From assembly GCA_030647555.1 (NCBI GenBank), contig JAUSJG010000001.1:1-36019 (forward strand): a stretch of DNA of 36,019 nucleotides. The letters run 5' to 3'. The notes under the pieces are model-generated. The model did not search any database and was not told the DNA's origin. It was given only the letters and a program-made list of their open reading frames with translations. A program made the position numbers and the translations under genes. Shown here one piece after another: positions 1 through 36,019 of the stretch; the first letter of the stretch is position 1, and each line of letters opens with the position of its first letter. The stretch is from a bacterium (lineage in GTDB: Bacteria; Patescibacteriota; Andersenbacteria; UBA10190; CAIZMI01).

Positions 1-155
1 TGAACCTCGCGCTTTTCGGCTGGACGATTACTCTCGTGCCTTCTCCTGGGAAAAAATCATGCTGGTGTCGATCTTGCACGTAAATGTTCGTGCCATAGCG
101 TAACTGCCATTGGCCGATAGGTCGAGGGTAAGATAAGTCGAAATATTGAAACGCA

Positions 156-188
156 TTAAGGTCCGACCTGCGAAAGGTCGGACCTTAA
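156..188. repeat. Palindromic repeat, ggtccgacc family
   Basis: The arms ttaaggtccgacc and ggtcggaccttaa are perfectly complementary around a short loop (tgcgaaa). The same gtcggacc core recurs at 12818-12900 and 22648-22677. No T-run follows, so a terminator role is not indicated. Confidence 0.75.
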
Positions 189-250
189 ACGTCGTCATAC
201 TGGACAAAAAGTCAATAGTGTTGTGTAAGAAAAATGGCAATATTCAACTG

Positions 251-279
251 TTGACAAAACATCAATTTTCGTGTAGTAT
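251..279 (+). promoter_or_regulatory. Sigma-70-type promoter of the 3D-domain gene
   Basis: TTGACA at 251-256, a 17-bp spacer and TAGTAT at 274-279 form a near-consensus promoter. It leaves a leader of about 45 bases before the ATG at 330. No Shine-Dalgarno sequence is obvious in that leader. Confidence 0.7.
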
Positions 280-329
280 TCACCCCTTCAGTCTGCTATC
301 TGCGGACTGTTTTTAAATACCCTCTACTT

Positions 330-920
330 ATGAAATCTATATTATCAAAGACGGGAATTGTCGCGAAAATAGGCGTAGTTACGCTTATTTTGAGACTGTT
401 TATTGCCTTGCCGGTTTATGCGGCATCCATGCCTACGCCTGAGTGGGTAAATGAGAAAATTGCTTCTGCAGTGGCAATTCCGGTTGCAAAGGCGGAGGAA
501 AAATCATTGTTTGAAACTGTCAAATTGGCTTCATCAATGGGTGGCAATGCTTTGGTTGCTTCCAATATTCCTGAAACTGTGAATACGAACCCAATTCGTT
601 ATGGAAAAAGCAAGTTTCGTGTTCAAGCTGGTGCCACTTTTGATCTTACTGTTACCGCTTATTCTTCGACGGTTGATCAATGTGATGCCGATCCGTTTAC
701 AACTGCGTCGGGTACGCATGTGCATGACGGAACCGTTGCGGCCAACTTTTTGCCATTTGGTACACACGTTATTTTTCCCGACTATTCCGGTAATAAGGTG
801 TATACCATCGAAGATCGCACAAATGCGAAGTATTCATCTCGCGCCGATATTTGGATGGTGTCCCGTGGTGCTGCTCTGCAATTTGGAAAACGTCACTTGA
901 AGATGGTGGTTGTAGAGTAA
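330..920 (+). CDS. Secreted 3D-domain (RlpA/MltA-fold) cell-wall protein
   Basis: A 196-residue exported protein. Residues 1-31 are a signal peptide (basic start, hydrophobic core, PVYAA cleavage region). Residues 35-95 are a low-complexity linker. Residues 103-196 match the 3D domain, a double-psi beta-barrel named for three conserved aspartates and found in lytic transglycosylase-related proteins: TVTAYSSTVDQCD at its start and EDRTNAKYSSRADIWM near the end with D162 and D173. Proteins of this type usually act on peptidoglycan outside the membrane; the exact reaction cannot be read from sequence. It is monocistronic, with a promoter at 251 and a terminator at 964. The ATG at 330 is chosen because it precedes the signal peptide. 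The family call is fairly secure; a catalytic role is inferred. Confidence 0.8.
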   Translation: MKSILSKTGIVAKIGVVTLILRLFIALPVYAASMPTPEWVNEKIASAVAIPVAKAEEKSLFETVKLASSMGGNALVASNIPETVNTNPIRYGKSKFRVQAGATFDLTVTAYSSTVDQCDADPFTTASGTHVHDGTVAANFLPFGTHVIFPDYSGNKVYTIEDRTNAKYSSRADIWMVSRGAALQFGKRHLKMVVVE

Positions 921-963
921 CGTGAATGATGAATGATGATTCGTGAATGATGAATATGGAAAA

Positions 964-989
964 AATCAGTCCCTCGCGGGGCTGATTTT
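964..989 (+). terminator. Terminator after the 3D-domain gene
   Basis: A 10-bp stem (aatcagtccc / ggggctgatt, one G-T pair) with a 4-base loop, followed by a short T-rich tail. It lies 44 bases after the stop codon. Confidence 0.65.
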
Positions 990-1020
990 AGATGATCTGA
1001 TTTTAAAGAGTGGTTATTTT

Positions 1021-1057
1021 CTTTAGGGATTCTCCTGCGAAAGGAAAATCCCTAAAG
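1021..1057. repeat. Inverted repeat, tttagggatt family
   Basis: The arms ctttagggatt and aatccctaaag flank a 15-base centre. A longer version with the same arms and the same 'aaggaaaatcccta' side lies at 34323-34383. In both places it sits beside a minus-strand terminator. Confidence 0.6.
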
Positions 1058-1085
1058 AAAAACCGCGACCCATTTTGGGGCGCGG
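1054..1085 (-). terminator. Terminator of the pyrF-pyrE operon
   Basis: On the minus strand the GC-rich stem ccgcgcccc / tgggtcgcgg is followed by a T-rich run (complement of 1054-1062). It lies 22 bases past the pyrE stop codon. Confidence 0.7.
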
Positions 1086-1107
1086 GGGACTGACTGATGA
1101 AAGAACT

Positions 1108-1776
1108 TCACGCGACGGCAACGCTGGCGCGGTAGGCGTTGATTTCATCGACCAGTTCTGGGGCAATCAGGTTTTCTGCTTTGTAGAAAGCGAGAAGATC
1201 AGTAATTGTCCAAACGGCATGCAGTCGTAAACCATTGGCCGTCAGTTGTTCTCTGCCACCTTGTTCGCGGTCAACCAGAACCGCCGTGTCGGTGACAATC
1301 AAACCGGCGTCGTGCAAAATCTTGGTGGAGGCCAAAAGACTATTGGCGCCGGTAACAAGATCATCGACGAGTAGACCGGTTTCTCCTGGTTCGTACACAC
1401 CATCGATTGTTGCTTGGGTACCATGATCTTTTGGCGCACGCGGTGAAATCATTGGTGTTTGTCGGGAGATTGACATCAGGGTAACGATCGGTGTGCCCGC
1501 TGTCGGCACGTCTGCCACCAAATTAAACCCGATACCGTCTTCAAAGCACACTTTGTGCAAAATCAATTCGGCGACGTATTGATACAGAGGAGGAAACGAT
1601 CGCAAAATCCGCAGGTCGACGTAGTAGGGCGAAAGCGGTGCCTTGGGATTCTTGTCGTGTAACTTGAGGCGAAAGCCATTACCGTCCGGCGAATCGAGTT
1701 TCGTCTTGATCATTTTGTGTTGGATCAGTTTTCGGGCAAGAAAATGACGGTCATTTTTGTAGTCCTGGGGGTGCAT
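1108..1776 (-). CDS. pyrE: Orotate phosphoribosyltransferase
   Basis: Makes orotidine 5'-phosphate from orotate and PRPP, the fifth step of pyrimidine synthesis. The PRPP-binding motif of type I phosphoribosyltransferases is clear: GLLVDDLVTGANS at residues 134-146. It is preceded by RAPKDHGTQATIDG, the flexible catalytic loop region. The length of 222 residues is normal. The start at 1776 (MHPQDYKND) is preferred over an upstream in-frame ATG at 1821, because GAAAGGAAAA lies just before it and the upstream ATG would overlap pyrF. pyrF ends 14 bases upstream, so the two genes form an operon for the last two steps to UMP. No other pyrimidine gene lies in the window. Confidence 0.93.
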   Translation of the reverse strand: MHPQDYKNDRHFLARKLIQHKMIKTKLDSPDGNGFRLKLHDKNPKAPLSPYYVDLRILRSFPPLYQYVAELILHKVCFEDGIGFNLVADVPTAGTPIVTLMSISRQTPMISPRAPKDHGTQATIDGVYEPGETGLLVDDLVTGANSLLASTKILHDAGLIVTDTAVLVDREQGGREQLTANGLRLHAVWTITDLLAFYKAENLIAPELVDEINAYRASVAVA

Positions 1777-1790
1777 GGGTTTTTTCCTTT

Positions 1791-2621
1791 CTAAAGTGAC
1801 TGGATGACGAGATTGTGACACTTCACCAATGCGGTACGTGCCGCTTCGGCAAAATCGGGACCATCGGAGGCAAAGATAACGCCGCGGGCGTTGTTGATGA
1901 TCATTCCTTTGCCACGGCTGTTTTTTCCGGCAGTGACGGTTGCTTTTACATCTCCTTGTTGAGCACCGATTCCCGGCAGAAGCATGGTCATATCGCCAAC
2001 GATTTTGCGTATTTCCGCAAGCTCCTTCGGAAAAGTTGCGCCGGCCACGACGCAGCAGTTACCATGTTCGTTCCATGTTTCGGCAACATGCCGAGCAACC
2101 ACTTGGTAAAATGGTATGCCATCGACAAGTAGGTCTTGAAATTCCCCGCCGCCCGGGTTGGAAGTGCGACACAAAACGATAATTCCCTTGTTTTTCTGGG
2201 CAAGAAACGGCTTGAGTGCTTCTTTGCCGAAGTAGGGAAATACCGTGACGGCGTCGGCGGCAAAGTAGGTGAACGAGCTTTTTACGTAACCGAGATTGGT
2301 ATTGCCGATGTCGGTGCACTTGTGATCCAGAACTACCGGAACGCCGGGCGCGATATCGTTGATGTATCTGAAGGTTTTCCATAACGCTTCCAAACCGGAA
2401 GGTCCAAGTTCTTCATAAAAGGCGATGTTAGGTTTGTAGGCGCAAACTACATCATAGGTCGCATCCACAATTCTTCTGTTGAAGTTGAAGATTGTGTTTG
2501 TGACACCGTTTATCACGGCGCAAGTAGGAATCTTGGAAAGTTCACTGTCCAATCCAACGCAGACATGTTTGCCTTCTGCCCAGCGGGCTTCCAGCAGTTC
2601 AAAAAAATTGCGTTCGCTCAT
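1791..2621 (-). CDS. pyrF: Orotidine 5'-phosphate decarboxylase (type 2)
   Basis: Decarboxylates OMP to UMP. The 276-residue length and layout fit the larger type 2 PyrF subfamily. CVGLDSELSKIP (21-32) is the first strand with its substrate-binding Asp. VVLDHKCTDIGNT (97-108) carries the catalytic D-x-K-x-x-D set (D99, K101, D104). GIGAQQGDVK near the C-terminus binds phosphate. The start at 2621 (MSERNFFELL) follows GAAAGGAAAAAGT, a good Shine-Dalgarno at normal spacing; the extra upstream codons would need a TTG start. A promoter lies at 2692-2720. A 6-bp hairpin followed by five Ts in the leader (about 2664-2679) could act as an attenuator, but that is inference. Confidence 0.93.
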   Translation of the reverse strand: MSERNFFELLEARWAEGKHVCVGLDSELSKIPTCAVINGVTNTIFNFNRRIVDATYDVVCAYKPNIAFYEELGPSGLEALWKTFRYINDIAPGVPVVLDHKCTDIGNTNLGYVKSSFTYFAADAVTVFPYFGKEALKPFLAQKNKGIIVLCRTSNPGGGEFQDLLVDGIPFYQVVARHVAETWNEHGNCCVVAGATFPKELAEIRKIVGDMTMLLPGIGAQQGDVKATVTAGKNSRGKGMIINNARGVIFASDGPDFAEAARTALVKCHNLVIQSL

Positions 2622-2691
2622 ACTTTTTCCTTTCAAATTGTGATAGAACAGAAAACAGGAAAAACAGTCACGCGACTGTCCTCCACGACGA

Positions 2692-2720
2692 ATAGTATAG
2701 TAATAAGGTTACGTTTGCAA
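2692..2720 (-). promoter_or_regulatory. Promoter of pyrF-pyrE
   Basis: On the minus strand TTGCAA (2715-2720), a 17-bp spacer and TACTAT (2692-2697). The resulting leader of about 65 bases holds a short hairpin (acagtc / gactgt) followed by Ts. Confidence 0.55.
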
Positions 2721-2728
2721 TTGGTGCA

Positions 2729-2902
2729 GTGGGACTCCTTTTTGTAACAATAATTCCGCTCGCTTTGCTCGAAGGAATTATTGTTGCAAAAAGCCTGGGC
2801 TGTGAAAAAATATGAAGCAGTCACTTGTTGTTTGTGGGACTCCTTTTTGAACGTAAAATTTCGCTCGCTTCGCTCGAAGAAATTTTCCGCTCAAAAAGCC
2901 GG
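2729..2902. repeat. Two tandem hairpin units with compensating stem changes
   Basis: Unit 1 spans about 2729-2792 and unit 2 about 2834-2902. Both begin gtgggactcctttttg, have an inner gctcgctt-gctcga apex and end caaaaagcc. The middle stem differs in sequence (aacaataattcc against acgtaaaatttc) but stays complementary to its partner arm within each unit. The opening nine bases gtgggactc equal the complement of the tRNA-Leu T-arm at 3019-3027. No coding potential is seen. Confidence 0.7.
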
Positions 2903-2944
2903 GATTATTTAAAACATGAAGCAGTTCATGTTTTAAATAATCCT
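2903..2944. repeat. Perfect 19-bp stem hairpin
   Basis: Arms 2903-2921 (ggattatttaaaacatgaa) and 2926-2944 are exactly complementary around a GCAG loop. The bases directly after it (2945-2956, ttcgagtcccac) are an inverted copy of the tRNA-Leu T-arm. Confidence 0.8.
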
Positions 2945-2964
2945 TCGAGTCCCACGTAACAAAA

Positions 2965-3009
2965 TAGTTATTAAATAGACTCCCTTTGGGGAGCCTATTT
3001 AATAACTAT
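2965..3009 (-). terminator. Long hairpin directly behind tRNA-Leu
   Basis: The AT-rich arms atagttattaaata and tatttaataactat enclose ctccc / gggag around a tttg loop. It begins one base past the tRNA 3' end on the minus strand, so it probably marks the transcript end or protects it. It lacks a clean T-run, so termination is inferred from position. Confidence 0.5.
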
Positions 3010-3010
3010 G

Positions 3011-3093
3011 TACCCGGGGTGGGACTCGAACCCACATGCCGTGAGGCACACGATCTTAAGTCGTGCGTGTAAAACCAATTCCACCACCCGGGC
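3011..3093 (-). tRNA. tRNA-Leu (anticodon UAA)
   Basis: An 83-base class II tRNA without an encoded CCA. All parts can be drawn: acceptor GCCCGGG / CCCGGGU (with G1-U72), D-arm GUG...CAC, anticodon stem CACGA / UCGUG with loop CUUAAGA, long variable arm UGCC-UCAC-GGCA, T-arm GUGGG / CCCAC, and discriminator A. The anticodon loop is uninterrupted, so the group I intron that often sits in this tRNA in other bacteria is absent. The gene begins on the base next to the stop codon of the homing endonuclease gene, so the two are probably cotranscribed. Confidence 0.97.
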
Positions 3094-3765
3094 TTATGTT
3101 TTTCGATCGATTGTTAACGAACGACTCCACCCTTTGTATGATGAAATGCAACTTTTTGCAAGAATATATTTTCTCTCAAGTGCTAGACAATCCTTTGTAT
3201 AACATCCGCGCAATACTGCTTGTGCGGCCATTTTGCCAAATTTGATGTTGTACATATTTCTACCATGAGGAAGACTGGTGATAATATTTCCACTTACATG
3301 AAACAATTCAGTCGTTTTATCATATAACCATTGAGTAAAATTTATTGATGCTGAATATATACGTAATTCCCACTGTTCGCAATTATTTTGGGGGTGAATC
3401 CATCTGTGTATATTTCCATCCCCATCGATTACTCCCCTTAAGAAATGTGTAAAATATACTTCTGGAACACTAATTTGAGAGATAGTTAATGATTTTTTTG
3501 GTGTTAAACCTATACTTAATAAGTATCTAAAAAAACAAACGTCGCTAAAAGACAATGCCCCATATATTTTTTTCTTGCTTGTACCATTTGCTTTCATAGT
3601 AATTTTACTTAATAGGCCAAGAGCAATTTTAACTTTTTCTAAATGTTGAATGTCCTTTGATGTGATATTTATATGACGACCGTCGAGGCTTAAGTTGCCG
3701 TCGGTGGCGATAAGCCCGATTACGTACCATAAATCCCGTTGTTTTACTAATGTTCGGTCTATCAT
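3094..3765 (-). CDS. LAGLIDADG homing endonuclease
   Basis: A 223-residue protein with two LAGLIDADG helices: VIGLIATDGNL at 15-25 and FLRGVIDGDGNI at 108-119, each ending in the acidic residue that binds the catalytic metal. The spacing of about 93 residues fits a single-chain two-motif enzyme. Between and after the motifs lie the beta-rich DNA-binding halves typical of the family. The enzyme makes a site-specific double-strand break that copies its own gene by repair. It stands free between two intact tRNA genes, with 56 bases to tRNA-Cys and none to tRNA-Leu. It is visibly more AT-rich than its neighbours, which suggests recent arrival. Both motifs and the frame are intact, so it may be active. 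The target site is unknown. Confidence 0.88.
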   Translation of the reverse strand: MIDRTLVKQRDLWYVIGLIATDGNLSLDGRHINITSKDIQHLEKVKIALGLLSKITMKANGTSKKKIYGALSFSDVCFFRYLLSIGLTPKKSLTISQISVPEVYFTHFLRGVIDGDGNIHRWIHPQNNCEQWELRIYSASINFTQWLYDKTTELFHVSGNIITSLPHGRNMYNIKFGKMAAQAVLRGCYTKDCLALERKYILAKSCISSYKGWSRSLTIDRKT

Positions 3766-3821
3766 AAGATAATTATAACAAGAAGTGGGGAAGTGACAAC
3801 TCCTCCGGTAAATAAACTTAT

Positions 3822-3895
3822 TGGAGGTGACGGGCAGAGTTGAACTGCCGTGAAGGGTTTTGCAGACCCTCGCCTAACCGCTTGGCTACGTCACC
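3822..3895 (-). tRNA. tRNA-Cys (anticodon GCA)
   Basis: A 74-base class I tRNA including an encoded CCA end. Acceptor GGUGACG / CGUCACC, anticodon stem AGGGU / ACCCU with loop CUGCAAA (anticodon GCA), T-arm GGCAG / CUGCC, discriminator U as usual for Cys. The other three tRNAs in this window lack an encoded CCA, so the genome mixes both types and needs a CCA-adding enzyme. Confidence 0.97.
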
Positions 3896-3945
3896 GTGTC
3901 TCTATTTAATACCAGAATTAAGTGTATATGAGAAGCACTGCGTTA

Positions 3946-4018
3946 GGAATATGAATGATGATATATGAAAAATGATGGCGCGTGGCTCATCATTCATCTC
4001 CGCCAGCTGGCGGACAAT
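3946..4018. repeat. atgaatgatga-type repeat with ccgccagctggcgga palindrome
   Basis: AT-rich words (aatatgaatgatgatatatga) face a complementary tcatcattcat across a GC-rich core (ggcgcgtgg). The same words and core type recur at 30866-30958 and in part at 921-958. The perfect 15-base palindrome ccgccagctggcgga at about 4001-4015 recurs at about 18554-18568. Confidence 0.5.
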
Positions 4019-4023
4019 AATCG

Positions 4024-4536
4024 TTATTCTGCGTTTTTCGTCTCTTCGGCCGGTTTTTCGCTTTCGGCTTTTTCGGCTTCCGCTTTTTCGCGAGCGATAC
4101 GTTTGCCTTCTTTTTCAGCTTCATCGGCTTCGCGACGGGCTCTTTCAATGGCTTTGCGTTGTTCGTCTTTTTCGGCCAAAGTTTTCTGTAATACTTTTGA
4201 ATCTTCCTTACGGCGACGTCTCACGTTTGATTTTCGTAGGTAGGAAAGTTTGGCACGGCGAACTTTTGTGGCACCGATTACTTCGACGGCGGTGATGAGT
4301 GGGGAATTGAGGGAGAAAATACGTTCGATACCGATACCGCCGATAACGCGACGAACGGTGAAGGTTTTTCCATTGCCACCACCGTGTGTGGCGACGATCA
4401 TGCCTTCAAAAGCCTGGGTGCGTTCTTTGGCACCTTCTTTGATTTTGGAAAGCACGCGTACTTCAAGACCCGGGCGCACCGGAAATGGCTCGCGTTGCTT
4501 TTTTGAGGCTTCGTAATTACCGATTACATTAGGCAT
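4024..4536 (-). CDS. rplS: Ribosomal protein L19 with charged C-terminal extension
   Basis: L19 sits at the 30S-50S interface of the ribosome. The core (residues 1-110 from MPNVIGNYE) has the family signatures: PGLEVRVLSKIKEGAKERTQ, FEGMIVATHGGG, FTVRRVIGGIGIERIF and KVRRAKLSYLR. After this the protein runs about 60 residues longer than usual as a helical Arg/Lys/Glu/Ala tail that is likely coiled or disordered. The start at 4536 is chosen over the ATG at 4557, because L19 proteins begin close to this point. No Shine-Dalgarno is seen. The pseudouridine synthase gene lies just upstream on the same strand, and the pair probably forms a ribosome-related operon. Confidence 0.93.
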   Translation of the reverse strand: MPNVIGNYEASKKQREPFPVRPGLEVRVLSKIKEGAKERTQAFEGMIVATHGGGNGKTFTVRRVIGGIGIERIFSLNSPLITAVEVIGATKVRRAKLSYLRKSNVRRRRKEDSKVLQKTLAEKDEQRKAIERARREADEAEKEGKRIAREKAEAEKAESEKPAEETKNAE

Positions 4537-4579
4537 AGTGATTGCCGTAGCGTACAAGAAAGGGGAATTTTGGTCAAGA

Positions 4580-5629
4580 TCAATGTTTCGAAACCCGGTA
4601 TGATTTGTGTGTGATCAGCTTGTCGCGTTCTCTTTGGGCCATTTTCTTGGCCCTTAGTTCGTCTAGGATTTGTTGCAGATCGGCTGGAAGGGGTGCGGAA
4701 AAAGTCTTGATTGTTCCGTCTTCTCTGGTGAAAGAAATTTTTGAAGCGTGCAAGAATTGACGTCGAATTGGGGTGATGTTGCGATCGTGCATCTGTTTGC
4801 CGTATAGGTTGTCTCCTAAAATAGGGAAGCCAATGTGACTAAGGTGAACGCGAATTTGGTGGGTACGGCCGGTAATCGGCTTAACTTCCAGTAATGTGTA
4901 ATGAGAAAACTTTTCGGTGCGCAAGAAAAGTGTAGTGGCGGGCCGCCCTGCAGGGCGAGCCTCGCCCAGATGGGCGGGGCGCCCTCCATTTTCGGGTGCG
5001 ACGGTTCTTCGCATCGGATTACGGGTCGAACGCATAATCGGCTGATTGATTTTTCCGTCCGGTTCACCCATCACGCCGAGGACTAACGCGGTATAAGTTT
5101 TGTGGACATGGCGTAATTGAAATTGTTCTTTCAAGTATTCGTACATTTTTGGCGTACGGGCGACGAGCATCACTCCTGAAGTGTCTTTGTCTAAACGATG
5201 CACAATCCCCGGGCGCAATGGATCTTCACCGATTTCTTTAAGGTCGGGGTAACGAGCGAGTAAAGCGTCACAGAGCGTTGGATGTTCGTTTTTTACGCCT
5301 GCGTGGACAGGGAGGCCGGCTTGTTTATTGATTACCAGTAGCTCCGGTTCTTCGTGGATCACAACCAACGGAATCTCGACATTAGCTTCAACGACGGGCG
5401 GGGGAGCAACGGCGAACGCATCTTCGTCAACACGAATCGTTTGGCCGAAATGGATGGTATTGCCTGGCTTAGTCGTCTTCTTCTCATTCACGGCAATTTT
5501 ACCTTCTTTGATGGCTTTCTGAATCAAACCGCGTGTAACACCCTTCGGAGCGACGCTCAAAAGAAAAATATCAAGGCGTGAGCCCGAAGATTCGGTTGGG
5601 ACAGTGATGTCGGTTGATAGACTTGGCAT
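4580..5629 (-). CDS. RluA-family 23S rRNA pseudouridine synthase
   Basis: Converts specific uridines in rRNA to pseudouridine. Residues 15-75 form an S4-like RNA-binding domain (SGSRLDIFLL...GLIQKAIKEGKIAVNEKK). The catalytic domain follows with GIVHRLDKDTSGVMLVA (141-157); D147 is the nucleophile. The C-terminal part has GRTHQIRVHL and GDNLYG, also family signatures. The layout resembles RluD, but the target uridine cannot be read. Odd point: near residues 214-231 the motif GGRPA is followed by HLGEARPA and a second GRPA before the normal ATTLF. This matches a 36-bp GC-rich in-frame duplication or insertion at 4937-4984. The frame is intact. Confidence 0.9.
   Translation of the reverse strand: MPSLSTDITVPTESSGSRLDIFLLSVAPKGVTRGLIQKAIKEGKIAVNEKKTTKPGNTIHFGQTIRVDEDAFAVAPPPVVEANVEIPLVVIHEEPELLVINKQAGLPVHAGVKNEHPTLCDALLARYPDLKEIGEDPLRPGIVHRLDKDTSGVMLVARTPKMYEYLKEQFQLRHVHKTYTALVLGVMGEPDGKINQPIMRSTRNPMRRTVAPENGGRPAHLGEARPAGRPATTLFLRTEKFSHYTLLEVKPITGRTHQIRVHLSHIGFPILGDNLYGKQMHDRNITPIRRQFLHASKISFTREDGTIKTFSAPLPADLQQILDELRAKKMAQRERDKLITHKSYRVSKH
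4937..4984. repeat. GC-rich palindromic insert inside the pseudouridine synthase gene
   Basis: Direct repeats ggcgggccgccc (4937-4948) and ggcggggcgccc (4973-4984) lie 36 bp apart and bound two hairpins: the perfect palindrome cgccctgcagggcg and the stem cgccc-agat-gggcg. The encoded residues are GRPAHLGEARPAGRPA. A related sequence, in the opposite orientation, lies inside the cyclo-ligase gene at 9981-10074. Confidence 0.7.
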
Positions 5630-5691
5630 TCAGCAATGCTAGCGGAAAACAGGGTTTTTGGATAGGGGACGGTTGGGTAGTTGTAGTCTCC

Positions 5692-5719
5692 TTTACAAAT
5701 CTTTTGTTTTGCTTATAAT
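5692..5719 (+). promoter_or_regulatory. Promoter of the membrane protein at 5774
   Basis: TTTACA (5692-5697), a 16-bp spacer and a consensus TATAAT (5714-5719). A leader of about 48 bases follows, with AAGGAG before the GTG. Confidence 0.65.
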
Positions 5720-5773
5720 ATGATTACTTGTTTTTTGACAATTCAAAACCCTTCGTTCACAAGGAGTTTCGCC

Positions 5774-6589
5774 GTGAACAAAAAATTGTGTCTGGAAATG
5801 GCGTTGTGCATCGTCGCCGGTGTACTTGTGGGTTTGTGTCTGGCTTTCCGGTACCACATAAATCCGCATCTCGCTTCCACAACGGGTGGTCTTGTTGGTG
5901 CATTCTGTTTTCGCCCGAGTGAAGCAGTTTCGTTTCTTCGAGACGTTTTTCGCGCAGGCTGTGAATTTTTTTGTTTTCACGGAAAGGCAATCGGCAGAGT
6001 CGCGCTGATCGTCACAACTCTTGGTCTGTCACTGGTCTTTCACTACTCCTTGGCTGTTTACATCGAGAACCATCTACCGGGTGCTTATAGTAGTACTGGG
6101 CAGACGGTTTTGTTCTTGTATGCGGCGGGTTTAGTCTTTAGTGTAACGTTTTGGGCCAACGTTTTCCAGGACAGAAAAGAAGAATCTGTTTCCTGGAGTA
6201 TGCCGACCATGTCCAGAATTATTGCTTTCCATGTTAAACACAGGTTGAATGTTTTTCCAGGCTGGAAACGGGGTGTCTGTGTCGTTTTTGCGTTGTTGGT
6301 GATTTTTTTCCTGCCGCTTTCTCTGGTTCTCTTCATCTGGCTTTGTTTTTTCTGGGCCATAGACTTACTGCTTACCATTGCCATGTTCATGTTTTTCACT
6401 CCGAGACTGGCAGTCGCTGTTGGGGCATTCGCGGGCACATTGGCCGGTTGTTGTTTCTGCGAAGAATTGTGGATAGCACTTTTGTTTGGGTGCGTTGTTG
6501 GCGTTCCTGTTGGCCTTGGTTTCCATTGGCTTCGCTGGTATCTCTCCAGCACAGAAGACCGCAAGGTGTGGTCAACGGTTACGGTGTAG
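5774..6589 (+). CDS. Unrecognised polytopic membrane protein
   Basis: No family is recognised. The 271 residues form about seven hydrophobic segments: two near the N-terminus (ALCIVAGVLVGLCLAF and the stretch around GGLVGAFCF), one at VALIVTTLGLSLVFHYSLAV, one at VLFLYAAGLVFSVTFW, a pair at VVFALLVIFFLPLSLVLFIW and LLLTIAMFMFF, and a C-terminal glycine-rich hairpin. It is unusually rich in Cys and Phe. The start is taken as GTG at 5774, because AAGGAG (5761-5766) stands eight bases upstream; the first ATG at 5720 lies about where transcription should start and has no such site. A terminator follows at 6621. Position gives no functional hint. Confidence 0.75.
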   Translation: MNKKLCLEMALCIVAGVLVGLCLAFRYHINPHLASTTGGLVGAFCFRPSEAVSFLRDVFRAGCEFFCFHGKAIGRVALIVTTLGLSLVFHYSLAVYIENHLPGAYSSTGQTVLFLYAAGLVFSVTFWANVFQDRKEESVSWSMPTMSRIIAFHVKHRLNVFPGWKRGVCVVFALLVIFFLPLSLVLFIWLCFFWAIDLLLTIAMFMFFTPRLAVAVGAFAGTLAGCCFCEELWIALLFGCVVGVPVGLGFHWLRWYLSSTEDRKVWSTVTV

Positions 6590-6620
6590 TCGTCAGGGGT
6601 GGAAATAAAAAGATACAGAG

Positions 6621-6646
6621 CGGTTGCGAGCAGCAACCGTTTTTTT
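6621..6646 (+). terminator. Rho-independent terminator
   Basis: The stem cggttgc / gcaaccg with loop gagca is followed by seven Ts, 31 bases after the stop codon of the membrane protein gene. Confidence 0.88.
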
Positions 6647-6659
6647 GTTCTTCAATCAG

Positions 6660-6731
6660 TGGGCCTGGATGGAGTCGAACCATCGTTGCGTGATTATAAG
6701 TCACGTGCTCTAGCCGTTGAGCTACAGGCCC
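6660..6731 (-). tRNA. tRNA with anticodon UAU (isoleucine, AUA codon)
   Basis: A 72-base class I tRNA. Acceptor GGGCCUG / CAGGCCC, D-arm GCUC / GAGC, anticodon stem CGUGA / UCACG with loop CUUAUAA (anticodon UAU at loop positions 3-5), T-arm GAUGG / CCAUC, discriminator A, no encoded CCA. UAU reads the isoleucine codon AUA directly. Most bacteria instead read AUA with a CAU anticodon modified to lysidine by TilS. The fold is complete, so this is a real tRNA. The isoleucine identity follows from the anticodon and is supported by A37. Confidence 0.95.
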
Positions 6732-7137
6732 CCAACTTCGCTCTGTCTTGCTAGCCAGAGCTTCGCTGGGCAGGCAATGGAGATATTTACCACTGCTTGT
6801 CCCGCGAAGCTCAATCAAGAGATTGAGTGGAGTGGGAAGCTACAGGCCCGAGATAGTAAAACACAAGCGCCTGTCTCATACTTTGCATTATTATCGAGAT
6901 ATTTTCCAGTGTTTGATTACCTGAACCACTCCCGAAGTGGACCTGTGGGCCACTTCGGGAGTGGTTGCACGGTTTGTACTCTTGTCTTTTTATCATTTTC
7001 ATATATAAATATGAAGACAAGCGCGCGTAGCTTTCACCTTCGCTCAGCGGCGCGCAGAGCTTCGGTGGACAAGTAATTGGTTTATAGACCAGGTGCTTGC
7101 CCACCGTAGCTTTGATAAAATATCAAAGCGGAGGCGG
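6732..7137. other. Noncoding region of hairpins between two tRNA genes
   Basis: No gene is seen; the frames here are short and run through palindromes. Two related hairpin blocks (about 6750-6835 and 7052-7120) each read agcttcg-tgg-ca-g-a, a short loop region, then a complementary gcttg-cc-c-agct arm, followed by a small second hairpin and a ggag-gggg word. A 12-mer at 6838-6849 (agctacaggccc) copies the 5' end of the tRNA at 6720-6731. Another at 7021-7032 (gcgcgcgtagct) copies the 5' end of tRNA-Val. A strong 17-bp stem lies at 6924-6966. Confidence 0.6.
6924..6966. repeat. Perfect 17-bp stem hairpin, cccgaag family
   Basis: The arms aaccactcccgaagtgg and ccacttcgggagtggtt are exactly complementary around a 9-base loop. 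A second member with the arms cactcccgaag / cttcgggagtg lies at 34898-34935. No T-run follows. Confidence 0.8.
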
Positions 7138-7209
7138 GCGCGCGTAGCTCAGTGGTAGAGCGTCACATTGACATTGTGAAGGTCGCAGGTTCGATACCTG
7201 CCGTGCGCA
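7138..7209 (+). tRNA. tRNA-Val (anticodon GAC)
   Basis: A 72-base class I tRNA. Acceptor GCGCGCG / CGUGCGC (one G-U pair), D-arm GCUC / GAGC, anticodon stem UCACA / UGUGA with loop UUGACAU (anticodon GAC), T-arm GCAGG / CCUGC, discriminator A, no encoded CCA. Confidence 0.97.
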
Positions 7210-7521
7210 CTCGAGATTTGTTTCGCTTTGCGAAACTACATAATGTACACAAAACGGCTCAACATCCTGTTGAGTCGTTTTGCACAAGAATCGAAGAACT
7301 CCGAGAATTTGCGACAAGAGACGCAAATTTTCGGAGCATCACGGAAACGAGCCAACTGCTTGGCTCGTTTAAGGTATCGAAGGGCTAAGCCTTGTTTTGC
7401 TTTCAAGCAAAACGGCGTGCCCAGAACACGACTTCGCAAAGTTGGGTTCGATACCTGCCAATAGTGATTTTAAAATACAAATGAGTTAGTCTAAGACAAT
7501 GATGAACAATTTCACATATTT
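7210..7521. other. Noncoding hairpin region behind tRNA-Val ending in a T-arm copy
   Basis: No gene is seen. Several hairpins follow one another: aaaacggctcaac / gttgagtcgtttt (about 7254-7283), ctccgagaatttgcg / cgcaaattttcggag (about 7300-7338), cgagccaa / ttggctcg (about 7349-7368) and gttttgct / agcaaaac. The 15-mer ggttcgatacctgcc at 7445-7459 exactly repeats the T-arm of tRNA-Val (7188-7202), 257 bp downstream. This looks like a tRNA 3'-end duplication flanking a small insertion. Confidence 0.6.
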
Positions 7522-8418
7522 ATGAACAAAGAAATACTAGACCACTACTTGGCAACAAGTCTATTTACTGACCTGGGTTTGTATAAAGAAGCTGTAAGAA
7601 AGCTTCCCGATGATATTAAGGAATTGGGTTTATTGGTGCGCAAAAATCTTGTTCATCCTTCTACAATATATTTTGGTAATACCAATACTAACGAGGATTT
7701 GCGGTTTGGTGACATGACGGAAATGCCTTGGTGGCGACAACGGGAAGATGATAATCTGGCGACGGCGGTGGCGATGGTTGCCGAGCTGTATCGCCGTGAC
7801 AAGCGTGGTTTTGTGAATGATCGAAAAGTGACGGATAAGTTGGTTGTGTCTTGTCGGCACACATCACTAGTAATGGCGGCGATTTTAAAAGCGAAGGGAA
7901 TACCGGCGCGCGTACGCGCGGGGTTTGCGTCATATTTTGAACAAACTGAATTTGGGGACGTGAGTGACGATCATTATATCAATCAATACTTCCATGAAAA
8001 AGAAAATCGTTGGGTAACGATTGATGTGGACGGTTGCATGAGTATTAAAGATGGATTTACATTTGATCCGTTTGATATGCCTGATGGAACTTTCCATTTT
8101 TCGGCGAAAGCCTGGTTGGATATTAGAGAGGGTAAACAAGATCCAAATTATTTTATGAATAAACCGGAACGTGGAGCGATTGTGGTTGTTTGGGCGTTAA
8201 TGCATGATTTTCATTGTTTGATGAACAATGAAATTATCTATTTGCACTACACGGTTCTCGAGAGTTTCGAGCGCTTTGGAAAAATCACGGAAGAAGAACT
8301 AAAAAAACTCGATAATTTGGCCAAGTTAATATTGAATCCGGACGAAAATTTTTCAGAACTCAAAAAACTTTGGGAAGAGAATAAAGAGTTTCGATTGTTA
8401 AAAGGCGGGCTGTTATAA
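7522..8418 (+). CDS. Transglutaminase-like domain protein
   Basis: A 298-residue cytoplasmic protein with a transglutaminase-like papain fold in its centre. The catalytic triad can be placed: C111 in VVSCRHTSLVMAAILKAKGIPARVR, H151 in DDHYINQYF, and D168 in WVTIDVDG. Bacterial members of this superfamily are cysteine proteases, amidases or transferases; the substrate is not deducible. The N-terminal 60 residues and the helical C-terminal 90 residues match nothing I know. There is no signal peptide. No Shine-Dalgarno precedes the ATG. The gene stands alone between the tRNA-Val hairpin region and a convergent gene. Confidence 0.75.
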   Translation: MNKEILDHYLATSLFTDLGLYKEAVRKLPDDIKELGLLVRKNLVHPSTIYFGNTNTNEDLRFGDMTEMPWWRQREDDNLATAVAMVAELYRRDKRGFVNDRKVTDKLVVSCRHTSLVMAAILKAKGIPARVRAGFASYFEQTEFGDVSDDHYINQYFHEKENRWVTIDVDGCMSIKDGFTFDPFDMPDGTFHFSAKAWLDIREGKQDPNYFMNKPERGAIVVVWALMHDFHCLMNNEIIYLHYTVLESFERFGKITEEELKKLDNLAKLILNPDENFSELKKLWEENKEFRLLKGGLL

Positions 8419-8441
8419 AAAAAGCAGCTCGTTGAGCTGCT
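8417..8441 (-). terminator. Terminator of the IMPase-like gene
   Basis: The stem agcagctc / gagctgct with loop gtt is followed on the minus strand by a T-run (complement of 8417-8422). It overlaps the stop codon of the convergent plus-strand gene. Confidence 0.8.
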
Positions 8442-8449
8442 GAGCGGTG

Positions 8450-9637
8450 CTATCCCTGAACTTTGTAGAGACAGATTTCACGGAAGCCGAATTTTTCAAC
8501 CTGGGTCAATGCCCAATCATTGTCGAAAGGGACAAGAACCAATGTCGCTCGGTATCGACTGGGGTTGCCAAGTGATTGTAGTTTGGCAGCATCGATATGA
8601 GTGACGGTATGATGTCGTGGGTCCAAGTAGGTAAAGATGCTGTAATCGATCGGTGGCATCATCGGCATGTTATCGATGAAATTCGAGTTTTGTTGCGTGA
8701 CCTCGAAGAGGCGTAAGGCCGGCGCGCTTGCGTCTTCGTGGTGGTTGGCGCAACGCAGAAAGGAAATCCAGTGGATCCATTCGCTGATTTTTTCGCCATT
8801 CGCCACTATCAAGCCGACTGACTGTTCGGAAGGCTGAAGGTCGGAAAGGTAAAGCACGCGGGCCGGACCACCGCAATTATCGTAATGCAGGTAGTTTTTG
8901 AGTTCTGCATCCTCAATAAGCCGGCATTTCGCAAAATTGTCTGGATAGCCGCGTTCGGGCTTTCCAATAAAAGTTGCGACAAACTTCATGCGGTCGCGGT
9001 GGGGTTGGCAAAAAGAAAGTCGTCTACCGCTACAAATGATATTGTTCAGGTCGACGTAGTCCGTGGGGTCTTCCGGGAGGGTTTTGATAAAAATACCCGC
9101 CGGGCATGCGACGACGATCTCTTGCGAAAAGTGATTGACGATTACTGAACCGATTGGTAAACCGCGGCGCACACACGTGATAGCGGTGACCGGTCCGGTG
9201 ATCGACATGGGGCCGCTGTATTTTTCTTCCCACAGCGCCGTTGTCTTTGGGTCACGTGCAATGTTTCCGACGCGCGGTCCCGCTAAACCGCAATTTACCA
9301 AAAAATCCTGCGCCGGTTTGGAACGGTCAAATGGATCGCAACAAAAGAACGTTTTCGCGCCAGCGACAGTGGTTGGTCCATCAATCAAAAACGGATTATT
9401 GTCGGTGCCGCGTTCTTCGGTAAGAATCGTAGCATCACGATCCAATCTGCGCAGTTCGCCAACAGCAGCGGTCTCGGCGACACCGTCAAGATTAAGGGTG
9501 TCGCCTTTGATTTTTTCGACGGCCGCCGTCGATTTGCTGGTGGCGTCTTGTACTCGCAATTCGTAGAAGGCGTGACGGGCGGCAAGAGCGGCATCAATCA
9601 TCCCTTGAACATAACTTCTTTCGATTTTGCAAAACAT
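8450..9637 (-). CDS. Inositol monophosphatase-like protein
   Basis: A 395-residue protein whose first half resembles the Mg-dependent, Li-sensitive phosphatase superfamily (IMPase/FBPase). ILTEERG (71-77) matches the first metal motif with E75. CCDPFDRSKPAQDFL (99-113) matches D-P-x-D with D101 and D104. The strand SITGPVTAITCVRRGLPIGSVIV fits the central sheet. The usual G-T after D-P-x-D is replaced by R-S, and the C-terminal 200 residues are long and unfamiliar, so the substrate is uncertain and loss of activity is possible. The start at 9637 (MFCKIERSY) follows TTCACAAGGA at Shine-Dalgarno distance. The promoter is at 9686-9714. Confidence 0.6.
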   Translation of the reverse strand: MFCKIERSYVQGMIDAALAARHAFYELRVQDATSKSTAAVEKIKGDTLNLDGVAETAAVGELRRLDRDATILTEERGTDNNPFLIDGPTTVAGAKTFFCCDPFDRSKPAQDFLVNCGLAGPRVGNIARDPKTTALWEEKYSGPMSITGPVTAITCVRRGLPIGSVIVNHFSQEIVVACPAGIFIKTLPEDPTDYVDLNNIICSGRRLSFCQPHRDRMKFVATFIGKPERGYPDNFAKCRLIEDAELKNYLHYDNCGGPARVLYLSDLQPSEQSVGLIVANGEKISEWIHWISFLRCANHHEDASAPALRLFEVTQQNSNFIDNMPMMPPIDYSIFTYLDPRHHTVTHIDAAKLQSLGNPSRYRATLVLVPFDNDWALTQVEKFGFREICLYKVQG

Positions 9638-9685
9638 CACTAATTCCTTGTGAAAATAGACAGGAAGAAACAGGGAAACAGACAA

Positions 9686-9714
9686 AACGTATTCCCGGTT
9701 GATAATAAAGTCAA
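9686..9714 (-). promoter_or_regulatory. Promoter of the IMPase-like gene
   Basis: On the minus strand TTGACT (9709-9714), a 17-bp spacer and TACGTT (9686-9691). A leader of about 40 bases follows, ending in TTCACAAGGA before the ATG. Confidence 0.5.
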
Positions 9715-9729
9715 TAATGTTCTTTTTTG

Positions 9730-10278
9730 CTATTTTCGGAGAAATTTATGTATTTTCCACCGGCGTTGATTTTGTTCACCAATTAGCCAATCTGCCGGTT
9801 GATCCCATGGATTGCGAATTAAGGGTGTATGGCTGATTTGTGATTCAGTTGCAATTCCGATGCGGATCCACTCATTGGGTAGTCCTGCGAGCAATCGGTC
9901 ATACCAGCCAAAACCACGACCGTGACGGGTGCCGGTGATATCAAATTTTTGCCCGGGCAAAAATAATAGGGGACAGGCTTCAGGTTGCAGGCCGCCCATC
10001 TGGGCGAGTCGCCCCTTGAGGCGAACCTCGCTTCGAGGAGCGGGCCTCGCCCTGAAGGGCGGGGTACAGGTTGCGAACGCGGCAACAATTTTTTTCGATA
10101 TTTCTTTCGGTTCCATTTTTTGTGTTGGTGGGACGACGAATTTGGGTTTATTTTTGATCAGTTCGAAGTTCGGAATTTCTTCTATGGGGATTTCGTCTGC
10201 CAGAGCAGAATAGGTCACAACAAAGTCTGTCTTTGATAGAAGTTCTTGGTATTGTTGCCAAAGTTTGGGATTCGACAT
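9730..10278 (-). CDS. 5-formyltetrahydrofolate cyclo-ligase, short and carrying a repeat insert
   Basis: Converts 5-formyl-THF to 5,10-methenyl-THF with ATP. The C-terminal signature is clear: LLFLPGQKFDITGTRHGRGFGWYDRLLA, matching the family pattern of a P-G-x-x-F strand followed by G-x-R-x-G-x-G-x-G-x-Y-D-R. The N-terminus is short: the protein begins near the VVTYSALADEIPIEEI strand and lacks roughly 40-50 residues, including the basic helix usually present. Residues about 70-97 are encoded by a GC-rich palindromic insert at 9981-10074 and fit no homologue. The reading frame is intact. The enzyme may be impaired; this is inference. It starts only six bases from the divergent ATP-grasp gene; a TATAAT on the minus strand about 35 bases upstream could drive it. 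Confidence 0.72.
   Translation of the reverse strand: MSNPKLWQQYQELLSKTDFVVTYSALADEIPIEEIPNFELIKNKPKFVVPPTQKMEPKEISKKIVAAFATCTPPFRARPAPRSEVRLKGRLAQMGGLQPEACPLLFLPGQKFDITGTRHGRGFGWYDRLLAGLPNEWIRIGIATESQISHTPLIRNPWDQPADWLIGEQNQRRWKIHKFLRK
9981..10074. repeat. GC-rich palindromic insert inside the cyclo-ligase gene
   Basis: The 8-bp direct repeat caggttgc at 9981-9988 and 10067-10074 bounds hairpins built from cgcccatctgggcg, cctcgcttcgagg and ctcgccctgaagggcggg. The same words, on the opposite strand, make up the insert in the pseudouridine synthase gene at 4937-4984. The direct repeats are 86 bp apart, which is not a multiple of three, so a plain in-frame insertion does not explain it fully. 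Confidence 0.6.
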
Positions 10279-10284
10279 AATACT

Positions 10285-11349
10285 ATGATGCTAATTCCTT
10301 TCGCCAATAAATTATATACGCGTAGATTCCCGCATTTGCGGGAATGGTGCGTACGAGAAATTATGTCAGAAAAAAAGCATCAAACTGAGATCGCAACGAT
10401 ATTCATCCGTTTCGCAAAAAAATACGGCGTGAAAATTGTCGTGGAACCGGAATATGGTTACGTGATGCAAATTACCAACAAACAGGGTAAGAAGGTTTAT
10501 GTGCGTGGAACAGTTTTTCCATTAAACAATTTGGGGGCGGCGGCTGTTGCGCGCGATAAAGGCAATACAACCTTTTTTCTAAAGAAAATGGGGTACCATG
10601 TGCCCAAAGGACAAGCCTTTTATTCGGAAGCGTGGGGGAAGCAAATTGGGAGTAAGGATACGGTTAAGGAGGCTTTGAAATATGCGCAAAAAATCGGTTG
10701 GCCGGTGATTATTAAACCAAACGATGCTAGTGGCGGGGAGCTGGTTTTCTTGTGTAACAATATGAAGGAGTTTTTGCAGGCTACAACACTGATTACACCA
10801 AAGCACGACATTTTTGTCGTGCAGGAATATGTGCAGGGTTTTGATTACCGCTTACTGGTGTTAGATGGCAAAGTGGTTGCGGCGTATCAGCGTTTGCCAT
10901 TGAGTGTCGTCGGGGACGGAGTGAACACGATTAGAAAGCTATTTAAAGAAGAAAACGTAAAGCAAAACAATTATACGGACGTGTTAAGCGCGCGTATTTT
11001 GGCGACACTGCGTCAACAAAAACTCGACTGGAGTATTGTGTTGAAGAAGGGGAGAACGGTCGAATTGTTACCCAGTGCCAATTTGTCGAGCGGGGGCAGG
11101 GCGTTGGATGTGCTGGAAAATTTGTACAGTGATTGGAAAATAATTGCGCAAAATATTGCGCGTGATTTGGATTTGCGTTATTGCGGAATCGATATTATTT
11201 CGCAAAAACCGTTATCAGAAAAATCCGGCAAGTATGTGGTGCTGGAGGTGAACGCTTCCCCCGGGATCAGCGGGTTCGCGATGAGCGGAAAAACGCAAAA
11301 GAAAAAGGCGGAAGAAATTTACGAAAAGATATTTCTGAAGATAATTTAG
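10285..11349 (+). CDS. ATP-grasp ligase (cyanophycin synthetase / GshF-like)
   Basis: About 354 residues with an ATP-grasp fold, which joins a carboxylate to an amine through an acyl-phosphate. Visible signatures: GWPVIIKPNDASGGELVFL (nucleotide-binding lysine), VVQEYVQGFDYRLLVLDGKVVAAYQR, GDGVNTI, and VLEVNASPGISGFAM with the metal-binding N near the C-terminus. This arrangement resembles the ATP-grasp region of cyanophycin synthetase and of GshF-type glutathione synthetases. Those proteins carry a second ligase domain that is missing here, so the substrate is open. The ATG at 10285 or 10288 is chosen for length. An ATG at 10363 is possible; the segment before it (RRFPHLREWC) is encoded by the hairpin attcccgca-ttt-gcgggaat, which may be a repeat. 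Confidence 0.75.
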   Translation: MMLIPFANKLYTRRFPHLREWCVREIMSEKKHQTEIATIFIRFAKKYGVKIVVEPEYGYVMQITNKQGKKVYVRGTVFPLNNLGAAAVARDKGNTTFFLKKMGYHVPKGQAFYSEAWGKQIGSKDTVKEALKYAQKIGWPVIIKPNDASGGELVFLCNNMKEFLQATTLITPKHDIFVVQEYVQGFDYRLLVLDGKVVAAYQRLPLSVVGDGVNTIRKLFKEENVKQNNYTDVLSARILATLRQQKLDWSIVLKKGRTVELLPSANLSSGGRALDVLENLYSDWKIIAQNIARDLDLRYCGIDIISQKPLSEKSGKYVVLEVNASPGISGFAMSGKTQKKKAEEIYEKIFLKII

Positions 11350-11360
11350 GTTTTTATCAG

Positions 11361-11391
11361 GGACCGACCCAGTCTACAGGGACGGTCCCAG
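11361..11391. repeat. Palindromic repeat, gggaccg family
   Basis: The arms gggaccgaccc and gggacggtccc pair at 10 of 11 positions around agtctaca. A close relative lies at 19023-19051 (gaccgaccctgtctgcaggg...). It follows the ATP-grasp gene but has only a run of As after it. Confidence 0.6.
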
Positions 11392-11479
11392 TAAAAAAAG
11401 ATTGTAAATTTTTTCCTTAAAGGAATAGGATGAATGGGTAGGGGGCAAACTGTTCCTTCTTTTATTGCGGAGCCGAAAA

Positions 11480-11713
11480 ATGACCACAGTTTGTGCAGAG
11501 CAATTAGTGCTGGAAGATGCCGTTGCGTCACATCACCAAGTTTGCCATTGTCATTTGGCGGCCGGTGGCAGATTCCATTTGCCAAAAGGGGAACCGAAGA
11601 AATGTGATGTTGCTGGTTGTAACAACACGGTACACAACGGCTTAAGGTTTTGTCTTGATTGTGCGGTGGAACTTGGGAGGTGTCAGATTTGCAACGCCGG
11701 GATCACGCACTAG
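11480..11713 (+). CDS. Small Cys/His-rich protein, probable zinc ribbon
   Basis: A 77-residue protein with nine cysteines and several histidines arranged in pairs: CHCH at 22-25, CDVAGC at 42-47, CLDC and CQIC further on. Paired C-x-x-C and C-x4-C units suggest one or two zinc-binding knuckles. No named family is recognised. The start at 11480 is fixed by GGAG eight bases upstream; an in-frame TTG lies earlier. A terminator follows directly at 11718. A second small CxxC protein is encoded at 18641-18916. Confidence 0.7.
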   Translation: MTTVCAEQLVLEDAVASHHQVCHCHLAAGGRFHLPKGEPKKCDVAGCNNTVHNGLRFCLDCAVELGRCQICNAGITH

Positions 11714-11717
11714 TCGA

Positions 11718-11746
11718 CTGCTGGGATTACCCCGGCAGTTTTTTAT
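11718..11746 (+). terminator. Terminator of the Cys-rich gene
   Basis: The stem ctgctggg / ccccggcag around atta, followed by six Ts, five bases past the stop codon. Confidence 0.88.
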
Positions 11747-11750
11747 TCAA

Positions 11751-11778
11751 TAAAAAAATCGCCCTTGGATTGGGCGAT
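11751..11778 (-). terminator. Terminator of the metallophosphoesterase gene
   Basis: On the minus strand the stem atcgccc / gggcgat is followed by seven Ts (complement of 11752-11758). It lies 13 bases past the stop codon. Confidence 0.88.
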
Positions 11779-11791
11779 CGGTTTTCTTTTG

Positions 11792-12721
11792 TTATCGTGG
11801 GCGTAACATCCACCACAGACAGCGCCAGAACGATGCGGTGGGCAACTTGGCAATGGATTCGGGAACCGGAACTTGGTGACTCTTGATCGTCATCTTGGTC
11901 TTTTCGATGGCGATTTCCATCCACCCGCATCCCGGCCACCAGAGTGGCGTGACCGATGGGCAGGTGTGGCTGACGCGCAAGAATGGGTCGCGGGTGACGG
12001 TTCCTAAAGCGCGAATAAACTTGGTGAATTTCGGATCGTGCCGATGGCCGTGGATGAAGGCTTTGCAGGTTTTTGAAGCACCACTAAGCAAGGGCTTCAT
12101 TTTATTCGGTAGAAACGGTTCGTGCGCGAAAAGGATCCACGGTGTCTCCGAAAGTTCCGCAATTTTCGTGGCGACGACACGTTCTTGGCGTTCTTGAATG
12201 TGCAAGAGATCATTATCGCTTCCAGAATAGGAAGCAATCGGGGAACAGATGCCGAGCAGACAAAAATCGTTGTACCGCTCGAACCACCAGAGGTCGCCGA
12301 AAATTTCAACGCAATTGATCAGGCTGGAGTAGCTCATTCCACTGCCGGGAAGTGATCCCGGGTGCGCGTAGCCGGTATCGTGTCCGCCAAGACAGAAATG
12401 AAGATTGTGTGTTGTTTCATTCAGTTGTTTCACGCACTTTTTTGCCAAATCAATCACGGATTGATCGACGAGACCGCGTTCTTGCCAGCCACCGGTGGCG
12501 TCTCCTGTATGTATCAGGGCAGTCCATTTTTCGTCATTTTGGCAAACAGCACTCATAACGACGGTGTTGGCTTCAGCAATTCCGTTGCGTAAGTCGTCGT
12601 ACAGTCTACATGCTTGCGTGACAGTAAGTTTATCCAGTTGATGGGGGAAAAGTGATCGGCTTTCAAGGCCTTCGGGGGCCAGGTGAGTATCTGAAATAAC
12701 CGCGATGCGAGTAGTTTTCAC
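11792..12721 (-). CDS. Calcineurin-like metallophosphoesterase
   Basis: A 309-residue cytoplasmic protein of the binuclear metallophosphatase superfamily. Motifs appear in the expected order: VISDTHLAPEG (D11, H13), HTGDATGGW (D74), LGGHD (112-115), FAHEPF, and HGHRHD near residue 230. The third motif reads G-G-H-D where G-N-H-D is usual; the missing Asn normally bridges to metal and phosphate. The substrate is unknown. The start is GTG at 12721, supported by TTCACAAGGAG six bases upstream; two other genes in the window share this leader word. A TTGACA (12804-12809) with TAAATT 17 bp further (12781-12786) may be the promoter. Confidence 0.82.
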   Translation of the reverse strand: MKTTRIAVISDTHLAPEGLESRSLFPHQLDKLTVTQACRLYDDLRNGIAEANTVVMSAVCQNDEKWTALIHTGDATGGWQERGLVDQSVIDLAKKCVKQLNETTHNLHFCLGGHDTGYAHPGSLPGSGMSYSSLINCVEIFGDLWWFERYNDFCLLGICSPIASYSGSDNDLLHIQERQERVVATKIAELSETPWILFAHEPFLPNKMKPLLSGASKTCKAFIHGHRHDPKFTKFIRALGTVTRDPFLRVSHTCPSVTPLWWPGCGWMEIAIEKTKMTIKSHQVPVPESIAKLPTASFWRCLWWMLRPR

Positions 12722-12780
12722 AGTATTCTCCTTGTGAAAAGGGCGGGGTCTTCAAACAAAAAAATCAGAACTGACTAAGT

Positions 12781-12809
12781 AATTTAGTATAGATAATGGT
12801 TTGTGTCAA
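12781..12809 (-). promoter_or_regulatory. Promoter of the metallophosphoesterase gene
   Basis: On the minus strand a consensus TTGACA (12804-12809), 17-bp spacer and TAAATT (12781-12786). It lies directly beside the composite palindrome at 12818. Confidence 0.5.
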
Positions 12810-12817
12810 ATTACGTC

Positions 12818-12900
12818 GGGTCGGACTGCCAAGCGGTCCGACCCGCATTGGTAGTGGCGTGCGTCCAATTAAGGTCGGACCGCTTGGCAGTCCGACCTTA
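12818..12900. repeat. BIME-like composite palindrome
   Basis: Two hairpins in opposite orientation: the 25-mer at 12819-12843 (ggtcggactgcc...) and its exact reverse complement at 12873-12897. The linker between them is itself bounded by attgg and ccaat. The whole can fold as two small hairpins or one large one. The same plan occurs at 22590-22677. It lies between the 5' side of the metallophosphoesterase gene and the 3' end of ftsH. Confidence 0.8.
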
Positions 12901-12926
12901 CATCGAATCTTAAATATCGAATTATT

Positions 12927-14879
12927 TTACGCTCCGGCTGGGACGATTTTTGGTTCGTGGGTGGATGGGACTTCCATGACGGGGGTTGTTGTGGTCGGCG
13001 TGACTGATGTATCAGGTGTTTGCGGTTTCGGCGTTTCACCCATCAATGCCCAAAACTCGTCTTGTTCGATTGTTTCTTTTTCGATCAAAACCTTGGCAAT
13101 TAATTGCCATTTATCTTTGTGTTTGGCGATAATATCCATTGCTTCTTTGCGGGCAGTATCCAATAAATGAATAATTGCTTTGTCGATTTGGAAGGCGGTT
13201 TCTTCGGAATAATTACGTTTGGCGCTAAAATCGCGACCCAAGAAAACGTATTCTTCGTGTTCACCGTATGTGGCGGGTCCCATATCGCTCATACCGTATT
13301 CGGTGACGATTGAACGAGCCAATTCGGTGGCACGTTTTAAGTCATTCGAGGCACCGGTGGTAAGCTCGCCAAATTGTGTTAATTCCGCGGTGTAGCCACC
13401 AAGCAGGGTGGCGAGTTCGCCTAAGAACTCCGGTTTGCTGTGCAAACGGCGTTCTGTTTCCGGAAGTTTTAATGTGTAACCACCGGCGCGACCGCGGGAA
13501 ACAATGGAAATTTTTCGTACGGGATCGACGTGCGGTAAGACGTGCGCGATAATGGCGTGACCGGCTTCGTGATAAGCGGCAATTTCTTTTTCTTTAGTGC
13601 TTAACATATGGCTCTTGCGTTCCGGGCCAAGCATTACTTTTTCAATCGAATCTAAAAGTTCCGTCATTTCAATTTTTTTCTTTTCACGACGAACCGTAAG
13701 AATGGCTGCTTCGTTGGTTAGATTCGCTAAGTCAGCACCGGAAAAACCGGGGGTGCGTTCCGCGACACGGCGTAGCGAAATTTCTTTCACCATTGGCTTG
13801 CCTTCGGAATGTACTTGCAAAATAGCTTCGCGTTCATCAATATCCGGTAAATCTAGTGTGACGTGACGATCAAAACGTCCCGGGCGAAGCAGAGCCGGGT
13901 CTAAAACATCCGGACGATTGGTGGCGGCGATGACAATGACACCTTCATCGGTGGCAAAGCCGTCCATTTCCACCAAAATTTGATTGAGGGTTTGTTCACG
14001 TTCGTCGTGTCCACCACCCATGCCTGTGCCACGGTGGCGACCGACCGCGTCAAGTTCATCAACGAAAACAATCGCCGGGGCGTTTTCTTTCGCTTTTTGG
14101 AATAAATCTCGCACGCGACTGGCACCGACACCGACGAACATTTCCACGAATTCCGAACCGGACATATGAAAGAACGGCACGTCCGCTTCACCGGCCACCG
14201 CTTTGGCTAACAATGTTTTACCTGTTCCCGGGGCGCCAAAAAGTAAGACACCCTTGGGAATACGCGCGCCCATAGCGGTAAACTTTTTTGGATTTTTCAA
14301 GAAGTCGACAACTTCCATTAATTCTTGTTTGGCTTCGTGCGCGCCGGCGACATCTTTAAATGTAACCTTCTTTTTTGGTGGTAAACCACCGGCTGGTTTG
14401 TCTTTGATTTGACCAAATGAAATAGCGCGAGAATTGGCGGACTGCGCGGAACGGATCATGAAGAACATAAAACCGCCCAATAATAGGAAGGGGAGTAAAG
14501 CGGGCAGAAGATTGGCCGTCCAGAAACCAACGCCCGATGGTTGTTTAACGGCAATTTCAACGCTACGAAGTTTTTCTGTGTTAACACCGAAGTTTTTCAA
14601 CGAATCGGTAAGGGAAGCATCCGCTTCTTTGTTGGCAGTTTCTTTTTTACCGTCGGTTTTTTCAACTTGAATGGTATTTTGTTCGACGCTGATTTTCTTC
14701 ACTTGGCCGGCATTTACTTCCGTGGCTACTTGCGAAAGTGGAACGGTTGGAATTTTTTCTGCCGGAGCGCCAAACACGGAGAAAACGGTAATTAAAATGG
14801 CTAATACTAGTAAACTGGCCCCGATATTCTTTGCGTTTAATTGGGGCGTCTTTGGTTTGGAAAATTTAATTTTTGGCAT
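12927..14879 (-). CDS. ftsH: ATP-dependent zinc metalloprotease FtsH
   Basis: A membrane-bound AAA+ protease that degrades misfolded membrane and regulatory proteins. The 650 residues hold TM1 (about 20-37), an external domain, TM2 (about 122-142), an AAA module with Walker A GAPGTGKT (215-222), Walker B VFVDELD (271-277; DEID is more usual), the second region of homology [20 protein letters not shown] (319-338), and the protease motif HEAGH (437-441). The tail is Pro/Thr-rich. The start at 14879 (MPKIKFSK) is chosen because an extended -10, TGATATACT, ends four bases upstream, so the mRNA appears leaderless. The upstream in-frame ATG at 14933 would lie before the promoter. Confidence 0.96.
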
Positions 14880-14902
14880 ACCCAGTATATCAACTGCCAA
14901 TT
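14877..14902 (-). promoter_or_regulatory. Leaderless ftsH promoter, shared 28-bp block
   Basis: On the minus strand: aattggcagttg, then the extended -10 TGATATACT, gggt and the ATG. The gyrA start at 22881-22906 has the same sequence with one difference (c/a at position 7). Only four bases separate the -10 from the start codon. No -35 is visible. Confidence 0.75.
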
Positions 14903-14923
14903 TGAACGAACTTTGTTCGTTCA
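14903..14923. promoter_or_regulatory. Perfect hairpin adjoining the ftsH promoter block
   Basis: The stem tgaacgaac / gttcgttca (9 bp) with a 3-base loop abuts the shared block. gyrA has an equivalent 8-bp stem with a 3-base loop in the same place (22861-22879), with unrelated stem sequence. It occupies the position where a -35 region or activator site would be expected. Confidence 0.6.
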
Positions 14924-14996
14924 AAAATGACAAGTATTAAGGGTGAAGTTTGGCTTAAGATAGTCATGAAATGTGATTGAAAATAATGTATTAATA

Positions 14997-15023
14997 AATT
15001 GGCAGTTGTATTGCTGGGATATG
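14997..15023 (+). repeat. Inverted copy of the ftsH/gyrA block
   Basis: aattggcagttg followed by tattgctggg and atatg. It faces away from ftsH, 94 bp from the direct copy. It keeps the c at position 7 that distinguishes the ftsH copy from the gyrA copy. No gene follows on the plus strand. Confidence 0.7.
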
Positions 15024-15073
15024 TCTCACGATGATAGCACTGTATTAATTGATTTTCAAGAGGGAAAAGCACG

Positions 15074-15236
15074 ATGAAAATTTTCAATTATCAATGACCA
15101 ATCATCAATGAATGTTCAAACTCCAAATATCAAACAACGACGCCGTTTTGATAATTAAGCCATTGCCTGCCAACCGAAGCTTTAGCGAAGGTTGGATAAT
15201 TAATTGAAAATTGGGAATTGATCATTGAAAATTAAT
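15074..15236. repeat. AT-rich MITE-like inverted repeat, copy 1
   Basis: The left arm (aattatcaatgaccaatcat...) and the right arm (...aattgatcattgaaaatta) are imperfect inverted repeats around a core with acgacgccgtttt. Inside is the hairpin ccaaccgaag / cgaaggttgg (about 15168-15193). Two relatives lie at 19963-20103 and 25371-25507. No open frame is present. Confidence 0.7.
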
Positions 15237-15250
15237 AAACTCACGCTTAT

Positions 15251-15283
15251 ATCAAAAACCCCGCGGTTGCGGGGGTTTTTGAT
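15251..15283 (-). terminator. Terminator of rpsA
   Basis: A stem of accccgc / gcggggt type flanked by A and T runs on both sides; on the minus strand it ends in five Ts. It lies 14 bases past the rpsA stop and could also act on the plus strand. Confidence 0.88.
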
Positions 15284-15296
15284 GTTCTTGTGTTGT

Positions 15297-16493
15297 TTAC
15301 TCAGCCTCTTTTTCTGCTTTTTCTTCTTCCTTGTCTTCTGTTTTCTTCGCCTTCTTCTTTGTCGGCGCTTTTTCCTTCTTCTCTTTCTTCTCGCCGGTCT
15401 TTAAGGAAAGACCGAGGCGATGTTCCACCGGTTCAATGCTAATAATGCGGAATTCATGTGTCTGACCGGGTTTGATTACTTCTTCCGGTTTTAGTGTGTC
15501 ATCTTCCGTCAATTCGGAGATGTGTGCCAAACCGTGAATATCGTCATCCAGTTTTACGAAGGCGCCAAACGGTGTGACCTTCAAAACCTCACCGGTAACT
15601 TTTTCACCGACTTTGTATTTTTCTTGTACAGATAACCATGGGTCAGGGCGGAGGCGCTTAAGAGAGAGGGAAATACGGGTGCCATCGACGCCGATTACTT
15701 GGGCCTGTGTTGGCATCCCAACCTTGGCGAATTCGCTCGGATTGTCGATGCGTTGCCAGGCGAGTTCGGAAATATGGACTAAGCCTTCCAGTTCAATTTG
15801 TTTCCAATTGAATTTGACGAACATTCCAAAATCCACCACACCACTGATTTTGCCATCTACCGTCGCGCCGATACTCAAACCTTCGAGGGCAACTTGGGTC
15901 TCCGTGTTCATTGCTTCTTTTTCAGAAACGATCATCTTTCCTTCGGCTCTGTCGGCAGTGATAACGCGGACGTTAAACATTTGGCCGATGTAGCTCTTTA
16001 ATTTTTCCAAAATCTTTTGTTTATCGCCACCTTCAACACGAGGATAGTGGGCGGCATTTAATTGAGAAACAGGCAAAAAACCGGTGACACCGCTGACGCG
16101 CAAGATAAGCCCACCTTTGTTGGCTTCCAAAACCTGTACAGGAAAAATTTCGCCGGACTTTTCTTTTTCGTGGAGCTCTTCCCAAGCACGTTCTTCGGAG
16201 GCGCTACGGAGAGAAAGTTCAACATAGCCATCGTCATTTTCGGCTTCTACAACCACCGCTTCGACAGGGTCGCCGATTTTAGCGTGACGGAATGTTTCTT
16301 GGGCGTCCATCAGTTCGCGACCAAAAACGATCCCGACGCCTAGGTGGCCGAGGTCGATATATAAGGTATTGGAGGCGATATCAAAAATTTTACCCTTCAC
16401 TACTTCTTCGCGACGAGCTGTGCGAATAGAGTCAGGACGTTCTTGCAATAATTTGCCAAATTCGGAATTTGGCACTTCTTTTATCGAAGCCAT
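15297..16493 (-). CDS. rpsA: Ribosomal protein S1
   Basis: An mRNA-binding protein of the 30S subunit. The 398 residues hold four S1 (OB-fold) repeats: about 30-97, 114-190, 207-280 and 293-365. The last two are the best conserved (VDGKISGVVDFGMFVKF...GLVHISELAW and VTGEVLKVTPFGAFVKL...GLAHISEL). The C-terminus is a Lys/Glu-rich tail of about 30 residues. Proteobacterial S1 has six repeats; a four-repeat form is common in other phyla. The leader of about 35 bases has no Shine-Dalgarno, as is usual for rpsA. A pair of 9-base inverted words, aacatctag and ctagatgtt, brackets the promoter (about 16522 and 16576) and might be an operator. Confidence 0.93.
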   Translation of the reverse strand: MASIKEVPNSEFGKLLQERPDSIRTARREEVVKGKIFDIASNTLYIDLGHLGVGIVFGRELMDAQETFRHAKIGDPVEAVVVEAENDDGYVELSLRSASEERAWEELHEKEKSGEIFPVQVLEANKGGLILRVSGVTGFLPVSQLNAAHYPRVEGGDKQKILEKLKSYIGQMFNVRVITADRAEGKMIVSEKEAMNTETQVALEGLSIGATVDGKISGVVDFGMFVKFNWKQIELEGLVHISELAWQRIDNPSEFAKVGMPTQAQVIGVDGTRISLSLKRLRPDPWLSVQEKYKVGEKVTGEVLKVTPFGAFVKLDDDIHGLAHISELTEDDTLKPEEVIKPGQTHEFRIISIEPVEHRLGLSLKTGEKKEKKEKAPTKKKAKKTEDKEEEKAEKEAE

Positions 16494-16534
16494 AGTAATT
16501 TATTAAATTGTTTAAGAATAAAACATCTAGGGAA

Positions 16535-16563
16535 ATCCTATGGGATGAGGGCGAAAAAGTCAA
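16535..16563 (-). promoter_or_regulatory. Promoter of rpsA
   Basis: On the minus strand TTGACT (16558-16563), 17-bp spacer and TAGGAT (16535-16540), giving a leader of about 35 bases. Confidence 0.6.
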
Positions 16564-16628
16564 GGTTTTTTGTTACTAGATGTTGCTTCACAAGTCGTCG
16601 ATATGGAGCGCAAATGAAAATCGGAAAA

Positions 16629-16658
16629 TTGTCAGTATTAAGGAACCATGGTTACAAT
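16629..16658 (+). promoter_or_regulatory. Promoter of the gene at 16665
   Basis: TTGTCA (16629-16634), 18-bp spacer and TACAAT (16653-16658). The -10 ends six bases before the ATG, so the transcript should begin at or next to the start codon. Confidence 0.6.
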
Positions 16659-16664
16659 TGATCT

Positions 16665-17735
16665 ATGAGTATTGAAAATGGTCCAAACCTTTTTAATCAG
16701 GAGGAAAAAGATCCGGAGAAAATCGAAAATGACAGTTCTGCCGAAGGAAGCTACTGGCAGATGTTTAAAGATAAATTATCCGCCCTGTTGGCAGAGAAAA
16801 AAACAACAAGCGGACCGAGTGTTAATATCAGTATGTTTTTTGCCGAGCATGTGAGCGCGGAAGACATTCATGGCTTGGATGAGCAATTTTCATCCGCCGA
16901 CCTGTTTATTCCGGAAGTAGTTGATTGGACGCCTGAACAGTTGCGTCAATTTAATGAGGTTTCGTCGGGTAAAAGGGAACCATCGGATATTGCTGGTGAT
17001 CAAGACGGTTTCTTGGGAGGGCAACTTCAGATGATTTATCGGTCGCATAAGCCCATTGTGTTTGTTGATCTTCCGCATGGGCATCCGTTGATTGAGCGAT
17101 ATGATCATCTTGCCGGGCAAGGGTTGCCGATGGAGAAAACGTTTTCAGAAACTTTGCAGAAAACCAGAGATCAGATTGCGGAATTTTCTTCGATCAATCA
17201 GGAACGAGAAGACTATATTCTTTCTCGGGTTGCACCGGCGGTTAGGGAGGTGATTGAGAAAAATTCGGTGTTTCGCGACAAAGATCAATTAAGTGTTTTA
17301 ATGTTAATGGGCGCCGCTCACAGTACTTTCTATCGGGATGTAAAAAAAGCGCACGAGAATACAGCGAGAACGTTCGCTGATTCTTTTCATGTTTTTTCGC
17401 ATTATTCCGAAGGCGTCAGAAGGGTTTCTTTGGGCAAAGAAATTGATGATCGGTTAGCCGGCAGTATTTGGTTGGGGATATTGCTTGAACGGGCGATCGA
17501 TTATGAACTGGCTTACGTTACCGATAATTCCCAGAAAAAGACTTTATTGAGCAGAAAAATATTGTCCGAGTTTACTTTGGAAGAAATAGAAGATGTTTAC
17601 AACGGGTGTCGGACTTCTGGAAAAGGCGAATACCATTTGATTGTCAGGAATAAACTCAAAGAAAAAAATATTGTGATTCCAAAAACGGAGGAAGAAATCG
17701 AAAGTTATTTGAATTCGCCCAAAAACGGGGTTTAA
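16665..17735 (+). CDS. Unrecognised cytoplasmic protein, 356 residues
   Basis: No family is assigned. The first 45 residues are acidic and probably disordered (NGPNLFNQEEKDPEKIEND). A segment at about 53-85 (VNISMFFAEHVSAEDIHGL...ADLFIPEVVDW) and another with LMLMGAAHSTFYRDV (about 209-223) faintly recall the two halves of the TraB/ChaN-like fold, where an early acidic-histidine motif pairs with a later G-x-x-H. The match is too weak to name. The rest is helical. There is no signal peptide or membrane segment. The start is the ATG six bases after a -10 box. Two short genes follow on the same strand, each with its own promoter-like sequence. Confidence 0.7.
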   Translation: MSIENGPNLFNQEEKDPEKIENDSSAEGSYWQMFKDKLSALLAEKKTTSGPSVNISMFFAEHVSAEDIHGLDEQFSSADLFIPEVVDWTPEQLRQFNEVSSGKREPSDIAGDQDGFLGGQLQMIYRSHKPIVFVDLPHGHPLIERYDHLAGQGLPMEKTFSETLQKTRDQIAEFSSINQEREDYILSRVAPAVREVIEKNSVFRDKDQLSVLMLMGAAHSTFYRDVKKAHENTARTFADSFHVFSHYSEGVRRVSLGKEIDDRLAGSIWLGILLERAIDYELAYVTDNSQKKTLLSRKILSEFTLEEIEDVYNGCRTSGKGEYHLIVRNKLKEKNIVIPKTEEEIESYLNSPKNGV

Positions 17736-17737
17736 TC

Positions 17738-17766
17738 TTGCGTCGGAAAATCCTGGGGAATATAAT
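17738..17766 (+). promoter_or_regulatory. Promoter of the coiled-coil gene
   Basis: TTGCGT (17738-17743), 17-bp spacer and a consensus TATAAT (17761-17766), placed ten bases before the ATG at 17777. Confidence 0.6.
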
Positions 17767-17776
17767 GGTCAAACAC

Positions 17777-18151
17777 ATGAGTGAACAACTGACGATGGAA
17801 AATTTAGAGAAAGTGTTGGATAAAAAGTTTGCCGAGAACAACGAGGTGCTTATTGAAGCAATAGATGCGAAATTTCAACGCACGGATGCGAAAATTGAAA
17901 AACTCGATGCACGTGTAAGCATGCTAGAGGTTGATGTTGCTGGGCTGAAATATGATTTCGCAGAGACAAAATCCGAAACAAGAGAAAGGTTAAGGCGGAT
18001 TGAAGAGAGTTTGGATAAATTAACAAACACTCTTGATATGTTTCTTAAGCGAATGTTGGATCAGGAAGACGAATTTGTAATCATGAAAGCCGAAGTGGCG
18101 CAAATAAAGAATATTCTCAAAGAAAAATTAGGCATCGAAGTGCGGGTTTGA
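17777..18151 (+). CDS. Coiled-coil protein, unrecognised
   Basis: A 124-residue protein that is almost entirely helical, with heptad spacing of hydrophobic residues (FQRTDAKIEKLDARVSMLEVDVAGLKYDF and later LRRIEESLDKLTNTLDMFL). Such proteins are common in this group of bacteria and usually have no assigned role. The start at 17777 (MSEQLTMENL) is preferred to ATG 17765, because the TATAAT box overlaps the latter. No HEPN motif (R-x4-6-H) is present, so it is not the toxin partner of the nucleotidyltransferase that follows. Confidence 0.7.
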   Translation: MSEQLTMENLEKVLDKKFAENNEVLIEAIDAKFQRTDAKIEKLDARVSMLEVDVAGLKYDFAETKSETRERLRRIEESLDKLTNTLDMFLKRMLDQEDEFVIMKAEVAQIKNILKEKLGIEVRV

Positions 18152-18178
18152 GATTTTACCCCACTGTGCTATTTTTAT

Positions 18179-18517
18179 ATGGCTCGAGCAACAACTATAA
18201 AATTAAATCCCGAAACCTTGCGCGTTGCGCAACAATATCGGCGTGCTCTTAGTGCTGCTGGAATTAAGGTTGAAAATTTCCTCGTTTTTGGTTCGCAAGC
18301 GAAAGGCACGGCGCAAAAATCAAGCGATATTGATATTGCGGTAGTGTCATCGCAGTTCAGTCGTGACTACTCAAGTGAACGCGTTCGTTTGATGCGTTTG
18401 GGCGATAAAATATCTCTTGCAATCGAACCGCATCCTTTTCATCCGGACGATCTTAATGATCGTTGGAGTACATTTGCGCAAGAAATAAAAAAATACGGAA
18501 TTCAAGTCGGCGAATAA
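18179..18517 (+). CDS. Minimal nucleotidyltransferase (MNT-type)
   Basis: A 112-residue protein of the DNA polymerase beta superfamily. VENFLVFGSQAKGTAQKSSDIDIAVV (31-56) carries the G-S motif and both metal-binding aspartates (D50, D52); a third acidic residue may lie further on. Stand-alone members often act as antitoxins that AMPylate a HEPN toxin, but no HEPN gene is adjacent here. The function is therefore open. A TATTTT box (18170-18175) ends three bases before the ATG, again a leaderless arrangement. Confidence 0.8.
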   Translation: MARATTIKLNPETLRVAQQYRRALSAAGIKVENFLVFGSQAKGTAQKSSDIDIAVVSSQFSRDYSSERVRLMRLGDKISLAIEPHPFHPDDLNDRWSTFAQEIKKYGIQVGE

Positions 18518-18553
18518 AAATCCTCCTTCGCCAAGGCTCCCATTCTTCGCTTC

Positions 18554-18614
18554 CGCCAGCTGGCGGAGCTACGAAGGGCAAGTCGGGGGATAGTTTTCTT
18601 TTGTGAAAGAAAAC
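18554..18614. repeat. Short palindromes behind the nucleotidyltransferase gene
   Basis: The perfect palindrome ccgccagctggcgga (about 18554-18568) also occurs at about 4001-4015. The hairpin gttttcttt / aaagaaaac (18593-18613) has relatives at about 31380-31401 and 35989-36010. Confidence 0.55.
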
Positions 18615-18640
18615 AAAAAATCCCCACAGGTTGGTGGGGG
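18614..18640 (-). terminator. Terminator of the CxxC protein gene
   Basis: On the minus strand ccccac / gtgggg followed by six Ts, directly after the stop codon at 18641. Confidence 0.85.
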
Positions 18641-18916
18641 CTAGAATGACTGCGCGGTTGGGGTGTTGGTGTCCCATGCAAAAGGAACCTCAATCATTTC
18701 CGCACCCATTGTATCGATAGCTACTGCTGTGCCGGCGATTTTGACGAACAGAATATTTTCATCGCGCTCCAACAGTATGCCGGTTGGAGTGGAAACAGCA
18801 TGGCATCTTCGGCAAACGAATGCGTCTTTCAATGGACTTGGTTCGAATGCGGAAGCCCCCAAATGAATCGGTTTATTGCGCAAGACACCGTCGCACAAAG
18901 GGCATTTTCCGGACAT
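18641..18916 (-). CDS. Small two-CxxC zinc-ribbon-like protein
   Basis: A 91-residue protein beginning MSGKCPLCDGVL and continuing to FVCRRCHAVS. Two C-x-x-C knuckles about 30 residues apart are typical of a zinc ribbon. The remainder is a beta-rich domain (GILLERDENILFVKIAGTAVAI). No named family is recognised. The start at 18916 follows TTGAAAGGAAAATTT, a Shine-Dalgarno leader almost the same as those of pyrF and pyrE; the longer frame to 19003 has no ribosome site. It lies opposite in strand to its neighbours and forms its own transcription unit. Confidence 0.72.
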   Translation of the reverse strand: MSGKCPLCDGVLRNKPIHLGASAFEPSPLKDAFVCRRCHAVSTPTGILLERDENILFVKIAGTAVAIDTMGAEMIEVPFAWDTNTPTAQSF

Positions 18917-19273
18917 AAATTTTCCTTTCAATGAACTAGGAGGAGGTGGTGAAACGGAGTAACTGGAACACTGAAATGTAATCCATGAGCAGTATTTATG
19001 CAACTGAATCGTTGGATCAATCAGTGACCGACCCTGTCTGCAGGGACGGTCCCTGTTCGGCCGATTCCTGTTCGTGGGCTGGAATGTTACTTTGCAAGTA
19101 ACGTGTTTTCGTCATTTAAGAATTCTGGCATTTCATTGGAAATTGGGTATTGCCCGCCACATCGGCGGGTCCGCCTGATGGCGGAGAAATTGGTCATTTT
19201 GGATGTCTGTTTGGTTGCATAAACAGTAATTTTTTGTTAAGCTTCATAAGTAAATTAATCTTCAAAGATACCC
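18917..19273. other. Intergenic region with hairpins and promoter
   Basis: No gene is seen. Contents: the gaccgaccc palindrome (19023-19051), a cgccacatcggcgggtccgc hairpin (about 19157-19190) and a likely promoter for the next gene, TTGTTA (19234-19239), 16 bp, TAATCT (19256-19261), twelve bases before the ATG at 19274. Confidence 0.6.
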
Positions 19274-19912
19274 ATGCATCTTAGTTGGCTCGGACTTTCT
19301 TCGTTCAAAATGGAAACAAAAGACGCGGTTTTGGTGATGGATCCTTATGGTCCAAAAGTGTCCAGTAAGCCGTTAAGAGCGAAGGCGGATATTGTCACGA
19401 TCAGTCAATTTGGCGACCCGATTCATGGTCATATCGATGCTATTCAAGGTGAACCGTTTGTGATCGATCACGCGGGCGAGTTTGAATTAAAAAGTATTTA
19501 TATTCAAGGGGCGGAGGTGCCCATGAAAGACGCGAAAAAAACGTCTACCGTTTTTTGGTTTGACGTCGAGGGAATGCGGGTGGCGCATTTGGGCAATCTG
19601 GAAACCATTCCTTCCACGGAAGTGATGGAGAAAATGGATGGTTTGGAAGTGGATATTTTGATGGTCCCCGTTGGTGGAAGCGGTTTGGAATTGAAGCAGG
19701 TAATGAAACTCGTTAATGATATCGAACCGAGAATTGTTATTCCAATGCATTACGCGCAAGATGGGGTAAATGTTGGCACAAAGTTGAACCCTGTTTCGGC
19801 GTTTATGAAAGAAATGGGCGCGTCTAACGTGAAACCGATCGATCGGATGCTGTTTAAGAAAAAAGATTTACCCGGCGCGGAAGATACACAGGTAATTCTA
19901 TTTAGTGCGTAA
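19274..19912 (+). CDS. Metallo-beta-lactamase-fold protein lacking the HxHxDH motif
   Basis: A 212-residue protein of the Lactamase_B_3/UlaG-like branch. The fold is recognisable: MHLSWLGLSSFKMETKDAVLVMDPYGP at the start, GEPFVIDHAGEFEL (59-72), MRVAHLGNL (101-109), VDILMVPVGG (126-135) and IVIPMHY (154-160). The first metal motif, normally H-x-H-x-D-H after the second strand, reads ISQFGDPIHGH here, so most metal ligands are missing. H66 and H159 remain. The protein may be inactive or have a different role. The gene is monocistronic with a short-leader promoter. Confidence 0.78.
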   Translation: MHLSWLGLSSFKMETKDAVLVMDPYGPKVSSKPLRAKADIVTISQFGDPIHGHIDAIQGEPFVIDHAGEFELKSIYIQGAEVPMKDAKKTSTVFWFDVEGMRVAHLGNLETIPSTEVMEKMDGLEVDILMVPVGGSGLELKQVMKLVNDIEPRIVIPMHYAQDGVNVGTKLNPVSAFMKEMGASNVKPIDRMLFKKKDLPGAEDTQVILFSA

Positions 19913-19962
19913 GTTAGTTGAGTTGTTTGTGTGTCCAGAAGTAAAGTTAATAATAGCGAATC

Positions 19963-20103
19963 CCAAAATTATCAATTTTCAATGACCAATTTTCAATAAA
20001 TTATCAATGACTAAATTATCAAACAATTTCAGCGCAATAATTGAAAATTCGAAAATTAAAAAATTAATTGAAAATTGGTCATTGAAAATTGATAATTAAT
20101 TAC
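19963..20103. repeat. AT-rich MITE-like inverted repeat, copy 2
   Basis: The left arm atcaattttcaatgaccaa and the right arm ttggtcattgaaaattgat are exact reverse complements. The core contains ttcagcgcaat. The right arm includes TTGAAA (20068-20073), a 17-bp spacer and GATAAT (20091-20096), eight bases before the ATG of the next gene, so the repeat probably carries its promoter. Confidence 0.75.
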
Positions 20104-20104
20104 A

Positions 20105-20506
20105 ATGTTTGAATATTTTTCTGAAATCAAAAATAGAGATGAATTTGCAAAGAAAAGATTTGTGATTGTTGGCACCGCTATCAGTTTCATCGCCATCATC
20201 GGTGTTTGGGTGCCGATTCGCATCGCGCAATGGAGAACTCCGGGTGACGCAACCGTCGCCAAAACAGAAGAAACCGCACCGCTTACAACAGCGACGCCGG
20301 CCGTAGCGGGGGATTCGGCGATTCGCATTTTTACCAACGTGGCTTCGCCAAAACCGACCGTTGCGCCCGTTTTCATAACCCAGCCGGAGGCACCTTTGTT
20401 TGCCCAGCCCGTTGTGTCAGTAACACCAACATCAGTGCCAACAGCAACTGCGGAAGCGTTGTTTGAAACAGAAGCCCCAACCCCCACCGATTTCCCGACG
20501 CTGTAA
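20105..20506 (+). CDS. Single-TM protein with Pro/Thr/Ala-rich tail
   Basis: A 133-residue protein. Residues 1-18 are charged and cytoplasmic, 19-38 form one membrane helix (FVIVGTAISFIAIIGVWVPI), and the rest is a low-complexity stretch rich in Pro, Thr, Ala and Val (TVAPVFITQPEAPLF, TPTSVPTATAEA). The tail is likely extended outside the membrane or along the wall. No family is recognised. The short 5' spacing (eight bases from a -10 box inside the repeat) fixes the start at 20105. Confidence 0.65.
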   Translation: MFEYFSEIKNRDEFAKKRFVIVGTAISFIAIIGVWVPIRIAQWRTPGDATVAKTEETAPLTTATPAVAGDSAIRIFTNVASPKPTVAPVFITQPEAPLFAQPVVSVTPTSVPTATAEALFETEAPTPTDFPTL

Positions 20507-20539
20507 AAAGGTCAAAAATGACAATCTGTCGGTTATTAC

Positions 20540-20568
20540 TTGACAAATTGTTGTACAAAGTGTAATCT
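20540..20568 (+). promoter_or_regulatory. Promoter of the DUF4143 ATPase gene
   Basis: A consensus TTGACA (20540-20545), 17-bp spacer and TAATCT (20563-20568), twelve bases before the ATG. Confidence 0.7.
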
Positions 20569-20580
20569 GATAACATACAT

Positions 20581-21762
20581 ATGCTCTATAAACGACAAAT
20601 ATTCCCCAAACTTGAGGCGGAGTTAAATACCAAAGAAATCACTGTTATTACCGGAATGCGCCGTGTTGGCAAAACAACGGCGTTAAAACATCTTTTTGAT
20701 TTGGTTGGTTCAAAAAACAAAGTGATGCTGGATTTAGAAAATCCGTTGCATCGAAAAGTCTTTGAAGAAGAAAACTATGACGCGGTGTGGAACAACCTTA
20801 AACCGTTTGGTGTTGCGGAAACGGAAAAGGCATATATTTTTATCGATGAAGCGCAGAATTTGCCGGAGCTAAGCCGTGTGGTTAAGTATTTATATGATCA
20901 TGGCAATGTTAAATTTATTTTAACAGGCTCCAGTAGTTATTATTTGCGCAATCTTTTTCCGGAGTCGTTGGCCGGTCGAAAAATGATTTTTGAATTATTT
21001 CCATTGGATTTTTCAGAATTTTTGGTTTTTAAGGGGGAAGGGCGAGTAGTGGAAAATTCATTCGGTGGAAAAGCGGAGAAAAAAAACAAAATTGCGTATG
21101 AAAAAATGTTGCCGTTATATGATGAATATGTCGAATTCGGCGGATTTCCCTCGGTTGTGCTGGAAGAGAATTATGAGCGTAAAAAACTGCTGTTGGCGGA
21201 AATTTTTACATCCTACTTTGAAAAAGACGCGAAAAACTTGGCGGATTTTCGGGATATGTCCAAATTGCGCGATTTGATTCTGTTGTTAACCGCGCGCGTG
21301 GGTTCAAAAATAGATGTCGCAAAATTAGCCAGCACGCTGGCCACGTCTCGCGAAACCGTTTATAACTATCTCGGTTTTCTTGAACAGACCTATTTCATCA
21401 CGTTTTTGCCCAAATATTCCAACAGTGTTGACCGCCAGGCGGCGGGAAGCAAAAAGTTATTTTTCTGTGATTCGGGGATTGTTAATGCGTTGGGAAAAGT
21501 TTCACAAGGGCAACTTTTTGAGCAAAGTGTTTATCAAAACTTGCGCGGGAAACATACGCTGGCTTATTACAGTAAAAGGGAAACAAACGAGGTAGACTTT
21601 ATTGTTGATGCGCAAATTGGGCTGGAGGTAAAACTCACTTCTTCAAAACAGGACATTGCACGGCTTAAACGCGATAGTGAAAAACTGGAATTAAAAGAAA
21701 ATTATGTCGTCAGTCATCAATACGACGATAGCGAGGGTGTTATTTTAGCAACGGATTTGTAG
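20581..21762 (+). CDS. ATP-binding protein, AAA/DUF4143 family
   Basis: A 393-residue two-domain protein. The AAA-type N-terminal domain has Walker A GMRRVGKT (25-32), Walker B YIFIDEAQN (85-93) and a sensor strand FILTGSSSYYL (112-122). The C-terminal DUF4143 domain ends in a nuclease-like fold with EVDFIVDAQIGLEVKL, which has the E/D...E-x-K pattern of restriction-endonuclease-like cores. The family is very common in archaea and in Patescibacteria; its role is unknown, with proposals ranging from mobile-element biology to defence. It is followed by the gene at 21766 only three bases later, so the two are cotranscribed. Confidence 0.88.
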   Translation: MLYKRQIFPKLEAELNTKEITVITGMRRVGKTTALKHLFDLVGSKNKVMLDLENPLHRKVFEEENYDAVWNNLKPFGVAETEKAYIFIDEAQNLPELSRVVKYLYDHGNVKFILTGSSSYYLRNLFPESLAGRKMIFELFPLDFSEFLVFKGEGRVVENSFGGKAEKKNKIAYEKMLPLYDEYVEFGGFPSVVLEENYERKKLLLAEIFTSYFEKDAKNLADFRDMSKLRDLILLLTARVGSKIDVAKLASTLATSRETVYNYLGFLEQTYFITFLPKYSNSVDRQAAGSKKLFFCDSGIVNALGKVSQGQLFEQSVYQNLRGKHTLAYYSKRETNEVDFIVDAQIGLEVKLTSSKQDIARLKRDSEKLELKENYVVSHQYDDSEGVILATDL

Positions 21763-21765
21763 TGT

Positions 21766-22605
21766 ATGGGCGAAGGTTTCAGACCAAACATTGAACAGCC
21801 CGGTTCAGAAACACCCGTTCCGGAACAAAATCCGGAAGGTTTAGAATCCGTGTTATCGCCGGAGGTGGTTGAGGCGATAATGGGGAAAGTACAGGATATT
21901 GATAAAAAAGGCACTGCATATACTGGTATTAGTCGTAGTGAACCTATATATGGAATGCCTCATAGGCTTGGTGAAATATTAAAATATGGGTTGTTAGGAG
22001 TTGATCATCACTACTCATCAGGTAAAACTCCATATGAATATTGGCAAAGAGATGGGGCAATGACTGGGACAATGAAAGGGAGTTTTATAAATTTCAATAT
22101 TGTAGGCAGAATTAGAGAAAAAATTTCTCCTGATAAAACTCAGATTGCACAGACGGATTATTCGGGGGGTAAACTAAACGATGGATCAAGAACTGATATT
22201 ATATCTCCCGCCATAAGTATAATTTTTGATCTCAGTTCGTATAAAGAACAACCTGCTCCTAGGGATTTTTTTGCTGGGCCACAATCATCTAGAAAATATC
22301 ATGCAGTAAAACATAAATCCGCAGAGCAACCTTCTCTAGAGTCCGGTTTTGCCCTTTCTTATCGCATCGCTCCGCGGAAATTTCGAGGTATAGTTTTATC
22401 GTGCCCATTAAATCAAATAGACGAAAATTCGTCACTTTTAGATTCTGTACGACTTCAAATGGAAGAAGTTAACAAAACCAAACCAGAATTTTTGGTTCCG
22501 ATATATGATATCAATGGAAATCTTTTATATCCAAAACAAATGTCCTACGACGAAGTCAAAAAGTTTGTGGCGGAGCGCGACGCGGAGAAGGGACGGACTC
22601 CTTGA
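21766..22605 (+). CDS. Unrecognised protein, 279 residues
   Basis: No family is recognised. The first 40 residues are Pro/Glu-rich (IEQPGSETPVPEQNPEGL). The middle (GISRSEPIYGMPHRLGEILKYGLLG) and the end (FRGIVLSCPLNQI...FLVPIYDINGNLLYPKQM) suggest a mixed alpha/beta globular domain. The middle part of the gene is noticeably more AT-rich than its neighbours, which suggests foreign origin. The ATG sits three bases after the DUF4143 ATPase stop, so the proteins may work together. The last residues (KGRTP) and the stop codon lie inside a palindromic repeat (22590-22677), so the original C-terminus may have been replaced. Confidence 0.65.
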   Translation: MGEGFRPNIEQPGSETPVPEQNPEGLESVLSPEVVEAIMGKVQDIDKKGTAYTGISRSEPIYGMPHRLGEILKYGLLGVDHHYSSGKTPYEYWQRDGAMTGTMKGSFINFNIVGRIREKISPDKTQIAQTDYSGGKLNDGSRTDIISPAISIIFDLSSYKEQPAPRDFFAGPQSSRKYHAVKHKSAEQPSLESGFALSYRIAPRKFRGIVLSCPLNQIDENSSLLDSVRLQMEEVNKTKPEFLVPIYDINGNLLYPKQMSYDEVKKFVAERDAEKGRTP

Positions 22606-22677
22606 GGGGTCCGTCCCTCATTGGCCGATGACGTGACGCGACCAATGAAGGTCGGACCGCTCGGCAGTCCGACCTTA
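22590..22677. repeat. BIME-like composite palindrome, second copy
   Basis: Hairpin 1 (gggacggactcc / ggggtccgtccc), a linker bounded by attgg and ccaat, and hairpin 2 (aaggtcggaccg...cagtccgacctt). The plan and linker ends match 12818-12900, although the hairpin sequences have diverged. The repeat includes the stop codon of the preceding gene. Confidence 0.75.
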
Positions 22678-22760
22678 TTCGACATTTTTGCAAAGTTCGA
22701 CCTTGGTCGGTCATGTCCGTTTGAAATAAACTAGATAATCGGCTAAAGTAAAATAATCAA

Positions 22761-22787
22761 ATATGCCCAGTAATACAACTTCCAATT
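22761..22787 (-). repeat. Inverted copy of the ftsH/gyrA block
   Basis: On the minus strand: aattggaagttg, then tattactggg and catat. It faces away from gyrA, 93 bp from the direct copy, and carries the a at position 7 that is specific to the gyrA locus. No minus-strand gene follows. Confidence 0.7.
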
Positions 22788-22860
22788 TTTTCAAAATAAA
22801 GTGACAATAAATTTTATGTATGGTTTTTATGAATACAAGACTTTTAACTTTAATCCTTTA

Positions 22861-22879
22861 TTGGCGATGAAATCGCCAA
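22861..22879. promoter_or_regulatory. Perfect hairpin adjoining the gyrA promoter block
   Basis: The stem ttggcgat / atcgccaa (8 bp) with loop gaa, one base from the shared block. ftsH has an equivalent hairpin at 14903-14923 with a different stem sequence. Confidence 0.6.
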
Positions 22880-22880
22880 T

Positions 22881-22906
22881 AATTGGAAGTTGATATACTG
22901 GGTATG
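22881..22906 (+). promoter_or_regulatory. Leaderless gyrA promoter, shared 28-bp block
   Basis: aattggaagttg, the extended -10 TGATATACT, gggt and ATG at 22904. The match to the ftsH start continues through the first two bases of the second codon. Confidence 0.75.
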
Positions 22907-25366
22907 CCCGAAACAATCACCCCACGTGAAATAAGCGAAGAAATGCAACAATCCTACCTCGATTACGCGATGAGCGTGATCGTGGCTAGGGCCTTGCCGG
23001 ATGTTCGTGATGGCTTTAAGCCGGTGCATCGCAAGATTTTGTACGCCATGAATGAAATGGGCTTACGTGCCAATTCGCGTTTTAGAAAATCCGCCACGGT
23101 GGTTGGTGAAGTGCTTGGCAAATACCATCCGCACGGCGATATCGCGGTGTACGATACGATGGCGCGCATGACGCAGGAATGGTCAATGCGTTATCAGTTA
23201 ATCAATGGACAGGGAAACTTTGGTTCCATCGACGGTGACTCACCGGCCGCCATGCGTTACACGGAAGCCAAGCTTGCCAAAATTTCCGAAGAAATGTTGC
23301 GGGATATCGATAAAGAAACAGTTTTGTTTGTTGACAACTATGACAGCACGCGTAAAGAACCGTCAGTAATGCCGGCGGCATTTCCTAATTTGTTGGTGAA
23401 CGGTACGGTGGGTATCGCGGTTGGGATGGCCACCAATATTCCACCGCACAATTTATCGGAAGTAATTGATGCGATTGTTCATCTTTCTGAAAATCCGGAT
23501 GCCAATGTGGAAGATTTGCTTCAGTTTGTAAAAGGCCCTGATTTTCCAACCGGCGGTTTCATCTTTAATAAGCAAGATATCGCGCACGCTTACGCCACGG
23601 GGAAGGGTGGCATGGTTACGCGCGCCAAGGCGGAAATTGAAGAAGTAAAAGAAGGTGAGTTCAAAATTATCGTGACGGAAATTCCTTATCAGGTGAATAA
23701 GTCCACACTTTTGGAAGAAATTGCCAATGGCGTGAAGGAAAAGCGTTTGGACGGTATTAAAGATTTGCGTGATGAATCGGACAAAGACGGTATTCGCGTT
23801 GTGATTGAGTTAAAGCGTGACGCGTATCCGAAAAAGGTTTTGAACCAGCTTTTTGTGCATACGCAACTGCAAAAGTCATTCCATTTAAATATGTTGGCGT
23901 TGGTAGACGGGATTCAACCGAAAGTGTTGACGCTCAAAGCCGTTTTGGAATGTTTCTTAGATCATCGCAAGGTGGTTATTCGCAAACGGAGTGAATATGA
24001 ACTGCGTAAGGCGAAAGACCGCGCCCATATTTTGGAAGGCTTAACGAAGGCGCTTGATCATATCAATGAAGTAATCGAAACAATTAAGAAATCGGCCACC
24101 AAAGAAATTGCGCACGCCAATTTGGTGAAGAAATTCCGTCTGTCCGAATTGCAAGCCGCGGCCATTCTGGAAATGCGTTTGTCTACGCTTGCCGGTCTTG
24201 AACGTAAGAAAATTGAAGACGAATTGGCGGAGAAGCGCCGGCTTATTGCCAGCTTGGAAGATTTACTCAAGTCCCCGAAGAAAATTTTGGGTATCGTTAT
24301 TTCAGAATTACTAGAAATTAAAAAGAATTTTGGCGACGAACGGCGTACAAAAGTGGTGGCCGGTCCGGTTGGTGAATTCTCGACGGAAGATTTGGTGCCG
24401 GACGAAGACACCGTGCTGACAGTTACCGCCGGTGGTTACGTGAAGAGACTACCGATTGATACCTATAAAGTGCAGGGCAGGGGTGGTAAGGGTGTGATTG
24501 GAATGACTACTAAAGAAGAAGATTCTGTTGAACAAATTATTGTTACTCGCACGCATTCCGACGCGTTGTTCTTCACTAATTCCGGAAAAGTATTTGCCAG
24601 CAAAGTACATGAGTTACCGCCGTCTTCTCGCACGGCCAAGGGGCAAGCGCTACAAAATTTCTTGTCTTTGAAATCGGAAGAAAAGGTGACGGCAGTACTC
24701 GCGCTTCCCAAAGACACAAAAGCAAAGTTTCTTGTTATGGTTACTGCTTCCGGAACAATCAAAAAGGTGGCAATTGAAGAATTCGAGCATGTACGTCGTA
24801 GTGGCCTTATCGCGATTCGACTCGAACCCGGTGATCATTTGGATTGGGTTTTTCCAAGCAATGGTAAGGATGAAATTATGGTTGTTACCGCCAAGGGCAA
24901 GGGAATTCGTTTTAAGGAAACGGATGTGCGCCCGATGGGTCGGCCGGCGGCCGGAGTACGCGGTATTAAAATGAGTAAAGACGACACTCTGATTGGAATG
25001 ACGGTAATTCCGCAAGAATTAAAAGCCAAAGACGCGCACGTTTTGGTTTTGATGGAACACGGCTATGGCAAACGCGCCAGCCTTACGGCATTTAAGGTGC
25101 AACACCGAGGCGGTTCGGGAATTAAAACAGCCAATGTAACGCCAAAAACCGGTAAAGTCGTGGGAATGAAACTGATTCCGGCTTCCGAAAAAGAAGCGTC
25201 GGTGATTGTTACCTCCGCTAAAGGTCAAGTGATTCGCGTGCCGATTGCTTCCGTGCCTATCTTAGGTCGTGCCACGCAAGGTGTGCGTATTATGCGCCTA
25301 GATGGCGATGAAAAAGTGGCGACGTTTACGACGTTTGTAACAGTGGAACGGTTGACGACGGAGTAG
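22904..25366 (+). CDS. gyrA: DNA gyrase subunit A
   Basis: The breakage-reunion subunit of gyrase, which introduces negative supercoils. The 820 residues begin MPETITPREISEEM. The catalytic tyrosine is Y119 in AAMRYTEAKL. The C-terminal beta-pinwheel has the GyrA box as QGRGGKG (524-530; the classical form is QRRGGKG), which separates it from ParC. The quinolone-resistance region reads HPHGDIAVYDTMARM: the position equal to E. coli Ser83 is Ile80, while the Asp87 equivalent is kept (D84). The start at 22904 is fixed by the extended -10 four bases upstream, so the mRNA is leaderless. gyrB is not adjacent. Confidence 0.95.
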   Translation: MPETITPREISEEMQQSYLDYAMSVIVARALPDVRDGFKPVHRKILYAMNEMGLRANSRFRKSATVVGEVLGKYHPHGDIAVYDTMARMTQEWSMRYQLINGQGNFGSIDGDSPAAMRYTEAKLAKISEEMLRDIDKETVLFVDNYDSTRKEPSVMPAAFPNLLVNGTVGIAVGMATNIPPHNLSEVIDAIVHLSENPDANVEDLLQFVKGPDFPTGGFIFNKQDIAHAYATGKGGMVTRAKAEIEEVKEGEFKIIVTEIPYQVNKSTLLEEIANGVKEKRLDGIKDLRDESDKDGIRVVIELKRDAYPKKVLNQLFVHTQLQKSFHLNMLALVDGIQPKVLTLKAVLECFLDHRKVVIRKRSEYELRKAKDRAHILEGLTKALDHINEVIETIKKSATKEIAHANLVKKFRLSELQAAAILEMRLSTLAGLERKKIEDELAEKRRLIASLEDLLKSPKKILGIVISELLEIKKNFGDERRTKVVAGPVGEFSTEDLVPDEDTVLTVTAGGYVKRLPIDTYKVQGRGGKGVIGMTTKEEDSVEQIIVTRTHSDALFFTNSGKVFASKVHELPPSSRTAKGQALQNFLSLKSEEKVTAVLALPKDTKAKFLVMVTASGTIKKVAIEEFEHVRRSGLIAIRLEPGDHLDWVFPSNGKDEIMVVTAKGKGIRFKETDVRPMGRPAAGVRGIKMSKDDTLIGMTVIPQELKAKDAHVLVLMEHGYGKRASLTAFKVQHRGGSGIKTANVTPKTGKVVGMKLIPASEKEASVIVTSAKGQVIRVPIASVPILGRATQGVRIMRLDGDEKVATFTTFVTVERLTTE

Positions 25367-25370
25367 AAGA

Positions 25371-25507
25371 AAATTTTCAATTATCAATTCCCAATTTTCA
25401 ATTAATTGTCAATGGATTAATTATTAATTACTGCGTCGTTTTAAAATTGATAATTTAAGAATTGAACATTAATTGATAATTGGTTATTGAAAATTGATAA
25501 TTAATTA
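25371..25507. repeat. AT-rich MITE-like inverted repeat, copy 3
   Basis: The left arm (ttttcaattatcaattcccaa) and the right arm (ttggttattgaaaattgat) are imperfect inverted repeats around a core with actgcgtcgtttta. It starts five bases after the gyrA stop codon and may also end its transcript. Confidence 0.7.
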
Positions 25508-25563
25508 AGCTTCTTGGTTGTTTTCGTGCTATAGTTATCAATAGATAAAAATACACAAATCCC

Positions 25564-26127
25564 ATGCCAATTAATTCAATTCGTACCGGAAACTTTATTC
25601 GCCCCGACGTGGTGTTGCGTGATGTTGGTATAAAAGAAGGAATGAAGGTGGTGCATTTGGGTTGCGGTCCGGGTTTTTACGTTATTCCCGCGGCAAAATT
25701 TGTTGGTCCCTCCGGTAGGGCGGTGGGGATTGATATTCGCGAACAAGCGTTGGAAACATTACGTCACAAAGCAAAAATGGAAGGACTTGATAATGTTGAT
25801 GCTATTCGTGGTGATTTGGAAAAGGTGGAAGGTTCGCATCTGCCGGCGGGTTGGGCGGATTTAGTAATTATGGTAAATATCTTGCACCAAAGTGATCCGC
25901 GAAAAGTAATGGCGGAAGCCGTACGCATTCTTCGGCCGGAAGTGGGGCGACTATTAACCGTGGAGTGGGAAGTAACCAACGTGCCAATGGGCCCGCCGGT
26001 GGAAGATCGTATAACACCTGATACAATACTGGCAGTGGCCAAAAGTAATAATCTTGTTGTGTTGCGTCGTTTTAAGCCGAGTTCTTATCATTTTTCGTTT
26101 CTTTTTGCCCGCGCAGTGGGAAGCTAA
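25564..26127 (+). CDS. Class I SAM-dependent methyltransferase
   Basis: A 187-residue cytoplasmic protein with a Rossmann-like methyltransferase fold. Motif I is VVHLGCGPGFYVIPAA (29-44), the acidic end of strand 2 is AVGIDIREQAL (58-68), a third strand is DAIRGDLEKV, and motif IV is DLVIMVNILHQ. The arrangement resembles UbiE/COQ5-like small-molecule methyltransferases, but the substrate cannot be named. The lipoprotein gene follows six bases after the stop, so the two are likely cotranscribed. A TATAGT at 25530-25535 is a weak promoter candidate. Confidence 0.83.
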   Translation: MPINSIRTGNFIRPDVVLRDVGIKEGMKVVHLGCGPGFYVIPAAKFVGPSGRAVGIDIREQALETLRHKAKMEGLDNVDAIRGDLEKVEGSHLPAGWADLVIMVNILHQSDPRKVMAEAVRILRPEVGRLLTVEWEVTNVPMGPPVEDRITPDTILAVAKSNNLVVLRRFKPSSYHFSFLFARAVGS

Positions 26128-26133
26128 AACAAT

Positions 26134-27465
26134 ATGATCCATAAATTGAAGAACGAAATAAAAAAATATCCGATCGCGAAATTAACGTTACTGCTCGGAG
26201 CAGTCGCCCTGTTTGGCGCCGGTTGTGGCAAAACAAATATACCGCCGGCTTCCAAAACCCCTATCTCCATTTGGGGAATTTTTGATGACGCGGAAGCGAT
26301 GGATCCGTTCCTCAAAACTTTTTCCAACACAATTCTCCCTGGAGCAAAGGTAAGCTATCGCAAGCAAAGTCCGGTGGATCAATATGAAAACCAACTCTTA
26401 AGCGCCATTGCCGAAAATCGTGGCCCGGATGTTTTTTGGATTCACAGTTCGTGGTTGCCGAGGTGGCAGAATCGGATTTTGCCGGCGCCAATCGCGATTG
26501 TGAATGAAAAACAAGTGAACGATGAATATGTTGATTTGGTTTCCAAGGATGTGATTACCAATGGCCGTGTCATGGCGTTGCCGTTATTTATGGACACCTT
26601 GGCGCTTTACTACAACAAAGACATTTTTAACGCTTCGGGTGTATCACGCGCGCCAAAAACTTGGGCGGAAGTAATGGAAATTGTTAAACGCACCACGAAG
26701 AGCAATATCACCGAAACGAATCAAATTGATCAGAGTGGTATCGCGCTAGGAACAGGGAAGAATGTCAATCGCGCGTCGGATGTCTTATCGATTTTAATGA
26801 TGCAAAATGGTGTCCCAATGTTAGATAAGGAAGGAAATCCGGGTTTTGGCGAAAGCGCTGATGCCATTAGAGCGCTACAGTTTTACACCGATTTCGCCAA
26901 TCCCACGAAAGACGTATACGCGTGGAACACGCGTAGTGATTATTCCATTGATGCTTTTGCCACCAATAAAGCCTCGATGATGATCAACTATTCCTATCAT
27001 ATGGCCACCATTAAGGCGAAAAATCCCCGTTTGAATTTTGGGATCGCGCCACTTCCACAAGTAGAGAATTGTTCAACTTGTAAGCCGGTAACCTATGGCG
27101 GTTATTGGCTGTTGGCTGTTTCCAAGCAAACCGTTAGCCCGGATACGGCTTGGCGTTTTGCGCGTTTTATGACTAACACCTCGGCCAACAGAGATTATCT
27201 CCAAAAAACCGGTTATCCGCCGGCGCGCAAAGATTTGGTGCAAGAATTACAAAGTGACCCACGCATTGGCGTTTACGCCACACAAGCGTTGTCGGCCGAA
27301 TCGTGGAAACAAGTTGATAGCCGTCTCGTCGATCGATTATTTTCAGAGGCGATTGATGAAGTTGTAACGGGAAAAGATACGGCCGAAGGGGCATTGAGGA
27401 GAGCGTCGCAACAACTAAAGGCCGCCACGGATACGTTAAAGGCGCAGGGGACGACTAATCAGTAA
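26134..27465 (+). CDS. Extracellular solute-binding lipoprotein (family 1)
   Basis: A 443-residue lipoprotein. A signal peptide with lipobox LFGAGC places the acylated cysteine at C31. The mature part has the layout of ABC-type carbohydrate-binding proteins: PISIWGIFDD at the first strand, a central MALPLFMDTLALYYNKDIF, FATNKASMMINYSYHM, and GGYWLLAVSK. No permease or ATPase gene is adjacent; the pilin genes follow instead. A stand-alone binding protein beside a pilus locus could deliver a captured ligand to the surface apparatus or act as an adhesin, but this is inference. The gene is ten bases upstream of the first pilin-like gene and most likely in the same operon. Confidence 0.87.
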   Translation: MIHKLKNEIKKYPIAKLTLLLGAVALFGAGCGKTNIPPASKTPISIWGIFDDAEAMDPFLKTFSNTILPGAKVSYRKQSPVDQYENQLLSAIAENRGPDVFWIHSSWLPRWQNRILPAPIAIVNEKQVNDEYVDLVSKDVITNGRVMALPLFMDTLALYYNKDIFNASGVSRAPKTWAEVMEIVKRTTKSNITETNQIDQSGIALGTGKNVNRASDVLSILMMQNGVPMLDKEGNPGFGESADAIRALQFYTDFANPTKDVYAWNTRSDYSIDAFATNKASMMINYSYHMATIKAKNPRLNFGIAPLPQVENCSTCKPVTYGGYWLLAVSKQTVSPDTAWRFARFMTNTSANRDYLQKTGYPPARKDLVQELQSDPRIGVYATQALSAESWKQVDSRLVDRLFSEAIDEVVTGKDTAEGALRRASQQLKAATDTLKAQGTTNQ

Positions 27466-27475
27466 TGCTAATTTT

Positions 27476-28312
27476 ATGAAAATGTTACAGAAATTATTTG
27501 CGCTTTTGGTTGTTGTCGCAGTTTTTTTACCGATTATTGCTTTTGCAGCGCCTTATGCTTCGCTTGCTAGTGGAAAATATACGCTTGCAGCATCGTCAGG
27601 GGGTAATCCGTTAAATTTTGGCACTGATGGAACCTTAAACTTGAGTGGCTTAGATTCAAGCGCAAAAGTGCAATTAAGTGTTACACGCGCTACTGGGGGA
27701 GGTCAGACGGGATTAAATATTGTTGGTCCGCGGGATAGTATTACTGGTCTCAAGCCCGTTTTACAAGGAAGCGGTGAACTTACCGCAGGTCAATTACAAA
27801 GTGGGCAGGTTGAGGTACAAGTGGCGGGAGAGTCACCAATACCTGTGAAAGCAAGTGGCGCGAATACAACGAGCAATAATCCACCTTTCTTAAATAATAA
27901 TCCTGCCAATAATTCCTCTTCCGCGCCCGATACATCAACGGCGCAAAGTAATTCTGACAATCCTTCGTCCGGCAATAGTGGTGGCGGCGGGGGCGGGTCG
28001 GGTATAGTCCTTGTCCCGTGTGATGGGTCGAAGGGGAAAGAATGCACGATTGAAAAACTCAAAACAATGGGTGCGAATATCTTTAACTATCTTGCCGGTT
28101 TTGGCGCAATTTTGGCAGTAGGCGCAATCGTGATGGCGGGTTTTTCCTACATCAAGTCCGGTGGCGATCCGTCGGCGATGAAAGACGCCAAACAAAAAAT
28201 TATTTTGGCAATAACGGGGTTGATAATTTTAGGCGCATCGGTGTTAATTGTAAACACGGTGTTGAAAGTATTGGGTTCAGATCAAAAAGTGGAAGATATT
28301 CAGGCAAAATAA
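27476..28312 (+). CDS. Pilin-like protein with large N-terminal surface domain
   Basis: A 278-residue protein. Residues 1-24 are a signal peptide (LLVVVAVFLPIIAFAAP). Residues 25-125 form a beta-rich domain (SGKYTLAASSGGNPLNF, VQLSVTRATGG, GQVEVQVAGESPIPV). A disordered Asn/Ser/Gly linker (about 128-175) ends in a run of glycines. The C-terminal 100 residues are a TrbC/VirB2-like pair of membrane helices with MAGFSYIKSGGDPSAMKDAKQKI between them. Two cysteines (PCDGSKGKEC) stand before the helices. This is about twice the normal pilin size. It could be a tip or minor subunit that displays the N-terminal domain; that is inference. Confidence 0.78.
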   Translation: MKMLQKLFALLVVVAVFLPIIAFAAPYASLASGKYTLAASSGGNPLNFGTDGTLNLSGLDSSAKVQLSVTRATGGGQTGLNIVGPRDSITGLKPVLQGSGELTAGQLQSGQVEVQVAGESPIPVKASGANTTSNNPPFLNNNPANNSSSAPDTSTAQSNSDNPSSGNSGGGGGGSGIVLVPCDGSKGKECTIEKLKTMGANIFNYLAGFGAILAVGAIVMAGFSYIKSGGDPSAMKDAKQKIILAITGLIILGASVLIVNTVLKVLGSDQKVEDIQAK

Positions 28313-28377
28313 GTGAGTAGTTCCTCCCTTTATTCAAAGGGAGGCGGGGAGGGATTTGGCGGAAGATTGTTGCAAAA

Positions 28378-28406
28378 TTGACCGCTTTACTTAAACAAAA
28401 TATAAT
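28378..28406 (+). promoter_or_regulatory. Promoter inside the pilin array
   Basis: TTGACC (28378-28383), 17-bp spacer and consensus TATAAT (28401-28406). The ATG at 28417 is ten bases further, so the leader is only a few bases long. Confidence 0.75.
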
Positions 28407-28416
28407 TCAGTTAAAC

Positions 28417-28797
28417 ATGTTAACAAAAAACAAAATCGTTCTGGGGGCGCAAATGCTGATGATATCAGGATTGGGTTTTGCGCAGTTAGCATTTGCCGAG
28501 GGTGTAAAAAATCCGTTGGAGGGTGTAGACAGTTTAGAAAAACTAATTGCGAAAATCGTAAAAGCCGCTCTCGGCCTTACCGCCGTATTGGCCGTTGCTT
28601 ATGTTGTCTATGGTGGGTTCCTTTATATTTCTTCGCAAGGAGACCCAAAACAACTCGAAGCGGGGAAGCAAGCAATCATCGGCGCGGTGATTGGTATAGT
28701 CGTTATCGGTTTGGCGTATGCAATAGTGGAGTTTGTCGTTAATGCCATGGGCGCGGGAGGAAGCGGAAATACGTCTAATGGGGGAGGGGCTTTATAA
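28417..28797 (+). CDS. TrbC/VirB2-like pilin (array gene 2)
   Basis: A 126-residue membrane protein: signal peptide (about 1-27, ending QLAFAEG), then two hydrophobic helices (LGLTAVLAVAYVVYGGFLYI and AIIGAVIGIVVIGLAYAIVEFVV) joined by the short polar turn SSQGDPKQLEAGKQ. The Y-G-G-F-L-Y-I and G-D motifs recur in the sister genes. The C-terminus is a Gly/Ser-rich tail. The start at 28417 (MLTKNKIVLG) fits the promoter; an upstream TTG would lie in the -35 box. The stop overlaps the next ATG (TAATG), which indicates translational coupling. Confidence 0.85.
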   Translation: MLTKNKIVLGAQMLMISGLGFAQLAFAEGVKNPLEGVDSLEKLIAKIVKAALGLTAVLAVAYVVYGGFLYISSQGDPKQLEAGKQAIIGAVIGIVVIGLAYAIVEFVVNAMGAGGSGNTSNGGGAL

Positions 28798-29189
28798 TGA
28801 AAATTGATACGAAAAAAAAATATTTGGCTACATTATTATGGCTAACGCCACTGTTTGTTTTGGCAGACGGACTGGGTTTGGACGCCGCGAAAAATGTCGG
28901 TGGGTTAAAGGGGGGTCTTGTGGAAATGATTACCAATCTAATCAAATCCGCACTTGGGCTTGTTGGAGTGCTTGCCTTAGCCATGATTGTGTACGGTGGT
29001 TTTTTGTATGTGACTGCAGCGGGGGATGAAAAACAAATTACAAAAGGGAAAACAGTATTAATTTATGCGATCATCGGTATTATTGTAATCGGGGTCGCAT
29101 ATTCGCTGGTTTCATTTGTCATTGGCGCATTTATCAGTGGTGGGAGTGGTGGTGGATCGGGAATGCCACCGGGTGGGGGAGGATTATAA
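28797..29189 (+). CDS. TrbC/VirB2-like pilin (array gene 3)
   Basis: A 130-residue protein with a signal peptide (about 1-22, WLTPLFVLADG), helix 1 (LGLVGVLALAMIVYGGFLYV), the turn TAAGDEKQITKGK, helix 2 (LIYAIIGIIVIGVAYSLVSFVI) and a Gly/Ser/Pro tail. It overlaps gene 2 by one base and gene 4 by one base (both TAATG), so genes 2-4 are translated as a coupled block. It is closest to gene 2. Confidence 0.85.
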   Translation: MKIDTKKKYLATLLWLTPLFVLADGLGLDAAKNVGGLKGGLVEMITNLIKSALGLVGVLALAMIVYGGFLYVTAAGDEKQITKGKTVLIYAIIGIIVIGVAYSLVSFVIGAFISGGSGGGSGMPPGGGGL

Positions 29190-29497
29190 TGAACAGTTTG
29201 ATTAAAATTCCCAGCGCATTTGCGCAAGGTTTAAGTAAACCGCCATCGGTGGGTTTACCGGAAGTGGAGTTGCCGGCATTACTTTTGCAATTAGTGAACT
29301 ACGCATTAGGACTAGTTGGTGTTTTGGCTCTTGGTTTTATTGTTTACGGCGGTTTTCTTTACATCACTGCTCATGGCGACGATAAACAGGTTACTTCGGC
29401 AAAAGGTATCATCATTAACGCGATAATTGGGATCATCGTAATTGGTTTGGCGGCCGCGCTGGTTAATTTTATTGTGAAAAGTATGACAGGGGGATAA
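29189..29497 (+). CDS. TrbC/VirB2-like pilin (array gene 4)
   Basis: A 102-residue protein, shorter at the N-terminus than its sisters. There is only a brief hydrophobic stretch before IPSAFAQG, which reads like a truncated signal peptide with its cleavage site. Helix 1 is LVNYALGLVGVLALGFIVYGGFLYI, the turn is TAHGDDKQVTSAK, and helix 2 is IIINAIIGIIVIGLAAALVNFIV. It is the last member of the coupled block of genes 2-4. Confidence 0.83.
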   Translation: MNSLIKIPSAFAQGLSKPPSVGLPEVELPALLLQLVNYALGLVGVLALGFIVYGGFLYITAHGDDKQVTSAKGIIINAIIGIIVIGLAAALVNFIVKSMTGG

Positions 29498-29507
29498 AGA
29501 AACTAGT

Positions 29508-29536
29508 TTGTCTCGTTAATTAATTTACGTTATAAT
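29508..29536 (+). promoter_or_regulatory. Second promoter inside the pilin array
   Basis: TTGTCT (29508-29513), 17-bp spacer and consensus TATAAT (29531-29536), 18 bases before the ATG at 29555. Confidence 0.7.
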
Positions 29537-29554
29537 AACCTTAATAAAACACAT

Positions 29555-29905
29555 ATGAAAATCACCAATATATTAAAAAAGGGATGGATCGCGACACTTG
29601 GTCTTCTGTTGCCGGCGTTTGCGTTCGCGCAAATGGGGATAAATGAGATTCAAGGTTATGAAGGCTCAAATCAGCGCGATTTGCCAACCGCCATTATGGT
29701 AATTGTTAATTATGTCCTGATTATTGTCGGCGTATTGGCCTTGGCCTTTCTTGTTTATGGCGGTTTCTTATATATCACATCGCATGGTGATACGCAGCAA
29801 GTGGATAAGGCCAAGACGACAATTATCAATGCCGTGATCGGGATTGTTGTTATCGGTATCGCCGCCGCCTTGGTGAACTTCGTAGTCGGCGCCGTATCGC
29901 AGTAG
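29555..29905 (+). CDS. TrbC/VirB2-like pilin (array gene 5)
   Basis: A 116-residue protein: signal peptide (about 1-25, LGLLLPAFAFAQ), a short polar mature N-terminus (MGINEIQGYEGSNQRDLP), helix 1 (IVGVLALAFLVYGGFLYI), the turn TSHGDTQQVDKAK and helix 2 (IINAVIGIVVIGIAAALVNFVVG). The mature length of about 90 residues is close to that of classical conjugative pilins. No Shine-Dalgarno is seen despite the longer leader. Confidence 0.85.
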   Translation: MKITNILKKGWIATLGLLLPAFAFAQMGINEIQGYEGSNQRDLPTAIMVIVNYVLIIVGVLALAFLVYGGFLYITSHGDTQQVDKAKTTIINAVIGIVVIGIAAALVNFVVGAVSQ

Positions 29906-29945
29906 AGAAGATTTATTTATTTTATCGGGAGGAGGTGAGTACGAC

Positions 29946-30302
29946 GTGAAAAATCGATTCCAAACAATTATTATTGGCCTCTCTATGCTCTTACCGGGCG
30001 TGGCGATGGCGCAGTTAACGGGTGCTCCGGTCCCACCGGGGACAGCGCGAGGGGATTTATCGTCTGTCATTTTGAACATCATTAATTATGTTCTCGCGGT
30101 TGTGGGTGTCGTCGCACTCGCGTACCTAATTTACGGTGGTTTTCGTTATATCACATCCGGTGGCAATGAAGATTCTATTCAAACTGCGAAAGATGTAATT
30201 ATCAACGCGGTAATCGGTATCGTGGTTATTGGTGTGGCGGCAGCGCTCGTCAATTTCGTAGTTCGCGCAGTGGGTGGCGGAGTGCCAGCTGGCGCAATTT
30301 AA
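29946..30302 (+). CDS. TrbC/VirB2-like pilin (array gene 6), strong ribosome site
   Basis: A 118-residue protein with GTG start. GGGAGGAGGTGAG ends eight bases upstream, an almost complete match to the 16S anti-Shine-Dalgarno; this is the strongest site in the window apart from its twin at 30442. Signal peptide ends VAMAQ; mature part LTGAPVPPGTARGDLS; helix 1 LAVVGVVALAYLIYGGFRYI; turn TSGGNEDSIQTAK; helix 2 IINAVIGIVVIGVAAALVNFVV. It differs from genes 2-5 by F-R-Y and G-N-E in place of F-L-Y and G-D. It is probably a major, highly expressed subunit; that is inference from the leader. Confidence 0.87.
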   Translation: MKNRFQTIIIGLSMLLPGVAMAQLTGAPVPPGTARGDLSSVILNIINYVLAVVGVVALAYLIYGGFRYITSGGNEDSIQTAKDVIINAVIGIVVIGVAAALVNFVVRAVGGGVPAGAI

Positions 30303-30336
30303 GTAAAAATTCCGGAGGAAACGCAAACACAAAAAA

Positions 30337-30365
30337 CAAAGCACGTCCAAACCCGGGCGTGTTTT
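30337..30365 (+). terminator. Terminator after pilin gene 6
   Basis: The stem gcacgtcc / gggcgtgt (one G-T pair) is flanked by As and followed by four Ts. Confidence 0.65.
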
Positions 30366-30391
30366 GATAGTTCAAATGTTTGTCTTTCATG

Positions 30392-30397
30392 TATAAT
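30392..30397 (+). promoter_or_regulatory. -10 box before pilin gene 7
   Basis: TATAAT stands 50 bases before the GTG. No good -35 is found at 16-18 bp. The following leader (30413-30449) is identical to 29917-29953 for 37 bases, including the ribosome site and first codons. Confidence 0.5.
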
Positions 30398-30441
30398 ATA
30401 CGGATAGACTAATTATTTTATCGGGAGGAGGTGAGTACGAC

Positions 30442-30798
30442 GTGAAAAAAATATTTCTAAGAATAATTGTGGGGGCTACTTTGCTGTTGCCAACCGTGGC
30501 ACTGGCTAGTCTTGGGCCCGTAGTTACACCAGATGGAACATCAAAGGGAGATTTGCCATCGATAATTATGAACATCATAAATTATGTTCTCGGGATTGTG
30601 GGAGTTGTGGCACTCGCGTACCTCATTTATGGCGGTTTTCGTTATATCACATCCGGTGGTAATGAGACGGTTGTTGAAGAAGCCAAAAGTATTATCATCA
30701 ATGCAATAATCGGAATTGTTGTTATCGGTGTAGCTGCGGCACTCGTCAATTTTGTAATCGGAGCCGTCGGTGGTGGAACGCCAGCCGGCGCAATTTAA
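30442..30798 (+). CDS. TrbC/VirB2-like pilin (array gene 7), paralogue of gene 6
   Basis: A 118-residue protein with the same length, GTG start and leader as gene 6. The two proteins are near-identical from helix 1 on (VVALAYLIYGGFRYITSGGNE, GIVVIGVAAALVNFV, GGGTPAGAI), but differ in the mature N-terminus (LGPVVTPDGTSKGDLP against LTGAPVPPGTARGDLS). This points to a tandem duplication that included the 5' leader and part of the 3' region, with the exposed N-terminus diverging afterwards. A terminator follows at 30835. Confidence 0.87.
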   Translation: MKKIFLRIIVGATLLLPTVALASLGPVVTPDGTSKGDLPSIIMNIINYVLGIVGVVALAYLIYGGFRYITSGGNETVVEEAKSIIINAIIGIVVIGVAAALVNFVIGAVGGGTPAGAI

Positions 30799-30834
30799 TA
30801 AAAATTTCGGAGGAAAAGAAAAACACAAACAGAG

Positions 30835-30859
30835 GAACACGTCACAAATAGGCGTGTTC
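30835..30859 (+). terminator. Terminator after pilin gene 7
   Basis: The stem gaacacgtc / ggcgtgttc (one G-T pair) around acaaata, followed by a T-rich stretch. The sequence before it (ttcggaggaaa...aacaca) resembles the 3' region of gene 6. Confidence 0.65.
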
Positions 30860-30865
30860 TTCATT

Positions 30866-30958
30866 TAATAATGAATGATGAATTATGATTGATGATATAT
30901 GAATTGCGTGAACGGGCGCGTCGCTTCATCATTCATAAATCATTATTCATTATTCATG
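30866..30958. repeat. atgaatgatga-type palindromic repeat
   Basis: The left arm (taatgaatgatgaattatga...) faces the right arm (...tcattattcattattcatg) across the GC-rich core gaacgggcgcgtcgc. Related words occur at 3946-3985 and 921-958. It lies between pilin genes 7 and 8. Confidence 0.6.
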
Positions 30959-31005
30959 TTGATAAAACAGTTGTATAATATCTCCATAATCCAAAGAAAA
31001 TAGAT

Positions 31006-31335
31006 ATGTATAATTTTATCAATTTCGCTCTCGCCCAAGGCTTCGGTCAAGCACCCGCCCCCATCAACATCGCTCCGCCGGCCGATTTTGGCACGTCGAT
31101 TCTAAATGTTATTAACTATATTTTGGGTTTTATCGGCGTTGTCGCCCTCGCGTTTTTTTTCTACGGCGTATTTCGCTACATCACCGCGGGGAGCAATGAA
31201 GATCAGCTGGCGGAATCAAAAGGAACAATGACCGGTTCCTTACTGGGGATTTTGATTATGGGTGTATCTGCCACATTAATAAATTTTGTTGTAGGCTTTT
31301 TTACCGGCAGTATCGGCGTCGGGAGTAAGTTTTAA
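31006..31335 (+). CDS. TrbC/VirB2-like pilin (array gene 8), divergent
   Basis: A 109-residue protein of the same two-helix type but more divergent: a short N-terminus (MYNFINFALAQG) resembling a truncated signal peptide, a Pro/Ala-rich mature start (APAPINIAPPADFG), helix 1 (LGFIGVVALAFFFYGVFRYI, with G-V where the others have G-G), the turn TAGSNEDQLAESKG and helix 2 (LLGILIMGVSATLINFVVGFF). TATAAT at 30974-30979 is the likely -10. It closes the array, and convergent genes follow. Confidence 0.8.
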   Translation: MYNFINFALAQGFGQAPAPINIAPPADFGTSILNVINYILGFIGVVALAFFFYGVFRYITAGSNEDQLAESKGTMTGSLLGILIMGVSATLINFVVGFFTGSIGVGSKF

Positions 31336-31357
31336 GAAAATACTTTTCCTTCATTTT

Positions 31358-31401
31358 ACCCTTCGACAAGCTCAGGGTTGTTTTTCTTTGTAAAGAAAAA
31401 C
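31358..31401. repeat. Two short hairpins after the pilin array
   Basis: cccttcgacaagctcaggg (about 31359-31377) is a short palindrome seen in many unrelated bacterial genomes. gtttttcttt / aaagaaaaac (31380-31401) belongs to the same type as those at 18593 and 35989. Either could end plus-strand transcripts. Confidence 0.5.
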
Positions 31402-31402
31402 A

Positions 31403-31448
31403 AAAAAATAGGCAGTCGACGTTGCATGAAATGCAAACGTCAACTGCC
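31403..31448 (-). terminator. Terminator of the SPFH operon
   Basis: On the minus strand the long stem ggcagt-gacgtt / aacgtc-actgcc type is followed by ctattttttt. It lies 27 bases past the stop codon at 31476. Confidence 0.75.
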
Positions 31449-31475
31449 TTACTTCCAAAGAACTGCTCTCACGAA

Positions 31476-32240
31476 TTACCACACGAGTGGTTTATTCGTG
31501 AACTCGCCCGGTGCCGTTTCGCCAACTTGTAGTGCGAAATGGCTTTGTCGGATGTTGATCTGGTAGGTCCCGTTCGGCACGGCGTCGACGATAAAGCTCA
31601 TCGTCCGTCCCGCCGATCTTTCGTTGCCCCAAAGCGGGAATCCTTCCCGTCGGTTCAGATCTTCCGGCATAACTTTCTTGATATCTGGTTCGGAACCATT
31701 TTTCAATGTTCCGACCCGAATTCCGTCGATCTTTCCGTTTGTGCTGACGAAGTACGCAGCACCAGGGTTGGCCATCAACTCCGTGTCGATAATCGGAATG
31801 CAACCCGGCACCGTGAAAACAATCACGGTTTTGTACTTGTCCAGCCGCCGGATGTCCGGATTCGGCCGGCTCTTCAGTTCCATGGGCGTGGGTTGTTCGT
31901 AGGCCTTGCGGATGCCTTCCTTGACCCACTCGGGCTTTTTTTTCTCCTCGACATTTTTCGCTGTTTCCTGGTAGCTTTTTTCGAGGTCCTGTTTCTCCAT
32001 GGCAATGATGGCGCCGATCGGAGCGGGTTCGCCCGCGGGCCGATTTGCGAACGATTCGCCGGAAGTTGTTCCTGGCTTATGACCAGGAAACCCTCTCGCC
32101 ACAAACAGGATGGAAATTCCGACAACGGCGAGAATACTCGCCACCGTCTTCTGCCAGTTCCAACCGGCAGGTGCGCGAGAAATCCAGAACAAGCCACCGC
32201 CGAAACATGCCACAAACACCAACAATACTTGCCAACTCAT
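31476..32240 (-). CDS. Unrecognised membrane-anchored protein, 254 residues
   Basis: No family is recognised. Two membrane helices stand near the N-terminus (LLVFVACFGGGLFWI at 6-20 and TVASILAVVGISILFVA at 32-48). A Lys/Glu-rich helical stretch (80-118) follows. The C-terminal 130 residues are a beta-rich domain (KTVIVFTVPGCIPIID, AAYFVSTNGKIDGIRVGT, TMSFIVDAVPNGTYQINIRQ), probably on the far side of the membrane. The gene follows the SPFH gene by 16 bases and is surely cotranscribed with it, so it may be a partner of the SPFH assembly. Start 32240 follows AAAGGG. Confidence 0.7.
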   Translation of the reverse strand: MSWQVLLVFVACFGGGLFWISRAPAGWNWQKTVASILAVVGISILFVARGFPGHKPGTTSGESFANRPAGEPAPIGAIIAMEKQDLEKSYQETAKNVEEKKKPEWVKEGIRKAYEQPTPMELKSRPNPDIRRLDKYKTVIVFTVPGCIPIIDTELMANPGAAYFVSTNGKIDGIRVGTLKNGSEPDIKKVMPEDLNRREGFPLWGNERSAGRTMSFIVDAVPNGTYQINIRQSHFALQVGETAPGEFTNKPLVW

Positions 32241-32256
32241 GCTGGTTTCCCTTTAC

Positions 32257-33348
32257 TTAAATGATCCCAAAAAGTTTCAAGACTTTTTCTCGGTTGGCCA
32301 CGGACATTCCCTGGACCAACTTCATGATCACGTCATTTGTTCCTGAAGGCTTGGATCCCGTGACTCGACTGAACAAGTCGAGTATCCCGGCTGGAATGAT
32401 TGTGGCCTTACCACCCTGAACAGCTTCTTTCAGTGTAATCAACGATTCCACTAATTGATTCTGTTCAGTCTCTGTCCCACCCTTTCCGCGCACCGCGTCG
32501 TAGAGCATGGTGTGAGCATCGGCTGTTCCTTTGCCAACAACACGCAAACGATCCGCTTCACCGGCGGCTGTACGCCGGGTGGCCTCTGCGTTGAAAAGTG
32601 CTACTTGCTCCGCGTCGATCGCGTCGCTTAGTACTTTTGGCAACTCAATTTTTGGTATGGAAATATTCATCAAGGCCTTGGTTGTAACACCCATCCTTTG
32701 AATAGTCTTTCCACCCTTGACCTTGGGGTCAATAAGAATTGCCTCAATTTCGTCTTCCGCGGTTTCTCTATCGTAATAGAGATGTTTCCACGTGTGTCTC
32801 GCGGCGTAACGTCTAACGGCGTCATCGACTTCTGGGATGATTAATTCCGTTAGCTCCGGATTAATTTTTCCGTCTGGTCCAAGTGGTGATGGCGCGTTTT
32901 TTACCGCCTCTTCCAGTTCGTTTACATTCCACTGGAAATTCACGACAACATCGATATTCAGTGTCGATGGACCAACGCGTCTGCCTTTTCCGTCTTTACC
33001 TTCAAGGGTAACGATGTTCCCCACGGGCACCCTTATTTGTTGTACTCCCATTGGAAACCGACGAAGTTGATAGAATGGAAATGGAAAAAATGCGATTCCT
33101 GTTCCAAACAATCCGGTTTGAGGTGGTCGACGTTTTCCCTTTTTTTCAGCTTTGGTTAACGACACACCAACCTCCTTGCAAATTTGTCCAAGAAAGATTG
33201 GTACGATACGCTCGTTTTCATGTATCGAAACCCACGATAGTGCCAACTCTGCGACACCGGCAATCATGCCGAGGTATGCGAGGGGGTAGGTTTCCCCGGC
33301 CATGGCGCACGCAACCGTCATTCCGACGACGAATAGAAAAGACAACAT
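32257..33348 (-). CDS. SPFH/band-7 domain membrane protein
   Basis: A 363-residue protein. An N-terminal hydrophobic pair (about 1-16 and 24-42) anchors it. The SPFH (stomatin/prohibitin/flotillin/HflK) domain follows: FPMGVQQIRVPVGNIVTLEG, STLNIDVVVNFQWNVNELEEAV, VDDAVRRYAARHTW, MGVTTKALMNISIPKIELPKVLSDAI. A helical region with AEQVALFNAEATRRTAAGEADRLRVVG and Gly/Gln-rich segments ends the chain, as in stomatin-like proteins that form ring assemblies in membranes. The start at 33348 follows AAGGAG. A perfect 8-bp inverted repeat (ggttcgta / tacgaacc, 33393-33411) in the leader may be an operator. Confidence 0.85.
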   Translation of the reverse strand: MLSFLFVVGMTVACAMAGETYPLAYLGMIAGVAELALSWVSIHENERIVPIFLGQICKEVGVSLTKAEKKGKRRPPQTGLFGTGIAFFPFPFYQLRRFPMGVQQIRVPVGNIVTLEGKDGKGRRVGPSTLNIDVVVNFQWNVNELEEAVKNAPSPLGPDGKINPELTELIIPEVDDAVRRYAARHTWKHLYYDRETAEDEIEAILIDPKVKGGKTIQRMGVTTKALMNISIPKIELPKVLSDAIDAEQVALFNAEATRRTAAGEADRLRVVGKGTADAHTMLYDAVRGKGGTETEQNQLVESLITLKEAVQGGKATIIPAGILDLFSRVTGSKPSGTNDVIMKLVQGMSVANREKVLKLFGII

Positions 33349-33710
33349 AGTAACTCTCCTTCTTTCTGCTTTTTAGTTGTGAAACGATACAAGGTTCGTA
33401 ATATACGAACCCCCAGGAGTTATGCGTCTTCTCTCAAAGATGCCTAATTCTTGAGGGTTTTTGGTTCAAGAAGGGGAATGAACAAACGCGCAATCCTCGA
33501 TAAATAAGACGTAAGTATATACCTTTTTAGGAATTTTGTCAATAGTGCTGACAAAACATTGTTTTGTGCGATTATTGAACGAAAATATGAGTGAAAAAAC
33601 ACGGTTATTGACAAAAAATCACGGATATGCAATACTGCTCCGTTACGTTAGAAATGTCCCAGTTTCACTGTCCTGTCCGTTTGTTTTTTTCAGTGCAAAG
33701 GAGCACAACA
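33349..33710. other. Divergent intergenic region
   Basis: No gene is seen. It contains the inverted repeat ggttcgta-ata-tacgaacc (33393-33411) on the SPFH side. On the plus side a promoter has TTGACA (33608-33613), 17 bp and AATACT (33631-33636, with TG one base before it), giving a leader of about 65 bases for the gene at 33711. Confidence 0.55.
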
Positions 33711-34244
33711 ATGGCAAAAGCTCGCCGTCCCAGTCCTACCCCTCCCACCCCGACTCCGACCCCGACTCCCCGTCGCCGTCCCGCTCCGACTCGAGCCCCG
33801 GCCCCGGCTACCACGACTGCTATGCAGCGGTTCGGAACATGGATCAGCGAGAATTGGGGGAAGATGTTTCTCTGTGTACTCGGCGTCGTCGCCTTGTGCA
33901 TCGTCTGGTTCGGTGTAGTTCCCATCGTTCGGGATTACGTCGCCAAGATGCCGGCAACTGCGGTGGCGAAAGCGACCACTGGTGCAAGTGCCGGTGCAGT
34001 CACGCTTCCCGTCGTTCCGAACGCCAAAAAGAGTGGTCAGGTTACGGAAGACCTGTCTCGATCGTATGTGACGGTCGATTTCGAAGGCCAGAAGAAGGGA
34101 ATGGCCATGGAGGGGGTGACCTTCATGGACTATAACCAGTTAATGGACTTCGCCCACAAGGCGATCGCCGATGGAGCCAAGACCGCCCCGGCCAAGAAGT
34201 CCGCGCCGGGAAAATCGTTGCCCAAGGTTTCGGCGACCCATTGA
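33711..34244 (+). CDS. Pro/Thr-rich single-TM protein
   Basis: A 177-residue protein. Residues 1-37 are a cytoplasmic low-complexity stretch of Pro, Thr, Arg and Ala (PTPPTPTPTPTPRRRPAPTR). Residues 52-72 are one membrane helix (MFLCVLGVVALCIVWFGVVPI). The rest (about 105 residues) faces outward, with VTEDLSRSYVTVDFEGQKKGMAMEGVTF as the only globular-looking part and a Lys/Ala/Pro tail. No family is recognised. The start at 33711 is set by AAAGGAG eight bases upstream; an overlapping longer frame in another phase is an artefact of the repetitive codons. A strong terminator follows. Confidence 0.72.
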   Translation: MAKARRPSPTPPTPTPTPTPRRRPAPTRAPAPATTTAMQRFGTWISENWGKMFLCVLGVVALCIVWFGVVPIVRDYVAKMPATAVAKATTGASAGAVTLPVVPNAKKSGQVTEDLSRSYVTVDFEGQKKGMAMEGVTFMDYNQLMDFAHKAIADGAKTAPAKKSAPGKSLPKVSATH

Positions 34245-34278
34245 CACCTAGGCGTACGGTGTCCGAGAGTGGACCTTC

Positions 34279-34322
34279 GGGTGCGAATTTGTACAGCAGT
34301 GTACATCTTCGCACCCTTTTTT
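34279..34322 (+). terminator. Terminator, copy 1 of a duplicated element
   Basis: The outer stem gggtgcgaa / ttcgcaccc and inner stem tgtaca / tgtaca with loop gcag are followed by six Ts. The element at 35943-35988 is the same over 38 bases apart from two adjacent changes. Confidence 0.9.
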
Positions 34323-34383
34323 ATTTAGGGATTCTTCTGCTCTTCAACTTTGTTCAGAGTAAACGAAAGGAAAATCCCTAAAT
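34323..34383. repeat. Inverted repeat, tttagggatt family, second copy
   Basis: The arms tttagggattcttctg and aaggaaaatccctaaa match those at 1021-1057, with a longer centre. Confidence 0.55.
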
Positions 34384-34412
34384 AAAAAACCGACACTCTG
34401 TTTGGTGTCGGT
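34381..34412 (-). terminator. Terminator of the small secreted protein gene
   Basis: On the minus strand accgacac / gtgtcggt followed by six Ts, 28 bases after the stop codon. Confidence 0.85.
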
Positions 34413-34439
34413 GGTTTTGCTTGGTAAAATTTGGCCATT

Positions 34440-34754
34440 TCACCAACGGATGTGGATCAGTCCCACGTCAACGCTTCCGTGGCGTCCGCCGTAGACGCGA
34501 ACGTTCGGCGTGACCGGTACGTGACGGTAAACCGGGGGTGCGTAATGGCGATGGGGTGGTTGGTAATAACGCGTTGGCGGGTGGCGAACGGTACCGCGCG
34601 GAGTTCGATGGTAGTAGCTGTACATCTGGTCGCCCGGGCGGGTGGGGTAGTAGATGCCGTTTCGCCACTCGGTGGCTTTGCTGTTTCTCTCACATTGGCT
34701 AAGCATGATGATCATCGCAAAAACAAAAATCATAATCCAAAATGATCTCTTCAT
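34440..34754 (-). CDS. Small exported His/Tyr/Pro-rich protein
   Basis: A 104-residue protein. Residues 1-21 are a signal peptide (FWIMIFVFAMIIMLSQC); the cysteine at its end could be acylated, although L-S-Q-C is a poor lipobox. The mature part is basic and rich in Tyr, His, Pro and Arg (TRYYQPPHRHYAPPVYRH), a composition seen in surface or metal-binding proteins. No family is recognised. A plus-strand frame covers the same bases, but AAGGAG before the start at 34754, the signal peptide and a minus-strand terminator all favour this strand. Confidence 0.6.
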   Translation of the reverse strand: MKRSFWIMIFVFAMIIMLSQCERNSKATEWRNGIYYPTRPGDQMYSYYHRTPRGTVRHPPTRYYQPPHRHYAPPVYRHVPVTPNVRVYGGRHGSVDVGLIHIRW

Positions 34755-35091
34755 GGCACATCTCCTTTGGAAGGAACAGGGATTTTCAACTTAAAACGAA
34801 CGCCTTTAACCTACAACCGAATCACGAAAATTGGAATAGGGAGGGGGGTGGATATTGTGATTAGTGCGTGATGGTACGCGTCGACGCTAACCTACACCAC
34901 TCCCGAAGAAGTGCCTCGGCACCACTTCGGGAGTGAGCGCGACGACTACTATTTTTCTTGATCTGTGAGCAATTGTGTGTCTCTTGACAAAAAACATAAT
35001 ATAGTTAACACTTTTGAGTTCGTGATTGGGTTGTTTTTTCACACCGCGCAACAGTATAAGTACCGTTGCGCAAAACAGGAGAAAGAAGAAG
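34755..35091. other. Divergent intergenic region with hairpin
   Basis: No gene is seen. It holds the cccgaag-family hairpin (34898-34935) and, for the following gene, TTGACA at 34984-34989 with only a weak -10 (TAACAC or AACACT near 35007) and GGAGAAAGAAGAAG just before the ATG. Confidence 0.55.
34898..34935. repeat. Hairpin, cccgaag family, second copy
   Basis: The arms cactcccgaag and cttcgggagtg match those of the perfect hairpin at 6924-6966, 28 kb away; the centre differs (aagtgcctcggcacca). Confidence 0.75.
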
Positions 35092-35916
35092 ATGAAAAAA
35101 AGACGAGGAACACTACGGCGGTTGGGTTTCGAGGTTCTTGAAGGCAAGTTTCTTTTGTCGGGACTGGTGGAACTGCCCTTGGCTGGCGCGAGCGCGCCCG
35201 TGGTGGGGACGCCGGTGGCTAATCCGGACATTGTCCTGGCAAAGCTTTTCGACGTGAATAACGACGGCGCAGTTACTCCCACAGATCCCTTGTTGGTGAT
35301 TAATTTCATTGATCGTGTTGGCGATGGCGTGGGTGAGGGTGAGGCGAGTGGACTTTCCGCGGATGTAAGCGGAGATGGCAACGTGTCGGCGTTGGACGTC
35401 TTGTCGATCATCAACGACATCAACTTAAACGGGAGTCGGAAACTTCCGATAATTGTCCCGGGCGACACCATGCTGGGTTTCCATGTGTATGATGGGAAAA
35501 TCGGATTGGGAGTGTGGGAGTCGGATATTCCCATTAACCTCGTGACTGCCAAAGTTTCTATTCGTTCTGGTGGCATCGGATGGCAGGGGCAGGGTCCCAA
35601 TGAAAGTAACACGAGAGGCTATGGGTCTCTCACGTTTGAGTTAGTTTTGAAAGATATGGACTCGCAATTTCCAGGCACATTGAAAACCGTCGGGGCACAT
35701 TGGGTTAGCCCCACATCGTTCGTTGTCGGGATTGACGGTAACGTGAACGCCGTTAACTTTGGACATCGAGACGATCTCCATCGGTTGCCCGCTAACGTGA
35801 CGTATCAACAAATTGTCTTTTCCGCGGGCAATTTTCTTACGCCACCCGGTTCTTGGATGCAGGTGACACTGGAAACCGATTACGGGAGTGTCGTCGGTCC
35901 GATTATCCGGTGGTAG
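35092..35916 (+). CDS. Surface protein with LEPR-XLL-like N-terminus and dockerin repeats
   Basis: A 274-residue protein with no classical signal peptide. The N-terminus MKKRRGTLRRLGFEVLEGKFLLSG matches the LEPR-XLL pattern (basic stretch, L-E-x-x-x-L-L-S) found on exported proteins, above all in Planctomycetes. A type I dockerin pair follows: DVNNDGAVTPTD (54-65) and DVSGDGNVSALD (91-102), both complete calcium-binding loops, each followed by a helix (PLLVINFIDRV, VLSIINDINL). The C-terminal 150 residues are a beta-rich domain that I do not recognise. Dockerins bind cohesins, but none is visible here. Start 35092 is set by GGAGAAAG. A terminator follows at 35943. Transfer from a planctomycete-like donor is a reasonable inference. 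Confidence 0.78.
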   Translation: MKKRRGTLRRLGFEVLEGKFLLSGLVELPLAGASAPVVGTPVANPDIVLAKLFDVNNDGAVTPTDPLLVINFIDRVGDGVGEGEASGLSADVSGDGNVSALDVLSIINDINLNGSRKLPIIVPGDTMLGFHVYDGKIGLGVWESDIPINLVTAKVSIRSGGIGWQGQGPNESNTRGYGSLTFELVLKDMDSQFPGTLKTVGAHWVSPTSFVVGIDGNVNAVNFGHRDDLHRLPANVTYQQIVFSAGNFLTPPGSWMQVTLETDYGSVVGPIIRW

Positions 35917-35942
35917 GAGAGGCGCAACAGTGAGGTATCATC

Positions 35943-35988
35943 GGGTGCGAATTTGTACAGCAGTGTACACTTTCGCACCCTATTTTTT
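35943..35988 (+). terminator. Terminator, copy 2 of a duplicated element
   Basis: The outer stem gggtgcgaa / ttcgcaccc and inner stem tgtaca / tgtaca are followed by tattttttg. It is nearly identical to 34279-34322. A further gttttcttt / aaagaaaac hairpin ends the window (about 35989-36010). Confidence 0.9.
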
Positions 35989-36019
35989 GTTTTCTTTCGC
36001 GAAAGAAAACAAAAAAAAG

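Follow-up and report, generated by a model that had tools for sequence, protein, structure and literature searches.

A 36-bp palindrome, lying in frame in an rluD-type pseudouridine synthase gene of the genome analysed here (G000), is very probably one copy of a short, non-autonomous mobile element that resembles REP and REPIN sequences and tolerates entry into genes. Comparison with G001, the other genome of the genus, shows that the palindrome has moved in the past and that it inserted recently, and in frame, in G000.

Results

The element within rluD

The features discussed below lie in the window, the whole 36,019-nucleotide stretch of DNA that was analysed, and are collected in Table 1. 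The original prediction had placed a 36-bp palindromic unit within the pseudouridine synthase, and this is borne out, the element proper being the GC-rich imperfect palindrome CCGCCCTGCAGGGCGAGCCTCGCCCAGATGGGCGGG at 4943-4978. The prediction had also reported that 11 of 12 bases are repeated at the borders of the unit; the 12-mers GGGCGCCCCGCC and GGGCGGCCCGCC do agree at 11 of 12 positions, and this repetition arises because the Gly-Arg-Pro-Ala codons of the host gene resemble the element's own end. The frame is kept, as had been claimed, with a gap of exactly 12 residues in the RluD of the congener.

Table 1. Positions of the rluD and cyclo-ligase genes in the window and of the element copies that they contain
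Feature	Position	Strand	Details
rluD-type 23S rRNA pseudouridine synthase gene, 349 aa	4580..5629	-	Pfam PF00849 (PseudoU_synth_2) and PF01479 (S4)
36-bp element in rluD	4943..4978	+	Covariance-model match 4941-4979, 60.7 bits; absent from congener G001
12 extra codons, protein-level alignment	4946..4981	-	About residues 217-228, GRPAHLGEARPA; gap in G001 and all other relatives
Predicted insert-spanning peptide sequence			...GRPAHLGEARPAGRPA...
5-formyltetrahydrofolate (5-FTHF) cyclo-ligase gene, 182 aa, with double element	9730..10278	-	Pfam PF01812, E 2.5e-10
72-bp copy in cyclo-ligase gene, 24 codons	9992..10063	+	Covariance-model match 9990-10064; boundaries from aligned sites
Inner 36-bp element in cyclo-ligase copy	10009..10044	+	TCGCCCCTTGAGGCGAACCTCGCTTCGAGGAGCGGG; placed at GAG/CCTC of outer element; read from 72-mer

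The encoded protein matches E. coli RluD structures with an E value of 3e-39 and reads RRTVAPENG-GRPAHLGEARPA-GRPATTLF across the insert, where its relatives show a single GRPATTLF-like stretch. In an AlphaFold model the insert falls within a loop that joins two strands and is modelled at low confidence (residues 211-230, pLDDT 61-64). Whether RluD orthologues carry the same residues was the question set beforehand, and they are present in 0 of 17 relatives and absent from E. coli RluD, which rules them out as ordinary residues of the RluD family.

Copy number and anatomy of the unit

The 15-mer CGCCCATCTGGGCGA occurs in 21 exact copies in the 1.32-Mb genome, as opposed to 0 for a reversed-pattern control. 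A covariance model built from 17 copies, whose E-values are rough, finds 36 distinct sites with unrelated flanks in G000, a draft genome, and 0 sites in G001. It is hardly credible, given these counts, that the additional RluD residues represent an ordinary loop peculiar to the lineage, or GRPA codons duplicated locally in tandem, and that the likeness to the cyclo-ligase gene reflects chance GC-rich sequence. The border repeat of 11 out of 12 bases would fit such an origin, as would the tendency of GC-rich codons to yield similar words, but the same unit at 36 unrelated places, the empty reversed control and the lack of the loop in every relative all argue against it, and the multi-copy intergenic occurrence of the unit refutes it.

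All copies of the mobile palindrome align one way, as G/CCGCCC-tip-GGGCGAGCCTCGCCC-tip-GGGCGGG (the slash marking the insertion point here and below), with the consensus G/CCGCCC-ATCT-GGGCGAGCCTCGCCC-TGAA-GGGCGGG, in which the two spacers ATCT and TGAA are variable tips. The length is exactly 36 bp in 25 of the 36 copies, the others measuring 34, 38, 42, 60 or 72 bp, with one truncated. The termini CCGCCC and GGGCGG pair as a 6-bp inverted repeat, and two small hairpins are joined by the linker AGCCT (within GAGCCTC). As a single strand the element folds into one long hairpin (-16.6 kcal/mol, z -5.3); in the alternative two-hairpin form, with stems of 5-6 bp, 98% of cells are paired. The second stem carries a compensatory C-G to T-A change in 6 of the 17 copies, with pairing kept, and the stems stay complementary; tips and stem strength vary between copies. 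The base at -1 is G in 35/36 sites and that at -2 a purine in 34/36. The unit can be taken as 36 bp or as 35 bp with one G duplicated. An Rfam search of the window returned four tRNAs only, and no known RNA family for the element.

Empty sites in the congener

The G001 orthologues of RluD, PolA, a Pif1-like helicase, ValS and a membrane glycosyltransferase-like (GT) protein all show a gap of exactly 12 residues (5/5). In polA the empty site is base-exact, G000 reading GAAATGG-(36 bp)-CCCAAACC against GTAATGGTCCAAACC / AATGGTCCAAACC in G001, and the site in the Pif1-like helicase gene of G001 is likewise empty. At the ValS and GT sites an older palindrome stands in G001, and G000 has that same palindrome with the element inside it. 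The insertions are clean and 36 bp long, and the empty sites allow a target duplication of at most 1 bp (G). Whole-gene dN/dS between the two genomes is 0.039 for RluD, 0.051 for PolA, 0.083 for Pif1, 0.062 (partial) for ValS and 0.097 for GT, so that, at 0.04-0.10 over the whole G000-G001 divergence and not only the time after insertion, the five host genes are under purifying selection.

The older palindrome, CCCTCTTTA..TAAAGAGGG, belongs to the coding sequence for the N-terminal region of ValS in G000 and G001 alike (L166 on G000:C15, L162 on G001:C34), and thus a second palindrome family also enters genes.

A double copy in the cyclo-ligase gene

The 72-bp copy of the cyclo-ligase gene consists of two elements, the inner having inserted into the outer, and the whole 72-mer folds into one hairpin (z -4.6). 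Its arm at 9992-10018 is 85% identical to the rluD arm at 4951-4977. The words of the rluD unit had been said to recur in this gene on the opposite strand; the recurrence holds, whereas the strand assignment does not, both genes being on the minus strand with only the matching word inverted. The empty-site comparison is less clear here, since G001 carries a different, palindrome-rich insert at the same place. This congener insert (L057, G001:C21:1350-1580), of about 60 residues, is unrelated to the 24-residue insert of G000 whose position it shares. Judged from the two sequences, this position of the protein is probably an insertion hot spot.

Genomic placement and host repeats

Six of the 36 copies are clearly coding (RluD, cyclo-ligase, PolA, Pif1, ValS and GT) and the others are intergenic or doubtful; a CobO-like N-terminal case (C14:6404) and a DHODH-like case (C30:24717) were left out of the coding count because their true starts may be downstream. 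The intergenic copies that the original prediction had proposed looking for were therefore found, and make up most of the 36, and further coding copies turned up both in G000 and in other phyla. Random landing would put most copies in genes at a typical bacterial coding density, and therefore targeting or selection probably keeps most of them out.

Many copies are nested in other repeats, apparently in one orientation per host repeat, and this fixed orientation could also come from co-duplication of the composites. Hosts include GTCTTTGCGAG..GAAG/CAATCTC, for which there are 24 pattern matches without the element, GTCATTCCTG..CAGG/AATCAG, CCCTCCCTT..AAGGGAGG/..GAGGGTGGG, and short direct repeats such as ACAGGTATCAGG/. 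Perfect 6-bp inverted repeats stand close to 13 of the 36 excised junctions and to 59 of 331 control positions, counts that are suggestive at most of a preference for hairpins and that speak against insertion at hairpins only; nesting within recognisable repeats is clearer from the sequence.

It is improbable that the repeat is kept as a functional RNA or DNA element (a terminator, an mRNA 3' stabiliser or a protein-binding site), with the coding copies as by-products. The mostly intergenic placement and the retained complementarity of the stems are what such a role would predict, but the congener has the element at no site, the tips and the strength of the stems vary, and the copies nest in many kinds of repeats.

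Other repeats were observed alongside the mobile palindrome. A second family in G000, TTTGCGAG-(variable hairpin)-CGAAGCAATCTC, for example at C7:34094-34125 and C8:50070-50101, has 24 pattern matches without the element and stems that vary with complementary changes, and resembles CGTC-type REPs. Within the window, an 81-nt unit with long hairpins is present between genes at 2729-2914 in two copies that are 75% identical; GGTCGGACCGCTTGGCAGTCCGACC-type palindromes, another intergenic repeat family, occur in three copies at 12819-12900 and 22638-22677; and small genes at 29914-30843 form a tandem duplication of two 297-nt copies, 75% identical at a spacing of 496, with shared upstream regions.

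Occurrence in other organisms

A 22-base core (with one free base) was scanned across 84,980 species, among which G000 itself may be left out, and gave four stretches, in a Sungbacteria MAG, a Planctomycetota MAG (two contigs) and a Brocadiaceae MAG. Model matches number 7, 93 and 47 in these three, respectively (a copy matched on both strands may be counted twice), and reach E 1e-4 or better in 11/380 genomes of a phylum sample, G000 included. In-frame copies were found in a NUDIX hydrolase, ProS, SerS and an HTH protein in Sungbacteria; in a PBP transpeptidase, Fmt and a secretion-ATPase-like protein in Planctomycetota; in transketolase and IspF in Brocadiaceae; and in DnaG and a probable sugar dehydrogenase in genome G182, gene names that lack a Pfam or PDB match being read from sequence. 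Copies in SerS, DnaG, PolA and IspF coincide with gaps relative to PDB homologues. Mis-binning of the element-bearing MAGs seems unlikely because two of them hold dozens of copies. Viral contigs scanned with the element pattern gave no match; searching the literature for the core sequence as text likewise gave none, and a search for Patescibacteria with palindromic repeats brought up no title or abstract dealing with such elements.

Discussion

The exact insertion of single units, the fixed neighbouring base, the duplication of no more than 1 bp, the self-nesting and the hairpin-forming unit together suggest transposition in trans, most like the Y1 (HUH) movement of REP and REPIN sequences. 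In the mechanism that we propose, a trans-acting enzyme, most plausibly an HUH/Y1 (RAYT-like) transposase, would work on the hairpin form and place the element directly 3' of G, usually RG, with a target duplication of 1 bp or less. Landing would be mostly intergenic, often within other palindromic repeats or another copy of the element, and copies arriving at tolerant places in proteins would persist in otherwise conserved genes as inserts of 12 residues, because the unit spans 12 codons and is open in most reading frames. We infer that a mobilising enzyme exists, that the inserts are roughly neutral and that the proteins bearing them stay active.

It is possible, if somewhat doubtful, that the element is a RAYT-mobilised REP or REPIN and that its transposase, the product of a Y1 gene of G000 itself (C7:120513, or the IS200-type gene C5:33213), moves a repeat not present at its own flanks. 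RAYT-like and IS200-type genes are present in G000, insertion beside a fixed base without clear duplication is as in IS200/IS605, and the compact inverted double hairpin has folds of one or two hairpins, as proposed for REPINs (PMC3116915). However, a different palindrome, TGCTCCACCTACGAGGTGGAGCA, stands at the flanks of the G000 RAYT and also at those of a RAYT in the element-free congener, and the element has no GTAG tag. Nor is there a strand bias relative to local GC skew (18/36), although an ssDNA mechanism on the lagging strand might have produced one. No element copy was found near the Y1/RAYT genes of G000 and nine other genomes, which mostly have palindromes of their own, and the roughly 1.5 kb around the examined copies contain no Y1 gene, except for an IS200-type gene near a weak look-alike in G008. 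An element flanked by a RAYT or IS200 gene was thus not found at the copies or Y1 genes examined. Genomes G160, G328 and G127 have weak element matches and no Y1 match.

The palindrome TGCTCCACCTACGAGGTGGAGCA itself stands on both sides of RAYT-type Y1 genes in the two genomes (L059, G000:C7 about 120300-121000; L187, G001:C44), and RAYT together with TGCTCCACCTACGAGGTGGAGCA appears to be a REPtron-like unit in the genus.

Palindromes that tolerate coding sequence are known above all from Rickettsia, Wolbachia and certain species rich in REPs. The proposal that something similar to the Rickettsia RPE operates here was right as to behaviour, the element being multi-copy, at both intergenic and coding places, and in frame in genes. 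RPEs are described as about 105-146 bp long and Rickettsia-specific (Ogata et al., reviewed in PMC2229807). Like them, the present element is a multi-copy palindrome found between genes and in frame in conserved protein genes, with five exact 12-residue gaps; unlike them, it is 36 bp long, has another sequence and occurs in a Patescibacteria-like genome, a placement suggested by the small genomes of its relatives and by the Sungbacteria match, as well as in Planctomycetota and Brocadiaceae. It works like RPEs and intragenic REPs, and by size, sequence and taxon it is not an RPE.

Similar reasoning applies to REP sequences. GTAG and CGTC REPs are 20-40 bp palindromes, and the genes that carry intragenic copies include those for helicases, tRNA synthetases, pseudouridine synthases and DNA polymerase I (Di Nocera et al. 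2013, PMC3733652); the same gene classes are hit by the element. CGTC REPs have no dedicated transposase (PMC3733652), a situation like that of the element, and further untagged REP families are expected (PMC3733652). However, across the 36 aligned sites RG precedes the element and mixed bases lie beyond it, with GTAG at neither end, and its copies are not beside a RAYT gene as those of GTAG REPs and REPINs are. CGTC REPs have a CGTC or TGTC/CCTC tag, a stem of 8-9 bp and a CCA-like tail, whereas the element has stems of 5-6 bp and no tag, and neither superfamily shares its two hairpins with a GAGCCTC linker. In REPINs about 70 bp separate the two REP ends (Bertels and Rainey 2011, PMC3116915); the element shares their two hairpins in inverted order, foldable into one long hairpin, but measures 36 bp in all, and the RAYT association was not found. 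With bacterial MITEs (RUP, NEMIS, ERIC) it has in common non-autonomy, terminal inverted repeats and in-frame fusions, but its terminal repeat, CCGCCC/GGGCGG, is 6 bp in place of 15-30 bp, it is far shorter, and its target-site duplication is at most 1 bp. By these sequence characters it belongs neither to the GTAG/CGTC superfamilies nor to the MITEs.

A broader and more tentative reading, which we consider rather unlikely, is that a single family of mobile palindromes, each a whole number of codons in length, is spreading among phyla that have groundwater in common (Patescibacteria, Planctomycetota, Brocadiaceae). A widespread enzyme that has so far been tied to no repeat would move them, and their short inserts would repeatedly decorate informational and cell-wall enzymes.

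The rluD and cyclo-ligase copies in the window are a small part of the element's picture. The pair of genomes from the same genus provides base-exact before and after states in five conserved genes, defining both unit and target, and the same unit is present in several phyla. Therefore the movement of the palindrome, and the effect of 12 foreign residues on a polymerase or a pseudouridine synthase, are directly testable.

Follow-up and report, generated by a model that had tools for sequence, protein, structure and literature searches.

Bacterial MITEs are known to derive from elements that encode a transposase, in most cases of the DDE class. Small selfish elements that carry a GIY-YIG nuclease are of other kinds, e.g. 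the free-standing T4 Seg-type homing endonucleases and the I-TevI-type intron endonucleases. Moreover, rRNA genes of CPR bacteria are reported to have both GIY-YIG-encoding insertions that are not introns and short insertions without an ORF, all of unknown type (PMC11270868). We report that the structures preceding ftsH and gyrA in a patescibacterial genome are copies of a MITE-like non-autonomous mobile element, and it is highly probable that the parent of these copies is an element of ~310 bp with terminal inverted repeats (TIRs) and a solo GIY-YIG nuclease gene. The two copies lie in the window, i.e. the whole stretch of DNA that was analysed (36,019 nucleotides), where the features are as follows.

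12927..14879, minus strand: ftsH CDS, the host gene hit by the insertion (TIGR01241, E 1e-235)
14878..14880, minus strand: ftsH target duplication TAT, gene-side copy; the next G completes the ATG at 14877-14879
14881..15018, minus strand: non-autonomous element of 138 bp at the ftsH start codon (TIR pair, hairpin, empty site in the sister species G001)
14881..14900, minus strand: right TIR of the ftsH element, TTGGCAGTTGATATACTGGG, which holds the extended -10-like TGATATACT
14890..14967, minus strand: remnant ORF in the ftsH element, MTILSQTSPLILVIFERTKFVQIGS followed by a stop, in the frame of the end of the parental GIY-YIG ORF
14901..14925, minus strand: perfect 11-bp hairpin TTTGAACGAAC AAA GTTCGTTCAAA, abutting the right TIR of the ftsH element
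14999..15018, plus strand: left TIR of the ftsH element, the inverted copy, TTGGCAGTTGTATTGCTGGG on the plus strand
15019..15021, minus strand: ftsH target duplication TAT, distal copy
22762..22765, plus strand: gyrA target duplication TATG, distal copy
22766..22902, plus strand: non-autonomous element of 137 bp at the gyrA start codon
22766..22785, minus strand: left TIR of the gyrA element (TTGGAAGTTGTATTACTGGG on the minus strand)
22858..22882, plus strand: perfect 11-bp hairpin TTATTGGCGAT GAA ATCGCCAATAA, abutting the right TIR of the gyrA element
22883..22902, plus strand: right TIR of the gyrA element, TTGGAAGTTGATATACTGGG
22903..22906, plus strand: gyrA target duplication TATG, gene-side copy; the ATG within it is the gyrA start codon
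22904..25366, plus strand: gyrA CDS, the host gene hit by the insertion (TIGR01063/NF004043, E 0)

A first-pass annotation of this DNA had described a 28-bp block shared by the two genes, together with a hairpin and an inverted partner at each locus. The blocks (14875-14902, minus strand, and 22881-22908, plus strand) indeed differ at a single base, their inverted partners (14997-15023 and 22761-22787) lie at distances of 94 and 93 bp, and the variable base, c at ftsH and a at gyrA, is common to both arms within each locus. The block is a genuine repeat, but it is made up of a 20-bp TIR and, next to it, the (T)ATGCC that belongs to the host gene. The hairpins have the 3-nt loop that had been noted and abut the block without a gap, but their stems are perfect over 11 bp and not 8-9 bp. 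In the window's genome the hairpin beside the right TIR is strong, and elsewhere it is present in only 40 of 133 copies. At ftsH the TGA stop of the remnant ORF sits within the right TIR.

Other repeats are also present in the window. A 40-bp hairpin repeat, AAGGTCGGACCGCTtGGCAGTCCGACCTTA, is found at 12861-12900 and 22638-22677 (93% identical), the first copy past the end of ftsH and the second ahead of the gyrA element, and these copies are possibly terminators. Three AT-rich inverted-repeat copies (AATTGATAATTG.../...CAATTATCAATT) at 15077-15255, 19965-20119 and 25370-25524 possibly represent a second MITE-like family, a 30-bp piece of which is also present in G001.

The window's genome (G000; 1.32 Mb, 96.8% complete) was subjected to pattern searches, on which all genome-wide counts are based, and the element follows the consensus CCCnGTA-ATA-CAACnnnnnn ... 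nnnnnnGTTG-ATA-TACnGGG with 20-bp TIRs. The TIR pattern gave 63 matches in this genome compared with 4 for a reversed control pattern, and the paired TIR copies are far beyond chance. The search for the shared block was extended to related genomes; it gave ~30 paired copies in the 1.32 Mb (29 extracted and one more at C4:95485), with an arm spacing of 115-124 bp and an element length of 135-144 bp, and related copies in other Patescibacteria. Downstream genes confirmed with NCBIfam are gyrA, ftsH, rpsE, rplE, rpsQ, rpmC, rpsK, rplM, tsf and rplF, and those judged by eye from their translations only are rpmJ, rpoA, rpmI, lepA, argS, glyS and others. For 20 of the 28 copies in the window's genome, an ORF of 50 codons or more starts with an ATG 0-2 nt past the right end. 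Start codons are favoured and the insertions have a single orientation, pointing at the gene, while some copies are positioned away from gene starts; the concentration at start codons reflects either a target preference or what selection leaves. In ribosomal-protein operons the elements are clustered, with six at G000:C28:8274-13466 and five at G000:C7:46877-51423, several of them at consecutive gene starts.

An exact 4-bp target duplication (TSD), mostly TATG or ATGA, was found in 73 of 90 distinct elements from other Patescibacteria, while shuffling of the right flanks gave a mean of 31 and a maximum of 42; since TATG is common, this shuffling is the fair test. There was no excess of duplications at 5 bp or longer, which sets the TSD size to 4 bp (sometimes 3 bp). 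A 4-bp TSD was present in 97 of 133 elements of a wider set, with TATG 66 times versus CATA once, and in the window's genome an exact 4-bp TSD was detected in just 11 of 28 copies, the rest being 3 bp or decayed. Tandem insertions have one common 4-bp spacer. The duplicated TATG or ATGA is the start codon of the downstream gene, in duplicate, and the element does not supply the start codon as the first-pass annotation had it: the ATG is the host's own, duplicated upon insertion.

In the sister species G001, the first 120 amino acids of GyrA are 99% identical to those in the window's genome. In G001 the sequences on either side of the rpmC, rplE, rplF and rpsE insertions adjoin each other, with an overlap of exactly 4 bp, as duplication predicts. 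The ftsH site is empty as well, with a flank overlap of 3 bp, and so is the rpsQ site, without a clean overlap; at gyrA the gene-side flank alone aligns, which makes this site less clear. Together, the TSDs and the empty sites argue for insertion at the DNA level.

Two readings had been put forward for the paired repeats. One is that they constitute a dual operator, or looping control, common to ftsH and gyrA, and the position of paired sites at a constant distance ahead of two genes would suit it. We find this extremely improbable, since ~30 copies precede unrelated genes and some occupy non-gene sites, tandem copies and insertion-type duplications occur, and G001 has the same genes without the element; its absence from several orthologous loci in so close a relative is contrary to a conserved operator. 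The other reading, a small mobile element, is borne out by the many copies, the 4-bp target duplications, the empty sites in the sister species and full-length relatives that encode a nuclease (see below).

The arms of the element show an unusual pattern of conservation. TIR positions 1-3 (CCC), 5-7 (GTA) and 11-14 (CAAC) hardly vary at all. The bases at position 4 and at positions 15-20 differ among elements, yet they are complementary between the arms in 126-134 of 135 distinct arm pairs (counts that ignore kinship among copies), compared to means of 42-78 and maxima of 59-92 when the arm pairing was shuffled. Positions 8-10 are always mismatched, ATA/ATA (A.A/T.T/A.A, 3x3), and the pairing ends abruptly at position 21. 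Several distinct compensated arm variants coexist in the window's genome. The first-pass annotation took the base shared within each of the two loci as a hint of gene conversion or of a partner that binds both sites. Gene conversion between ftsH and gyrA we reject, because the arms covary across the whole element family and this base is one of the seven covarying positions. The arm pairing is kept by non-coding copies as well and so seems to be something that the element needs in cis, and the covarying arms together with the invariant 3x3 mismatch suggest recognition as a folded stem. On these grounds we infer that the ends are recognised as folded or cruciform DNA; a protein recognising two identical ends is a possible alternative explanation for the pairing.

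The arms make a long stem, and the fold might instead act in RNA, as a structured leader or as an element removed from the transcript, such that the covariation would reflect RNA pairing. The insertions described in CPR rRNA genes, some encoding a GIY-YIG protein and others short and without an ORF, would fit such a role (PMC11270868). Several observations make it very unlikely: G-U pairs are rare (13 of ~945 variable-position cells), the TSDs and empty sites place the insertion in DNA, some copies are away from gene starts, and no Rfam family matched the element in the window and four other loci.

The first long form (L126) is 314 bp with the same TIRs and the TSD ATGA. With the L126 protein as query in 37 element-bearing genomes, long elements of ~309-320 bp having the same TIRs and a TSD were identified in about a dozen genomes. 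Their only ORF encodes a solo GIY-YIG nuclease (PF01541, E 1e-16), in which Y11, Y13, Y24, G26, R34, H38 and E70 are invariant in 8 sequences; the protein has a GIY-YIG domain (UPF0213-like) with the catalytic residues, and the nearest solved structure is 1zg2 (E 4e-9). An AlphaFold2 model of the single L126 sequence was of low confidence (pLDDT 53). The long form encodes no transposase of a known class (DDE, HUH, Y, S). In most long forms the reading frame opens at the ATG of the left duplication, continues across the TIR (giving M-PSNTT-) and closes at a TGA that lies within the right TIR. One genome (G075) has two long copies at unrelated sites; they match at 309/309 positions and each is flanked by a TATG duplication, which implies that the nuclease form itself moved recently.

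With respect to the origin of the small elements, those in G087 can be aligned with the resident nuclease element at both of its ends (L120/L138 versus L187), and in the window's genome 21 of 28 copies keep the interior ORF open in the frame of the parent, versus 3 and 0 for the other two frames. Given these end alignments and the frame bias, the small elements are best read as internal-deletion derivatives of the nuclease form, the parent being seen in another genome and not in the window's own. In WY3.bin166 the inner TIR bases of the small copies are not those of the resident nuclease element. The nuclease form is present in G010, a relative of the same order, while the four solo-type GIY-YIG genes of the window's genome all lack the TIR type of the elements; the mobiliser there is therefore missing from the assembly, lost, or another protein. 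One solo GIY-YIG gene in this genome (L182; G000:C27:7619-7816) is located between a partial and a complete copy of one tRNA gene, a layout as if it had inserted into the tRNA gene and duplicated part of it.

Other solo GIY-YIG genes are flanked by different TIR types (CCnGGTAGT, CCCGTTAGA, TTCACCC and CCCCCACAC), often also at start codons. Inverted repeats with a score of at least 12 surround solo GIY-YIG genes at 43 of 89 loci, compared with 2 of 267 in a null where flanks were reversed and re-paired. On a tree of 94 nucleases the TIR class changes 21 times versus 53.8 for shuffled labels (0 of 200 shuffles as low), and the window's TIR class falls within one supported clade (18 rows, 16 bearing that TIR); with an alignment of only 83 columns, the deep forks of the tree are not resolved. 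In L198 (reverse complement, about 1711-1790) another element's GIY-YIG gene contains a 62-bp micro-element (20-bp TIR, 22 bp, 20-bp TIR; TSD CAAG), and in a second genome a different element (L197, about 1711) occupies the same codon site (..KTTQ/GR..). In G002, which belongs to the same family, an unrelated small inverted repeat, CCCCGTTAG...CTAACGGGG|TATG, is situated before the gyrA start codon (L284), which suggests that the gyrA start codon was independently targeted by another TIR class.

The GIY-YIG gene could be a passenger on elements that a separate, unrelated transposase moves in trans. The ~30 copies in the window's genome, where no GIY-YIG gene of the matching TIR class was found, would be in keeping with this, as would the fact that the literature searched has no GIY-YIG transposase with TIRs and TSDs. 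Against it, the 310-bp form contains the GIY-YIG ORF alone with its frame running through the TIRs, the TIR class follows the nuclease phylogeny, several unrelated TIR families surround GIY-YIG genes, and among the loci read there is no longer element with the same TIRs. Hence, we judge a hitch-hiking nuclease unlikely, and infer from the sequence comparisons that the GIY-YIG protein mobilises the elements.

In the mechanism that we propose, the GIY-YIG protein would recognise the paired ends as folded DNA (hairpin or cruciform), cut the element ends and join them to a staggered break made in the target at (T)ATG. Through the resulting duplication the gene would regain its start codon, and the host would thereby survive the insertion. 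Transcription might then read through the element, with translation restarting at the gene; the parental ORF begins with the left ATG and ends in a TGA 13 nt ahead of the gene's ATG. Alternatively, where the sequence allows, the TGATATACT box of the right end may act as a near-leaderless promoter. The first-pass annotation had the element supply a promoter, which is plausible for the ftsH and gyrA copies, where a right-end promoter is possible. Across the family the final T of the -10 box coincides with the freely varying TIR position 4, so that the promoter is weak as a family trait. Promoter function as the cause of the conservation is weakened for the same reason, and it leaves the invariant ATA/ATA mismatch unexplained.

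The elements have a patchy distribution, being present in 11 of 380 patescibacterial genomes from several families, with 1 to 28 exact matches apiece. Among the matches listed in a GTDB scan, all were from Patescibacteria or from MAGs labelled just 'bacterium', and no copy of the short or the long form was detected in IMG/VR viral contigs. No GIY-YIG element with TIRs and TSDs was described in the literature searched, a search whose scope left out preprints and most subscription journals; as far as we found, a GIY-YIG nuclease driving such elements is apparently new, and an earlier description is possible. With moderate confidence, we lean towards regarding these patescibacterial transposable elements as a new superfamily, the complete transposition enzyme of which would be a solo GIY-YIG protein of ~100 amino acids; this protein would recognise the covarying ends as folded DNA, and its insertion of the element at the start codon would spare the gene.

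If the GIY-YIG protein is the mobilising enzyme, it would constitute a new class of transposition enzyme, and its elements, at about 270-320 bp, would be among the smallest autonomous DNA transposons and possibly the smallest known, while their MITEs would measure about 60-160 bp. It would also account for the several solo GIY-YIG genes that many patescibacterial genomes have, and perhaps for the insertions reported in patescibacterial rRNA genes, both those that encode a GIY-YIG protein and the short ones without an ORF. Moreover, a selfish element can settle at the start codons of essential genes (for ribosomal proteins, gyrase and FtsH) without destroying them, which bears on how gene starts are annotated, and on how genes are expressed, in a mostly uncultured phylum.

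Compared with known systems, the ftsH/gyrA family shares with the T4 Seg-type and I-TevI-type endonucleases a GIY-YIG nuclease in a small selfish element, but homing targets a cognate allele and involves neither TIRs nor 4-bp duplications, whereas this family has TIRs, TSDs, dispersed sites and MITEs. The dispersed sites and the 4-bp TSD do not fit a homing endonuclease gene or group I intron; with Rfam, the window and four other loci gave tRNAs only and no intron match. The CPR rRNA insertions have been reported only inside rRNA genes, and the available part of that report describes no TIR, TSD or element family for them (PMC11270868). Members of IS200/IS605 are also small, with ends recognised as folded single-stranded DNA (for the present family the fold is the predicted feature), but they have an HUH (Y1) transposase, no TIRs and no target duplication, and on each of these points the ftsH/gyrA family is unlike them; with TIRs and TSDs present and an HUH gene absent, membership of IS200/IS605 is rejected. 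Penelope-like retroelements likewise have a GIY-YIG endonuclease in a mobile element but, unlike the present family, they encode a reverse transcriptase, are eukaryotic and are kilobases long. Finally, the ftsH/gyrA elements resemble MITEs in being short, non-coding, bounded by two TIRs, flanked by a TSD, multicopy and related by internal deletion to a coding parent, which here comes from another genome. They differ from MITEs in that this parent encodes only a GIY-YIG nuclease, in the arms that vary and yet covary, and in their concentration at start codons.
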